Source of the DNA: a virus
Length of the DNA stretch: 45,402 nucleotides
Reading direction: 5' to 3' (one strand)
IMG/VR virus record: IMGVR_UViG_3300003323_000119
Location: 1 to 45,402 of that record
A program made the position numbers and the translations under genes. The number at the start of each line of letters is the position of its first letter. Within the stretch, counting starts at the first letter, position 1. Below, piece after piece: positions 1 through 45,402 of this stretch. The notes beneath the pieces are model-generated. The model did not search any database, was not told the origin of the DNA, and saw only the letters and a list, made by a program, of their open reading frames with translations.

Positions 1-872
1 GCGTCAGCTCGCGGCTGCCCATTCTTTTGTACAAACTTCCCCCATACAAAAGCACGTGCTCTAACTACAGAGAAGACTTCTCCATCATCCAAACCCTCCT
101 CACACAAACCATATGCCAAACGCATAAGTGCACCGCTGCGAGAACCTTCACCAATCATCTTTGTAAGAAGGTCAACAAGATCAGGGTTCTTGATTGACCG
201 CTCAAGCAAAACAGATTGGTGATCGGGGATCAGCATCGGATTGAAATTAGTAAGAGTTGCCTCATCGCTTCTTGCTACAGGAACAAATCGGAAGTCAGCT
301 TCGAGATCGAAAATGGCTTCCTTTTTAATACTTAGAATCTTTACTGGATGCTTTTCTTCATACTTATGGTTCATAGAACCTACAGCACGTAGACCGTGAT
401 TACCCTTCCAGGCTCCCACATCAGCATCTAGTGCGTAGGCAATATTTCTATTGATCGTCTGAAATTCCAAGAGATCTGTGCAGAACTCTTTCAGACGCCA
501 ATACATGTGTACCTTGGATTCCAAGGAACTTTGCACTACCAAGGTGGGGAGGCCCAGTTGGAATTCATGAAGTCTAATATCACTGGGCACCCCCTTATCG
601 CAGTCCGCCCAAACTACGAAAGTTCCCTTTACATTGGAAACTTCACCATTGGCTTCTTCAAACAACGCAGGCATAAGCCAGATATCACGAAGAGTTCCTG
701 CTTCACGAACAAAGTCGTGAACAGCCTCTCGATGATCCGGCCAGTAGAAATAGGATTCTGATACTTCATCAGCGACCGGATCATGAACTCTTGTTGTTAC
801 CCAACCTTCAATATCTCCAGACCCATAAAGAATGTCGAGCTGGATATCTAGTGCATGACGGTCGTACGACAA
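1..872 (-). CDS. Primase-helicase, N-terminal (AEP/RepB-type primase) part, cut by window edge
   Basis: Seen: an open minus-strand frame of 290 codons runs off base 1. The TTG start at 872 has AAGGA about 8-12 nt upstream and lies just after the stop of the preceding gene. Motifs fit archaeo-eukaryotic primases of the RepB_primase kind: hydrophobic strand FVVWADCD with acidic D90 and D92, a strand with VHMYW and H122, and LRAVGSMNHK near residues 161-170 carrying the conserved R...N.K pattern. Known: such enzymes make primers or short DNA on single-stranded template. Joined to the other end of the window, this frame continues without a stop into the helicase at 44379-45402, giving 1896 nt and 631 residues. 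Inference: a bifunctional replication primase-helicase. The domain call is strong; the join rests on the frame and the domain order. Confidence 0.82.
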   Translation of the reverse strand, partial: MSYDRHALDIQLDILYGSGDIEGWVTTRVHDPVADEVSESYFYWPDHREAVHDFVREAGTLRDIWLMPALFEEANGEVSNVKGTFVVWADCDKGVPSDIRLHEFQLGLPTLVVQSSLESKVHMYWRLKEFCTDLLEFQTINRNIAYALDADVGAWKGNHGLRAVGSMNHKYEEKHPVKILSIKKEAIFDLEADFRFVPVARSDEATLTNFNPMLIPDHQSVLLERSIKNPDLVDLLTKMIGEGSRSGALMRLAYGLCEEGLDDGEVFSVVRARAFVWGKFVQKNGQPRAD

Positions 873-878
873 CTTTAC

Positions 879-1412
879 TTATTCCTTTTCTTCGGTCTCC
901 ACAACAGGGAGTTCCAAATCCTGAATAGGCTTTCCGGCATTAGCTAGCATTTTCCATGCGAGCTTACGCCCGGGATCGGTTTCTTGTGCAGCATTATAAG
1001 CTGCGATCTGTAGCGAACCCACCGGATGGTGTTGACAAAAACATCCCTGGCTTTTTTCGCCAGGCTCCCCACAATGATCCTTCATGTCTCCAAGAGGATT
1101 TGCCGCACTCTTACATCCATCGCAAATCAAGAATTTATCCTCTACGATTCCGAAAACAGACATATAAGTTGTGCCAAATCGGCCAGCATGGCTCATACGC
1201 TTAAAGGCTGGGCATTCATTAAGAATATGTGTAGCGTATGTTCCAGGAAGAACCTTAGTAAGTTCGTGATTCTTATCTAGAACCTTATTATAGTCAAGGT
1301 CCGATTCACTGCCAAGAAATTCTTCATCTTTGGCAGTACAAAAATCACACCACCATCGAACGTACCATTCCCTCTTTTCTCCAACCTTCCGAGTATGAAA
1401 TTTATAAGTCAA
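879..1412 (-). CDS. Cys/His-rich hypothetical protein, 177 aa
   Basis: A 177-residue protein between the SSB-like gene and the primase-helicase in the leftward replication block. The TTG start at 1412 has GGGGAAGAG close upstream. It holds paired cysteines at WWCDFC near residue 22, CDGC near 97, and a CFCQHH cluster near 125-129, so it probably binds zinc. The C-terminal 40 residues are acidic and look flexible. I recognise no family. Its position suggests a replication accessory role, which is inference only. The stop lies 6 nt before the primase start, so the two are probably co-translated. Confidence 0.7.
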   Translation of the reverse strand: MTYKFHTRKVGEKREWYVRWWCDFCTAKDEEFLGSESDLDYNKVLDKNHELTKVLPGTYATHILNECPAFKRMSHAGRFGTTYMSVFGIVEDKFLICDGCKSAANPLGDMKDHCGEPGEKSQGCFCQHHPVGSLQIAAYNAAQETDPGRKLAWKMLANAGKPIQDLELPVVETEEKE

Positions 1413-1456
1413 GACTCTTCCCCAAGTCTAGTGGTGGCCTGCTAAGCAGATAAGAA

Positions 1457-1487
1457 GCTGCCCCTCCTATACAATAGAAGGGGCAGC
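1457..1487 (-). terminator. Hairpin between SSB-like gene and Cys-rich gene
   Basis: A 9-bp perfect stem of GC-rich arms (gctgcccct / aggggcagc) encloses 13 nt, just downstream of the SSB-like stop at 1499 on the minus strand. The sequence after it on that strand is only moderately U-rich, so it may be a weak terminator or an mRNA-stabilising hairpin. Confidence 0.5.
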
Positions 1488-1498
1488 AGCTTACCTAA

Positions 1499-2251
1499 TT
1501 AGAAGGAAGCCCCGGGACCACTACGGGAGAACTGAGACATACCCTTGTTGGCCTCTTCCACAGAGAACAGCTTTACCATGTCAGCCTTCTGACGACCAGT
1601 CAGGTTGTTATCACGGTCTCGTGCGGGAACGTTGTTGATCTGACCGTAAAATTCCCGGTTAATGAGAAGACGCTGCACAGACTTGAGGTTGAAAGACAGA
1701 ACCTCTGCCTCATTCAGACCAAACTTATCGAAGTAGAAACGAATGCGATTCTTAAGGGTTTCGACCTGATCCGGAGTGCGATCCACATCCTTACTGGGGA
1801 GAACAATCCACATCTTGTATGCACGGCCGATCTGGTTTTCCTTACCAGCCTTGATAGTCGCCGTAACTTCGATGCTAAGAACCTTGGTCTCCGGGTTCTT
1901 CTTCGGAGTCGCAGCAGAGATTCGGAACAGGTACATCCCGGGAAGAATCGGGGCAAAAGGATCGACAATTTCCTTCGAAACATCTGTGACGTCAAAGATG
2001 TTCTCGTCTTCAGAGAGACCATAATCGACGTTCGCAGCTGCATTCCCACCGAAGCCACCAAACGGGTTTCCACCAGAATTGTTGGCATCAGAAAGGAACG
2101 AAGGAACTCCGTCAAAACTTGCCGGGGGGGTGTTGTTGTCGTCGGAACCAGACAGGAACGAGGGGACGTCAGACATTGTCTCACTACTTTCTTCAGTGGG
2201 AATGTTTTCTTCGGTGCTGCTCTCGGGCTTTACTTCCGGCTTGCGCGCCAT
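1499..2251 (-). CDS. SSB-like single-stranded DNA-binding protein (DUF669-like)
   Basis: A 250-residue protein. Residues 1-85 are acidic, Ser/Gly/Asn-rich and low in complexity, with two copies of VPSFLS. Residues about 95-235 contain alternating strands beginning LPGMYLFRISAA and LSIEVTATI, as expected of an OB-like fold. Known: phage DUF669-type SSBs are usually encoded next to Sak4-type ATPases, as here, where the two genes overlap by 22 nt. Unlike classical SSB, the disordered acidic segment is at the N-terminus. Inference: it coats single-stranded DNA in replication and recombination. Assignment rests on context and strand pattern, not on a diagnostic motif. Confidence 0.55.
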   Translation of the reverse strand: MARKPEVKPESSTEENIPTEESSETMSDVPSFLSGSDDNNTPPASFDGVPSFLSDANNSGGNPFGGFGGNAAANVDYGLSEDENIFDVTDVSKEIVDPFAPILPGMYLFRISAATPKKNPETKVLSIEVTATIKAGKENQIGRAYKMWIVLPSKDVDRTPDQVETLKNRIRFYFDKFGLNEAEVLSFNLKSVQRLLINREFYGQINNVPARDRDNNLTGRQKADMVKLFSVEEANKGMSQFSRSGPGASF

Positions 2252-2982
2252 TCGTTAATCACCTTCAAGAAATTGTCGTCTGATACGGCATCAGGCATAC
2301 TAGACAATTGACTCTTTGCAGCAAACTCGTTTGCCTTAGTCCGGACGGTCAAAAATCGCTGACCATCTGTCGTTCGCTGCAAATAACCAATGATATTCGC
2401 TTGTCCGTTGAGAGCATTATAGACCTTATCAGTCATTGCCGGTCGCGGGATCGGATAGATAACATTCTTCTTTTCCTGCGGAAACTGGACATGTGCGCAG
2501 ATTGTTACATCTACCATGTCCTGCTTCGCAAGTCGCCCGAAAATATCAGTCCAAACTCGCAAGCTATTATTATAATCCCCCAGAACCGGGAGAGTTGGGT
2601 TTGCCCTTGTTAGCTTAATACCATCCGGATTGTTGGGGTCCATCGCTTCGTTGATGAAGAATTCTTGGACGCCTGCAAAACTGTCGATAGCAAAATGCTT
2701 TACCGGGAGTCCACCAATTTCCCAACCCTTGCTGATCTCGTAGAAGATATCATCGAAGTCACGAATGCTTTCGACGGGAATTACTTCTGTCTTCTTAGCC
2801 AGCTCGGGGAAATCGTTTAGTGCACGGTGACCGGACTCCGCAGTAAGGATAACTAGAGAACCTGTCTCCTCAGTCATCTTTGCAGTAAGAACAGTCTTAC
2901 CTACGTTGGGATTACCATATAGAACTGTGAAAAGTCGTCGTGGCATATCATACGCATTCGCAGCTCGCCTACGGATAGACAC
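2230..2982 (-). CDS. Sak4-type RecA-fold ATPase (single-strand annealing/recombination)
   Basis: A 250-residue P-loop ATPase. Walker A GNPNVGKT lies at residues 23-30 after a basic N-terminus; a hydrophobic strand FAIDSF serves as the Walker B region, with ICAHVQ further on, as in the AAA_24/Sak4 group. I chose the GTG at 2982, which overlaps the preceding stop as TAGTG and has AGGAAGGAAAG 6-7 nt upstream; a TTG at 3027 has no such site. Known: Sak4 proteins are minimal RecA-core recombinases that work with a cognate SSB, and an SSB-like gene follows directly. Inference: homologous recombination or replication restart during infection. Confidence 0.75.
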   Translation of the reverse strand: MSIRRRAANAYDMPRRLFTVLYGNPNVGKTVLTAKMTEETGSLVILTAESGHRALNDFPELAKKTEVIPVESIRDFDDIFYEISKGWEIGGLPVKHFAIDSFAGVQEFFINEAMDPNNPDGIKLTRANPTLPVLGDYNNSLRVWTDIFGRLAKQDMVDVTICAHVQFPQEKKNVIYPIPRPAMTDKVYNALNGQANIIGYLQRTTDGQRFLTVRTKANEFAAKSQLSSMPDAVSDDNFLKVINEWRASRK

Positions 2983-3209
2983 TACAGTGCTTTCCTTCCT
3001 ACAATCACGTGCTTGTAGCGAGTACAAAGTTCTGTCTGCATTCCCACTATATCACCTTCGGGAATGTAATACTTATTTAGTTGGGAACTCGCATCAAGTG
3101 GATTTCGAGCAAGGACTAGATGTACTTCTTTTCTTGGAACTTCTGTGTCAGACTCTTTGAAGAATATTGTTAGCTCGTAAAGTTGTTTTGCATCGGGTTC
3201 ATTATACAT
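2982..3209 (-). CDS. Small hypothetical protein, 75 aa
   Basis: A 75-residue protein translationally coupled on both sides: its ATG overlaps the stop of the Cas4-like nuclease gene (TGATG) and its stop overlaps the GTG of the Sak4-type gene. The sequence has strand-forming stretches (YELTIFFKES, EVHLVLARN) and a basic end. No motif is recognised. Its placement between the nuclease and the recombinase suggests a recombination accessory role, by context only. Confidence 0.65.
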   Translation of the reverse strand: MYNEPDAKQLYELTIFFKESDTEVPRKEVHLVLARNPLDASSQLNKYYIPEGDIVGMQTELCTRYKHVIVGRKAL

Positions 3210-4072
3210 CAGTCTGTCTTGTCCTCGTAACCGTAAGAGTTAGGGACAAAAGAGACCTGCTCAAGAATGGTGGTGTCTTGTCCTTCGAGCTGCGCCTTAC
3301 AAAGAACCCAAAAAGCACAGTACTCGCAATTGTACTTGACCATCGTGCGTAGTGCGGCACGATCCACTTCTTCTCGGGACATACTCTTGTAGCGATTAAT
3401 TCGCTCAGCCGCAGCCGTGTGGTTATTCGCTACAGCAACAAGTTCAAGCTCAGTAGGAGTAATGTACTCCCTCTGAAACTTAACTGTCGCGTCTTCTCGA
3501 TGGCGCAGCTCATTTACCATGCCATACTCAACATTTTCTCCCGGGAACAACCTACGGAGACCGGTGACATAACCCGGAAGCTGACTGTTGATTTCAATTG
3601 CTACCTTGGGCCAGAAGTTATACAGAAACTTGTGATCCCAAGGAACAATGAAGCCATCAAGCTTGTTGCGCATGACAACGTCGGCTCGGCCAACAAAATT
3701 AATCTCAGGAACTTCGAGCAGTATTTCAACGCCGAGAATTTCCCACATATCAAGTTCGTCGTCGTAGAACTTGAAGTACTCAAGCAGAAGTGTACCCAGA
3801 GACGAATACATCTGGGACATATCTGGATCGTGCATGTGCTCGACGGAACGCTCAAGAAGCCTGTTATACGTTGCCTTTATGGCATCCTTCCGAGGAACAC
3901 CTTCCATAACGCTCCGATAGTAGAACTCCAGAGCCTTATGTCCGATGACACCTCGGGTAATAGCTTCGCCGATACTTACCGGCTCATAGTTGTAGGCAGG
4001 ATGATGTGCGTACTTCCATTGAGTCTCACAACTCAGAAGGCTCATCACCTGCGAATTAGATGCATTCGGCAC
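3209..4072 (-). CDS. Cas4-like PD-(D/E)XK exonuclease with predicted Fe-S cluster
   Basis: A 287-residue nuclease. From the GTG at 4072 the order is: C15 (LLSCETQ); H45 in GHKALEF; D131 in GRADVV; the catalytic D146-H147-K148 (PWDHKF); then C249, C252 and C258 near the C-terminus. One N-terminal and three C-terminal cysteines around a PD-(D/E)XK core are the hallmark of Cas4/AddB-type [4Fe-4S] exonucleases. The GTG follows GAGG by 10 nt and overlaps the upstream gene by 17 nt; in-frame ATGs at 4090, 4111 and 4144 are possible but overlap more. Known: the family resects DNA ends. Together with Sak4 and the SSB-like protein it forms a plausible recombination cassette. Confidence 0.82.
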   Translation of the reverse strand: MPNASNSQVMSLLSCETQWKYAHHPAYNYEPVSIGEAITRGVIGHKALEFYYRSVMEGVPRKDAIKATYNRLLERSVEHMHDPDMSQMYSSLGTLLLEYFKFYDDELDMWEILGVEILLEVPEINFVGRADVVMRNKLDGFIVPWDHKFLYNFWPKVAIEINSQLPGYVTGLRRLFPGENVEYGMVNELRHREDATVKFQREYITPTELELVAVANNHTAAAERINRYKSMSREEVDRAALRTMVKYNCEYCAFWVLCKAQLEGQDTTILEQVSFVPNSYGYEDKTD

Positions 4073-4478
4073 AGTAATACATCCTCGCATAGTTCGTGTG
4101 AAATTGTTCATTAATCTTGCGGATGTTATACCCACAGCGTGCAAGTCGGATTACACTGGGTACGTCTTCTGGTGCATCCCTATCAATAAAATACTCTTCA
4201 CAAATATCGCATTGGTAGAGTACATCAATGATCGGGAATCTATCGCAAAAGTACTTACCATAACTTACTTCTACGATATTGTTTGTTGTGAAAGGAAAGA
4301 TTTCCCAACACGAACGCACAGAGGACCAGTGTACCACCTGGCCATCCTTTACGCATCTTTGCAGGTCAGACCCCATGGATGGTACACAAACACACAGCTG
4401 TGCGACCAAATTGTCCGGAATGTCCGATTTAATTTCTTCCCACCATTTTGGAAACCAATTAGAATCCTTCCAGTACAA
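4056..4478 (-). CDS. Hypothetical protein with C-terminal zinc-ribbon-like motif
   Basis: A 140-residue protein starting at a TTG (4478) that has AAGGAG 6 nt upstream, which fixes the start. The N-terminus is Trp-rich. Two CxxC pairs lie towards the C-terminus (CDIC near residue 90 and CAEC at the end), suggesting a zinc ribbon. A 13-bp hairpin lies just upstream. Function is not recognised; it sits ahead of the Cas4-like nuclease in the leftward operon. Confidence 0.68.
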   Translation of the reverse strand: MYWKDSNWFPKWWEEIKSDIPDNLVAQLCVCVPSMGSDLQRCVKDGQVVHWSSVRSCWEIFPFTTNNIVEVSYGKYFCDRFPIIDVLYQCDICEEYFIDRDAPEDVPSVIRLARCGYNIRKINEQFHTNYARMYYCAECI

Positions 4479-4498
4479 AAGTTACTCCTTACATGGAA

Positions 4499-4535
4499 TC
4501 GGCTACAGAAAGCCCTTTGGCATTTCTGTAGCCGA
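4499..4535 (-). other. 13-bp hairpin made from the GCTACA/TGTAGC word
   Basis: Perfect inverted repeat tcggctacagaaa / tttctgtagccga with an 11-nt loop, in the gap between the genes at 4557-4862 and 4056-4478. There is no U-tract on either strand, and the ribosome-binding site of the next gene follows about 10 nt later. It is more likely a processing, stability or attenuation hairpin than a simple intrinsic terminator. Confidence 0.6.
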
Positions 4536-4556
4536 CTAATTGAATGGCTGAGTATA

Positions 4557-4862
4557 TCACTTACGGAAGAACTCCGCAAACGTTTCCCTACCCTCAGGGC
4601 TGTTCTTCCAAGCGTCAGCTTCTGCGCTTGTTCCGTCGTACTTTCCCTCATAAATATTGGGGATCAAGTGGTCCAAGCTACACAACTTAAGCTCCTGAAG
4701 GAGTACAGACTGTGGCATGTCGTGACTACCAAAGTAGTCGTTAAACTCGCTCTTCTCGGCTCGACTAATCAGGGCTTCGATTCTCTTGAAATCATGCTTG
4801 TTCTTTACACCCTTGAGTGCTTCCTTGAGATCATTAACCAGAATTTCATCGCTGGGATACAT
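4557..4862 (-). CDS. Hypothetical protein, 101 aa
   Basis: A mainly helical 101-residue protein, rich in Lys and Glu, with no motif that I recognise. Its ATG follows directly after the stop of the HNH endonuclease gene (TAAATG), so it is probably translated by coupling. It is the last gene before the hairpin at 4499-4535. Confidence 0.65.
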   Translation of the reverse strand: MYPSDEILVNDLKEALKGVKNKHDFKRIEALISRAEKSEFNDYFGSHDMPQSVLLQELKLCSLDHLIPNIYEGKYDGTSAEADAWKNSPEGRETFAEFFRK

Positions 4863-5411
4863 TTAATCCACCGCCTTCTTTAGCTTACCTTTTTGGAACC
4901 ATTCAAATTCGCTGGCAGCTAGCTCTTGGACTGTTGCTTCCACGGGGGAGTGGCTTGGATAGGTGGCTCCCCATACATAGTCTTTGTCATTAAGAGCATG
5001 CCACCTGTTGTGACAGTTGTGACAAATTCTGTGGACGTTACCACGTTCATTGTTGAGCGTGTTTTTGTCGGGGCCGTGGTGTCTTGCCTGTTGGAGGCCA
5101 TTGATGCAGCCCACAATAGGAGTTGCTCCGCCCCCGCAATGCTTCTTCTTCTGCCACTCACAAGCTGCCATTGCATCCAATGGATACAATTTAGCAGCGC
5201 GTTTGCGCCCTGTTGACTGCTGATCTTTTAGCTCCGCATCTAGTTTGTACGTCGTGATTTCGTCAAAAGAATCAAGAACATCATCGTCCCCGCCCCCATC
5301 AAAAAGGATGTCGCTGCCACAATCGCAATTACCATGATCTAGACACTCCCATTTTCTACCCAAATTGCAGGCAACACATTTAATCCGGCTGTTCGCCCCT
5401 ACGTTGCTCAT
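4863..5411 (-). CDS. HNH endonuclease
   Basis: A 182-residue protein. The C-terminal half carries the HNH pattern: C102, paired H111-H112 followed by GPDKNTLNNE, H127, then C130-x2-C133-H134 and W137-H138. Known: actinophages often encode this version, with the HHGPDKNTLNNE signature; the fold nicks or cuts DNA using one metal ion. The N-terminal 40 residues add a further Cys-rich region (CVAC, CDCG), perhaps a second zinc site. It lies within the replication/recombination operon and not beside the terminase, so it could act in recombination, host DNA breakdown or homing. It overlaps the upstream gene by 32 nt. Confidence 0.8.
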   Translation of the reverse strand: MSNVGANSRIKCVACNLGRKWECLDHGNCDCGSDILFDGGGDDDVLDSFDEITTYKLDAELKDQQSTGRKRAAKLYPLDAMAACEWQKKKHCGGGATPIVGCINGLQQARHHGPDKNTLNNERGNVHRICHNCHNRWHALNDKDYVWGATYPSHSPVEATVQELAASEFEWFQKGKLKKAVD

Positions 5412-5649
5412 GGAGCATCCATTCAGTTTCGAATGCCTGACGCTTTACTCCATGCAACACTACCGTACGAGACTTACCTTCAATATGGTGATGAATAACA
5501 AGTACTGAGTTGGGATTCTCCTTTCCCATATTATAGGTAATAAGTGCATCCGGATCATTTACTACGCTATGGGTAAACTTCTCCATCGACATGTGGATTT
5601 CCTTGCCTTGAACCACATCGTAGATAAAGATGTCAGTCGGATTGGCCAT
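5380..5649 (-). CDS. Hypothetical protein, 89 aa
   Basis: The ATG at 5649 is chosen because GGAGG lies 8 nt upstream and it overlaps the preceding stop as TAATG; an in-frame ATG at 5664 is less well placed. The protein has beta-strand-like segments, including SVLVIHHHIEG with three consecutive histidines. No family recognised. Confidence 0.65.
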   Translation of the reverse strand: MANPTDIFIYDVVQGKEIHMSMEKFTHSVVNDPDALITYNMGKENPNSVLVIHHHIEGKSRTVVLHGVKRQAFETEWMLHEQRRGEQPD

Positions 5650-5873
5650 TACTTGTACCTCCATTTTGCTTCATAACCTTCGGAACCTCTTTTACCTGGA
5701 GAGATTTGCCTAATCTTATTTTCTCTCCATAGAGAATGAAGACCTGCGGATACTGTCGTCTCTTTATATTCAAACTCAGGAAATCTTTTGCTTAGATACT
5801 CTATAAGACTCCTTACTGTTACTACCATTGTCGGGTTTTTAGCCATGTAAATAAGAACTTGCTCTTTAACCAT
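5649..5873 (-). CDS. Small winged-helix-like protein, 74 aa
   Basis: The pattern is helix (VKEQVLIYMAKN), a helix pair around VRSLIEYLSKRFP and TTVSAGLHSLWRENKI, then a basic hairpin with GKRGSEGYEAKW. This is the layout of a winged helix that reads DNA, with the second helix as the recognition helix. Coupled by TAATG at both ends. Probably DNA-binding; target unknown. It is one of several such small proteins in this arm. Confidence 0.65.
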   Translation of the reverse strand: MVKEQVLIYMAKNPTMVVTVRSLIEYLSKRFPEFEYKETTVSAGLHSLWRENKIRQISPGKRGSEGYEAKWRYK

Positions 5874-6061
5874 TACTCATTCAAATATTCAGTGAGAAGT
5901 GGATCATACTTCCTTTTTAGTGTACGCATAAGTGTTGCCACTTCTACGATATCCCAATCATGGAAAACCCATCCTAGTTCTTCTTCGACAACTTTAATTG
6001 CTGTCAGGTTTTCAGCACGGGCAACTACGCGACACTTTTCTTTTAGCTGTTCTACATCCAC
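5873..6061 (-). CDS. Small hypothetical protein, 62 aa
   Basis: A 62-residue, mostly helical protein. It is the first gene downstream of the intrinsic terminator at 6077-6116 in the leftward direction, with AGGGA-like sequence ahead of its ATG. No motif recognised. Whether its transcription depends on read-through of that terminator is open. Confidence 0.62.
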   Translation of the reverse strand: MDVEQLKEKCRVVARAENLTAIKVVEEELGWVFHDWDIVEVATLMRTLKRKYDPLLTEYLNE

Positions 6062-6076
6062 TTTATATCCCTAAAA

Positions 6077-6116
6077 CAAAAGAGCCCCCGCTGATTCGGA
6101 AGCGGTGGGCTCTTGG
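6077..6116 (-). terminator. Intrinsic terminator, leftward
   Basis: Arms aagagccc+ccgct and agcg+gggctctt pair over about 13 bp with one bulged base and an 8-nt loop. On the minus strand the stem is followed by TTTTGTTTT. It lies directly after the structured region at 6126-6409 and before the gene at 5873-6061. Confidence 0.8.
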
Positions 6117-6125
6117 GCTTGGCTA

Positions 6126-6409
6126 GGTATCCTCAGAAGTCAAATTCTTCTCTGTGCCAGAAGTCCCGAAACAGATCCGACTCTGTCTCAATTAACTTCT
6201 GAGGATACCCAGACCTTTTGTTCACCAAAGGTGAAATTTAGGGTAGGGAGAGAAACAATATTCACAAGCTCAGCGGCGACGATAAACCTGTGAATTATTC
6301 GGAGGGTTGGACACCGCCCCGGTCGGTCTCTCTCGCCTCTCTCCCTACACCTAGATAGTACCACGCTAACGGCCTAGTTATGCAAGCCGTTTCCTAGATC
6401 ACGTGGTAC
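6126..6409 (-). ncRNA. Candidate structured RNA: three consecutive nested inverted repeats
   Basis: This 380-nt gap (6062-6441) has no convincing gene. Reading leftward it holds three elements. Element 1 (6409-6358) has an 8-bp outer stem and a 6-bp inner stem around a 12-nt loop. Element 2 (6348-6243) has an 11-bp outer stem (gtagggagaga / tctctccctac) enclosing a 7-bp stem (attcaca / tgtgaat) and a GC-rich arm. Element 3 (6209-6126) has a perfect 15-bp outer stem closing a three-way junction with two 5-bp hairpins. An intrinsic terminator follows. The strand is inferred from the terminator and the neighbouring genes. A leftward non-coding RNA or control leader is likeliest; a replication origin with cruciforms is the alternative. 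No known RNA family was recognised. Confidence 0.55.
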
Positions 6410-6441
6410 ACATCACCCAGTCGAGCGCCATTGGTTGACGG

Positions 6442-6624
6442 CTATGTCCGATTTCGCGAGAGCTCAGAGGGCCGCCTCTTGTACTTTGTTTCCCAGCAAT
6501 TATTACATACAGTTCTGGGACGTGAAGGCTTATCAAAAATGCACCCACAAAGTCTACACTCAATGGGTTCACCAATTTCAGCCTCATACAAGTTATACTC
6601 AAATTCCTGATCACTTATGACCAC
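6442..6624 (-). CDS. Small zinc-ribbon protein, 60 aa
   Basis: Contains CRLCGC and CNNC about 15 residues apart, a compact zinc ribbon, followed by a basic tail. The GTG start at 6624 overlaps the preceding stop by 10 nt. It is the last gene before the structured region at 6126-6409. Function unknown; nucleic-acid or protein binding is plausible for such ribbons. Confidence 0.6.
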   Translation of the reverse strand: MVISDQEFEYNLYEAEIGEPIECRLCGCIFDKPSRPRTVCNNCWETKYKRRPSELSRNRT

Positions 6625-6914
6625 GGCGGAATACTCTTTTCATCCTCACCAAGAAGACGAACATTTCCAGCAGTTACTTCGTTGTTATCGTTTCGATACA
6701 CAACAAATACCATAGGAACATAGTCCGACAAGTCTTCCATAGCGTCGGCTACAAAATTAAGAGTAGCGTCATGCTTTTCTGCCAACTCCTCAAAAGTAAC
6801 TTCACCTTCATTTTCATGCTTAGCCACAGTCAGGTCGATAAGAAAACCTAGCGCCACGTGCCACGTAGAATCTTCCTCACCCTTGTTTCCATTGTACTTT
6901 TCGTACTCAGGCAT
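6615..6914 (-). CDS. Hypothetical protein, 99 aa
   Basis: The ATG at 6914 has AGGAGG 5 nt upstream and overlaps the previous gene by 8 nt. The acidic sequence includes a helix-turn-helix-like stretch (TFEELAEKHDATLNFVADAM), then strand-forming residues. It could be a small regulator, but this is weak evidence. Confidence 0.62.
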   Translation of the reverse strand: MPEYEKYNGNKGEEDSTWHVALGFLIDLTVAKHENEGEVTFEELAEKHDATLNFVADAMEDLSDYVPMVFVVYRNDNNEVTAGNVRLLGEDEKSIPPWS

Positions 6915-7134
6915 CCTTACCTCCTATAGTTACATTGTCTGAGTCTTTATTAATGATAATACCGTTTCCGTTAAAGGGTACAACGATATCACCAAGGCTA
7001 TTCACAAGTCGAAAATATGCCTCCTCGTGCATCTCAAGAGTTTCTTGTAGATACTTGTGAGTGTAGCCACAGCAATCTTGAGTAAATGCCTTTGACAACA
7101 TTTCCAGCATCTTGATTTTTCTAGGTACTAGCAC
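6907..7134 (-). CDS. Hypothetical protein, 75 aa
   Basis: GTG start at 7134 just after AGGAGG (4-nt spacing), downstream of the hairpin at 7162-7187. A basic N-terminus is followed by helices and a C-terminal hydrophobic strand region (IVVPFNGNGIIIN). No family recognised. Overlaps the next gene by 8 nt. Confidence 0.6.
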   Translation of the reverse strand: MLVPRKIKMLEMLSKAFTQDCCGYTHKYLQETLEMHEEAYFRLVNSLGDIVVPFNGNGIIINKDSDNVTIGGKDA

Positions 7135-7161
7135 TACACCTCCTAGGTAGTGGATGATAGC

Positions 7162-7187
7162 CGCTACAGGAATTGCTCCCTGTAACG
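7162..7187 (-). other. 9-bp hairpin made from the GCTACAG/CTGTAGC word
   Basis: Arms cgctacagg and cctgtaacg form a 9-bp stem with one G-U pair and an 8-nt loop, in the 64-nt gap between the genes ending at 7199 and starting at 7134. No U-tract follows. It resembles the hairpins at 4499-4535 and 9720-9742 in using the same word for its arms. Confidence 0.5.
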
Positions 7188-7198
7188 ACTAACTACCA

Positions 7199-7366
7199 TT
7201 ACTCAGGGTCTGAAAAAATAGGATGGGGGCGACCATGCAGTCGCTTCTTTTCGTATGGTGGTTCCGGCTTCACCGGATTAATGTGTACGTCTGTAATCTT
7301 TGTCCACTGCTGACAATCATCACAGACTATCAGATAGCAAGGGTTTTCCTTTGTGCAGCTGCTCAT
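7199..7366 (-). CDS. Small Cys-containing protein, 55 aa
   Basis: A complete 55-residue frame from ATG at 7366, with AAGG about 9 nt upstream, to TAA. It begins with four cysteines in the first 18 residues (C4, C10, and the CDDC pair), likely a zinc site, followed by a Pro/Lys-rich tail. It fills what would otherwise be a gap in a tightly packed operon. No family recognised. Confidence 0.58.
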   Translation of the reverse strand: MSSCTKENPCYLIVCDDCQQWTKITDVHINPVKPEPPYEKKRLHGRPHPIFSDPE

Positions 7367-7369
7367 GAT

Positions 7370-7543
7370 CTATCCCTTCTTCGGAGGAAAGAGAGTGATG
7401 TAATCTAGTTCTTGCTGAATACCATCACCCCACCATACACCTACACGAATGGAGCCATCATCAAGTCTTATGAGGTCTTGAACATTAAATTCTCGGATTC
7501 CCAATTCATCAAGAACCCATTGAGGAACTGTCCCGGAATGCAT
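7370..7543 (-). CDS. Small hypothetical protein, 57 aa
   Basis: A complete frame whose ATG overlaps the stop of the SNF2-type helicase gene (TGATG), a strong sign of coupled translation. It contains DDGSIRVGVWWGDGIQQEL, a beta-hairpin-like stretch. Function unknown; it may be a helicase partner, by position only. Confidence 0.62.
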   Translation of the reverse strand: MHSGTVPQWVLDELGIREFNVQDLIRLDDGSIRVGVWWGDGIQQELDYITLFPPKKG

Positions 7544-9687
7544 CAGTATTCCTGCCTGAGGGCCTTCTGGAGCATTTCAACCATGTCAACTTCGCGTTCG
7601 TAACCATCAACTACTTCACGCTTAATCTCAATAATCTCATCCATCACGTCCGAAATAGTATTCGGAACGTGAATCATATGAACCTGAGATCCCCATTTAG
7701 TATTAATTCGTGCGGTCCGTGCCATGGCCTGATCCTCACCCGCAGGGGTCCAGTCACGGTCAAGGAAAATAGTCTGTCGGCACAGGTCAATGTTAAGTCC
7801 AGTACCACCGCTCTTATAATTGGCAAGTACTACTTGGTACTTGTAGCCGTTAGGATTGTGCTCAGGGTGGTACGGATTATGAATATCCGGATTAGTCTCC
7901 GCAATCTTGCTATCTACGTCAGCCTTAATTGCAAGCTTCAAATCTTCTGGGGTGTCACCATCATATCGACAGACAGTGATCCCCATTTCAATGCACCTAC
8001 GTTCTACCTCCTTAAGCGCTTCCTTGAACTGAGAGAAGATAAGAACACGGTCATCTGCATCAATTGCATCAGTCGTAATTTGCATTGCCTTGTCGATAAT
8101 AATCGACTCATGTGCGTCTGCCTGCCACAGAAGTTGCCTTGTCTCAGGATCATGGAACTTAATACCAGCAGGCCAGCACAAAGCTTGACGCATCCGAAGA
8201 AGTCGAGTGATAGGCTTACTAAAAGCCTCAGCACTTTCATCGCCAGTCTTAATGTAGTAAGACCGAATCCAGTTCATTACCTGGCGCTGCTTGATGTACT
8301 GCCCATCCCATGAAAGTTCATGGTGGATAATCTTTTGCGGAGGCATTTCAACGCCAGCACTTTCAGGGCTGCGCGCAACAATTCGATGCCCGAGACGCTT
8401 CATAAGCCGCTCTTGTCCACCAGCAGCAAACTTCCAGACACCTACAGTCTTGTAGTCAATACCAGTATCCGTAAGTGCTGCGCGCTCCACGTACTGCAAG
8501 ACACAAAAACGGTTAAGGAATGCATTCAGACTCGGGAACTCATCTCGGTCTACCAAGTTAAGAAGAGTCCAAATATTCTGAGGCTTGGACTTAATTGACG
8601 TACCAGTCATCGGAAGGACATTCTTAACACTGCGTCGCTTGGCACCTTCCGGACCACGCTTATCAATGTCCATGTAAGTTTCCTGGCAAGCAGTGCACTG
8701 CAAGTAGGTAGTAACCTTACCCTTAGTGCGCTTTACTTCGGTATAGCTACCGCACTGCTCACAAATGTTCTCTGCGTACACAAGTGCATGAACACCCTTG
8801 AAAGCCTTTGTCTTCCCCTCTGCCATATTGTGAGCCTCATCACAAATGACGGTGTCAAAATTCAGCTTCCGCAGAGCCTCAATGAAATCGTCGTAATCCT
8901 TGCGCCAAGCTTCGTAGTTGATGAGAATCGTGAATTGCTCAAGAGCTTGAAAGCCCATGAACCACATATCACGCTCAAGCTTGTTTTTTCCACCCATAAT
9001 CATCGCCATGCGATGGGGTGCCCACGTTTCCATTTCTTGCTTGTAGTTAGAAAGTGTGTCTGCCGGGGCAATTACAAGTACTCTCTTAGACTTACGTAGA
9101 TCCATGAACATAATGGATTCCAGAGTCTTACCGAGACCCGGCTTATCACCACAGATAGCACGCTCGGCAATAGCAAGACGCACAGCACCATCAAGCTGAT
9201 GCTTACGTGCACGCTCACGCCAAGGTGCGTCAGGAGAAACCTCCGTAAGATAGAAATTGTACTCTTCCTTAGTCTTACGAATAATTTCTTGCTTGGAAAG
9301 AAAAGTAGTCTGCTGACGCTTGGCGTCCTCTAGTTCCTTCGAGACACGTTGCCACTCTTGGCGCGCAACATTGCGTCGAGAATCGCGCTCACGCTGGCGA
9401 ACTCGAATAGCGTCAAGTTGCTTTTGGAGTTCCGCCATAGCTTCCGCATCTTCTGCTTCTTCAGCCGCGAAACTTTCGCCGATCTTTTCAACATTCTTGA
9501 GCGCCTCTTCTTTCGAGGCGATGAGCTCTGCGACCTTGTCGAGATCAAGATTTTCTTCCTGTTCTGCAATGTGTTCTGCGATATATGCGTTAGCAAGATT
9601 CGTCGCAAGAACTATTGCCTTCTTTTCTTCGGGGTTCTCCTTTACAGGTTCTGGCTTAGGCGCTACAGCAAAGGGGTTCTCAATCAT
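7543..9687 (-). CDS. SNF2/SF2-type DEAH helicase with inserted zinc ribbon
   Basis: A 714-residue helicase. The ATG at 9687 has AAGGAG 6 nt upstream; an upstream in-frame ATG at 9702 lies before that site. Residues about 40-140 form a charged coiled coil. Helicase motifs in order: motif I GDKPGLGKT (180-188), motif II DEAH (283-286), a zinc ribbon with C309, C312, C331 and C334, motif III MTGTS (360-364), and in the C-terminal lobe SGGTGLN and QAMARTARI (motifs V and VI). Known: SNF2-like phage helicases translocate on duplex DNA and can act in replication, recombination or remodelling of protein-DNA complexes. The ribbon between motifs II and III and the N-terminal coil are additions to the core. 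Confidence 0.88.
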   Translation of the reverse strand: MIENPFAVAPKPEPVKENPEEKKAIVLATNLANAYIAEHIAEQEENLDLDKVAELIASKEEALKNVEKIGESFAAEEAEDAEAMAELQKQLDAIRVRQRERDSRRNVARQEWQRVSKELEDAKRQQTTFLSKQEIIRKTKEEYNFYLTEVSPDAPWRERARKHQLDGAVRLAIAERAICGDKPGLGKTLESIMFMDLRKSKRVLVIAPADTLSNYKQEMETWAPHRMAMIMGGKNKLERDMWFMGFQALEQFTILINYEAWRKDYDDFIEALRKLNFDTVICDEAHNMAEGKTKAFKGVHALVYAENICEQCGSYTEVKRTKGKVTTYLQCTACQETYMDIDKRGPEGAKRRSVKNVLPMTGTSIKSKPQNIWTLLNLVDRDEFPSLNAFLNRFCVLQYVERAALTDTGIDYKTVGVWKFAAGGQERLMKRLGHRIVARSPESAGVEMPPQKIIHHELSWDGQYIKQRQVMNWIRSYYIKTGDESAEAFSKPITRLLRMRQALCWPAGIKFHDPETRQLLWQADAHESIIIDKAMQITTDAIDADDRVLIFSQFKEALKEVERRCIEMGITVCRYDGDTPEDLKLAIKADVDSKIAETNPDIHNPYHPEHNPNGYKYQVVLANYKSGGTGLNIDLCRQTIFLDRDWTPAGEDQAMARTARINTKWGSQVHMIHVPNTISDVMDEIIEIKREVVDGYEREVDMVEMLQKALRQEY

Positions 9688-9719
9688 TGTTACTCCTTTC
9701 ATGTCTAAGTTTTTAGTGA

Positions 9720-9742
9720 CCCGCTACAGAGATTGTAGCGGG
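9720..9742 (-). other. Perfect 9-bp hairpin of the CGCTACA/TGTAGCG word
   Basis: cccgctaca-gagat-tgtagcggg: a perfect 9-bp stem with a 5-nt loop whose arms are exactly the dispersed heptamer in inverted orientation. It lies between the gene ending at 9751 and the helicase start at 9687. A run of A residues but no U-tract follows on the minus strand, so simple termination is doubtful. Confidence 0.65.
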
Positions 9743-9750
9743 ATGGCTAA

Positions 9751-9903
9751 CTACTTAGACTTGTCTTCTTCCTGGCGGTACTGCTCCGGAACTTCGGAAG
9801 GCGGAATGTTAATCATCGCCTTACCTTCCTCCGTATGTGCGAGATGCCCACTTTCGTGAACAACATAGTAATTACCTCGCTGATCCTTACGGTACTCAGC
9901 CAT
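9751..9903 (-). CDS. Small hypothetical protein, 50 aa
   Basis: The ATG at 9903 overlaps the end of the preceding gene by 8 nt; a longer frame from 9948 would run inside that gene. The protein is hydrophilic with YYVVHESGHLAH, an HExxH-like pattern (HESGH) too short to claim as a peptidase. No family recognised. Confidence 0.58.
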   Translation of the reverse strand: MAEYRKDQRGNYYVVHESGHLAHTEEGKAMINIPPSEVPEQYRQEEDKSK

Positions 9904-10180
9904 TATCGAACCACTCTCGACGGAGGAACATGGTGTACGGGAAGTCATTAACAGTATAACTGATACTGAGTTCCGTTGACTCCAGTACGCTTGTGATCTG
10001 CATCACATCGCGTGACATGGATTTGTAGCGATTCTTAAGAAAGTGAGCGTATGCCCAATCTGGGATTGTGGTCCCATGATTAATGAGTGGGAATTGCTCA
10101 GCTCTTGCTTTTGCCCTGCTGACAACACTAGTTAGGAGAGCTAGAATTTCCCTCTCCGTCGGTTCCGGTTCCCGTTCCAT
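9896..10180 (-). CDS. Hypothetical protein, 94 aa
   Basis: The ATG at 10180 is preferred because GGAG lies 7 nt upstream; an ATG at 10198 lacks a site. The protein starts acidic, then is helical and basic in the middle (VVSRAKARAEQF, FLKNRYKSMSRDV). It overlaps the preceding gene by 53 nt in another frame. Function not recognised. Confidence 0.58.
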   Translation of the reverse strand: MEREPEPTEREILALLTSVVSRAKARAEQFPLINHGTTIPDWAYAHFLKNRYKSMSRDVMQITSVLESTELSISYTVNDFPYTMFLRREWFDNG

Positions 10181-10481
10181 AAATCCGCTCCCACTCATCC
10201 TGTGTGATGCGAGACCTAAGAAGAATATGGCCGGTGGTCATTAGCTTTGCTGCGCATGAAGTACAAATAGGCTGGCGATTATCATAAGCCTGATCCAACT
10301 CTCGTTGTGAAGGCTTAAATTTCTCACCATTGGGCTTTGTGTCTGGCGGAAGTCCTGTACGAGGGTTAATTGAGACCGAGGGTACTGTATTAGGGTCAGC
10401 CTCAGACAAAGTCCCGCATGAGACACAATTAAATACAAGACTCTCAATCCCACTATCTGAATCATGATTAAGGAGCATCAT
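10128..10481 (-). CDS. Hypothetical protein with split CxxC pairs, 117 aa
   Basis: CVSC near residue 19 and CTSC near residue 73 are spaced like a zinc ribbon with a long Pro-rich insert. TTGGAGA lies just before two consecutive ATGs at 10481 and 10478, so the start is certain only to one codon. The C-terminus is Gly/Thr/Ser-rich where it overlaps the next gene. No family recognised. Confidence 0.6.
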   Translation of the reverse strand: MMLLNHDSDSGIESLVFNCVSCGTLSEADPNTVPSVSINPRTGLPPDTKPNGEKFKPSQRELDQAYDNRQPICTSCAAKLMTTGHILLRSRITQDEWERIYGTGTGTDGEGNSSSPN

Positions 10482-10505
10482 TCTCCAATCCAATAGTACG
10501 ATGGC

Positions 10506-10535
10506 CGTACTCCTCACCGCCGGATAAGGAGTACG
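10506..10535 (-). other. 9-bp hairpin in intergenic gap
   Basis: cgtactcct / aggagtacg form a perfect 9-bp stem with a 12-nt loop between the gene ending at 10545 and the start at 10481. No clear U-tract, so termination is possible but not shown. Confidence 0.5.
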
Positions 10536-10544
10536 ACTAACTAA

Positions 10545-10820
10545 CTACTGGACCTCGACCCCGTACAGAGTAAATCCGCCAGTACCAACCTTGTACAAAA
10601 CAAAGTACTCATCGTTCGGGTCACCCTGCGCCATCCCCAATTCCTCTTCGAGGATGACGTCAAACTCTTCGCGCGTCATAGCCGAATTGATGAACTCAGT
10701 AATGTCTGAGAAGACCTTATCTTCATCACCCATGTACATAGCCGACTCTTCGGCCTTATTCCAGATGAGAACAATGAACTCATCCTTGGAAGCCTGATCG
10801 AACTCGAAAGTAAGGTCCAT
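10545..10820 (-). CDS. Acidic hypothetical protein, 91 aa
   Basis: ATG at 10820 with GGAG about 10 nt upstream. The protein is strongly acidic (DEDKVFSDITEF, EEFDVILEEELG) with hydrophobic strands at the ends. Such small acidic phage proteins often bind host DNA-binding proteins, but nothing here shows a specific target. Function unknown. Confidence 0.65.
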   Translation of the reverse strand: MDLTFEFDQASKDEFIVLIWNKAEESAMYMGDEDKVFSDITEFINSAMTREEFDVILEEELGMAQGDPNDEYFVLYKVGTGGFTLYGVEVQ

Positions 10821-10821
10821 G

Positions 10822-11061
10822 TTAGTTAATCTCCGTAGTCAGGTTTCGAGGTTGTACACGGGACCACTTCTTACCGCGTTCCTGCGTAAAGAAACGTCCG
10901 CGTCGATTAAGAAGGAAGTTGTAAATCTTGCTGGGCTTAACAAAATCCCCGGTCATCACCTTGTAGCGTTCGGAGATTTCTTCAGCTGTTAGCTTTGTAC
11001 CGTAGGGGAGGCGGTCAAATACATGGTGTACCGCAAGCCCTGCTTCACTTTGTACTGTCAC
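10822..11061 (-). CDS. Small winged-helix-like basic protein, 79 aa
   Basis: GTG start at 11061 overlapping the previous stop (GTGA). Helices around VHHVFDRLPYG, LTAEEISERYKVMTG and PSKIYNFLLNRRG are followed by a basic wing (RFFTQERGKKWSRVQPRN), the usual order of a winged-helix DNA-binding domain. Target unknown. Confidence 0.65.
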   Translation of the reverse strand: MTVQSEAGLAVHHVFDRLPYGTKLTAEEISERYKVMTGDFVKPSKIYNFLLNRRGRFFTQERGKKWSRVQPRNLTTEIN

Positions 11062-11465
11062 TTCTTTGCATTCTTTTCGAGATTTGTAGCAATCTTTTCG
11101 ATGATATCCCTCTTAACATCATCTGAGGTATTTGGATCATTCATTGTCTCATTCAAACTATTGAACGCCAACTTAGACATAACCATATCCTTATCTACAG
11201 GACAGGTGACAGTAAATTCGAGATCCTCCCCTCGATCTAGCAAACCCCTAAGCACATGAGCTACAGAAACCTTATCCCTGTAACTAAAAGACATCACCTC
11301 ACCCGTGGAAACCTTGATGACGTACTTATCATTAGGCTTCCGGAGTTGCTCCAACAGCCGCTCCTTTTCCATCCGACTAACAGTCGGGTCAAAATCCGGG
11401 TTAGGGGTCCCATTCATGTTACAGTTCCTGATTCTCTTGCGCTTGCGAGGCTTTTCGCGGCCCAT
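11058..11465 (-). CDS. Hypothetical protein with basic N-terminus, 135 aa
   Basis: ATG at 11465 with AAGGA 7 nt upstream. Residues 2-13 are almost all Lys/Arg, suggesting nucleic-acid binding. The middle has strands (KYVIKVSTGEVMSF, DLEFTVTCPV) and the C-terminus is helical with a VKRDIIEKIATNLEKN stretch. No family recognised. Confidence 0.65.
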   Translation of the reverse strand: MGREKPRKRKRIRNCNMNGTPNPDFDPTVSRMEKERLLEQLRKPNDKYVIKVSTGEVMSFSYRDKVSVAHVLRGLLDRGEDLEFTVTCPVDKDMVMSKLAFNSLNETMNDPNTSDDVKRDIIEKIATNLEKNAKK

Positions 11466-11487
11466 CAATTATTCCTTGATTGACAAC

Positions 11488-11733
11488 TTAGTCACGATTT
11501 GAATCGTGTTCACTCTGCATCTCTTGAATCTTACTCTCCATCAGTGAAACAACATCCGAGAAGAGATTTGCTACCCCGTGCTGTGACAGATTAGTAGCTA
11601 CGTCAACAATACTGCGGTACTGCTGGATTCGCTCCGTCAAGGATAGATTCGGAAGATGTTCCAAACTATCGCAAACTTCTTCCACAAATTCCGAGTAAAT
11701 ATCGAGCGAGTGGCTGATCTGATTGTCCTTCAT
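11488..11733 (-). CDS. Helical hypothetical protein, 81 aa
   Basis: An 81-residue, all-helical, acidic protein with heptad-like spacing of hydrophobics (VEEVCDSLEHL, DVVSLMESKIQEM), probably oligomeric. AAAGGATC lies ahead of its ATG. It follows the structured gap at 11771-11904. Function unknown. Confidence 0.62.
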   Translation of the reverse strand: MKDNQISHSLDIYSEFVEEVCDSLEHLPNLSLTERIQQYRSIVDVATNLSQHGVANLFSDVVSLMESKIQEMQSEHDSNRD

Positions 11734-11770
11734 TAATCAAGATCCTTTCAATTAGTGCTGAGTCACAGCG

Positions 11771-11904
11771 ACATTCTACCAGTGAACTGGACTCCACAGA
11801 ATGCCCCCAAATCGGGGCGCTATGGGGTCTAGAACAGACGCAGCGTATCGACACGACCCGAACCCGGGTGCCTACGGGCAGTTAACCTAAAGTAGACACC
11901 CGGG
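11771..11904 (-). other. Structured intergenic segment with four inverted repeats
   Basis: The 185-nt gap 11734-11918 holds: cccgggtg / cacccggg (8 bp, 11863-11904) closing an inner ctac / gtag stem; gcccc / ggggc (11803-11818); and cattct / agaatg (11772-11803) enclosing ccag-tgaa-ctgg. On the minus strand one stretch resembles a tRNA D-arm (CAGTTCACTGGTAGAAT), but no anticodon or T-arm can be completed. Likely a folded leader or spacer. Confidence 0.45.
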
Positions 11905-11918
11905 AGGGACCTTTATTT

Positions 11919-12167
11919 TTACTTAGCGAAGAGTAGATAAAACCAGTAACGCGGCCATACCCAAAACCACATCATGCTGTAGCGATGGGCATACTCTCGC
12001 CTCTCATCTTCTGTCATGAATTCATCAGCAGCAAACGTAAGATGAAAGTCACGATCGTTCCAAGTAATCCAGAACGTAGCCCAATAGCCTACCAACCACA
12101 CCAGAGTAGTAGTAGCAAGGATAGTCAAGAACAACTTAATCGTCTCCACAATTACACTCCACTCCAT
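11919..12167 (-). CDS. Small membrane protein, 82 aa
   Basis: A hydrophobic segment at about residues 7-33 (IKLFLTILATTTLVWLVGYW) and a Trp/Phe-rich C-terminus (MMWFWVWPRYWFYLLF) suggest one or two membrane passes. A charged middle follows the first segment. It could be a holin-like or host-membrane factor, but it lies in the early arm, not beside a lysin. Overlaps the upstream gene by 32 nt. Confidence 0.65.
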   Translation of the reverse strand: MEWSVIVETIKLFLTILATTTLVWLVGYWATFWITWNDRDFHLTFAADEFMTEDERREYAHRYSMMWFWVWPRYWFYLLFAK

Positions 12168-12369
12168 ACATGAGGAACTCTCGGAGTTCGGATGAACAGT
12201 CGATTAAAAACTCGAAGAGATCCTGATACAGGAAAAAGTGGAACAAATCATTGCCCATCTTATCCTGTTCATGTGTCGCTACATACCGAGCTTCTAGGAA
12301 GTCTAGGTATGTTTGTGAGACCTCGCCACACTTTACTGTGTAACCATCGAGGGTATGTGTTTGCTTCAC
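12136..12369 (-). CDS. Hypothetical protein, 77 aa
   Basis: GTG start at 12369 overlapping the previous stop (GTGA). An acidic, aromatic-rich protein (LFHFFLYQDLFEFLIDC) ending in CNCGDD. It lies between two small membrane proteins and may work with them. No family recognised. Confidence 0.6.
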   Translation of the reverse strand: MKQTHTLDGYTVKCGEVSQTYLDFLEARYVATHEQDKMGNDLFHFFLYQDLFEFLIDCSSELREFLMYGVECNCGDD

Positions 12370-12563
12370 TGCTTCTTCCAGAACTTTACTACGTAGTAAA
12401 TCTCAATCGGAAGAATTAGGGGCCATGTGAGTCCTAGAAAGATTGCCCCCATGCAGTAGATAATCTTCTTACCTGGAGACTTATCACTCCAAATAATAGG
12501 GAGTCCAAACCAACCTGCTGTGAGAAAGAACATGATGCAATATGCAAATACCAGTGCGTACAT
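12366..12563 (-). CDS. Small membrane protein with two predicted spans, 65 aa
   Basis: Two hydrophobic segments, residues 2-25 and 35-60, are separated by a polar SDKSPGKK loop, and the C-terminus is basic (KFWKKQ). The size and two-span layout fit a holin or pinholin, but a membrane-active early protein is equally possible. ATG coupled to the previous stop (TAATG). Confidence 0.65.
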   Translation of the reverse strand: MYALVFAYCIMFFLTAGWFGLPIIWSDKSPGKKIIYCMGAIFLGLTWPLILPIEIYYVVKFWKKQ

Positions 12564-12880
12564 TACTTATCCCTCAAGATAACACGCGAGTTGATTGACA
12601 ACTTACCATCACGAACAAGCTCCAGGGCTGCTACAAAAGCCTCCGTAGGGGCAATATCGTAGGTATCCATGCCATTTGCTTCTTCGTGTTCAAAAATAAT
12701 CGCAGTTGTTACAGCAATGAATTCTGCACGAGTCTTTGCTAGTTCAATGATATCTTTCTTTTCCTCAAAGATGATTGCGGCAAGGGCGACACGGTCATCC
12801 CGCAACCAGTTTGAGGTATCACGTACAATCTTCACCATGTTAGCGGCAGACTTACGCATGTTTTCTTCGAGAGTGCTCAC
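12563..12880 (-). CDS. Hypothetical protein, 105 aa
   Basis: GTG start at 12880 overlapping the upstream stop (GTGA). Helical, Glu/Ala-rich, with long amphipathic stretches (VALAAIIFEEKKDIIELAKTR). Function unknown. Confidence 0.62.
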   Translation of the reverse strand: MSTLEENMRKSAANMVKIVRDTSNWLRDDRVALAAIIFEEKKDIIELAKTRAEFIAVTTAIIFEHEEANGMDTYDIAPTEAFVAALELVRDGKLSINSRVILRDK

Positions 12881-13191
12881 TTCTTGTTCATCATTTCTGC
12901 TAGTTGACGAGTCATCCTGAGGAGATCTTTACGCATGGCAGACAACTTAGCTCTATCTACCAGTACATATTCTACAGGCTCGGCTGATGGTTCGAGATCG
13001 TTCGGGAAATAGATATACCCACTACTTCCTTCACGCTTAATACGGCGCACATACCCATCCCTGCCAACCATATTGATAGTGGACATAATGGAATCTTGAG
13101 GGTAACCACAATCTTTGAGCTTCTTGATAATCTGATAGGACATGATCCCTTCGGAAGATTCATTGATTACATCAATTACCATCTGCTTCAA
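12877..13191 (-). CDS. Winged-helix protein with C-terminal coiled coil, 104 aa
   Basis: The frame is open further upstream through a terminator, but the TTG at 13191 with AAGAG 7 nt before it is the likeliest start; a GTG at about 13206 is the alternative. Residues 3-60 show a winged helix (MVIDVINESSEG, SYQIIKKLKDCG, DSIMSTINMVGRDGYVRRI, then a wing ending GYIYFP). The C-terminal 25 residues form a charged helix (RKDLLRMTRQLAEMM). Probably a small transcription or replication regulator. Confidence 0.62.
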   Translation of the reverse strand: MKQMVIDVINESSEGIMSYQIIKKLKDCGYPQDSIMSTINMVGRDGYVRRIKREGSSGYIYFPNDLEPSAEPVEYVLVDRAKLSAMRKDLLRMTRQLAEMMNKK

Positions 13192-13213
13192 TGTTAGTCT
13201 CTTTGTCACACCC

Positions 13214-13258
13214 AAAAAACCCCTGAGCTGACTTTTCCAGTCAAAACTCAGGGGTTTT
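13214..13258 (-). terminator. Intrinsic terminator, leftward
   Basis: A 12-bp stem aaaacccctgag / ctcaggggtttt with an inner tgac / gtca stem. On the minus strand it ends in TTTTTT. It closes the small unit 13266-13578. Poly-A on the other side makes it potentially bidirectional. Confidence 0.8.
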
Positions 13259-13265
13259 GGATTCG

Positions 13266-13388
13266 CTACAGCTTGTATTGCTTGCGGACAATCCTTCTCC
13301 ATTGGAGAAGTGTTAAGGTCTTGTGCTTAGGTCCTGCCATGATTCGCAACTCTCGGATCTTTCGAGCTGCCAACATTCGATCAGTCAT
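13266..13388 (-). CDS. Small basic protein, 40 aa
   Basis: ATG at 13388 overlaps the preceding gene by 8 nt (ATGACTGA). 40 residues, very rich in Arg/Lys (AARKIRELRIM, WRRIVRKQYKL), suggesting nucleic-acid binding. The stop codon lies inside a copy of the dispersed CTGTAGCG word. It is short, so real coding is only moderately supported, mainly by the overlap and the terminator just after it. Confidence 0.48.
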   Translation of the reverse strand: MTDRMLAARKIRELRIMAGPKHKTLTLLQWRRIVRKQYKL

Positions 13389-13578
13389 CAAGACAGTCTC
13401 CATAGAACGTGATCCCCTTCTTCTCAGGAAAATATCGGCCAGAGATACTAGCCCTCGTTTCACCTTCCTTGTAGTAAGAAAAGTGAAGTACTCCATTAAT
13501 TCGATTCACTGCGTAAACATCACACTCTTCCATAAGTTCGAGAATTTGTTGCATCTTATCTGAACTAATGTTCGCCAT
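13381..13578 (-). CDS. Hypothetical protein, 65 aa
   Basis: The ATG at 13578 lies just after the terminator at 13584-13616. The protein is small and acidic: a helix (KMQQILELMEECDVY) followed by strands (GVLHFSYYKEG, GITFYGDC). No family recognised. It starts a short two-gene unit bounded by terminators on both sides, so it may have its own promoter or be made by read-through. Confidence 0.58.
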   Translation of the reverse strand: MANISSDKMQQILELMEECDVYAVNRINGVLHFSYYKEGETRASISGRYFPEKKGITFYGDCLDD

Positions 13579-13583
13579 ACCCC

Positions 13584-13616
13584 AAAAACCCCCAGCCATT
13601 ATTTCAGGCTGAGGGT
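13584..13616 (-). terminator. Intrinsic terminator, leftward
   Basis: acccccagcc / ggctgagggt pair over 10 positions with one mismatch and a 9-nt loop. On the minus strand TTTTTGGGG follows. It lies just after the winged-helix gene 13632-13853. Confidence 0.72.
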
Positions 13617-13631
13617 AATTGGTGTAGCTAC

Positions 13632-13853
13632 TTACTTTCGCTTCTGCTTAAGAGCGAAACGCTGTACTCCTGCGGCATCTTCCACCTTCACAAGCTTATC
13701 GTTTAGCCACAAGTTATTGAGGCGAAGCTTAACGATAGTGAAGGAGAGATCGGGGAGTGCTTCCGCTACAGCAGCGGCAGTCATTCCATCTGGCTCACCA
13801 GCGAGAAGTTTGAGGATTCTCTTTCGCTGACCAACTACATGAGCAGGAAGCAT
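13632..13853 (-). CDS. Small winged-helix DNA-binding protein, 73 aa
   Basis: ATG at 13853 with GAGGAG 6 nt upstream. Order of elements: a basic helix (GQRKRILKLLAGEPDG), MTAAAVAEALPDL, the recognition-type helix SFTIVKLRLNNLWLNDKLV, then a short wing and a basic tail. This is a MarR/ArsR-like small winged helix. Probably a phage transcription regulator; target unknown. Confidence 0.68.
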   Translation of the reverse strand: MLPAHVVGQRKRILKLLAGEPDGMTAAAVAEALPDLSFTIVKLRLNNLWLNDKLVKVEDAAGVQRFALKQKRK

Positions 13854-14075
13854 TTACTTCTCCTCGCGGATGTTAAAGATTACCTCATCGTCATACCAGT
13901 CCGAGCCGTCATTGAAAAGATAGACGATGGTGAAGCTGTGTTCGGTACCGAAAATCAGGTACTCAATGTCTTGCACCGGCTCTTCGGGGTAGAAGCTTTC
14001 GCTACACATCCGAAGAAACTCATTTGCTACAGAAGTCTCCTCGATGTTTTCCTTAACCCACTTCGCAAGGTCCAT
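13854..14075 (-). CDS. Acidic hypothetical protein, 73 aa
   Basis: ATG at 14075 with AAGGAG 6 nt upstream and TGATG coupling to the gene before. Very acidic, with strands YLIFGTEHSFTIVYLF and DEVIFNIREE. It follows another small strand-rich protein of similar character (14075-14269), so the pair may be distant paralogues or partners. Function unknown. Confidence 0.64.
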   Translation of the reverse strand: MDLAKWVKENIEETSVANEFLRMCSESFYPEEPVQDIEYLIFGTEHSFTIVYLFNDGSDWYDDEVIFNIREEK

Positions 14076-14269
14076 CAGAACTCCTTGATTTCGATGCTGA
14101 GACCGTCACCCATGAAGATACCACCATTGAGGAGCTTGATAATGATGGGACCATTCAATTCGATGTGGAAAGAATTCTCCAACACCGAACAAACATCGGT
14201 GAAGCTATCGAAATCCCAGGAGACGACACCATTTTGCGTCATGTCGTGAGACTCAATCGTGAATGACAT
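14075..14269 (-). CDS. Hypothetical beta-rich protein, 64 aa
   Basis: ATG at 14269 with AGGAGG about 6 nt upstream. The sequence alternates strands and turns (SFTIESHD, GVVSWDFDSF, SFHIELNGPIIIKLLNGG), suggesting a small beta-sandwich. No family recognised. Precedes the acidic protein at 13854-14075. Confidence 0.62.
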   Translation of the reverse strand: MSFTIESHDMTQNGVVSWDFDSFTDVCSVLENSFHIELNGPIIIKLLNGGIFMGDGLSIEIKEF

Positions 14270-14339
14270 AATTAATCCTCCGTCGCTAGGAGTTAATTTG
14301 CACTGTCACTTTAGCAGGGTGTTACTTGTCTTGCTACAG

Positions 14340-14567
14340 CTAGAAACCACACGCCAAGCAGTGCTTAGTTTCCAGATTGTACAGGAAAGTCAACGTCTGG
14401 TCATGACTGTTGAACCTGTAGCGCTTACCTTCCAAGTTATCACCCTCAAATCGAGTGAAGAACATCATGCCCACCACTTTGGTAATATCGTGAATCTTGT
14501 GGTGGTCCATGATTGCTTGTGCTGCCGAGATGGCAGTCATAAGCTCTTCCTTCTCGTTCTCATCCAT
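14340..14567 (-). CDS. Hypothetical protein, 75 aa
   Basis: ATG at 14567 with GGAGG 10 nt upstream and TAATG coupling to the Cys-rich gene before it; frames starting further up would overlap that gene. Helical N-terminus (EKEELMTAISAAQAIMDHH), then strands, ending in CLACGF. No family recognised. Confidence 0.6.
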   Translation of the reverse strand: MDENEKEELMTAISAAQAIMDHHKIHDITKVVGMMFFTRFEGDNLEGKRYRFNSHDQTLTFLYNLETKHCLACGF

Positions 14568-14719
14568 TACTTGTTTCCCTCCTTGGAAAAGTCGTAGTCC
14601 TTTGCCTCCGGGCAGAAAGACTTCTCGCATGAGACAAGATAAACCACCTTGTCCCCGGGGCACCGACACTGAGACTTTATGTTGTCGTGCTTGCAGACCT
14701 TCTTAAAGTGCTTCTGCAT
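14567..14719 (-). CDS. Small Cys-rich protein, 50 aa
   Basis: A complete frame from ATG at 14719 (GAGGGG 6 nt upstream) to a TAA that overlaps the next ATG. Five cysteines in 50 residues (C9, C18, C20, C31, C36) with basic residues suggest a small zinc-binding protein. It overlaps the end of the upstream gene by 17 nt. Function unknown. Confidence 0.6.
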   Translation of the reverse strand: MQKHFKKVCKHDNIKSQCRCPGDKVVYLVSCEKSFCPEAKDYDFSKEGNK

Positions 14720-14975
14720 TGTTACCCCTCACATTCAGGTCAATGATTTCGACGAGGTTCTTAACAAGGCGCAATTCGAATGAACCGCCAATTTCCGCCC
14801 GACCATATTCGAACATTCCGTCCCACACATAGTCGAGATTGTTTCCGACCACGTAGAAGGAAGTCTTTCGCAGGGTCTCAATGAAAGTTTCCTTCTTATC
14901 GCCTACGAAAGCGATGTTCTTTTTCTCACCACTACCAGTCTCCCTGTACGTGATGATAAGCATCAGGTCGTTCAT
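14703..14975 (-). CDS. Hypothetical protein, 90 aa
   Basis: Second gene of the leftward unit after the winged-helix regulator, coupled by an ATG overlapping that gene's end. Strands at the start (LMLIITYRETG, KNIAFVGDKKETF) and near the end (SFELRLVKNLVEIIDL). No family recognised. Confidence 0.63.
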   Translation of the reverse strand: MNDLMLIITYRETGSGEKKNIAFVGDKKETFIETLRKTSFYVVGNNLDYVWDGMFEYGRAEIGGSFELRLVKNLVEIIDLNVRGNNAEAL

Positions 14976-15586
14976 TACATCATCCTCTTTTCGAACTCAG
15001 CGACAATGTTATCGAGAGCACTGGGATCAGATTCAACTCCGAGCTTCTTAATCTCACACCGGAGATATTCCCTCAAAGCTGAGTCAAAGTAGTTCGGTGA
15101 CAACATGGTCTCTACGATTTTCGCTACAGCAACTAGCTCCCGGTGATAATCCTTGAGCCGCTGCTTAACTGTGTTGAGCTGTACATCATTGAGTGCGTAG
15201 CGAGAATCATCCTCAAGTGCAGTACTAAGGATGAGCCGAGCACACATGTAATTCAGGGCATTGACGAACTTCTCCTGCACCACTGTGAATTCGTGGGGCT
15301 CAGAACTCAACTTCTTAATGAGTTCCATGTATGTGAAATGCTTGTCACCATAAGGAAGCTTCAACAAATCCACTTCCATACGGCCACCTACCATCACATA
15401 GAAGTGACCTCTGTGCTGCTGAAATTGTGGGGACTTTCGAAGGAAGCCATCACTTTCGAGCTCAGCAATCTTTGCTGTCACAGTCTTTCGGTTGAGACCA
15501 GTAATCTCTGAGAGATCCTTTATGGTGTATGGCTTATCCTCTTTGTGGAAGACTGCCATCACCATTTGTTTGGTACTTGAGCGCAT
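14975..15586 (-). CDS. Winged-helix transcription regulator of the early arm
   Basis: A 203-residue protein. Residues about 8-65 form a winged helix: KQMVMAVFHKEDKP, YTIKDLSEITG, LNRKTVTAKIAELESDGF, then a wing with Gln/His-rich residues. The remaining 140 residues are helical and may form the dimer or effector part. It is the first gene after a leftward promoter whose region carries a cluster of CTACTTGYCC half-sites (15639-15715), so autoregulation or control of the early arm is likely. The ATG at 15586 has AAGTGAG about 8 nt upstream. Confidence 0.72.
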   Translation of the reverse strand: MRSSTKQMVMAVFHKEDKPYTIKDLSEITGLNRKTVTAKIAELESDGFLRKSPQFQQHRGHFYVMVGGRMEVDLLKLPYGDKHFTYMELIKKLSSEPHEFTVVQEKFVNALNYMCARLILSTALEDDSRYALNDVQLNTVKQRLKDYHRELVAVAKIVETMLSPNYFDSALREYLRCEIKKLGVESDPSALDNIVAEFEKRMM

Positions 15587-15628
15587 AGGACGTCTCACTT
15601 TAGGTGGTTCGTGGAAACTAATTGGAAT

Positions 15629-15656
15629 TTTGTAGATGCTACTTGCCCATGGACAA
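15629..15656 (-). promoter_or_regulatory. Candidate leftward promoter of the early operon
   Basis: On the minus strand, TTGTCC (15656-15651), a 16-nt spacer and TACAAA (15634-15629) give a promoter-like layout with a predicted start near 15622, about 36 nt before the regulator ATG. The -35 part lies inside a 22-bp operator-like palindrome. Predicted by eye only. Confidence 0.45.
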
Positions 15657-15715
15657 GTAGAGGTGGGCTACTTGCTACTTGCCCAAACCCGCAGGTCAGA
15701 GGGCTGGACAAGTAG
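15639..15715. promoter_or_regulatory. Operator cluster: CTACTTGYCC half-sites
   Basis: Five copies of CTACTTG/CAAGTAG lie within 77 bp. ctacttgccc (15639-15648) and ggacaagtag (15651-15660) form a near-perfect 22-bp palindrome. ctacttg (15668), ctacttgccc (15675-15684) and ggacaagtag (15706-15715) form a second, wider pair. The location just upstream of the winged-helix gene suggests binding of that protein. A lone further copy lies at 15981-15987. Confidence 0.65.
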
Positions 15716-15723
15716 GAATCCCT

Positions 15724-15769
15724 CGCCCCCCTTTAAGTGGCTACGAAGTAGTTACTTATTAAGGGGGCG
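15724..15769. other. GC-rich hairpin upstream of the operators
   Basis: cgcccccctttaa and ttaagggggcg pair over about 10 bp around a loop that itself holds ctac / gtag. The rest of the gap (15773-15934) has no gene that I can support. Confidence 0.4.
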
Positions 15770-15934
15770 GCGATCAGAATATAAAAGACATTATTGCGGT
15801 GCGAACACCACAATTAGTGCAAATGCCACAAACTCCACAAGTTGCTGTAGCAAATACACATGGCCCGCCCTAAATTCCATGCGACTTCACTTCTCACTAA
15901 ATGCGAAGTGCTCTCACTTAAAGGGTGCTGAAAC

Positions 15935-15971
15935 GCAAAAAGCCCCACACTCAATTAAGAGTGTGGGGCTT
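15935..15971 (-). terminator. Intrinsic terminator of the isolated early gene
   Basis: aagccccacactc / gagtgtggggctt is a perfect 13-bp stem with a 6-nt loop, followed on the minus strand by TTTTTGCG. It lies 19 nt after the stop at 15990. Confidence 0.88.
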
Positions 15972-15989
15972 AATTGCTCGCTACTTGTT

Positions 15990-17129
15990 TCAGCTACCGT
16001 TCTTCACACCACGCAGGTGGAAAGTAACAGTCTTCGCAGGCTTAATCACCTTGTCACCCTGCTTCTCTTCGGGAAGCTCCACCGTCAGCTCGAAAGTGTA
16101 AGAGCCAGGCTTAACCTTGTCTCCGTCATTGTAACCGAGCGAAGAACCGGTCAGCTTGTTGTACCCGTCGTAAAAAGCCTTAGTGACATCGGTGGAAGCA
16201 ATGGCACCACGACCGTGAAGCTGAGAAGTAAGTTCCTTCGCAACCATTCCAGCGTTGGAAGTAACCTTCCCATCCTTATCGGTCTTAGAGATGAACTTCT
16301 CTTCGTTCGTCTCAGGGTTAATCACGTGGAACTCATCGAGACGAACAGTCGCACGCTTTTCGCCACTGTCAGAGGGGGAACTTCCACCCGTGCGAACACC
16401 CTTAAGGTTCTCCACCACCGGAAGAAGATCGGTGAGGTAACCAGGCTTCCACGTCGGGTCAATACCCATGGTGACCATCTGAGACTCAAAGTCCGCAAGA
16501 GTCTTCTTACGGGCAGAGATAACAGAAGTGGAAGCACTGACAAGAGCGCGAGCCGCTTCGACCTGCTCCGGCGTACGAATCTCGTCCGCCATAAGTTCCT
16601 GAGCCTTCTCGTTGGCCTGAGCAGTAAGCTTCTCGTACTCAGCCATGAGCTTTTCGCGCTGCTCATTGAGGTTGTTGAGAACCTCATTGTCCCACGGGTT
16701 GTTATCCCGCTTCTCCGAAAGAAGCTCAAGGAACTTCTTAGGATCAGCAGACTTAACAATGTTCACGTTGGCGTTGTGACCCTCAATGTCCTTGAGAGTC
16801 TGAGTAATCATGAGCTGGAAAGGCGGAGCGAGCTCCTGAAAACGCGCGGCCTTCTCGTCCGTCTGGAGAGGAATGTCAGCGGTGGAAAGTCCGTTTGCAC
16901 GGGCAATGTTCTTCTCTTCGAGAGAAAGAGCCGCAAACTTCTCTTCGGTGAGAATGTCTTCCGTCTCCTCCCCCTTTTCCTCGGTAGAGTCGGAATTGTT
17001 GATGGGGGTTTCCGTCTCCTCCGTCTCGTTAACGTCAGCGGCGGGGGTTTCGGTGGTCTCGACAGTCATTTCGGTTTCCTCCGGGGTGTCGGTGCTCTGG
17101 TTGGCGTTGTTGTTACGGTTGCGCGCCAT
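15990..17129 (-). CDS. Isolated early protein: acidic N-terminus, coiled-coil middle, 379 aa
   Basis: ATG at 17129 with GGAGG 7 nt upstream. Residues 1-85 are acidic and Thr/Glu-rich (repeated ETEE and TETP), probably disordered. Residues about 150-245 form a charged coiled coil (LNEQREKLMAEYEKLTAQANEKAQEL). The last 120 residues alternate strands and turns and end in a basic region, consistent with a folded domain. Codons are richer in G/C at the third position than in the neighbours, which may mark high expression. It stands alone, with a long leader, its own promoter candidate at 17458-17486 and a strong terminator. I recognise no family; an abundant early host-takeover or nucleoid-type protein is inference. 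Confidence 0.72.
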   Translation of the reverse strand: MARNRNNNANQSTDTPEETEMTVETTETPAADVNETEETETPINNSDSTEEKGEETEDILTEEKFAALSLEEKNIARANGLSTADIPLQTDEKAARFQELAPPFQLMITQTLKDIEGHNANVNIVKSADPKKFLELLSEKRDNNPWDNEVLNNLNEQREKLMAEYEKLTAQANEKAQELMADEIRTPEQVEAARALVSASTSVISARKKTLADFESQMVTMGIDPTWKPGYLTDLLPVVENLKGVRTGGSSPSDSGEKRATVRLDEFHVINPETNEEKFISKTDKDGKVTSNAGMVAKELTSQLHGRGAIASTDVTKAFYDGYNKLTGSSLGYNDGDKVKPGSYTFELTVELPEEKQGDKVIKPAKTVTFHLRGVKNGS

Positions 17130-17451
17130 TTCAAGCCTCCGGGTGCTAGGTGTCCAACTACCTACAATGATAGCGCATTGCAGGGTCATACGGCGGCATT
17201 TCGCGTAAGCGATTTCGCCTGTACCCCGAACGGGTTATGAGCCCGATCGGGGCTGTAGCGATCATATTTAATTCCGGATTCGCTACGTCGGAATAAAGTT
17301 CTACGGCACTAATTAGTCTCGGCCCTGGCAAAACCCGGGCGCTGATCACAATTAATTCGCGAGCCACTATTGATTTGAGAAGTAACGTGCGCTGCCTTTT
17401 TCCCTCGCTGTTTAGGGATCATAGGGGGCCAGGCGCGCTGTGTTTTGTTGT
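17130..17451 (-). other. Long 5' leader with several hairpins
   Basis: This roughly 320-nt stretch before the isolated early gene has no convincing gene. It contains: ccccga / tcgggg enclosing cggg / cccg (17224-17252), directly followed by a ctgtagcg word; attccg / cggaat (17271-17294); and gccctgg / cccgggc with one mismatch (17322-17340). If the promoter at 17458-17486 is real, all of this is transcribed untranslated leader. Confidence 0.45.
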
Positions 17452-17457
17452 GCCCTC

Positions 17458-17486
17458 AGTTAACCACAGATCAAGCGACGCACCAA
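17458..17486 (-). promoter_or_regulatory. Leftward promoter candidate for the isolated early gene
   Basis: On the minus strand TTGGTG (17486-17481), a 17-nt spacer and TTAACT (17463-17458). The same box sequence and spacing recur at 18143-18171, including the upstream element at 17485-17505, which is why I take it as a promoter. Confidence 0.55.
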
Positions 17487-17505
17487 ATTTTCCACTCGTT
17501 TTTCC
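17485..17505. repeat. Direct repeat, copy 1 of upstream promoter element
   Basis: A 21-bp sequence matching 18170-18190 at 19 positions (core TTTCCACTCGT on the plus strand). In both copies it lies directly upstream of a leftward -35-like hexamer, and AACCACAG lies 26-27 bp away. It may be an activator- or repressor-binding site. Confidence 0.6.
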
Positions 17506-17532
17506 GCTTGACTGTCTTTCCTTTTTAGGCCC

Positions 17533-17560
17533 GGGGCGCAGCTCCGAAAAGCTGCGCCCC
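17533..17560. terminator. Strong GC hairpin after the gene at 17572
   Basis: ggggcgcagct / agctgcgcccc is a perfect 11-bp stem with a 6-nt loop. Neither strand has a long U-tract (TTT on the plus strand), so efficiency is uncertain, but its place 12 nt after a leftward stop fits a terminator. Confidence 0.65.
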
Positions 17561-17571
17561 TTTGCTGCGCC

Positions 17572-17775
17572 TTACTTCTTGTCGCAAAACTCTTTCAGGA
17601 GCCGGATGTTTTTGTCCGGCGTCTCACCCTGGATGAAATCCCTCACGTCGAGGAAATCAATCTCGGGGGAGTAGCTGTAGCGGTGTCGGTGATACCTATC
17701 CGCCGCGCTTTCACCTGGCAAATCAATTACCGACAGGATCGTTCCGTGCTTTACGTTAAAGAACACGTACTGCAT
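17572..17775 (-). CDS. Hypothetical protein, 67 aa
   Basis: ATG at 17775 with GAGGAG 7-8 nt upstream. It overlaps the previous gene by 20 nt. Strand-rich start (MQYVFFNVKHGTILSVIDLPG), an aromatic/His middle and a basic end. No family recognised. With the next gene it forms a two-gene leftward unit behind the promoter at 18143-18171. Confidence 0.62.
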   Translation of the reverse strand: MQYVFFNVKHGTILSVIDLPGESAADRYHRHRYSYSPEIDFLDVRDFIQGETPDKNIRLLKEFCDKK

Positions 17776-18112
17776 TGAAGCTCTCCTCAAGAAAAGTGTA
17801 CGCGGTTGCATAGCCAATAACCTTACCGCCAACAAACTTACCGTCACGCTTGATAATGATCTGACGCTTAGGCGCAGCGTCGTATCGACCACACTTTCGC
17901 GTAATGATCTTAGTTTCGAGATTAATGCTCGCGTAGATTGCATCGAACTCAAGAAGAGCTGCGCCAATTATAGCAGCCTCCTCGGGGCTCGCGGCGGTAC
18001 CGTACGCGACCCAGCATTCATCACAGTCGTAGTGGGACACGCTCTGAGTGACCGGGACATTAATGGTCCCGAAGAAAATCCCCCACACAATTGCGATGAG
18101 CTGGATGAACAT
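17756..18112 (-). CDS. Membrane-anchored or secreted hypothetical protein, 118 aa
   Basis: ATG at 18112 with AAGGAG 7 nt upstream. Residues 3-22 are hydrophobic (FIQLIAIVWGIFFGTINVPV), a signal anchor or single span. A pair of cysteines (CDEC) follows, then an Ala-rich helix and strands with basic residues (KRQIIIKRDGKFVGG). It is the first gene leftward from the control region, so probably made very early. It could be a superinfection or host-membrane factor; function is not shown. Confidence 0.66.
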   Translation of the reverse strand: MFIQLIAIVWGIFFGTINVPVTQSVSHYDCDECWVAYGTAASPEEAAIIGAALLEFDAIYASINLETKIITRKCGRYDAAPKRQIIIKRDGKFVGGKVIGYATAYTFLEESFNAVRVL

Positions 18113-18142
18113 TTCTCGGCTCCTTTTGTTGGCGACGAGATA

Positions 18143-18171
18143 ATTGAACCACAGCTTTTGATGTTGTCCAA
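18143..18171 (-). promoter_or_regulatory. Leftward promoter candidate for the two-gene unit
   Basis: On the minus strand TTGGAC (18171-18166), a 17-nt spacer and TTCAAT (18148-18143), predicting a start near 18136 and a 24-nt leader. It shares upstream box and spacing with the candidate at 17458-17486. Confidence 0.58.
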
Positions 18172-18190
18172 AATTTCCACTCGTGTTTCC
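18170..18190. repeat. Direct repeat, copy 2 of upstream promoter element
   Basis: Matches 17485-17505 with two differences in 21 bp. It lies next to the -35-like hexamer of the leftward promoter at 18143-18171. Confidence 0.6.
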
Positions 18191-18213
18191 AATCCCTAAA
18201 TGAAAACTAGCAG

Positions 18214-18242
18214 TTGACAAAATCAAAAGTGTCAATCAGAAT
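18214..18242 (+). promoter_or_regulatory. Rightward late-arm promoter with dyad operator, leaderless geometry
   Basis: TTGACA (18214-18219), a 17-nt spacer and CAGAAT (18237-18242), with the ATG of the regulator only 6 nt after the -10. A predicted start near the A of the ATG means a leaderless mRNA. Between the boxes lies the dyad ttgaca-10 nt-tgtcaa (18214-18235), a likely operator. The inverted arm is also a TTGACA facing left. Confidence 0.65.
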
Positions 18243-18248
18243 AGCAGT

Positions 18249-18713
18249 ATGTTCAATCCCGTAAACGTTGCCATCACGAACTCCACAATTACTCCCGCAG
18301 ATCTAGCACGAAAGTTGCAAGTAACGAGGCAGTACATTAAGCATTGCCAAAATGCTGTTGTGGGAAAGCTGTCAATCAAGGTTATTAGGTGGGTCGCAGA
18401 TACTCTTTCGTCTGAGGATTGCCCCTATCTTGCTTCGATGGTGATCGAAGATTATGAGAAGTACCAGGATTATATTCGCATCAAGGAATACATTCGTCTT
18501 AACGAACCGGGACTTCCGGGCTCGGATGAGTCAGGCTCGGCTTTTACTACCTGGCGGAAGAAGTATTATGCAACTCAGTATGCGTTTTCTGTAGCGTGGT
18601 GTATTCATCCCAGCTTGGTTAATTTCTACGAAAGTGGTACTGTTAAGAGGATGCCGAAGATGATGCAGGAGGCTTTTGATAATGTCCGAAAGTTCCGCGA
18701 ACTCCATCCCTGA
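18249..18713 (+). CDS. HTH regulator, first gene of the rightward arm
   Basis: A 154-residue protein. Residues 15-52 contain a helix-turn-helix of the XRE kind (TPADLARKLQVTRQYIKHCQN, then GKLSIKVIRWVADTL). A second helical stretch near 100-145 resembles another such unit (FTTWRKKYYATQYAFSVAWCIHPSLVNFYESGTV). There is no ribosome-binding site before the ATG and the promoter lies directly upstream, so leaderless translation is likely. Placed at the divergent control region, it is a candidate switch protein for early and late transcription. A strict repressor role is not shown; there is no integrase, so lysogeny is unlikely. Confidence 0.7.
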   Translation: MFNPVNVAITNSTITPADLARKLQVTRQYIKHCQNAVVGKLSIKVIRWVADTLSSEDCPYLASMVIEDYEKYQDYIRIKEYIRLNEPGLPGSDESGSAFTTWRKKYYATQYAFSVAWCIHPSLVNFYESGTVKRMPKMMQEAFDNVRKFRELHP

Positions 18714-19362
18714 TCAGTATCTTGATAAGCGCGGTGTGGAACTAATTAACTTCATTGAAAAGTTTCATGCCCTGACAGGTCTTGCCCCCGAACGTGCAGC
18801 CATGATGGAATTCCTCACCCAGAATGGTTATAACTTTCAAGGGCTCGATAAGTTGATCTGTAGCGATCTATTTCAGCGCTCGCTACAGGTACGAGGAATT
18901 ACTCTTGCTCCGCTTCCATCTGGTCATCTAACTCCACGACAAATTGCAACTGTATCGGTTATGACTAATATGTCTGATCGACGCAGTGATGAAAAGAAGT
19001 TGCGGGATCTCGGGGTTAGCAAGGCTGAATGGGAATCCTGGCGTTTCGATAATGACTTCAATGCATATCTTGAAGGTCGTGTAGAAAAGATGCTGGGGCA
19101 TTCAGTAAGTGATGCCCACATGGGTCTAATTCGTGCTGCCAAGAGTGGTAATGTTCCTGCCATTAAACTTCTGTATGAAGTGACAGGGCGATACAATCCT
19201 GACCGGGATAATGTTCTCAATGTCCAGCTGCTCATGGCTAAGATTATTGAGATCATTCAAAAGCATGTGAGAGACCCTGAGACTCTTCAAGGGCTCGGCT
19301 TGGATCTCACACAGCTTTCTATTGAAAGCTCGATGAGTGGGGAACGTCGTGGAATTCATTGA
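18682..19362 (+). CDS. HTH protein, probable small terminase subunit
   Basis: ATG at 18682 with AGGAGG 9 nt upstream, overlapping the regulator's end by 32 nt. 226 residues, with a helix-turn-helix-like region (LTPRQIATVSVMTNMSDRRSDEKKL, then DLGVSKAEWESWRFD) and a following helical segment with AAKSGNVPAIKLLYEVTGRY. This ankyrin-like GNVPAIKLLYE pattern is frequent in small terminase or terminase-associated proteins that recognise phage DNA for packaging. The large terminase lies about 2.4 kb downstream, separated by fibre genes. Assignment is moderate. Confidence 0.58.
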   Translation: MSESSANSIPDQYLDKRGVELINFIEKFHALTGLAPERAAMMEFLTQNGYNFQGLDKLICSDLFQRSLQVRGITLAPLPSGHLTPRQIATVSVMTNMSDRRSDEKKLRDLGVSKAEWESWRFDNDFNAYLEGRVEKMLGHSVSDAHMGLIRAAKSGNVPAIKLLYEVTGRYNPDRDNVLNVQLLMAKIIEIIQKHVRDPETLQGLGLDLTQLSIESSMSGERRGIH

Positions 19363-19735
19363 AATTAATCAGGCGAAGTTCGATATCAATAAGCCACCAA
19401 AACCTTATCCAGATCCTCTACCTGACAGGGATCTTAATTATGATTCCGAAGATAAGGATTATTCTAAGGCTGGCGCAGATTGGCCTTCTGGTTCTGTAGA
19501 TGCATTGCATGAAAGATGCGACGTAGATTCTTCTCAGATTGCCAATCACCATACTTTGGGGTCTGGAAGAAACCAGGCGTCACCTGGAAATCATAGACAT
19601 GATGGAACTACTTCTCCAAAAGTTGGTACTGATATGGGTCTGAGTATCACGGGCTCGAAGGGAGGTAATGCCGCGCTAACTAGTCTTATTGCAATGTTGA
19701 AGCAGGTAATGGAATTCACTGATGGGACAACGTAA
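19349..19735 (+). CDS. Tail-fibre-type protein with His-rich motif, 128 aa
   Basis: GTG at 19349 with GGGG about 6 nt upstream, overlapping the previous gene by 14 nt. A Pro/Asp-rich N-terminus, then NHHTLGSGRNQASPGNHRH near residues 65-83, a pattern seen in phage minor tail or fibre proteins where histidines can bind metal. A helical C-terminus (NAALTSLIAMLKQVMEF) may trimerise. First of four fibre-like genes in a row. Confidence 0.55.
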   Translation: MEFIEINQAKFDINKPPKPYPDPLPDRDLNYDSEDKDYSKAGADWPSGSVDALHERCDVDSSQIANHHTLGSGRNQASPGNHRHDGTTSPKVGTDMGLSITGSKGGNAALTSLIAMLKQVMEFTDGTT

Positions 19736-20403
19736 TGGCCAGTAAGACGACAGGTCGCTATCAATTCTTTAAGCCTGATCCGACGGACTTGGTTGATCCG
19801 CATCCTGACATGCAGATCAATTTTGATATTCTGGATAAGCAGATTTATGACCTTACACGATATCAGGTAGTAAATAGAATCCAGGATGTGCCACTAAGTC
19901 AGGTATCTCTGGGTTCTAAAGTGTATGATAGGCGTTCAGGTAGATTCTATTTCTATGACCTGGATGGAGGTATTCCGTATAACGAAATCACCTCTGCCAA
20001 TAATCTTAATCTTTGGAGCAATCTGGCGCTAAATGGCGCATACGCTTCTGTAGCAACTATCCTAAATGAATGCGCATGGCGCTGGGATAATAATTCACAC
20101 GATCATGTGCAGTTGAAGGGTAAATTCTTTCTCACAGGATCAGGTGCAATTCCTAAGAACGTAAGAACTAAGATTGTGGATGCGGGACAACTCCCTGTAC
20201 CTTCCGGAGCTGACAGAGTTTTTTGTATCCATCCCGGTATGGGTGTTACAAATCCTGAAACAATCCCTAATGGTGGAATTAACGCGATTATTGAAATCAC
20301 AGGTTCTACTGGTGAGCTGTGGTTTACAAAGACTGGTAACTCTGTAGCCACAGCTGATGAAAATATCATTGTTCTCGATAACATTATCTACGCAACAAAC
20401 TAG
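19735..20403 (+). CDS. Tail-fibre/receptor-binding-like protein A, 222 aa
   Basis: TAATG coupling with the gene before. The N-terminus has the family layout D-x-VD-x(7)-INFDILDKQIYDL, resembling the starts of the next two genes. The C-terminal half is beta-rich with Gly turns. The three proteins look like diverged copies sharing an attachment N-terminus and differing in the rest. Inference: virion surface fibre or cell-surface binding protein. Confidence 0.55.
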   Translation: MASKTTGRYQFFKPDPTDLVDPHPDMQINFDILDKQIYDLTRYQVVNRIQDVPLSQVSLGSKVYDRRSGRFYFYDLDGGIPYNEITSANNLNLWSNLALNGAYASVATILNECAWRWDNNSHDHVQLKGKFFLTGSGAIPKNVRTKIVDAGQLPVPSGADRVFCIHPGMGVTNPETIPNGGINAIIEITGSTGELWFTKTGNSVATADENIIVLDNIIYATN

Positions 20404-20411
20404 GCGGGATC

Positions 20412-21023
20412 ATGCCATTTCCACCTAATCTGCATAGGACTCTTGCATCTGATTTTGTTGATGAGGATGTGTCCCTTAATAATAACTGGGACATTATTGA
20501 TGCAAGTTTTACTAGCTTGTATTCCGCTACCGGGGGAAGCCCAGTTGTCACCGGGCCCGTAGCTGGTACTGAATTTATGTCATCTGACGGCAATCTTTGG
20601 GTCTATGATGGCTCAGCGTGGGTAAGCGCCCCACAGGAAACATGGGGAGCATGGACTAATCTAAATGCTACAGCTCCCTATGTTGTTAAGAGTGGCTTTG
20701 GTGCACAGATTCGTGTATCTAACCTAAAGAATGTAGAGATGCGCGGGGGTTTCCAGAATACAGCAAGTGGTACTCCATTTCCTGATGCTGGATACCAGGT
20801 ACTTAGCTCTAATCAGTTTAACTCAACCTATCTTCCTGAGATGTTTAGTGTTTTTCCTGCTGCAACTATGCCACAATCTTCTACTGTAGGTCAGTGGTCG
20901 CAGGGATATATCACTATTGATACAACGGGGGGATTTCTTGCAATTAGAGGTACTTGGGAAGGTACTCGACCTGCTACTGGTGGTTCGATTTCTATCGACC
21001 AAGTAAGGTATAAGGCACTCTGA
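20412..21023 (+). CDS. Tail-fibre/receptor-binding-like protein B, 203 aa
   Basis: ATG at 20412 with GGGAT before it. The N-terminus contains DFVDEDVSLNNNWDIIDASF, sharing LNNNW with the next gene. The C-terminal half (VEMRGGFQNTASGTPFP, then long strands, ending GTWEGTRPATGGSISIDQVRY) has the beta-sandwich head typical of small siphophage and podophage fibres. Probably binds the host surface. Confidence 0.58.
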   Translation: MPFPPNLHRTLASDFVDEDVSLNNNWDIIDASFTSLYSATGGSPVVTGPVAGTEFMSSDGNLWVYDGSAWVSAPQETWGAWTNLNATAPYVVKSGFGAQIRVSNLKNVEMRGGFQNTASGTPFPDAGYQVLSSNQFNSTYLPEMFSVFPAATMPQSSTVGQWSQGYITIDTTGGFLAIRGTWEGTRPATGGSISIDQVRYKAL

Positions 21024-21751
21024 TGGCGGATATTGTTACACCTAATGTTGGATTTGTTGAGCCTGTCGATGCATCACCTATGCCAGATGTTAATACGTAT
21101 CTGAATAATAACTGGACTAAAGTAGAATCTCTGGGCTCAGCTCCTGTCGTTACTTCGGTACCCGCAATTAATAATCTAAGCCATAATCCTGGGGATAGGG
21201 TCTTTGTAGCGAATGGTAATGCTGATCCTGCGGGAATTTATGTTTGTATTGGTGTCGATCCTGTTTGGGGTGCTTATTGGCGCCCTGTCACTGCTCGCTA
21301 CGGCCCTTTTCGACGTCCTGGTGTAAATACTAATTCCGTTATTTTTGATCCATCTTTGTATCAAATTAACGATAATCTTGATCCGTTTCAGGTACGACTA
21401 ACTCGACACGGAAGAATTCAATTTAGGGGGAGCATTAGAACGGTAAGTGGTACGTTTAAAACCATTGATGATGTAGGAGGCGGTTACTATACTCCTATTA
21501 CCAAGCCACTTCCTGATTTTCTCCAACCAGGATACAACTATTCGTCACTTAGCGAACAAGGAGAACCTCAGCTGCTAACAGCCCCGTTCCCTGTTAACTC
21601 ATCACCTATTGTCCAACAGACCTCTCAATGTTATTTCGAAGCACCCTCAAAATGTATTCTCTATCGTATTGTAAGTAAGCCTAACGCTACGATTTCAGCT
21701 CTGTATTTCTCTGGAGCAGAGTATGATCTCGGTATTATGGGGCTTGCATGA
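21023..21751 (+). CDS. Tail-fibre/receptor-binding-like protein C, 242 aa
   Basis: Coupled by TGATG. The N-terminus ends in VNTYLNNNWTKVESL, matching protein B. The middle has strands with Pro, and the C-terminal head carries RHGRIQFRGSIRTVSGTFKT, the same arrangement as B. Its stop overlaps the large terminase start. It forms the third member of a tandem paralogous set with 19735-20403 and 20412-21023. Confidence 0.58.
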   Translation: MADIVTPNVGFVEPVDASPMPDVNTYLNNNWTKVESLGSAPVVTSVPAINNLSHNPGDRVFVANGNADPAGIYVCIGVDPVWGAYWRPVTARYGPFRRPGVNTNSVIFDPSLYQINDNLDPFQVRLTRHGRIQFRGSIRTVSGTFKTIDDVGGGYYTPITKPLPDFLQPGYNYSSLSEQGEPQLLTAPFPVNSSPIVQQTSQCYFEAPSKCILYRIVSKPNATISALYFSGAEYDLGIMGLA

Positions 21752-23307
21752 AAAAGAAGGACGGTAAGCCGCTTTCTGTAGCGGATATTTTTGGCGAGCT
21801 GGGTTCTAATCTCAATAGAGTCGCAGTAAGCCCAAATGTTCATAGTTATAAGGCACATCTTAAGCAGGAGATGTTTCACAAGGCTATTGAACGAACACGA
21901 CTCTATATTGGTGGTAACCGTAGCGGAAAGACTACAGGAGGAATCGTTGAAGACATCTGGTGGCTTTCGGGCAAGCATCCGTATCAACAAACACCAGATC
22001 CAACTATTCGTCCAGTTTTGGGACGTCTTGTTTCGGTGGACTTCAACAACGGAATTGCAAAAATCATCCTCCCACAGCTCAAACAATGGCTCCCGCCATC
22101 CCTCCTTGTGGGTGGTTCCTGGGAAGATTCCTACTCAGCCGGAGAGCGAACTCTAACTCTGGCAAATGGTTCCCAGCTAGAACTTATGTCATATGACCAG
22201 GACTTGGATAAGTTTGCCGGTACTTCGCGTGACTTCATTCATTTTGATGAAGAACCCCCTAAGGCCATTTTTACGGAGTGTAAGGCACGACTTATTGACC
22301 GTAAGGGTAAGTCATGGATTACTATGACTCCCGTTGAAGGTATGACGTGGATGTTCGATGACATTTATCAGCCTGGAGTACTTGGCCAGGGTTCGATTAA
22401 AGTTATCGAAGTTGATATGGAAGACAATCCTCATCTTGATAGAGATGAGATTAACGAATTTCTCTCCGGTCTGGATGAATCGGAAAAGGCTGCTCGTAAG
22501 CAGGGTAGATTTGTCCAGATGGGTGGCCTTATCTACAAGAAATTCAATCTAGATACACATGTTATTCCGCAGATTGATTTTAAAGAATTTGCTGACGTAC
22601 GTAAGTACAAAATCTACATGAGTCTTGACCACGGACTTAATAATCCTACATCGGTCCACTGGCATGCGGTAGATAAGGAAGGGAGAGTAATTACTTTTGA
22701 TGAGCACTATGAATCTCAACGCATCATCGACTATCACGCTACTGTCATTCATCAGCGGAACGCTATGCACAATCGTGTGCCTGATTTTAACATCATGGAC
22801 CCGGCGTGCGCGCAGCGAAACGCAGTCACAGGAACTTCGATTCAAACGGAATATGCTATCCGTGGTGTCGGTTTTGCTTTGGCTAACAATGATGTGCGCA
22901 CTGGTATTGCAAAGGTTTCCCAGTATGTAAACATCGCCCCTGATGGTAGGCCGTACTGGCTTATCACGCAGAACTGTGGTAATTTGATTAAAGAGATTCA
23001 AAGATACCGGTGGAAGACATGGGCAAGTAAGAAGCAGCAAGATCAAAATAATCCATATGATGAGCCACATAAAAAAGACGACCATGCTATGGATGATTGT
23101 CGCTACTTTTTCTCGTTCATGCCTGAGCTAAAGAATGATTATAAAGAACCGGCTGATGTAGCGACAGAAAATCTGCATAAGTTTATGAAGAATCATGCAG
23201 GTAATTCTGCTACAGATATTTGGCATAAGGTTGATCCAAATCTTACAAAGGAAAGTCTTACTAGGAAGTCCATCTGGACTCCTAATCCTGAGGAGTATTG
23301 GTCATGA
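21748..23307 (+). CDS. terL: Terminase large subunit
   Basis: A 519-residue packaging motor. ATPase part: Walker A GGNRSGKTT at 55-63 and Walker B FIHFDEE at 163-169. RNase-H-fold nuclease part: D294 in MSLDHG, D351 in MDPA, and the acidic cluster HKKDDHAMDDCRY at 441-452. Known: TerL pumps DNA into the prohead through the portal and cuts concatemers. The ATG overlaps the preceding stop (ATGA). The fibre genes upstream separate it from the small-terminase candidate, an unusual order. Whether packaging is headful or by fixed ends cannot be read from the sequence; the circular map favours headful or permuted ends. Confidence 0.92.
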   Translation: MKKKDGKPLSVADIFGELGSNLNRVAVSPNVHSYKAHLKQEMFHKAIERTRLYIGGNRSGKTTGGIVEDIWWLSGKHPYQQTPDPTIRPVLGRLVSVDFNNGIAKIILPQLKQWLPPSLLVGGSWEDSYSAGERTLTLANGSQLELMSYDQDLDKFAGTSRDFIHFDEEPPKAIFTECKARLIDRKGKSWITMTPVEGMTWMFDDIYQPGVLGQGSIKVIEVDMEDNPHLDRDEINEFLSGLDESEKAARKQGRFVQMGGLIYKKFNLDTHVIPQIDFKEFADVRKYKIYMSLDHGLNNPTSVHWHAVDKEGRVITFDEHYESQRIIDYHATVIHQRNAMHNRVPDFNIMDPACAQRNAVTGTSIQTEYAIRGVGFALANNDVRTGIAKVSQYVNIAPDGRPYWLITQNCGNLIKEIQRYRWKTWASKKQQDQNNPYDEPHKKDDHAMDDCRYFFSFMPELKNDYKEPADVATENLHKFMKNHAGNSATDIWHKVDPNLTKESLTRKSIWTPNPEEYWS

Positions 23308-23621
23308 CTGACTTTGATCAGACTATCTTTGATAACCCTAAGCTAGGTTCTGTGGGTACTTGTGATTTCCTTGACGAAGTCCAAGCGCAGGTTCTCGAAA
23401 ATTCGGCTGCACGTGCCGAAGATCGGTCCCCTCGTGTTGTCGTTCCTAGAGAGCGTTTTGGAAACTATAGGGGATTGGTAACTAATGGCCCTCTTAAGTT
23501 TGAAGACGGTACTCCTGCGTTTGATGCCTGCGACATGAATGATTATTGGCAGAACTGGGAAAACCAGCGTGTAGATACTGGCCAGGCACCCGCTGACATG
23601 GATCACGATCCCGAGGATTAA
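23304..23621 (+). CDS. Acidic hypothetical protein, 105 aa
   Basis: ATG at 23304 with GAGGAG 8 nt upstream, overlapping the terminase stop. Acidic, Asp-rich ends, a basic RSPRVVVPRERFGNYRG in the middle. No family recognised. It lies between terminase and portal, where small packaging or head-completion factors are common. Confidence 0.62.
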   Translation: MTDFDQTIFDNPKLGSVGTCDFLDEVQAQVLENSAARAEDRSPRVVVPRERFGNYRGLVTNGPLKFEDGTPAFDACDMNDYWQNWENQRVDTGQAPADMDHDPED

Positions 23622-23622
23622 A

Positions 23623-24147
23623 ATGGCATATTCACTTGTTGAAAACAACTTTCTTGTAGCGCCGGGAAAGTGCGCATGTTGCGGGACTGGAGCAGGAGTT
23701 GATGACCGTAAGTTTATTGACTTTGGCATTACTCTTGAATTCTATGGCGTGGTTTATCTTTGTGGTCTCTGTGTTATTTGCATTGCTCAGGATCTGGGAT
23801 TTGTTCCTCTTTCTCAGCGCGAGCGCTACGAAACTACTATCACGGAACTCGAAAGCCAGTTGACTGGCGTTAAGGCAGAAAATGAGGCTCTTCGATATGC
23901 AATGGCAAGTATTCTCAATCTTCCTCTTGCTCCTCCTGTCAACATTGATTCTCTCGTCGGGCGTATTGTTTCAGATGTTCAGAACGCAATTGCACGTGCA
24001 AAAGATGCAGGAGAATCAGAGGGATTTGATCTGGGACTTGGTGAAGGTTGCGGCATCGAAGGATCTGACGACGTACGCAGCAATCCAGCAAATCCCTACA
24101 ACGAAGGAAGTAAGGGAACAGGTAGCACAAGTAACGGCAAGCGTTGA
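23623..24147 (+). CDS. Zinc-ribbon and coiled-coil protein, 174 aa (C-terminus uncertain)
   Basis: N-terminal CACCG and CGLC near residues 18-21 and 47-50 form a zinc ribbon. A coiled coil follows (RERYETTITELESQLTGVKAENEAL). From about residue 125 the frame becomes Gly/Ser/Asn-rich and overlaps the next reading frame by 266 nt. The low-complexity tail and the better-looking sequence in the +1 frame raise the question of a frame change near 24000 (see findings). Function unknown. Confidence 0.58.
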   Translation: MAYSLVENNFLVAPGKCACCGTGAGVDDRKFIDFGITLEFYGVVYLCGLCVICIAQDLGFVPLSQRERYETTITELESQLTGVKAENEALRYAMASILNLPLAPPVNIDSLVGRIVSDVQNAIARAKDAGESEGFDLGLGEGCGIEGSDDVRSNPANPYNEGSKGTGSTSNGKR

Positions 24148-24280
24148 TCCTAATTTGATGGATGATGCTTCTGTAGCAAAGCTGCTGATGGAAAAGTATG
24201 CGGATAATGGTAAGGACCCTAATCTAGCACTTGATCCAGCAGGTTTGGCTGAATTTGGACTTTACAGTGGTCTAATGTGA
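23882..24280 (+). CDS. Overlapping frame: possible membrane protein or C-terminal extension, 132 aa
   Basis: From ATG 23882 (AAGG 6 nt upstream) the frame has a hydrophobic run (FSIFLLLLLSTLILSSGVLF), then helical charged residues and a tail VDPNLMDDASVAKLLMEKY that lies beyond the overlap and must be coding if the portal is closely packed. It could be a separate membrane protein nested in the previous gene, start later at an internal codon, or be the true C-terminus of the previous gene after a +1 shift. I cannot decide between these. Confidence 0.5.
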   Translation: MRLFDMQWQVFSIFLLLLLSTLILSSGVLFQMFRTQLHVQKMQENQRDLIWDLVKVAASKDLTTYAAIQQIPTTKEVREQVAQVTASVDPNLMDDASVAKLLMEKYADNGKDPNLALDPAGLAEFGLYSGLM

Positions 24281-24287
24281 GGACGTA

Positions 24288-26450
24288 ATGGTAACTCCTG
24301 CTCCTAGTTCTTCTGCTTTTGTTCAGGGAACAAATGATGATACTGGGAAGTTCTCTGACGTCCAGCTACAGAATCTAGCGAAGAGGAGTAAGGACAAGGA
24401 GAAGGCTAACCAGATTATTGCGTGGACTAAGTCTGCATATATGCGGTGTAGGACTGTCCGACAGCAAATGGAACGTCAGTGGTATATCAACATGGCGTTT
24501 TATATTGGGAGACAGAATGTCGCAGTCATTCCTATTTCATCTGCTAGTTCTGCTGCTTCAGGTGTTCGTCTTTATATCCCACCTGCTCCATACTATCGGG
24601 CGCGACCGGTAATTAATAAGATTCGACCCATTATCCGTAAGGAATTGGCGAAACTTACTGCCCAGCGTCCTTCTGCAACAGTTGTGCCTTCCACTTCGGA
24701 AGATAGAGACCTAGCAGCTTCTCAGGCGGCTGAGCAGATCTGGAACTCTACGTTTAGGAATAAGAATATTCCTACTAAGTTCCGGCAATCCGTGTTCTGG
24801 ATGCTTATTACTGGTACTGGATTTTTGAAGCATTACTGGGACCCGGATAAGATTACCCTAGATGGTAATCAGGGAGACTTCTGTTACGAGAATGTCACTC
24901 CTTTTCATCTCTTCGTGCCGGATATGCTGGCCGTAGACATTGAGGAGCAGCCCTATGTTATTCATATTCAGACTAGAAGTGTCGAATGGGTCAAGCTCAA
25001 CTACGGGATCACGGTTCAACCGAACGTTATGGAAGCGTCTGATCTACTCAACGACAGCTTTTTGCAGCTTGTTGGTGCTGGCGACTTCCGCAAGAATGCT
25101 GTTCTAATCTACGAAGTTTGGGTTAAGCCTAATCAGCTTGAATTTCTTCCCAAGGGTGGAATGTTCACAATCGTAGGTGATGAACTTGTTCAAATGGTTG
25201 AAAACGGAAGCCCATATATTCATAAGCAGTATCCCTTTACGCGCCTGGAATATGTACCCACAGGCCGTTTTTATAGTGATGCTCCAATCTATGACCTGGT
25301 TCCTATTCAGCGCGAATATAATCGTACGCGCGGTCAACTTATTGAGAATAAGAACCGAATGGGCATGGTTAAGCTCATGGCTGCTGAGGGTTCAATTGAC
25401 CCTAGTAAGGTCAACACTGAGCCTGGCCAGGCGATTCTATACAAGCTGGGTTTTCCTCCTCCTCAGCCTGTAGCCCCTGCACCTCTTCCTCCTTATGTTG
25501 TCCAAGAAATTGATCGCCTCAACATGGAATTTGAGGATATTTCTGGTCAGCATGAGGTTTCTAGGGGGCAGGCTCCTTCTGGTGTTACTGCTGCTACAGC
25601 TATTAGCTTTCTTCAAGAACAAGATGAGAGTCTTCTTTCGGCTACTTTCCAGTCGATTGAAGATGCGTACGAAAAGATTGCGTATCAGACTTTGTGCTAC
25701 GTGAAGCAGTATTGGACTGTTCCACGTATGGTTAAGGTTGTTGGTAGGGATGGGCAGTTTAATGTTCTAGCCTTTCGAGGTAGTGACATTGGCTCTAATA
25801 CCGATATCCGGATGGAGGCTGGCTCGGCTCTGCCTACAAGTAAGGCTGCAAAGCAGGCACTTCTTATGGACCTTATGTCTCAGGGCTTTATCCCTCCGGA
25901 TAAGGGTCTGGAACTTATGGATATTGGTGGCGTCCAGCGACTTTATGACGAGTTGCAGATTGACAGTTCTCAGGCTTCACGCGAGAACATGCGTATGTCC
26001 TCTGTAACTCCTCTGGAAATGTCTCAATACCTTAATACTTTTATGCCCACAGATATGTTTGGGCAGCCTGATCCTTCTCAGGGTCTTGTTGATCCGAATA
26101 CCGGTCAGCCTCTTGTTGATCAGACTACCGGTATGCCTATGGAACCCCCGCTTATTGTGCCTGTGAACACTTTCGATAACCACGAAGTTCATATTCGAGT
26201 TCACAATAATTTCCGAAAGTCTCAGGAATATGAGACTCTTTCTCCGGATCAGAAGCAGCTTTTCGAAGCCCACGTTAATGCCCATCTTACTTCAATGGGT
26301 ATGATGCCGGGAGCTACTCCTGAGGCACAAATGAGTATGCAGCAACAAATGCAGCCTGGGATGGAACCACAGGAGGAAGGTGGGGTACCATCTGAGCAGG
26401 AAACACCACCGGCAGATACAATGCCTACTGGAGGGATTCCAAATGGCTAA
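24288..26450 (+). CDS. Portal protein
   Basis: A 720-residue protein directly before scaffold and capsid. Features typical of podovirus-type portals: NMAFYIGRQN near residue 70, PVINKIRPIIRKELAKL near 105-125, a long middle with DLVPIQREYNRTRGQLIENKNRMG near 345, and a Gln/Met/Pro-rich C-terminus. Known: twelve copies form the vertex channel for DNA and bind terminase and adaptor. The ATG at 24288 has GAGGAC upstream. The size and the wing region (HEVSRGQAPSGVTAATAISFL) match portals of the P22-like group. Confidence 0.85.
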   Translation: MVTPAPSSSAFVQGTNDDTGKFSDVQLQNLAKRSKDKEKANQIIAWTKSAYMRCRTVRQQMERQWYINMAFYIGRQNVAVIPISSASSAASGVRLYIPPAPYYRARPVINKIRPIIRKELAKLTAQRPSATVVPSTSEDRDLAASQAAEQIWNSTFRNKNIPTKFRQSVFWMLITGTGFLKHYWDPDKITLDGNQGDFCYENVTPFHLFVPDMLAVDIEEQPYVIHIQTRSVEWVKLNYGITVQPNVMEASDLLNDSFLQLVGAGDFRKNAVLIYEVWVKPNQLEFLPKGGMFTIVGDELVQMVENGSPYIHKQYPFTRLEYVPTGRFYSDAPIYDLVPIQREYNRTRGQLIENKNRMGMVKLMAAEGSIDPSKVNTEPGQAILYKLGFPPPQPVAPAPLPPYVVQEIDRLNMEFEDISGQHEVSRGQAPSGVTAATAISFLQEQDESLLSATFQSIEDAYEKIAYQTLCYVKQYWTVPRMVKVVGRDGQFNVLAFRGSDIGSNTDIRMEAGSALPTSKAAKQALLMDLMSQGFIPPDKGLELMDIGGVQRLYDELQIDSSQASRENMRMSSVTPLEMSQYLNTFMPTDMFGQPDPSQGLVDPNTGQPLVDQTTGMPMEPPLIVPVNTFDNHEVHIRVHNNFRKSQEYETLSPDQKQLFEAHVNAHLTSMGMMPGATPEAQMSMQQQMQPGMEPQEEGGVPSEQETPPADTMPTGGIPNG

Positions 26451-26700
26451 TACAATGCTGGGTAACGTTGAAGGTCTTAGTTGGATTAATAAGCGTCGAG
26501 CAATTGCAAGTCCTGGTGGAAACCAGAATGTTGCAGATGTTCGTTCTTATGGGGACATTACTGGTCTACGTAATTATCTCCAGACCTTTAATGCGGCATA
26601 TTATACAAATGCCTTGCTGGATCGACTTACGGTTAATGACATGATCTATGCCGTCCGGATTCATCAGGACGGTGGAACTACTAATGCAGGAGTTATCTAA
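26443..26700 (+). CDS. Small structural or head-associated protein, 85 aa
   Basis: ATG at 26443 with GGAGGG 7 nt upstream, overlapping the portal's end by 8 nt. Sequence MANTMLGNVEGLSW then strands and helices, basic in the first third. Not recognised; position between portal and scaffold suggests head morphogenesis. Confidence 0.6.
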   Translation: MANTMLGNVEGLSWINKRRAIASPGGNQNVADVRSYGDITGLRNYLQTFNAAYYTNALLDRLTVNDMIYAVRIHQDGGTTNAGVI

Positions 26701-26867
26701 TGGCTCTCCCCGCTTTTCTTAATAAGTCTGGTAAGAAGGGCACTGTAGCAAATAACATGCCTGTCGGTAGTGCTGGGCAGCCTGACAATGGTAAGGTTGC
26801 CCTTAATAAGTCGCGGATGGATGCCATCCAGCGGCGTATGCAGAAGAATAAGGGTGACAAGAAGTAA
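26700..26867 (+). CDS. Small basic protein, 55 aa
   Basis: A complete frame whose ATG overlaps the previous stop (TAATG). 55 residues, Lys/Asn-rich (LNKSGKKGTV, NKSRMDAIQRRMQKNKGDKK), strongly basic. It could bind DNA in the head or be a minor head protein. Function unknown. Confidence 0.6.
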   Translation: MALPAFLNKSGKKGTVANNMPVGSAGQPDNGKVALNKSRMDAIQRRMQKNKGDKK

Positions 26868-26924
26868 GTCTCCCTCGGTTTAGGGCCTTATAAAGGTACG
26901 AGCCACTAAGATAGGACAAGCATC

Positions 26925-27698
26925 GTGAATGACGTAGTATCCACCGGTGAAGTTACAGGGTCTGAGACTCCAGGGATTAATCCGGCTTGGAACGACGCAC
27001 TTAGTAGTGTCCCAGAGCAGTTTCATAGCATTCTCACTCCTCATTTTCAGAAGTGGGATCAGGCAGCAAATTCTCGGATCGAGGAAGTTAATTCCAAGCT
27101 CAAGAGTTTTGAGGATTACAATCCTCTTATTGAGCATGGTATCTCCATGGGAGATGTCCAGCAGGCTCTCTTGCTTGCACAGGAAATTAATACCAATCCT
27201 CGCTCAGTTTTTGATGCACTGAATCAGGCTTATAACTTCTCTGCTGTTGTTGAAGCAGCTACCGAGGGAGCAACCCAACCGGGGGAGACTCCGGCAGCGC
27301 AGGACGACCCTCGATTTAGTCAGCTTGAACAACAGTTGGGCCTAGTTTCCCAGATTCTTCTCCAGGAGAATGAAGCAAAGGAAGCTGCTAAGCAGGATGC
27401 TTGGTTGGAGAACGCAATTGGCTCGGCGCTAATGAAGTTCCCCGATCTGGCACTTAATAAGCAGGAAGAGAATTTTGTTCTTGCTCAGATGTGGCAGAAT
27501 GGAATGGATGCAGATGCAGCAGTCCAGGCATTTGTAGACTTTAAGAACTCATTGGCGCCGCAGCCTTTTGCCCCCAAGATTTTGGGCGGTGTGGGTGGTA
27601 CGCCTTCTCAGGCAATCGACCCCACAAAGTTGTCTGGCAAGGATACTCGTAACCTGGTCGCTCAAATGTTGGCAGCGGCCCAGGCTCAAAACCAGTGA
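26925..27698 (+). CDS. Capsid scaffolding protein
   Basis: A 257-residue, acidic, Gln/Ala-rich and mostly helical protein directly before the capsid gene. Helix DPRFSQLEQQLGLVSQILLQE near 130-150 can coil. The C-terminus (SGKDTRNLVAQMLAAAQAQNQ) is a short helix of the kind that binds capsid subunits. The start is GTG at 26925 with AGGA about 9 nt upstream. Known: scaffolds guide prohead assembly and leave before packaging. Assignment is by position and composition. Confidence 0.78.
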   Translation: MNDVVSTGEVTGSETPGINPAWNDALSSVPEQFHSILTPHFQKWDQAANSRIEEVNSKLKSFEDYNPLIEHGISMGDVQQALLLAQEINTNPRSVFDALNQAYNFSAVVEAATEGATQPGETPAAQDDPRFSQLEQQLGLVSQILLQENEAKEAAKQDAWLENAIGSALMKFPDLALNKQEENFVLAQMWQNGMDADAAVQAFVDFKNSLAPQPFAPKILGGVGGTPSQAIDPTKLSGKDTRNLVAQMLAAAQAQNQ

Positions 27699-27707
27699 GG
27701 ACTTTCA

Positions 27708-28901
27708 ATGGGTGCCACACTTACTACTGCTACGAATATTCTGAAGGAGATTTACGAACCTCGTATTCGTGAACAGCTTCAGAACTGGAATAAGGCAAGT
27801 AAGCGTATTGAACAGACTTCAGAAGGTGTAACTTCCGAAGTTGGTGGTAAGTACGTTGTGTTCCCAATCCACGTTAAGCGTAACTCTGGTATTGGTGCAC
27901 GACTTGAGATGGAACAGCTTCCTACCGCGCAGAACCAGGGTTATGCCCGTGCGCAGGTGAACCTGGCCTACGAGTATGGTTCTATTCGACTTTCTGGTCA
28001 GTCGATGGAACTTGCTCAGTCTAATTTCCAGGCATTTGCATCTGTTCTGGACGAAGAAGTTAATGGCGTGCAGCGGGACCTCGCCAAGGACTGGAACCGT
28101 CAGGTTTTCGGCACTTCCTTGGGCGCTCTGGGCACCGCTTCTGCTGCTTATACTGTCAACACTATTACTGTAGCTAACCCTCAGTATTTTGAGGTTGGCC
28201 AGTTTGTTGATATCTATCAGTCCAATGGAACTACGGTCCGTGCAGCCGGACGTAACATTACGGCGGTTGATAAGGTTGCTAGCACTATTACTGTGGATGG
28301 TGCTGCTATTGCCACTGGTGCTTCCGGTGACATTATTGTTCGTCAGGGTTCCATCAATCGAGAGATTGTGGGATTCCAGCAGATGGTGTCTGATGTTGGG
28401 ACACTTTTCAATATTGATCCTACTGTTGAGCCTCAGTGGAAGGCTGTAGTTACTGCCAATGGTGGTACTCTTCGTCCTCTGTCGGAATCTCTTATGATTA
28501 AGATGGTTGACGACGTTTACACCAATGGTGGGAATACTACGGTTATTTTCTCGGATCTTGGTGTTCGTCGTAGTTACTTTAACCTTCTTGTCCAGCAGCG
28601 TCGTTACTGCGACACTACTGATTTTGAGGGTGGTTTTAAGGGTCTCCGATTCACCACAGACAACGGTGATATTCCGATGGTGGCAGATGTTGACTGCCAG
28701 CCCAACCGGATGTATTTCCTTAATGAAAAGGAAATCAAGATTTACCGTGAGTCTGACTGGTCGTTTATGGACCGAGATGGTTCTAAGTGGCAGCGTGTTA
28801 TTGGTTTCGACGCCTATGATGCGACTCTTTACAAGTATGCGCAGATGGGTACGCACCGTCGAAACTCTCAGGGTCTGCTTTCTGACCTCATTGCGTCCTA
28901 A
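27708..28901 (+). CDS. Major capsid protein (HK97-like fold)
   Basis: A 397-residue protein between scaffold and a strong terminator. The N-terminal part (ILKEIYEPRIREQLQNWNKASKRIEQTSEG) and the later E-loop-like region (KYVVFPIHVKRNSGIGA) fit HK97-fold capsid proteins. Residues about 147-215 are beta-rich with Thr/Val/Asn (VNTITVANPQYFEVGQFVDI), suggesting an inserted surface domain. ATG at 27708, preceded by GAGGAC. Followed by a terminator, so capsid mRNA may accumulate to higher levels than the genes after it. Confidence 0.9.
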   Translation: MGATLTTATNILKEIYEPRIREQLQNWNKASKRIEQTSEGVTSEVGGKYVVFPIHVKRNSGIGARLEMEQLPTAQNQGYARAQVNLAYEYGSIRLSGQSMELAQSNFQAFASVLDEEVNGVQRDLAKDWNRQVFGTSLGALGTASAAYTVNTITVANPQYFEVGQFVDIYQSNGTTVRAAGRNITAVDKVASTITVDGAAIATGASGDIIVRQGSINREIVGFQQMVSDVGTLFNIDPTVEPQWKAVVTANGGTLRPLSESLMIKMVDDVYTNGGNTTVIFSDLGVRRSYFNLLVQQRRYCDTTDFEGGFKGLRFTTDNGDIPMVADVDCQPNRMYFLNEKEIKIYRESDWSFMDRDGSKWQRVIGFDAYDATLYKYAQMGTHRRNSQGLLSDLIAS

Positions 28902-28917
28902 GTTTTACCCAAAAGCT

Positions 28918-28961
28918 GGGGCTACAGGAATAACTTCCCCGATTCCTGTAGCCCCTTTTTT
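28918..28961 (+). terminator. Strong intrinsic terminator after the capsid gene
   Basis: ggggctacaggaat / attcctgtagcccc is a perfect 14-bp stem with a 9-nt loop followed by six T residues. The arms contain the dispersed GCTACA/TGTAGC word. The ribosome-binding site of the head-fibre gene starts directly after the T-run, so later genes need partial read-through or a new promoter. Confidence 0.92.
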
Positions 28962-28972
28962 AGGAGATTATC

Positions 28973-29395
28973 ATGACTGGGCCTCGAATTATTCCGCCAA
29001 ACCCTGGTACACAGGGACCAGGTTTCCCGGCGGATGGGTCTATCTTTAGGCGTCATCTTTCTGCTGACGCTTCTACTGTAAATGCAAATGACCTGGCAAA
29101 TAATAGTGTTACAGGACCTAAGATTGCTAATGGTGCTGTGACAACTCAGAAGCTAGGTAATAAGTCGGTTACAGGGCCTAAGATTGCAGATAAGGCAGTA
29201 GGTACTCCACAAATTGCAGATAAGGCAGTTGGATCAAATCAACTTGCTGATAATGCTGTAGGACCTACCCAGATTCTTACTAATTATGCACTAGTCCAGC
29301 CACAGACTAAGCCCGCTGATCTCACAGAAGCACCGACTAAGGAAGATTTTAATAATCTAATGAATGTTCTTAAGGCTGCGGGGGTGCTTAAGTAA
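28973..29395 (+). CDS. Head fibre protein
   Basis: A 140-residue protein directly after the capsid gene. Residues about 45-100 carry short degenerate repeats of the form AVG-x-Q-IAD (SVTGPKIANGAVTTQKLGN, then KAVGTPQIAD, KAVGSNQLAD, NAVGPTQI), expected to form a thin beta-helical trimer. The C-terminus DFNNLMNVLKAAGVLK matches the D-F-N-x-L-x(2)-LK-A-AG pattern of phage head fibres. Known: in phi29 the head fibre gene also follows the capsid gene. ATG with AGGAG 6 nt upstream. Probably decorates the head and may bind host surfaces. Confidence 0.75.
   Translation: MTGPRIIPPNPGTQGPGFPADGSIFRRHLSADASTVNANDLANNSVTGPKIANGAVTTQKLGNKSVTGPKIADKAVGTPQIADKAVGSNQLADNAVGPTQILTNYALVQPQTKPADLTEAPTKEDFNNLMNVLKAAGVLK
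29097..29290 (+). repeat. Degenerate tandem repeats in the head fibre gene
   Basis: Four to five repeats of about 30 bp (for example gcagataaggcagt...) encode the AVG-x-Q-IAD units. Divergence at the third codon position shows selection on protein, not recent expansion. Confidence 0.65.
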
Positions 29396-29784
29396 TGCCT
29401 GAAAAGGATGGGCAGGGTATTGTAAACTCCCCTTGGAATGAAAACACCTCTGTTGTCGAGTTTGAATTTAACTCGCCATCAGATCCGTGGCCCGAGGGAG
29501 AGTACACGATTTCTGTGACTGCTCAGCATAATATTGCGTGGGCAGATCAACCTGCTAAGGTTGAGGTTTTTGACACTGATGGAAATACTTCTTCCTATGA
29601 AATTACAGTTCCTATGGGGGAGTATCCTCATGAGCTGGATGCTGTAGCACATACTCTTCCTGCACGTGGGCCTGAAACTATTAGCACTATTCGGGCTATT
29701 ACTGGGGATGTTCAACTATCCCCGGATAAGTACTTGTGGATTGAAGTAACAATTAGTGGCCCGTCTGAGTCTGAGGAGGGATAA
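29395..29784 (+). CDS. Hypothetical beta-rich virion protein, 129 aa
   Basis: Coupled by TAATG to the head fibre. Strands such as SVVEFEFNSP, EYTISVTAQHNIAWAD and KYLWIEVTISGPS suggest an Ig-like sandwich, often seen in capsid decoration proteins. Function unproven. Confidence 0.6.
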   Translation: MPEKDGQGIVNSPWNENTSVVEFEFNSPSDPWPEGEYTISVTAQHNIAWADQPAKVEVFDTDGNTSSYEITVPMGEYPHELDAVAHTLPARGPETISTIRAITGDVQLSPDKYLWIEVTISGPSESEEG

Positions 29785-30248
29785 TGCCTACACTTCAGGA
29801 TTTGATGTACGCATATTATAGAGGTGCAGTATCAGCTAGCGCAGGTGGGGGAGGGGCTGGATCTAGTAGCCCTATTGCAGATTCTTCTCAGGTTGCTAAT
29901 AAGTACACGTCACTTACTAATGTTGGAACTGCTACAGCTCCTGCCGCTGGTGCGGCTATTGTGTCTGTCCCGGTAGGTAGCTCCGGTGGTGGTTATTACC
30001 GAGCACGGGTAACTTACATGTTTGGTCCTACTGCTGAGGCTACAGCTGCGAATAACTTCCAGCTGAAGGTAGCATCCGGTGTTATTGGTGGACTTCCTTC
30101 CGCTGTTGGTGTTAACAATGATAAGTATCCAACACAGGAATTTTATATCAATGTAGCGAATAGTCAGAGTGTCACTGTAAATGCAATTGCTGCGGGATCT
30201 ACTGGTGCGATCTACACAGCTATTCTCGTTCTAGATAGGTTGGCATAA
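29784..30248 (+). CDS. Beta-rich virion protein with Gly-rich linker, 154 aa
   Basis: Overlaps the previous stop (TAATG). A short helix (LQDLMYAYYRGAV), a GGGGAG linker, then a beta domain with GYYRARVTYMFG and EFYINVANSQSVTVNAIAAGS. Resembles decoration or fibre head modules. Function not shown. Confidence 0.58.
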   Translation: MPTLQDLMYAYYRGAVSASAGGGGAGSSSPIADSSQVANKYTSLTNVGTATAPAAGAAIVSVPVGSSGGGYYRARVTYMFGPTAEATAANNFQLKVASGVIGGLPSAVGVNNDKYPTQEFYINVANSQSVTVNAIAAGSTGAIYTAILVLDRLA

Positions 30249-30685
30249 TGCGTATCGGCGGGGAACTTTACTTTCCGACAGAAAGTGGTCAGTGGATCTC
30301 TGAGAAGCAGAGACGTGTAAATGAAATCCTAAAGGATTATGACCCCTACCTTGAACTCCAATGGATTCCCCCTGGTGAACGTGGCCATCAGGATTATGCA
30401 TTTCGAGTCGTTGATAATCGTGCAAAACCTTATGTAGTCTGTTTTGCTCATGAAGCAGACGAACGATTGCTAGCTCAGGTATTCGGAGCAGATCAGACTA
30501 GGGGTAATTCTCTTAGTTATCTTGAGAAGTACAATGCAGCTCGGGAAGCATTGCAACTCAAGGAAGCTATGGAGAAGAATCACGAAGCTAATGAACTAGC
30601 ATATTCAATTCTTCACTCCAACAAGTTCCACTACAAGCATAATGGGGTGGATTATGAACGTGGGAGATATCGCGACCCGCGTTAG
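30248..30685 (+). CDS. Hypothetical protein, 145 aa
   Basis: Coupled by TAATG. Charged and helical, with LKDYDPYLELQWIPPGERG near the start and a helical charged stretch near 90-115. No family recognised. The middle (HQDYAFRVVDNRAKPYVVCF) is strand-rich. It lies just before the adaptor, so a head-completion or connector role is possible. Confidence 0.6.
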   Translation: MRIGGELYFPTESGQWISEKQRRVNEILKDYDPYLELQWIPPGERGHQDYAFRVVDNRAKPYVVCFAHEADERLLAQVFGADQTRGNSLSYLEKYNAAREALQLKEAMEKNHEANELAYSILHSNKFHYKHNGVDYERGRYRDPR

Positions 30686-31337
30686 GCGTATTTTTGGCGA
30701 CGAGGCTAGTGTTCAAATTACTGACCAGGATATTATTCGCTGGATTAATGACTGCCAGGAACGAATTATTCTGGAAAACGAAGGTCTTATGGAGACTACC
30801 GCAAAGGCTGACACGGTCCAGGGGGTTCGAGAGTATCCCGTACCTGCTGATATGTCGGTATTGCGTAGCCTGTCATATAAGGGCTTTCGTCTAAAGTATA
30901 TGTCTTTCGCAGAGTTCAATGAATATATTGATGGTTTTGCAGCTCAACCTGGAATTTCCCCCTATGGGCCGGGTATTCCAGAGATTTTTATGATTTGGAA
31001 TAACACCATCAATCTGTTCCCTGTTCCATCAGAGACTCTTGCTCAGAGCTTGTACATCTACTATATGAAGCATCCTGTAGCTGTAGATAGTCTTGCGGAT
31101 ACTCCGGATGTTCCTGTTCAGTACCATATTGCCATTGTTGATTATGTGTTGAAAATGGCTTATGAGCTGGATGAGGATATGTATAAGGCAAGTATTAAGG
31201 AAGGTGAATTTAAGCAACGTATTCAGATGCTTAATGATCGTAATAAGTGGATCTCTCAAGAATATTACCCCCGTATCACTACACTTCCTGAGGATGAAAA
31301 CTATGGGATGTACGGGTATTGGGGAGGCTATTACTAA
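30654..31337 (+). CDS. Head-tail adaptor protein
   Basis: ATG at 30654, overlapping the previous gene by 32 nt. 227 residues. The N-terminus VGDIATRVRRIFGDEASVQITDQDIIRWINDCQ is a pattern common to podoviral adaptors (P22 gp4-like and T7 gp11-like groups), where helices bind the portal. The end is Tyr/Gly-rich (YGMYGYWGGYY). Known: adaptors close the portal and seat the nozzle, encoded just downstream. Confidence 0.75.
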   Translation: MNVGDIATRVRRIFGDEASVQITDQDIIRWINDCQERIILENEGLMETTAKADTVQGVREYPVPADMSVLRSLSYKGFRLKYMSFAEFNEYIDGFAAQPGISPYGPGIPEIFMIWNNTINLFPVPSETLAQSLYIYYMKHPVAVDSLADTPDVPVQYHIAIVDYVLKMAYELDEDMYKASIKEGEFKQRIQMLNDRNKWISQEYYPRITTLPEDENYGMYGYWGGYY

Positions 31338-33091
31338 TGACCGAACGAAATCGTTTTACAAAAGGGACGCACGAAAGAACCCCTGTTTCCGAACTTAAGA
31401 TTGGTCAATTTTCTGGTGGGATCAATAGATATAATGACCCATCAGCAATTGCGGACACTGAGCTTGTTGATTGTGTCAACTATGATATTGATCTCGATGG
31501 TTCTCTAAAAAGCAGGCCACCGTGGAATACGTTTACCGGTGATGTAGTTAATATTTTGTTTGCTCAGACACAGACAGAGAATTCCCAACGTGTCATGGGT
31601 AGTTATGTATTTGCTGGATATCGTTTGGTTGTATGGACCCGAGTTACTGTAGCTACAGGGACCGGTGGATTTACCAACATGGCTGTTGGTTACACTTGGG
31701 TCGATGGGCCAAATGCTGGTCAAAGTACTGTTGTAAAAACAGATACTAATCTTGGCAATCCTTTCACAGATGTTGTGCGATATAAGGACACTCTATATTT
31801 CTTTAGGGCGCAAGGTGGATCTAATGGTTCCGGAACTCTCACCGGAATTACTTTGTCGGGATCTACGTGGACCGACAAGACATATCCTCCCGCATCCAGC
31901 GCATTTATCTACAAGGAGCGTGTTTTTCTTGTAGGGGATAAACTTAATAATCTATCTCGTATGTATTTCTCTGATGTAGGAAATGCGGATAGCTATCCTG
32001 GTGCTAATTTTTTTGATATTCGACCAGGTGATGGTGAAAGTCTCAACGACGGGATTGTGTATCAGGATCAGGTATTCCTGTTTAAAAACAATTCTATTTG
32101 GGTTTTCGCATTTGATACACAGCCTGCTCAGGCAGTTTTGCAGCAACTTCATGACGATCTCGGCGTAGATAACGAGTGGTCACTTGCACTGTATGAAAAC
32201 CAAATCTACTTTCTTAAGTGGAATCAGGTTTACATGATTGCAAACTACGACTTTACTCGTGTCAGTACCAAGATTCCTTTTGAGGTAGATAAGTCACTGC
32301 CTACTGTTCGAGCTGGTCTGGACTACACGTGGAAGTGGCCAAACTGGCTATCTTTGGTCAGTGACAGGCTTGTTGTTCGTTACTACAACAGAATTTATAT
32401 CTACAACCTACGACTTCGTAGCTGGTCTAGGTGGGAAAGTAACGATCCTGCTGTTCAATATATTGGACAGATCGTAAAGGTGGAGGACGTAGGAAGAAAT
32501 GACGGACGACTCCCTAGCGATGTTTTTGTAGCGGGATCGTCTCTCAATATTCCACCTGTAAAAACTGCGCCTACAAGTTTTACTCTAAATAGCATGATGA
32601 AGATGACAAATGATTACGATGCAACAAGTAGGGAAGGAGTGAAAGACAATAACTATAGTGGTACTGATTATTTCGTAGATATCACTTTGACTATCCTGAC
32701 TAAGATTTATGATATCGGAATCTCTCATCGTTTTAAGAGGTTGATGCATTGGGGTTGCGATATTGTTACGGGTCGGGAAGTTACTGGCACCCTTTTTCCC
32801 TATTCGCTTGCGTATCGCGTAACGTGGGAACAGCTTCACCAGTATACTTGGGCACAACTTCAAACGTGGGGCTATCCTCTTTTTGCTCAACCAACAACTA
32901 CGCAGACAGCTCCAGTGGATTTTGGTATTTACAGACGCTTTATTCGATTCCCGAAAGGATTGCGGTTTCGTCTCCTGCAATTTAAAGTACAGCTAGAGAC
33001 ACAGGGGAATACAACAGATGGGCCTGCTAGGTTGTATTCTCTAACTGCGTTTGTAGTTAAGAAGCAACTTGTCCCGAAGGGAGTCAACTAA
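31337..33091 (+). CDS. Tail nozzle/hub protein, beta-propeller-like
   Basis: A 584-residue protein. ATG at 31337 with GGGGAGG 9-10 nt upstream. The N-terminus GGINRYNDPSAIADTELVDCVNYDIDLDGSLKSRP follows the f-x-GGIN-x-D-P...GSL-x-RP pattern of podovirus tail nozzle or stabilisation proteins (T7 gp12, P22 gp10 groups). Repeated four-stranded blocks with F-x-W and aromatic turns suggest a propeller. It forms the short tail with the adaptor. The C-terminus has a long strand-rich domain. Confidence 0.72.
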   Translation: MTERNRFTKGTHERTPVSELKIGQFSGGINRYNDPSAIADTELVDCVNYDIDLDGSLKSRPPWNTFTGDVVNILFAQTQTENSQRVMGSYVFAGYRLVVWTRVTVATGTGGFTNMAVGYTWVDGPNAGQSTVVKTDTNLGNPFTDVVRYKDTLYFFRAQGGSNGSGTLTGITLSGSTWTDKTYPPASSAFIYKERVFLVGDKLNNLSRMYFSDVGNADSYPGANFFDIRPGDGESLNDGIVYQDQVFLFKNNSIWVFAFDTQPAQAVLQQLHDDLGVDNEWSLALYENQIYFLKWNQVYMIANYDFTRVSTKIPFEVDKSLPTVRAGLDYTWKWPNWLSLVSDRLVVRYYNRIYIYNLRLRSWSRWESNDPAVQYIGQIVKVEDVGRNDGRLPSDVFVAGSSLNIPPVKTAPTSFTLNSMMKMTNDYDATSREGVKDNNYSGTDYFVDITLTILTKIYDIGISHRFKRLMHWGCDIVTGREVTGTLFPYSLAYRVTWEQLHQYTWAQLQTWGYPLFAQPTTTQTAPVDFGIYRRFIRFPKGLRFRLLQFKVQLETQGNTTDGPARLYSLTAFVVKKQLVPKGVN

Positions 33092-33387
33092 TGCCAATGA
33101 CAGTATCTAACCGTATTGTCAATGGTACGTGGACACCTACCCCGATTGGTTCGGACAGTGTGGACACTGCTAACAATCCTAGCGGTTTCAATAATTATGC
33201 CGCTGGTAGAAAGGTTTATGGTGGTGGCCGATCTATGCCTAATGTGGGCCCTGTTCTTAATCGACTGGGTTATTCGCAGCGAGATAATGCAGCAGAGGCT
33301 AGAAAGTCAGCTATCCTTCGACGACTAAAGTCGCAGGATACACCTAATTCTGCGTACACCTACACCAATGGAGTGTACGGTGGCTAA
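33091..33387 (+). CDS. Small structural protein, 98 aa
   Basis: Coupled by TAATG to the nozzle gene. Gly/Asn/Pro-rich ([21 protein letters not shown]), with a basic helix near residues 70-85 ([16 protein letters not shown]). Not recognised; possibly a minor tail or injection protein. Overlaps the LysM gene by 8 nt. Confidence 0.58.
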
Positions 33388-34015
33388 TTACACAATTAAA
33401 AAGGGTGATACTCTTGGTGCGCTAGCTAAGAGATATGGTATTTCTGTTAACGAACTTGCCAAGATGAATGGTATTAAGAACGTTAACAGAATCTATGCGG
33501 GCGCAAATCTAAAGGTACCGGATAGGAACAATAATCCGGCACCAAATCCTACGCCTGCACAACCTTCTGCACCAGCACCACAAACACCTACACCCCCTCA
33601 GCCACCCTCAATTGATCAATGGCTAGCTGGTGATTCTATGTACCAGTCTCAGCTAGCTAACTATCAAAAGGCTCGAAACGATTACGATACTCAATATAAT
33701 CGTCAGATCCAGGATAAAGAACGTGAATACGGGCAGACTACTCGGCAAATGGGTACACAAGCTGAAGTAGATAGAGGCCAGCAAATGAATGACTTTGCTG
33801 GTCGAGGGGTTCTGAATTCAGGTGTATATGCTAAAGCCCTTAGTGATTACAACACTGATTATAACACCCGACTTCAGAACCTATTGCAGGGTAAGACAGA
33901 CACTGTGAATAATCTGTCTGATGCACGTACTAATTATCTTCGAACCCTGCAAGCTGAAGAAGACACAGCAAAGCAGGATGCTATTAGACGACGTGCTCAG
34001 CAATTTGGGGTGTAA
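33380..34015 (+). CDS. LysM-domain virion protein, 211 aa
   Basis: GTG at 33380 with GGAG 6 nt upstream. Residues 2-46 form a LysM domain ([28 protein letters not shown], ending [10 protein letters not shown]), which binds peptidoglycan. A Pro-rich linker follows (about 50-75), then a coiled-coil region ([21 protein letters not shown]) with [10 protein letters not shown]. Known: LysM proteins anchor lysins or tail parts to the cell wall. Being in the virion block, it probably acts at adsorption or DNA entry. Confidence 0.82.
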
Positions 34016-34017
34016 TT

Positions 34018-35475
34018 GTGGCTAGGAATACATTTAGTGATTCAGGGGATAGTAATAGCCCATATCGCAAGCCTACTGGTCCTGTAGGTGGGGATACGGG
34101 AGGGAGTGCTTTTCAGCAGCAGCTAATGAATAAGTTGTCAGCTGCTGGTGGGGGAGGGAATTCTAATCCCTATGCTAATCCTTTTCCTAATCGTGTTAAC
34201 CCAAATTCACTAGGGAATCCTACGCAGCAGTCAGGTGGTCCTATGTACGGACCTCCTATTTATGATGCTCAAGGTAATGCAACAATTATGGGCCAAATTG
34301 TGCCTGATGTTTGGCCCCATACCACACCCAATCCTTTGCCTGGACCGGTTGATCCGTATCAGCAGCTACAGCAGCAACTTATGGAGCAGCTTAATGCAAT
34401 CCAAGTCCAGCAAACACCTATTGAGAAACTCCGAGCTGCGGCAGAAGCGGCTGCATCTAGAGAATACGATCCTCAAATTTCAGGTCTTGAAGCGGAAATC
34501 AAGAACACCCAGGGTCGTGCACAAACGGGACAAACTCAATCTCGAGACATGTACAATGCCCTAGCACAGGATTTGGCTAATCAGCTGCCTAATATTACTC
34601 AGCAATATAAGCAGGCTGAAGATGCCACAGCACAGCGGTATGACCAGGCCATGCAACAAATGCAGGGTGGATTTCAGCAGCAGCAAAACCAGCAGCAGGA
34701 CATTCTTAATCGTCTGGGTATTCAGGCTGCTATGGGTGATCCTTCCATGCAGCGCGCAAATCAGGATCAGCAGTATTTTCAGAATCAATTTAATCTGAGT
34801 AAGCAGCAGAATCTTGACGCACTTAATCAGATGCAGAATACTGATACTGGTTACAATCAGAAGATGCAGGGAAATACTCGACTGGCTGGTGAAAATAGAG
34901 CTCAAGATATCGGGCGGGATCTTGAGAGCTATATGACTGGTGCAAACGCTAAGATGGGTTCGCTTCGAGCTGGTAAGGCTTCTGCAATTGAACAACTTAT
35001 TGCTCAGTTGGAGCAGCAGGATGCGGCTCGCGTTAGTCAGTCTCAGCAGAATGCATTTCAACAGGCTATGGCTATGAACAACTTTGGCTTGGATATGCTC
35101 AAGACAAAGAATCAGAGTACGCAGGCTGATAACGACCTTATGCTTAAGCTTATGGAATTGCAGCAGAAGCAGAACTCCGGCTTTGGTAATATTGGCGGTA
35201 TTGATTCTGCTACAAACTACCTTGCACGCGTTAATCCGCAGGATCAGGCTAAGTCTCAGCAGCTCATGGATATCTTCAATAAGCTTCTTATGAGTCCTGA
35301 CATTGTTTCGGGCAAGCAGGTTATTACTGATCCTGGTACTGGTCAGAAGACTAATAGCCCTATCACAAATGAATATGCCATGAACCGCTTGCGGGAAATG
35401 GCCTTGCAGAATAAGCTGGGGGGTAACGATATCAACACCCTGATGAATATGTATCAGCTGTATTCTAAGCGTTAG
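34018..35475 (+). CDS. Gln-rich internal virion protein, 485 aa
   Basis: GTG at 34018, 2 nt after the LysM stop. The N-terminal 120 residues are Gly/Pro/Asn-rich; residues 120-430 are dominated by Gln and long helices (QQQQNQQQDILNRLGIQAAMG), with repeated QQ and AQ blocks. A similar coiled, Gln-rich architecture is seen in ejection or internal core proteins of podoviruses. The nearby LysM and large proteins support this. No enzymatic motif found. Confidence 0.62.
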   Translation: MARNTFSDSGDSNSPYRKPTGPVGGDTGGSAFQQQLMNKLSAAGGGGNSNPYANPFPNRVNPNSLGNPTQQSGGPMYGPPIYDAQGNATIMGQIVPDVWPHTTPNPLPGPVDPYQQLQQQLMEQLNAIQVQQTPIEKLRAAAEAAASREYDPQISGLEAEIKNTQGRAQTGQTQSRDMYNALAQDLANQLPNITQQYKQAEDATAQRYDQAMQQMQGGFQQQQNQQQDILNRLGIQAAMGDPSMQRANQDQQYFQNQFNLSKQQNLDALNQMQNTDTGYNQKMQGNTRLAGENRAQDIGRDLESYMTGANAKMGSLRAGKASAIEQLIAQLEQQDAARVSQSQQNAFQQAMAMNNFGLDMLKTKNQSTQADNDLMLKLMELQQKQNSGFGNIGGIDSATNYLARVNPQDQAKSQQLMDIFNKLLMSPDIVSGKQVITDPGTGQKTNSPITNEYAMNRLREMALQNKLGGNDINTLMNMYQLYSKR

Positions 35476-35484
35476 GAGTTTCCG

Positions 35485-38400
35485 ATGCTCGAAGGTTTCA
35501 AGCCTTTGGACCTCTCGGCATTGGGTGTGAAGTCGCTAGGCGGACCTGTAAATTGGGAAAGCCTAGCGACTTCTTTGCGTGCAACACCCAATACTAATCA
35601 GCTGGCTAAGAAGTTGGCTGCTGGTGCTAATTGGGACTTTCAGCCTGAAAAGGCACCGGAGCCCGAAGTACCGGAGAAGCCTTCTTTTCTATCCGGACTT
35701 TTTGACCTCATCAGCACCCCAAGTTACATGCTGATGAATGCTATTGATAAGGGTATGTCCGGCGCAAATAAGGCGAAAAAGGAGGGAGGGAACCAGGCTC
35801 ATGACTTCTTGGTGGGTCTGGGGGAGGGGGCAGTAAGGGGTCTGGGAGCCGGTCTAACGGGCGCAACTGCGATGTTCGGTGCAGACGAGCTGCCCAACGT
35901 GCTCAAGAACGATAAAAAGTACGCAGCGGATGTAATTAGGAATCAAACCGGAATCGAACCTATTCAGGGCCCTGATGGGAACTTCTATGTTCAGAGTGAT
36001 TTTGACAAGGGTGACCTTTCAAAGCCTCTGACAGAAGATCAGGCCAAGAAAATGCAGCTGGGTATCAGTCTTGGTGGTCTTGGTCTGGATATTGTTAGCG
36101 ATCCTCTTAATCTTATTCGGATGCCTTCTATCGCTTCCAAGGCCAAGAATCTGGAAAAGATCGAGGAGATTCCTGGCTCGACTGGTAAGGGTATTAAGAC
36201 AGAAGAAATTCCTGCTCTCAATACCATGCCCAAGACTTCTGTAGCGGAAACATCTAAGCCCGTACCTGTAAATGTTTCTGGTTCTGTCCCACTTCCTACT
36301 AAGGAATTGGGAATCAAGAACGCTATTACCCAAGCACCAATTACCCCTACTGAAGCTGTCCCTAATTTTGATGACTTTCTTCGCTCTATGATGAACGAAG
36401 GGGAACTTAATGCAGCTAAGGTAGAACCGGTTCTCCAGACCTTGCATCGGGGTTCAATCCTTGATGAAAATGTCCAAGCTAACATTGCTTCTCGTCTGTC
36501 CCAGATTACGAAGTACGGCATGGACTCAAAGAAGATGATCAAAGAAGCAACTGATATGCTTCGACGTCGTCATCCTGGATTGGATTTTCCGAATGTTGAA
36601 GATTATCTGGAGACGTTGCGGACTGCTAGTCCTCGTTTCTTTGAAATTTTTAACTATTCAGGGAAGAATGCGGAACGGGCACAAGTAAGTGCAAAGGTAC
36701 GTGCCCAGGTTCTGGATAAGTTTAAAGAGGCTGTAAAGCAAGATGCCCTTCTTTCCCCTATTGCTAAGGGAAAAAAGGGTATTGGGGTTAAGGGTGCTGC
36801 ACAGGTAATTGATGAGAATCCGATTGCTGGACGCCCGATTCCTCTTTCAGGGAAGCTTGGAAACGCTGAATCTGTAATTCTTAGTGATGTAATTAAGAAG
36901 TACTCCAATGAAGTAACTACTGGTATGTTTAAGACCGCAGCGAATCCTACAAAGCTTGCGGCTTCTCTCGCCAGTGGGTCAACTGCAAAGTGGAACGCAG
37001 CGAAGCAAGCCAATGTATGGGATACAATTGTCCATAAGCTAGTAGGAACTGGAAATCTAAAGTACGCAACTCCTTCACGCTACACAAAGGCTATGCAGAT
37101 GCTGCGAGCTTTTGAAGATCACTATATGTCTATGGGACACACACCTTATTCTGCAATTAAAATGGCAGATAGTGTACCGCTGCGACTTAGTGATGTTGTA
37201 GCTAGAATTGGTCCAAAGGAGTTTGCACGCCATGGTGACCTCATCACAACAATCCTCCGAAGTAGCCTTACTGGCAATGTTTCGGAGACTGCGAAGAAGG
37301 CAATCAAGAGTAATCCGGAATTGGCAAGGACTATCTCCCAAGCAGTACAAGATGCGAAGGCGGGAGCTGCAATTTCTGAGGCACCCGAAGTAGCTAAAGC
37401 TATTGAAGGTGCACGTGTAGCACTAAACCTTATTGATGAAAATGCTATGTCTGCTGCACGTAGGCATGAAGCAATTGATGCTACAGCAAAGATGGCTTAT
37501 AACTTTGCCCGTGGGGGAGCCCCAGGACATATGGCTCAGCAGGCTATCCGAGATATGTATAACCTCGGTGATCCTGTAGACCTTGCTGTGTCTTCCAACA
37601 AGATGAATACATTGAGGCAACTTTCTCATGACACAATCAATCCCGCCTGGTCAAATGGACCCGCAATCACAAGAGCTATTGAGGGAACTCTTGGAAGTCT
37701 CTCAGCAGCTGGACGAGAAGTTGGCCCGGCAGCTAAGACTCTTGAATGGCTTGGTGCACGATTTAACGCATGGTACAAGAATCCCGACATGCGCCCGGTG
37801 TATCTCGAACAAATCGGATCAGCCAGGGCCTCTGTAGGGAGAAGAGCAGAACAAATCAATGAGATTGTAAAGAAGTATGGAAATAATGGTGATGAGTGGA
37901 ACGCAGCGTGGAATGTAGCTAGGGGTGCTACAACCACAGGAAATCAGAATGTTCAAAATATTGCTAATGAGATTCAAAAGGTTATGGAGAATCTTTTTGG
38001 CACTTCTGGACTTCGAACTATCGCTGGCTTTGAAGATAGTGTTGTAGGACGAGCTCAAATTATCCGTAAGGATTTGAACAGTCAGCTTAAGCGATTCGGT
38101 ATCCCCAGGGAGTTTTCAAAGACCCTGGGTATTGAATGGATGGATGACTGGAAGAATTGGGATAATCTTGAGAATCCCATGCAACTTCTGTTTAAGATTC
38201 AAAATGCTGTAGAAATGGCCGTACGAACTCGCTCTATGTATGATGAGATTATCGGTCGTTTCGGTAGGTACCATAATGCTCTCGGAAAGAGTACTGATTA
38301 TGGTCATAAGTTGCCAAAGGAGATTCTGCGGAATCACCCTTATTTTCAGAACGTACGATTCACTGAAGAAGGTGTTCAACAAGCTGAATATTTCTTCAAG

Positions 38401-39741
38401 GCGTACGACGAAATGTTGAAGCCTGGCAGTAAGTTTGTCCAGGAACTTGAAGGCATTATGTCTAAGTGGAAGTCGTCCGTAACTATTTATCGGCCTGCAC
38501 ACTATATCCGTAACCTCATCGGAGATGTTACGTTTAATTGGTTGGCAGGAGTTAATGGTACTCGTGCGTATTCTACTGCGCAAAAGGTAATGAAATCGCA
38601 GAAGGGTATGTACGAATGGGACGAAATCGGCGATCTTACCAGTCCGGATGCCCTAAAAAGAGCACTCAGCGGCACAGCACAAAGTGGGCCCGCAGGGCAA
38701 AAGATCGCCTTGACTATGAAGAATGGTCAGAAGATTACAAACGATATGGTCTATATCGCAGCTTTCCAGAAGGGACTTCTACCAAGTGCGCGGGTTCTTG
38801 AAGACATTCCGGATGATGTTGCTTCTAAGGGTCTCAGCGGCGCTCTTGGGCGTATTGGTCTTCCTGGTAAGATGCGTGGGAAGGGACAAGCGTTTGCCCA
38901 CAACATTCATGAGCAGCGCGACCACTTCGTACGTCTCGCACATTTCATTGACGTATTGAGTAAGAGTCGCAAAAGTTTTCCGGAGGCGGTCGATGAAGCT
39001 ACGGCCATTGTACGTAAATGGCATCCTGATGGGATGGACCTCACACCTTTTGAGCGAAAGCGAATGCGCCTCGCCTTCCCATTTTATTCATGGACTCGCA
39101 AAGCAATTCCTCTTGTGCTTGAATCCATTTACACCCAACCCGCTAAGGTGGGCCTTTACCCGAAACTTCAATATGGTGCAGGACTTGTATTGGGCGGTCA
39201 GGACCCAACAGGAAGTCGATGGCAGGACCCATTTCCCGAGGATCAGTTGTGGCCTGATTACTTCAAGGAGAAGGGGATTGGTCCTATCGCGGGAGTATTG
39301 GGAGACTACACATTTGTCAACCCCTCAAATCCCGTACTTGACGTCGCAGCAGAATTTGGACGAATTCCTCAACTTCCAGGAGAGATGTTCGCCCAAGGGG
39401 GTTTTGACCCCGCATCCTTGGGTGGGGTGGGAGGGATGCTAAATCCTCTTGCTAAGGTTCCTGCTGAGATTTTGACTGGTACGAGTATGAGTACAGCGGC
39501 ACCAATTAAGGACTGGACACAATATGCAACCGGTCAGATTCCGGGTGTAGCGGACGTTTCTCGACTCACAAATGTTGATGTGGGTGGAGCTTCGCCTAAG
39601 TTTGCAGATCAGGGATTTGGTAATATTCAAGGTATTATCAATTTGCTGACTGCTGCCGGATATCAACAGACTACACCCAAGACTGCTGTATCGGGTCAAA
39701 TGGATATGCGGGAGTATCTTAAGAGATTGCGTGAAGGCTGA
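35485..39741 (+). CDS. Giant internal virion/ejection protein, 1418 aa
   Basis: The largest gene of the genome. ATG with GGAG about 6-7 nt upstream. It is mostly helical, Ala/Lys-rich, with a Gly/Ala-rich hydrophobic helix near residues 110-135 (FLVGLGEGAVRGLGAGLTGATAMF), a possible membrane-active segment, and a conserved-looking C-terminal part (FERKRMRLAFPFYSWTRKAIPLVLES) found in large podovirus internal or polyvalent proteins. Known: T7 gp16-type proteins leave the head and form a channel through the envelope. No catalytic motif was recognised. It precedes a peptidase with TGATG coupling. Confidence 0.65.
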   Translation: MLEGFKPLDLSALGVKSLGGPVNWESLATSLRATPNTNQLAKKLAAGANWDFQPEKAPEPEVPEKPSFLSGLFDLISTPSYMLMNAIDKGMSGANKAKKEGGNQAHDFLVGLGEGAVRGLGAGLTGATAMFGADELPNVLKNDKKYAADVIRNQTGIEPIQGPDGNFYVQSDFDKGDLSKPLTEDQAKKMQLGISLGGLGLDIVSDPLNLIRMPSIASKAKNLEKIEEIPGSTGKGIKTEEIPALNTMPKTSVAETSKPVPVNVSGSVPLPTKELGIKNAITQAPITPTEAVPNFDDFLRSMMNEGELNAAKVEPVLQTLHRGSILDENVQANIASRLSQITKYGMDSKKMIKEATDMLRRRHPGLDFPNVEDYLETLRTASPRFFEIFNYSGKNAERAQVSAKVRAQVLDKFKEAVKQDALLSPIAKGKKGIGVKGAAQVIDENPIAGRPIPLSGKLGNAESVILSDVIKKYSNEVTTGMFKTAANPTKLAASLASGSTAKWNAAKQANVWDTIVHKLVGTGNLKYATPSRYTKAMQMLRAFEDHYMSMGHTPYSAIKMADSVPLRLSDVVARIGPKEFARHGDLITTILRSSLTGNVSETAKKAIKSNPELARTISQAVQDAKAGAAISEAPEVAKAIEGARVALNLIDENAMSAARRHEAIDATAKMAYNFARGGAPGHMAQQAIRDMYNLGDPVDLAVSSNKMNTLRQLSHDTINPAWSNGPAITRAIEGTLGSLSAAGREVGPAAKTLEWLGARFNAWYKNPDMRPVYLEQIGSARASVGRRAEQINEIVKKYGNNGDEWNAAWNVARGATTTGNQNVQNIANEIQKVMENLFGTSGLRTIAGFEDSVVGRAQIIRKDLNSQLKRFGIPREFSKTLGIEWMDDWKNWDNLENPMQLLFKIQNAVEMAVRTRSMYDEIIGRFGRYHNALGKSTDYGHKLPKEILRNHPYFQNVRFTEEGVQQAEYFFKAYDEMLKPGSKFVQELEGIMSKWKSSVTIYRPAHYIRNLIGDVTFNWLAGVNGTRAYSTAQKVMKSQKGMYEWDEIGDLTSPDALKRALSGTAQSGPAGQKIALTMKNGQKITNDMVYIAAFQKGLLPSARVLEDIPDDVASKGLSGALGRIGLPGKMRGKGQAFAHNIHEQRDHFVRLAHFIDVLSKSRKSFPEAVDEATAIVRKWHPDGMDLTPFERKRMRLAFPFYSWTRKAIPLVLESIYTQPAKVGLYPKLQYGAGLVLGGQDPTGSRWQDPFPEDQLWPDYFKEKGIGPIAGVLGDYTFVNPSNPVLDVAAEFGRIPQLPGEMFAQGGFDPASLGGVGGMLNPLAKVPAEILTGTSMSTAAPIKDWTQYATGQIPGVADVSRLTNVDVGGASPKFADQGFGNIQGIINLLTAAGYQQTTPKTAVSGQMDMREYLKRLREG

Positions 39742-40589
39742 TGCCCCCACTTAAGGTGACAACAAATGCCCCTACAGTTCTCGCTAGTAATCCAAATCAG
39801 ACGCAAGAAGCGCAACAAAAACAAGTCACTCCAGGTCAATCATTCGCCCAATATTATCAAAGGCTCCGTACTCAACAAGGAAACCCAAGTTGGGAAGTTG
39901 ACCAACGAACAGACCTGATTCAAGACATTGCAAGTAAGTCTGGGAATCAGATTGATGTAAATAAATACGGTATCGTTAAGGATACCAAAGCTCCTGACTT
40001 GAATGCTGCTTTTGAGCTCCCCACAAAGAGATATACAGATATGGGAGCTCTTGCTACACAAGCAGAAGAAGAAAGATCTGCATTTAGACAAAGAAAGCAA
40101 CTTGAAGATCTACTCAAGAATTTCAATGTAACAAATGAGATCACCGCCCAACTACCGGATGCTGAATACCAGCAGCAACGCCAACCTAATTATACTGGAC
40201 CTGGATCTAATACAACGGGCGGTAAAGCCGTTGATATGGCCATGCAGGTCTATAAGAATAAGGTACCTTATGTATGGGGTGGAAACTCTCTAACACAAGG
40301 TGTTGACTGTAGCGGACTGGTGCAACAAATTTATGCTAAGCTGGGAGTTAAACTTCCACGTACAACTTATGAGCAGGCAAAATCCGGTCGAACAGTTCCT
40401 ATGAATCAATTGCAACCTGGTGACCTATTGTTCTACAACACGGGTGCTTCTGATCCTAATGGAATTGGTACCTATTCTCACGTAGCAATCTACGCGGGGA
40501 ATGGACAGATCATTGAAGCTCGCGGTAGACAGTACGGTGTACAATTCGGACCCATGAGAAATCCCACCCTGGCAGTTCGCCCGTATTAG
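39741..40589 (+). CDS. NlpC/P60-family peptidoglycan peptidase
   Basis: 282 residues. The N-terminal 150 residues are charged and helical; residues about 162-280 are an NlpC/P60 domain: YVWGGNSLTQGVDCSG with nucleophile C190, and YSHVAIYAG with H247. The usual third residue (His in the HAP motif) appears here as E259 in IIEARG, which is atypical. Known: the family cuts peptide stems of peptidoglycan. It may be a virion lysin used at entry or the endolysin; no separate endolysin or holin was found nearby. Coupled to the giant protein gene by TGATG. Confidence 0.85.
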   Translation: MPPLKVTTNAPTVLASNPNQTQEAQQKQVTPGQSFAQYYQRLRTQQGNPSWEVDQRTDLIQDIASKSGNQIDVNKYGIVKDTKAPDLNAAFELPTKRYTDMGALATQAEEERSAFRQRKQLEDLLKNFNVTNEITAQLPDAEYQQQRQPNYTGPGSNTTGGKAVDMAMQVYKNKVPYVWGGNSLTQGVDCSGLVQQIYAKLGVKLPRTTYEQAKSGRTVPMNQLQPGDLLFYNTGASDPNGIGTYSHVAIYAGNGQIIEARGRQYGVQFGPMRNPTLAVRPY

Positions 40590-40603
40590 CACCCATTTAG
40601 CCT

Positions 40604-40644
40604 AGCACTTAGTGCTTGAAAGAGTGGACGTTCCGGCGCATACT
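40604..40644 (+). promoter_or_regulatory. whiB promoter with dyad, leaderless geometry
   Basis: TTGAAA (40616-40621), a 17-nt spacer and CATACT (40639-40644); the ATG starts 7 nt after the -10. The palindrome agcact-t-agtgct (40604-40616) overlaps the -35. Same geometry as the promoter at 18214-18242. Confidence 0.58.
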
Positions 40645-40651
40645 CGTTTGC

Positions 40652-40951
40652 ATGACAGCTGAGATGTTTTCTTGGCAAGAGTTGGCGCGTTGTCGTGGTT
40701 ATGATACGTCCTATTTTTTCTTGGACGAGAAGGGTAACCACTCCAAGACAGCCTTTCGAGCCCTATGCGACAGTTGTCCTGTGAAACAGATGTGTCTGGA
40801 GGATGCTATTGTCTACGATGCATATGGTGTCTGGGGTGGGCTAACACATATTGAACGACGAGCTAAGTATGGCGATTCGTACCGTAAAGCTATCATCGAA
40901 GAACGTGAAGAGATGGGGGAGTACGTACATCTTTACGGTACAGCTGAATAA
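40652..40951 (+). CDS. whiB: WhiB-like iron-sulfur transcription regulator
   Basis: 99 residues from ATG 40652. Four conserved cysteines, C14, C39, C42 and C48, in the pattern C-x(24)-C-x2-C-x5-C bind a [4Fe-4S] cluster. GVWGG at 59-63 is the family turn before the basic C-terminal end (THIERRAKYG). No ribosome-binding site precedes the ATG, and a promoter lies directly upstream, so a leaderless mRNA is likely. Known: Wbl proteins bind the principal sigma factor and regulate transcription; phage versions can block the host regulator. It marks an actinobacterial host and ends the rightward arm. Confidence 0.9.
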   Translation: MTAEMFSWQELARCRGYDTSYFFLDEKGNHSKTAFRALCDSCPVKQMCLEDAIVYDAYGVWGGLTHIERRAKYGDSYRKAIIEEREEMGEYVHLYGTAE

Positions 40952-40954
40952 AAC

Positions 40955-40992
40955 AAAAATCCCCGTGAACTGAAAGGTTCACGGGGATTTTT
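40955..40992. terminator. Bidirectional terminator between converging arms
   Basis: aaaaatccccgtgaac / gttcacggggattttt is a perfect 16-bp stem with a 6-nt loop. Runs of T follow on both strands. It sits 3 nt after the whiB stop and 9 nt from the stop of the converging leftward gene. Confidence 0.92.
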
Positions 40993-41001
40993 GCTGGCTC
41001 G

Positions 41002-41628
41002 CTACTCTTCTTCGTCTTCTGTCGGTTCTAGCAAACCTTGCTCAACAAGTTCATTGTATTCAATTAGTTTTGCTTCTCGTTCCTGCTCTGCAATATCCAT
41101 CTCTTCTAGAGTATTTTGCAGAGCAATGGAGAAGGCTGCCTCTTTTGCTGCTCTATCAGCTTCGAGAGCCTCTCTCGCTGCTGCATATGCCCTAGGTTCA
41201 ATGACCTTGGGAATTCTTCCGTCCCAACGTTCGCTATCAGTTTTTCCGTAGATATTCCAACTGATACCCAACTTTTTCAGGGACTCGGCCCGGCAAATAT
41301 CGGAGCAATAAGCCACCGGTGCGTGGGTGTGGGCAAAGGTCTCCCCACAGTTTTTGCACTCTTTCTCTTCAAAGTGTGCCCCACGAGTTTCAACATAATA
41401 AAGGACACTTTCTGCTTCGAGTCGCCGTCGGAGAGCAGCTCGATAGATTTGATCCTCTAGGTCTGCCGAAATATCTTTCCCATTTGGTGCAACCTTTTCT
41501 TGCACAGGTTGCCCAGTAAAGGGATTCACCATCTCTTGGACTGTAAGGCTAGATGCATCAATTCCCATCTTGCCGAACAGACTCTTAAGAGAAGGCATTC
41601 TTGATTTACGACTGCGTCGCTCAGCCAT
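41002..41628 (-). CDS. Zinc-finger-containing hypothetical protein, 208 aa
   Basis: Last gene of the leftward replication arm. A basic N-terminus (RRSRKSRMPSLKSLFGKMG), then CKNCGETFAHTHAPVAYCSDIC near residues 91-112, a treble-clef-like zinc finger, and a Glu/Ala-rich coiled C-terminus. Such single-finger proteins occur at the end of actinophage replication blocks. Role unknown; DNA binding is plausible. ATG at 41628 with AGGG upstream. Confidence 0.68.
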   Translation of the reverse strand: MAERRSRKSRMPSLKSLFGKMGIDASSLTVQEMVNPFTGQPVQEKVAPNGKDISADLEDQIYRAALRRRLEAESVLYYVETRGAHFEEKECKNCGETFAHTHAPVAYCSDICRAESLKKLGISWNIYGKTDSERWDGRIPKVIEPRAYAAAREALEADRAAKEAAFSIALQNTLEEMDIAEQEREAKLIEYNELVEQGLLEPTEDEEE

Positions 41629-41636
41629 AATTTTCC

Positions 41637-42194
41637 CTACAGGTCGTATGGTGAAGGCTGCGGAAGCCTCTTCTTAATTACGCCCTTCTTTTCAATATAG
41701 TGAAGTCCATGGAGTAGAGCCGACTTATCATCCGGGATATGCACCCCTTCCTTGGGAATCTTAATACCATGATGTGATGCTGTACTGCGGAGAATCTGTG
41801 CGTTCTGATAAGTTAGAGTAGATCCTGTAGCAGCAACAAACAACCGAATCATACCGATCGCCTGTGATACCTCCATCCTAGACCCAGATTGTTCCAAAGC
41901 CTTGTCAGACCGGAGATAAAAATCCTCACAGATTACCTCGTACACAAATCCCGTATACATGCTCGGCCTACTTTGTGCCGCTGCCTTGGCCATCAACATT
42001 GCCGCCATCAACTTTTCAAAATCGTTGATATGATATGTTGCATTATTCTTCAATACTCCCTTACGGGTAAATGTTGCTACGCCAATGCGCTTCCCGGGAT
42101 CGAACGCAATATATCGAACCATGTCATCTAGGATCGGATCATTCGGATAAACTTCATCGAGTCCAGTATTCGGATTCAGTGGCAAAGTAGACAT
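41637..42194 (-). CDS. RuvC-like Holliday junction resolvase
   Basis: 185 residues. RNase-H-fold acidic residues: D32 in YIAFDPG, E90 (or D91) in YEVICEDFY, and D155/D156 with H162 in HIPDDKSALLHG. This D-E-D order with an H in the last helix is that of RuvC-like resolvases. Known: cuts four-way junctions and branched DNA, clearing DNA for packaging. The start is taken at the ATG 42194, which overlaps the polymerase gene by 41 nt; an ATG at about 42123 would avoid the overlap but lose the first 24 residues. Confidence 0.78.
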   Translation of the reverse strand: MSTLPLNPNTGLDEVYPNDPILDDMVRYIAFDPGKRIGVATFTRKGVLKNNATYHINDFEKLMAAMLMAKAAAQSRPSMYTGFVYEVICEDFYLRSDKALEQSGSRMEVSQAIGMIRLFVAATGSTLTYQNAQILRSTASHHGIKIPKEGVHIPDDKSALLHGLHYIEKKGVIKKRLPQPSPYDL

Positions 42195-43476
42195 CAAAAT
42201 TCACATCCTTCTCAACCTCGGACATAATCTCACCGATGATTTGCAAGTACCGTTCTGCCTGTGATTCTCGGATCTCAAACAAAATAGAGTCATGAACCTG
42301 TAGCAGCATCCTACAGTCAGGATTATCAACTTCTTCAAAAAGTCTGATCATCGCTGACTGGACGATTTCAGCGCCACCACCTTGCACAAGAGAGTTATAC
42401 GCCTTCCTCGTCTCAGATGCAAATTGGTACCGCCGCACCCGTCCTGACCATAGGTTTGTCCGCATGGTGCGCTTGGCGTATGCATTCTCCTGGCGTGCGT
42501 GTTCGACCATTCGATCATGCTTGGCCTCCCACTCAGCGTAGAACTTACCTGCTTCGGTGTTCTGCACATATGCATGAGCTTGAGCATAATGTGGTGAATT
42601 CCGATTAAAGTAGGCATCTACTACAGCCTGTGGGATATTTTCACCCAAGGTAATTGCAACCTTGAGCATAGAAGCAAGATACAACTTTGCATATGTAGTT
42701 GTCTTCATCTTGCTTCGATTCTCTTTAGTAAGAGGAATCCCAAACTGCTTACACAGCTGCCAGAAGACGTCTCTATCTTCTTCTGTCCACATTTCAGGTT
42801 CTTTTGAGCGGTTGAACACATCAATAATGTTCCACTGCTCAGCGTATCCAGAACCTAGGCGATATTCCAGCTGCGAATAGTCACGACCGGCTAGGACAAA
42901 CCCTGGTTTTGCTTTAAAAGCCTTGAACTTAAGATCACCATTCCACTCCTTTTGTGAATCCTTGGGAATGTTTTGGAGATTCGGGTCGTTACTCGATAGA
43001 CGTCCGTTTTTCGTACCATTTCGATTATAATTAGTACGGAGTCGTCCGTCAGGGGAGAGCTTATTCAGGTAGGGAATATAGTTGTTACTGCGAACGTGGG
43101 CCCATCCTCTGTAGCGAAGAATCTTTTGCGCTACATCAGAGTTCTTACCCATATCTTCACGAGCTTGAAGAATGGCATCGTATTCAGCCATTGCAGTCTT
43201 GTCAAACGAAGGTGCACCAGTCTTCGTCTTATACTCAGGGAGTAGAGGAAGTTCAATCATCTTGAACAAGTCAATCAAGTCATTACGACTTGTCGGCTTC
43301 TTTCGGCCAATGCTGAAGAAAATCTCGTCACAAATACTTTCTGAGATTCCAATTTGCCTTCGACAAAACTCCTGGTCAATCAAGATTCCACGAGATTCCA
43401 TCGCTACAAGCACATCTGAGAACTTTTGTTCGCGTTCCCAGAAATTAGGAAGTGCCTTACGGAAAGCCTTAGCCAA
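42154..43476 (-). CDS. Family A DNA polymerase, polymerase domain only
   Basis: 440 residues, the Pol I polymerase palm-fingers-thumb part without exonuclease. Motif A: D199-Y200-SQLEYR. Motif B: R254-x3-K258-x3-Y262-x3-Y266. Motif C: H395-D396 followed by E401 (VHDSILFE). The residue matching E. coli F762 is Tyr (Y262), as in T7 polymerase. The TTG at 43476 follows GGTGGG. Known: replicates the phage genome. The matching proofreading domain is on a separate gene upstream (43775-44404), with two small frames between. The pol region itself looks complete. Confidence 0.92.
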   Translation of the reverse strand: MAKAFRKALPNFWEREQKFSDVLVAMESRGILIDQEFCRRQIGISESICDEIFFSIGRKKPTSRNDLIDLFKMIELPLLPEYKTKTGAPSFDKTAMAEYDAILQAREDMGKNSDVAQKILRYRGWAHVRSNNYIPYLNKLSPDGRLRTNYNRNGTKNGRLSSNDPNLQNIPKDSQKEWNGDLKFKAFKAKPGFVLAGRDYSQLEYRLGSGYAEQWNIIDVFNRSKEPEMWTEEDRDVFWQLCKQFGIPLTKENRSKMKTTTYAKLYLASMLKVAITLGENIPQAVVDAYFNRNSPHYAQAHAYVQNTEAGKFYAEWEAKHDRMVEHARQENAYAKRTMRTNLWSGRVRRYQFASETRKAYNSLVQGGGAEIVQSAMIRLFEEVDNPDCRMLLQVHDSILFEIRESQAERYLQIIGEIMSEVEKDVNFDVYFATESEYWTR

Positions 43477-43720
43477 CGTTATCCCACCCGTCTTCCCTTC
43501 GGAGCATACGTTGCTTTGTGCATGAATCTAGGGCATAGGTGAAAGCAAAATCCCATGTATCGAAATAATGAACTTCACCTACTTTCATGTGAAGGATGGG
43601 TTCATTAATGTCTTGCTCGAATGCTACCCACCGGAAAACAGGAAGTAGCCCTAGTCCTTCCGGAAATGGAAGCATGATTCGCTTTACACGCCATCTTGTT
43701 ACAGTCTTCGCATCTGCCAT
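43469..43720 (-). CDS. Hypothetical protein between exo and pol, 83 aa
   Basis: ATG at 43720 with AGGAG about 7 nt upstream (a second ATG at 43723 is equivalent). Overlaps the polymerase start by 8 nt. Basic start (KTVTRWRVKRIML), then strands (FRWVAFEQDI, GEVHYFDTWDF). No family recognised. Its position between the proofreading and polymerase genes suggests a linker or accessory role. Confidence 0.6.
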   Translation of the reverse strand: MADAKTVTRWRVKRIMLPFPEGLGLLPVFRWVAFEQDINEPILHMKVGEVHYFDTWDFAFTYALDSCTKQRMLRREDGWDNVG

Positions 43721-43784
43721 CATAAATCTCCTCTACTGGAAAGAAAATCTCACAACGAATACATCTAAACTCATCTAGTTCCAA
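43605..43784 (-). CDS. Possible zinc-ribbon microprotein nested between exo and pol, 59 aa
   Basis: TTG at 43784 with GGAG 8 nt upstream, overlapping the exonuclease's end by 10 nt. CIRC and CEDC near residues 8-29 form a zinc ribbon like that of 6442-6624, followed by a basic Ser/Arg-rich tail. It overlaps the neighbouring gene at 43469-43720 by 116 nt in another frame, so real translation is uncertain; the Cys pattern and start site argue for it. Confidence 0.45.
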   Translation of the reverse strand: MELDEFRCIRCEIFFPVEEIYDGRCEDCNKMACKANHASISGRTRATSCFPVGSIRARH

Positions 43785-44404
43785 TATCCCATCTCCACGA
43801 AATAGGGCCAAAGCCATTCGAAGACCTGAATTGTTAGTTCAACGTCCCCCGTAGCATAATCCCCCATTACGTGTACTGGAAACTTATACCCGTTCCTCCA
43901 TCCTAGACCTTTTCCTTGCTTCTCCCAAAAGTCAAAGTACATCTGCCATTCGGGAGATTTACGCTTTCCCTCGATCTTCATGATTTCTGTGGTAAACCTA
44001 TCAAGACCCTTCGGCCAATTAGGATTTACCAGATGGATCATCGTTGGCGTATCAAACCAGTAACCCTTAAATTCATGTCCAAGAGTCAAAAGAGCCGGAT
44101 GGTCATATTGACGGTTGTGCATGATTGCTGGATTTTTCTTAGTCCGCTTGTCAAAAGCTGCGAACAAAGCTTCTTGGAACTTAGGAGGTAGATTCTTATC
44201 CTCTTCGGCGTGTCGAAAAGGGAAGTACCTAGACCAGAGAGACCAGTTATCATCTGGGTTCCTACCACCTACAGAAACACCGTAACTCCAATCTCTTCCA
44301 TCCCGAATCCCATCAATACCCGTACCTTCTGTGTCGATTGCAATATATGGACTCCGCTCAATAAGAAACAGGCTTTCGCTAAAGTCCGAAGCCGAAAGAC
44401 TCAC
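43775..44404 (-). CDS. 3'-5' exonuclease (proofreading domain as separate protein)
   Basis: 209 residues with the DnaQ/Pol I proofreading motifs: Exo I D24-x-E26 (IAIDTEGTG), Exo II N97-x3-D101 (HNRQYD), Exo III Y183-x3-D187 (YATGD). GTG at 44404 with AAGGGA about 10 nt upstream, overlapping the primase-helicase by 26 nt. Known: this domain normally forms the N-terminal half of Pol I; here it is a free-standing protein directly upstream of the polymerase-only gene. The two probably act together as a split polymerase. Confidence 0.85.
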   Translation of the reverse strand: MSLSASDFSESLFLIERSPYIAIDTEGTGIDGIRDGRDWSYGVSVGGRNPDDNWSLWSRYFPFRHAEEDKNLPPKFQEALFAAFDKRTKKNPAIMHNRQYDHPALLTLGHEFKGYWFDTPTMIHLVNPNWPKGLDRFTTEIMKIEGKRKSPEWQMYFDFWEKQGKGLGWRNGYKFPVHVMGDYATGDVELTIQVFEWLWPYFVEMGYWN

Positions 44405-45402
44405 GGGCGGTAGGTCCCTTCTTGGCTGTTGATTGACTAGGTACCGGTGCTTGAATTAGTTCATTGAAGATTTGGCCTGACTTTCGCATCAAACCCGTGC
44501 CCCGATCCATAATAACAGGATATGAGGTAGAGTTAGAGAAGTCGTTCTTAAATCGAGTCTTCAAGAAGCGAACATCAATAGACAATCCTACTTCTTCTGA
44601 TTCCTTTTCTCGTTCCCTTTCAAGACCAATTACACTATCTGCATTTGCTGCGATTGCCGCTGAGCCGAATAGATCATCTAGTTCCTTTGGCTTGTGCCCA
44701 GAACCTGGAATACTCTTTCGTGTATGAGCGTTCATAACAATGGCACAGTCAAGAAATTCTCGGATCTGGTCCATATTCTCCAGAGATTCCTTAACTTGTT
44801 CCTCATCTGAGAGTTTCTTTGCTACAGATACAGTCGCACTGTCCACAAAGATAACATCAGGCTTGCTAATCTGTACTCGTGTAGCAAGAGGTACAAGATG
44901 CTTGAGATTGTAGAATGTAAGTGGGTAGGCTTCTGCGTATGTTAGGTAATTTTCCTTAGCCCACAGTTTCTCCTCTTCTGTAAGAGAACTTCGAAGGTCA
45001 ATCCATCTCTGTTTCAGCGACATTCGTCGCATCTCAAGAGAAAGATTTAGAACTCGAAGTCGCCTACCTTCTGGATGTGCGAAACCCACAAAATCTGTCC
45101 CCATGCACAGACGCAGCGCCATTTCCTGTGCAAAAACGGACTTGCCAACATTCGGGGGACCTGCCAGGTACAAAATGCCTCTCTTTGGCAAGATACCCGG
45201 GATAATCCAATCCATGTCTTCGGTGTAATCAATTAGATCATCCATACCGTAGACTTGAATTCCCCCATCGCTAGCAACAAACCCGGTAGGAAGGCTACTA
45301 ACTTTTTCAATCGCTGCTGTAGCATCTTCTACAGCAGGGTTTGTCACCTTATACGGAATCTTGGCGCGAGCCTTTGCAACGATTGACAAGATTTGCTTAT
45401 CT
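44379..45402 (-). CDS. Primase-helicase, C-terminal (RepA/AAA_25-type helicase) part, cut by window edge
   Basis: The frame enters at base 45402 with no stop. P-loop GPPNVGKS is followed by LCMGTDFVGFAHPEG; DVIFVDSATV serves as Walker B and IVMNAHTRK as the sensor strand, the order of RepA/AAA_25 replicative helicases. The TTG at 45389 has no ribosome-binding site. Joined to the other window end, the frame continues from the primase at 1-872, so the P-loop falls near residues 372-379 of a 631-residue fusion. Known: such fusions prime and unwind at the fork. It precedes the exonuclease and polymerase genes. Confidence 0.85.
   Translation of the reverse strand, partial: DKQILSIVAKARAKIPYKVTNPAVEDATAAIEKVSSLPTGFVASDGGIQVYGMDDLIDYTEDMDWIIPGILPKRGILYLAGPPNVGKSVFAQEMALRLCMGTDFVGFAHPEGRRLRVLNLSLEMRRMSLKQRWIDLRSSLTEEEKLWAKENYLTYAEAYPLTFYNLKHLVPLATRVQISKPDVIFVDSATVSVAKKLSDEEQVKESLENMDQIREFLDCAIVMNAHTRKSIPGSGHKPKELDDLFGSAAIAANADSVIGLEREREKESEEVGLSIDVRFLKTRFKNDFSNSTSYPVIMDRGTGLMRKSGQIFNELIQAPVPSQSTAKKGPTARESFGFGL

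Follow-up and report, generated by a model that had tools for sequence, protein, structure and literature searches.

Does the gene-free stretch at about positions 6072–6441 of this viral genome encode an RNA of its own, and what would such an RNA do? The source is an IMG/VR virus record of 45.4 kb, and the whole stretch of DNA analysed (45,402 nucleotides) is referred to here as the window. Structural genes in it run rightward, and early and replication genes leftward. Its capsid protein is 42–45% identical to those of Cellulosimicrobium phage DS1, Microbacterium phage Shocker and Arthrobacter phage Jasmine, making an actinobacterial host likely; the hosts are probably soil actinobacteria. On the minus strand, the stretch is preceded by a small gene encoding 60 amino acids (6442–6624) that ends at 6442 and has no match in a PHROG search, and is followed by a gene encoding 62 amino acids (5873–6061) with a GTG start at 6061. 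Farther out, the element is flanked by two conserved minus-strand neighbours, an SNF2-like DNA helicase upstream (7543–9702; PHROG 62, E 5e-63) and an HNH endonuclease downstream (4863–5411; PHROG 144, E 0.0027; 51–59% identity to relatives). The HNH gene is followed by those for an exonuclease and then a Sak4-like annealing protein. An earlier note on this DNA had proposed that the stretch holds a leftward-transcribed structured RNA of no known class, ending in an intrinsic terminator.

A highly structured element with a built-in terminator

The minus strand between 6412 and 6072 folds to −163 kcal/mol, versus −105 ± 5.4 kcal/mol in dinucleotide shuffles (z −10.65; none of 100 shuffles was as good). 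Four hairpin elements occupy the space between the end of the upstream gene and the start of the downstream one. Element 1 (6358–6409) is a branched hairpin with an outer stem of 9 bp (z −3.99), formed by an inverted repeat around the promoter-like site discussed below. Element 2 (6243–6348), the 5' domain, is a branched hairpin GTAGGGAGAGAG...CTCTCTCCCTAC with an outer stem of 16 bp (z −6.19) and has counterpart hairpins in four of the related phages (L134, L135, L138 and L139). Element 3 (6121–6215), here called P1, is a branched domain in which GGTCT and AGCC enclose a long stem and a three-way junction; its outer stem exceeds 20 bp (z −7.07). Element 4 (6080–6114) is the intrinsic terminator hairpin AAGAGCCC...GGGGGCTCTT (z −3.88) with the tail TTTTGTTTT and a U-tract at 6073–6079, which the covariance model R2 (see below) aligns to the terminators of the relatives. 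Thus, the structured RNA with a terminal intrinsic terminator is borne out, and so are the three branched structures seen in the earlier note, with two amendments: the outer stems are longer than the 8, 11 and 15 bp given there, and the first structure lies over the promoter. Since element 1 overlaps the promoter in the alignment with relatives, it is probably outside the RNA, and its inverted repeat is possibly a DNA operator. GTACC/GGTAC inverted repeats overlap the putative −10 both here and in the relative L129 (~3275–3300), and are a possible operator. When the promoter part is left out, z is −8.1. From the promoter and terminator positions we infer an RNA proper of elements 2–4, that is, two domains and a terminator, starting near 6348 and about 270 nt long (6076–6348).

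Rfam 15 returned no family at the gathering threshold, in agreement with the earlier assessment, and relaxed thresholds yielded chance-level miRNA matches only; across the window and the tested relatives, no Rfam family was found apart from tRNAs. The element is also absent from the phage ncRNA literature that we found (PMC5712189, PMC10986025), which covers the field in part. We regard it as a new family belonging to a known kind, that of structured phage leader or small RNAs.

The same genomic slot in related phages

Sequence similarity was of little help in finding relatives. DNA comparison with a phage collection gave no match to the window, and when the first relatives were searched for DNA resembling the element, no real match appeared, so the search moved to synteny and folding. 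Capsid and HNH queries yielded relatives; scans of viral contigs with the window helicase alone, or with the plus-strand ORF 15636–17240, recovered none, nearly all matches in short-pattern scans of viral contigs were due to chance, and a descriptor search added no members to those already known. The folding scan revealed strongly structured intergenic stretches in the slot between the SNF2-like helicase and the HNH nuclease, the same as in the window. Altogether, 14 further RNAs were found there, one per phage, in IMG/VR relatives and in one phage contig from a Streptomyces assembly, with fold z values from −6.5 to −11.9; RNA length across the family is 220–350 nt. The Streptomyces contig (46.4 kb, from the assembly of Streptomyces griseosporeus JCM 4766) belongs to a phage of the same lineage carrying the same kind of RNA, and is the only HNH relative that was found in genome assemblies. 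The helicase and the HNH nuclease are conserved across the set, but the first downstream genes are not; gene 5873–6061 of the window is not homologous to those of the relatives.

Covariation and covariance models

The relatives fall into two groups, group 1 (L129, L130, L134, L135, L138 and L139) and group 2 (L133, L136, L137, L140, L141, L148 and L209, with L132 as its outlier). In group 1, 19 of the 28 tested pairs have changed on both sides and 92.1% of cells pair; in P1 and P1b of group 2, the figures are 11 of 22 and 94.8%. None of 500 shuffles reached the score in either group, and the signal was lost in both when partners were slid by 1–3 columns. RNAalifold counted pairs changed on both sides as 22/31 in group 1 and 25/56 in group 2. 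The subgroups behind these numbers comprise 6–8 sequences each, with a few rows misplaced by MAFFT. The earlier note had named homologues with co-varying stems as a check on its proposal, and such homologues exist. This is a real RNA family, whose shape is kept by matching paired mutations in relatives.

Covariance models were built for group 2 (R1) and for group 1 without the window (R2). R2 matches the window at 6218–6073 on the minus strand (38.9 bits, E 7.4e-9), the only significant match in 45 kb, with the next at E 1.4. The best R1 match, by contrast, scores 5.8 bits (E 0.21 in 801 bases), which does not place the window in group 2. R1 recovers the outlier L132, unseen in training, with E 2.6e-9. 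Run on 396 genomes from the phylum to which the Streptomyces host belongs, it returns only the phage contig already described and a single marginal match (E 0.002). Neither model detects the other's group. The R2 match, together with the position between helicase and HNH gene on the same strand, makes the window a member of group 1. All six group 1 relatives have GATAACC and paired NNGG/CCNN motifs inside P1. Neither motif was seen in the window, where the inner region is shorter, and we therefore call it a divergent member. Conserved unpaired motifs are GAUAACC in group 1 and, in group 2, CAAG opposite GACUC, with GGCCAC. Common descent of the two groups is suggested by the slot that they share and by a CAAG/ACUC loop facing a long P1.

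A promoter-like site and the transcribed strand

Alignment with relatives points to a putative −10 TACTAT at 6355–6360 on the minus strand, preceded by an extended −10 TGG (6361–6363), and a putative weak −35 TTGCAT lies at 6380–6385 across a 19-nt spacer. Relatives have TTGACA, TTTACA or TTTGC at the −35 position. An aligned TAnnnT is found ahead of the 5' hairpin in 16/16 loci compared; it reads TATACT in all seven aligned copies of group 2, and TACCCT, TACACT or TATCCT in group 1. The summed promoter score is 7.5 versus 4.1 ± 0.7 in shuffles (0/300 as high), although the scored segments had been centred on the motif beforehand, a choice that biases the comparison in its favour. With its 19-nt spacer the putative promoter of the window is weak by consensus, and its −10 and −35 were missed by a simple sigma-70 scan. 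Nevertheless, positional conservation of the promoter-like site across relatives supports an independent RNA, one of the possibilities raised in the earlier note. The whole module may also be transcribed by readthrough from an upstream early promoter.

Strand assignment comes from the helices themselves. The tested helices contain 39 G-U cells but only 5 A-C cells (22:3, 9:1 and 8:1 individually), indicating an RNA of the leftward, early-gene strand. The terminator is on this strand as well, and leftward transcription, as initially proposed, is upheld.

Proposed function and alternative explanations

Structure, covariation, strand, terminator sequence and constant position are direct observations on this module. 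The reading that we favour, with moderate confidence, is a self-terminating leader or small RNA, that is, a promoter–RNA–terminator module in the leftward early operon, analogous to lambda pR'-6S-tR' or to Pleft of L5/D29. Host RNA polymerase would initiate near 6348 and produce an RNA of about 270 nt, which would fold into the 5' hairpin and the long-stemmed branched domain P1. Most transcription would end around 6076, where the terminator lies, releasing a compact and probably stable ncRNA, and a fraction reading through, constitutively or under regulation, would feed the small genes and those for the HNH nuclease, the exonuclease and the annealing protein. Transcription start, termination efficiency, abundance and use of readthrough are in this scheme deduced from sequence. 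The terminator is separated from the next start codon by only ~4–35 nt in all 15 phages, and a ribosome-binding-like sequence follows the U-tract directly in several of them (AGGGA, between U-tract and start, in the window). Because this leaves little room for another promoter, the downstream genes probably need readthrough, either from the module or from an upstream promoter. With the next gene lying so close behind the terminator in all relatives, gating or attenuation is plausible. In group 2, the U-tract directly follows the base of P1, so that P1 closure and termination are probably one event. A search for an alternative antiterminator fold found none, and regulated attenuation is therefore unproven.

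The RNA could instead act in trans, its conserved internal loop and hairpin loops binding some protein or RNA of the host or the phage (such as RNA polymerase, the ribosome or a defence protein), with readthrough being incidental. Several features are in line with this: the structure is more elaborate than a terminator requires, each group has conserved unpaired motifs, each phage has a single copy, and the RNA stays while the identity of the adjacent gene turns over. The abundant and toxic ncRNAs of L5 and D29 provide a precedent (PMC5712189). On the other hand, the element always occupies one slot of the operon, with a gene start right after it, and the clearest loop motifs are missing from the window copy; we consider this explanation rather unlikely. 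A bolder reading, also rather unlikely, would be a new family of trans-acting early RNAs, one per genome in a lineage of actinobacterial phages, in which the long-stemmed domain with its conserved loops would capture a host factor during takeover and also set readthrough into the replication genes.

Two further explanations assign the element to processive antitermination or to DNA. In the former, the nascent RNA would bind RNA polymerase and let it pass its own and later terminators, so that the distal replication genes are expressed, as in put of phage HK022, where two stem-loops act directly on RNA polymerase (PMC9378689). The leader-like position, with a terminator and genes downstream, and the two-domain RNA ahead of that terminator would suit such a role. 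However, put measures ~70 nt, against 220–350 nt and long perfect stems here, and the tight coupling of P1 to the terminator suggests stopping rather than passing, so we regard put-like action as improbable. According to the latter, the inverted repeats would be a replication origin or a protein-binding site that only mimics RNA structure. Long inverted repeats do lie near replication genes, and a further one spans the promoter, but the G-U excess is unexpected from DNA symmetry and the terminator has its U-tract on one strand. GC skew tracks the direction of the genes and shows no turn near the element at 6 kb, and a replication origin at the element, to which the earlier note would have redirected its claim, was rejected on this ground. 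A DNA-level explanation is thus very improbable. The self-terminating leader remains our preferred reading. The RNA family now has a defined structure backed by covariation, a constant place in the genome and two calibrated models, and the Streptomyces assembly offers a candidate source for it. Mutating its stems and loops would give a direct test of what early phage ncRNAs do.

Other structured stretches in the window and in related phages

The window has a second structured gene-free stretch on the minus strand (11733–11925, z −5.1), between ORFs 11919–12167 and 11488–11733. Also on the minus strand, 15600–15980 is very structured (z −9.05 for 15600–16100); it follows a terminator at ~15970–15935, precedes ORF 14975–15598 and contains CTACTTG...CAAGTAG hairpins, and may be an early promoter region. 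Two long ORFs overlap there on opposite strands, 15636–17240 (plus) and 15990–17189 (minus). The plus-strand ORF may be spurious, since it has no PHROG match and the terminator at ~15970 fits the minus-strand ORF. At 40954–40993, where the rightward and leftward operons converge, a perfect inverted repeat of 17 bp with T-tracts is probably a bidirectional terminator.

In four phages (L159, L162, L165 and L177), the same slot immediately upstream of HNH is taken by another kind of short RNA, which has a promoter-like site, then the invariant GGTGAAGC[AG]GCG...AGTAGCC and finally a strong terminator that borders the HNH gene; it is possibly another leader family. Phage DS1 has, at ~11880–12050, a promoter-like site (TTGACA-17-CATACT), a structured RNA and a terminator directly before its HNH gene, in the same layout as the window element and with a different sequence. 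In L142, L143 and L145, a region of long-inverted-repeat hairpins (GCTACAGGG-type in L142 and L145) lies upstream of HNH, directly before a gene start. In phage Casserole, a very strong inverted repeat lies in the gap between Lsr2 and gp54 (1531–1680; −85.6 kcal/mol per 150 nt).

Comparison with known systems

The late leader pR'-6S-tR' of phage lambda consists of a promoter, a short terminated leader RNA and a terminator directly before the operon, under the control of Q. The window element shares this layout, but the lambda leader serves a late operon, has a simple RNA and depends on a protein antiterminator. Rfam includes large structured ncRNAs of phages and bacteria, such as GOLLD, ROOL and HEARO, which occur in phages or close to HNH genes, as does the RNA described here; it matches no Rfam family.

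HK022 put is likewise a phage leader RNA made of hairpins and transcribed with early genes. Its two stem-loops, ~70 nt in all, have proven RNA polymerase binding and antiterminate by contacting the zinc-binding domain of the beta' subunit (PMC9378689), whereas the window RNA, of ~270 nt and with long stems, does not have this size and shape.

Very abundant ncRNAs of unknown function recur in actinophage transcriptomes (PMC5712189, PMC10986025). At Pleft of L5 and D29, such an RNA precedes early genes that are expressed at levels more than 90% lower (PMC5712189). R1 and R2 gave no match on the right arm of D29 (34000–49127), for which the models may be too narrow. The Pleft RNA differs from that of the window in its length (~500 nt), its position at the genome end and the lack of an evident canonical terminator or a described conserved fold. 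Yet the arrangement is similar, both lying in the early leftward region of an actinophage, with a promoter followed by an ncRNA and early genes downstream (PMC5712189).
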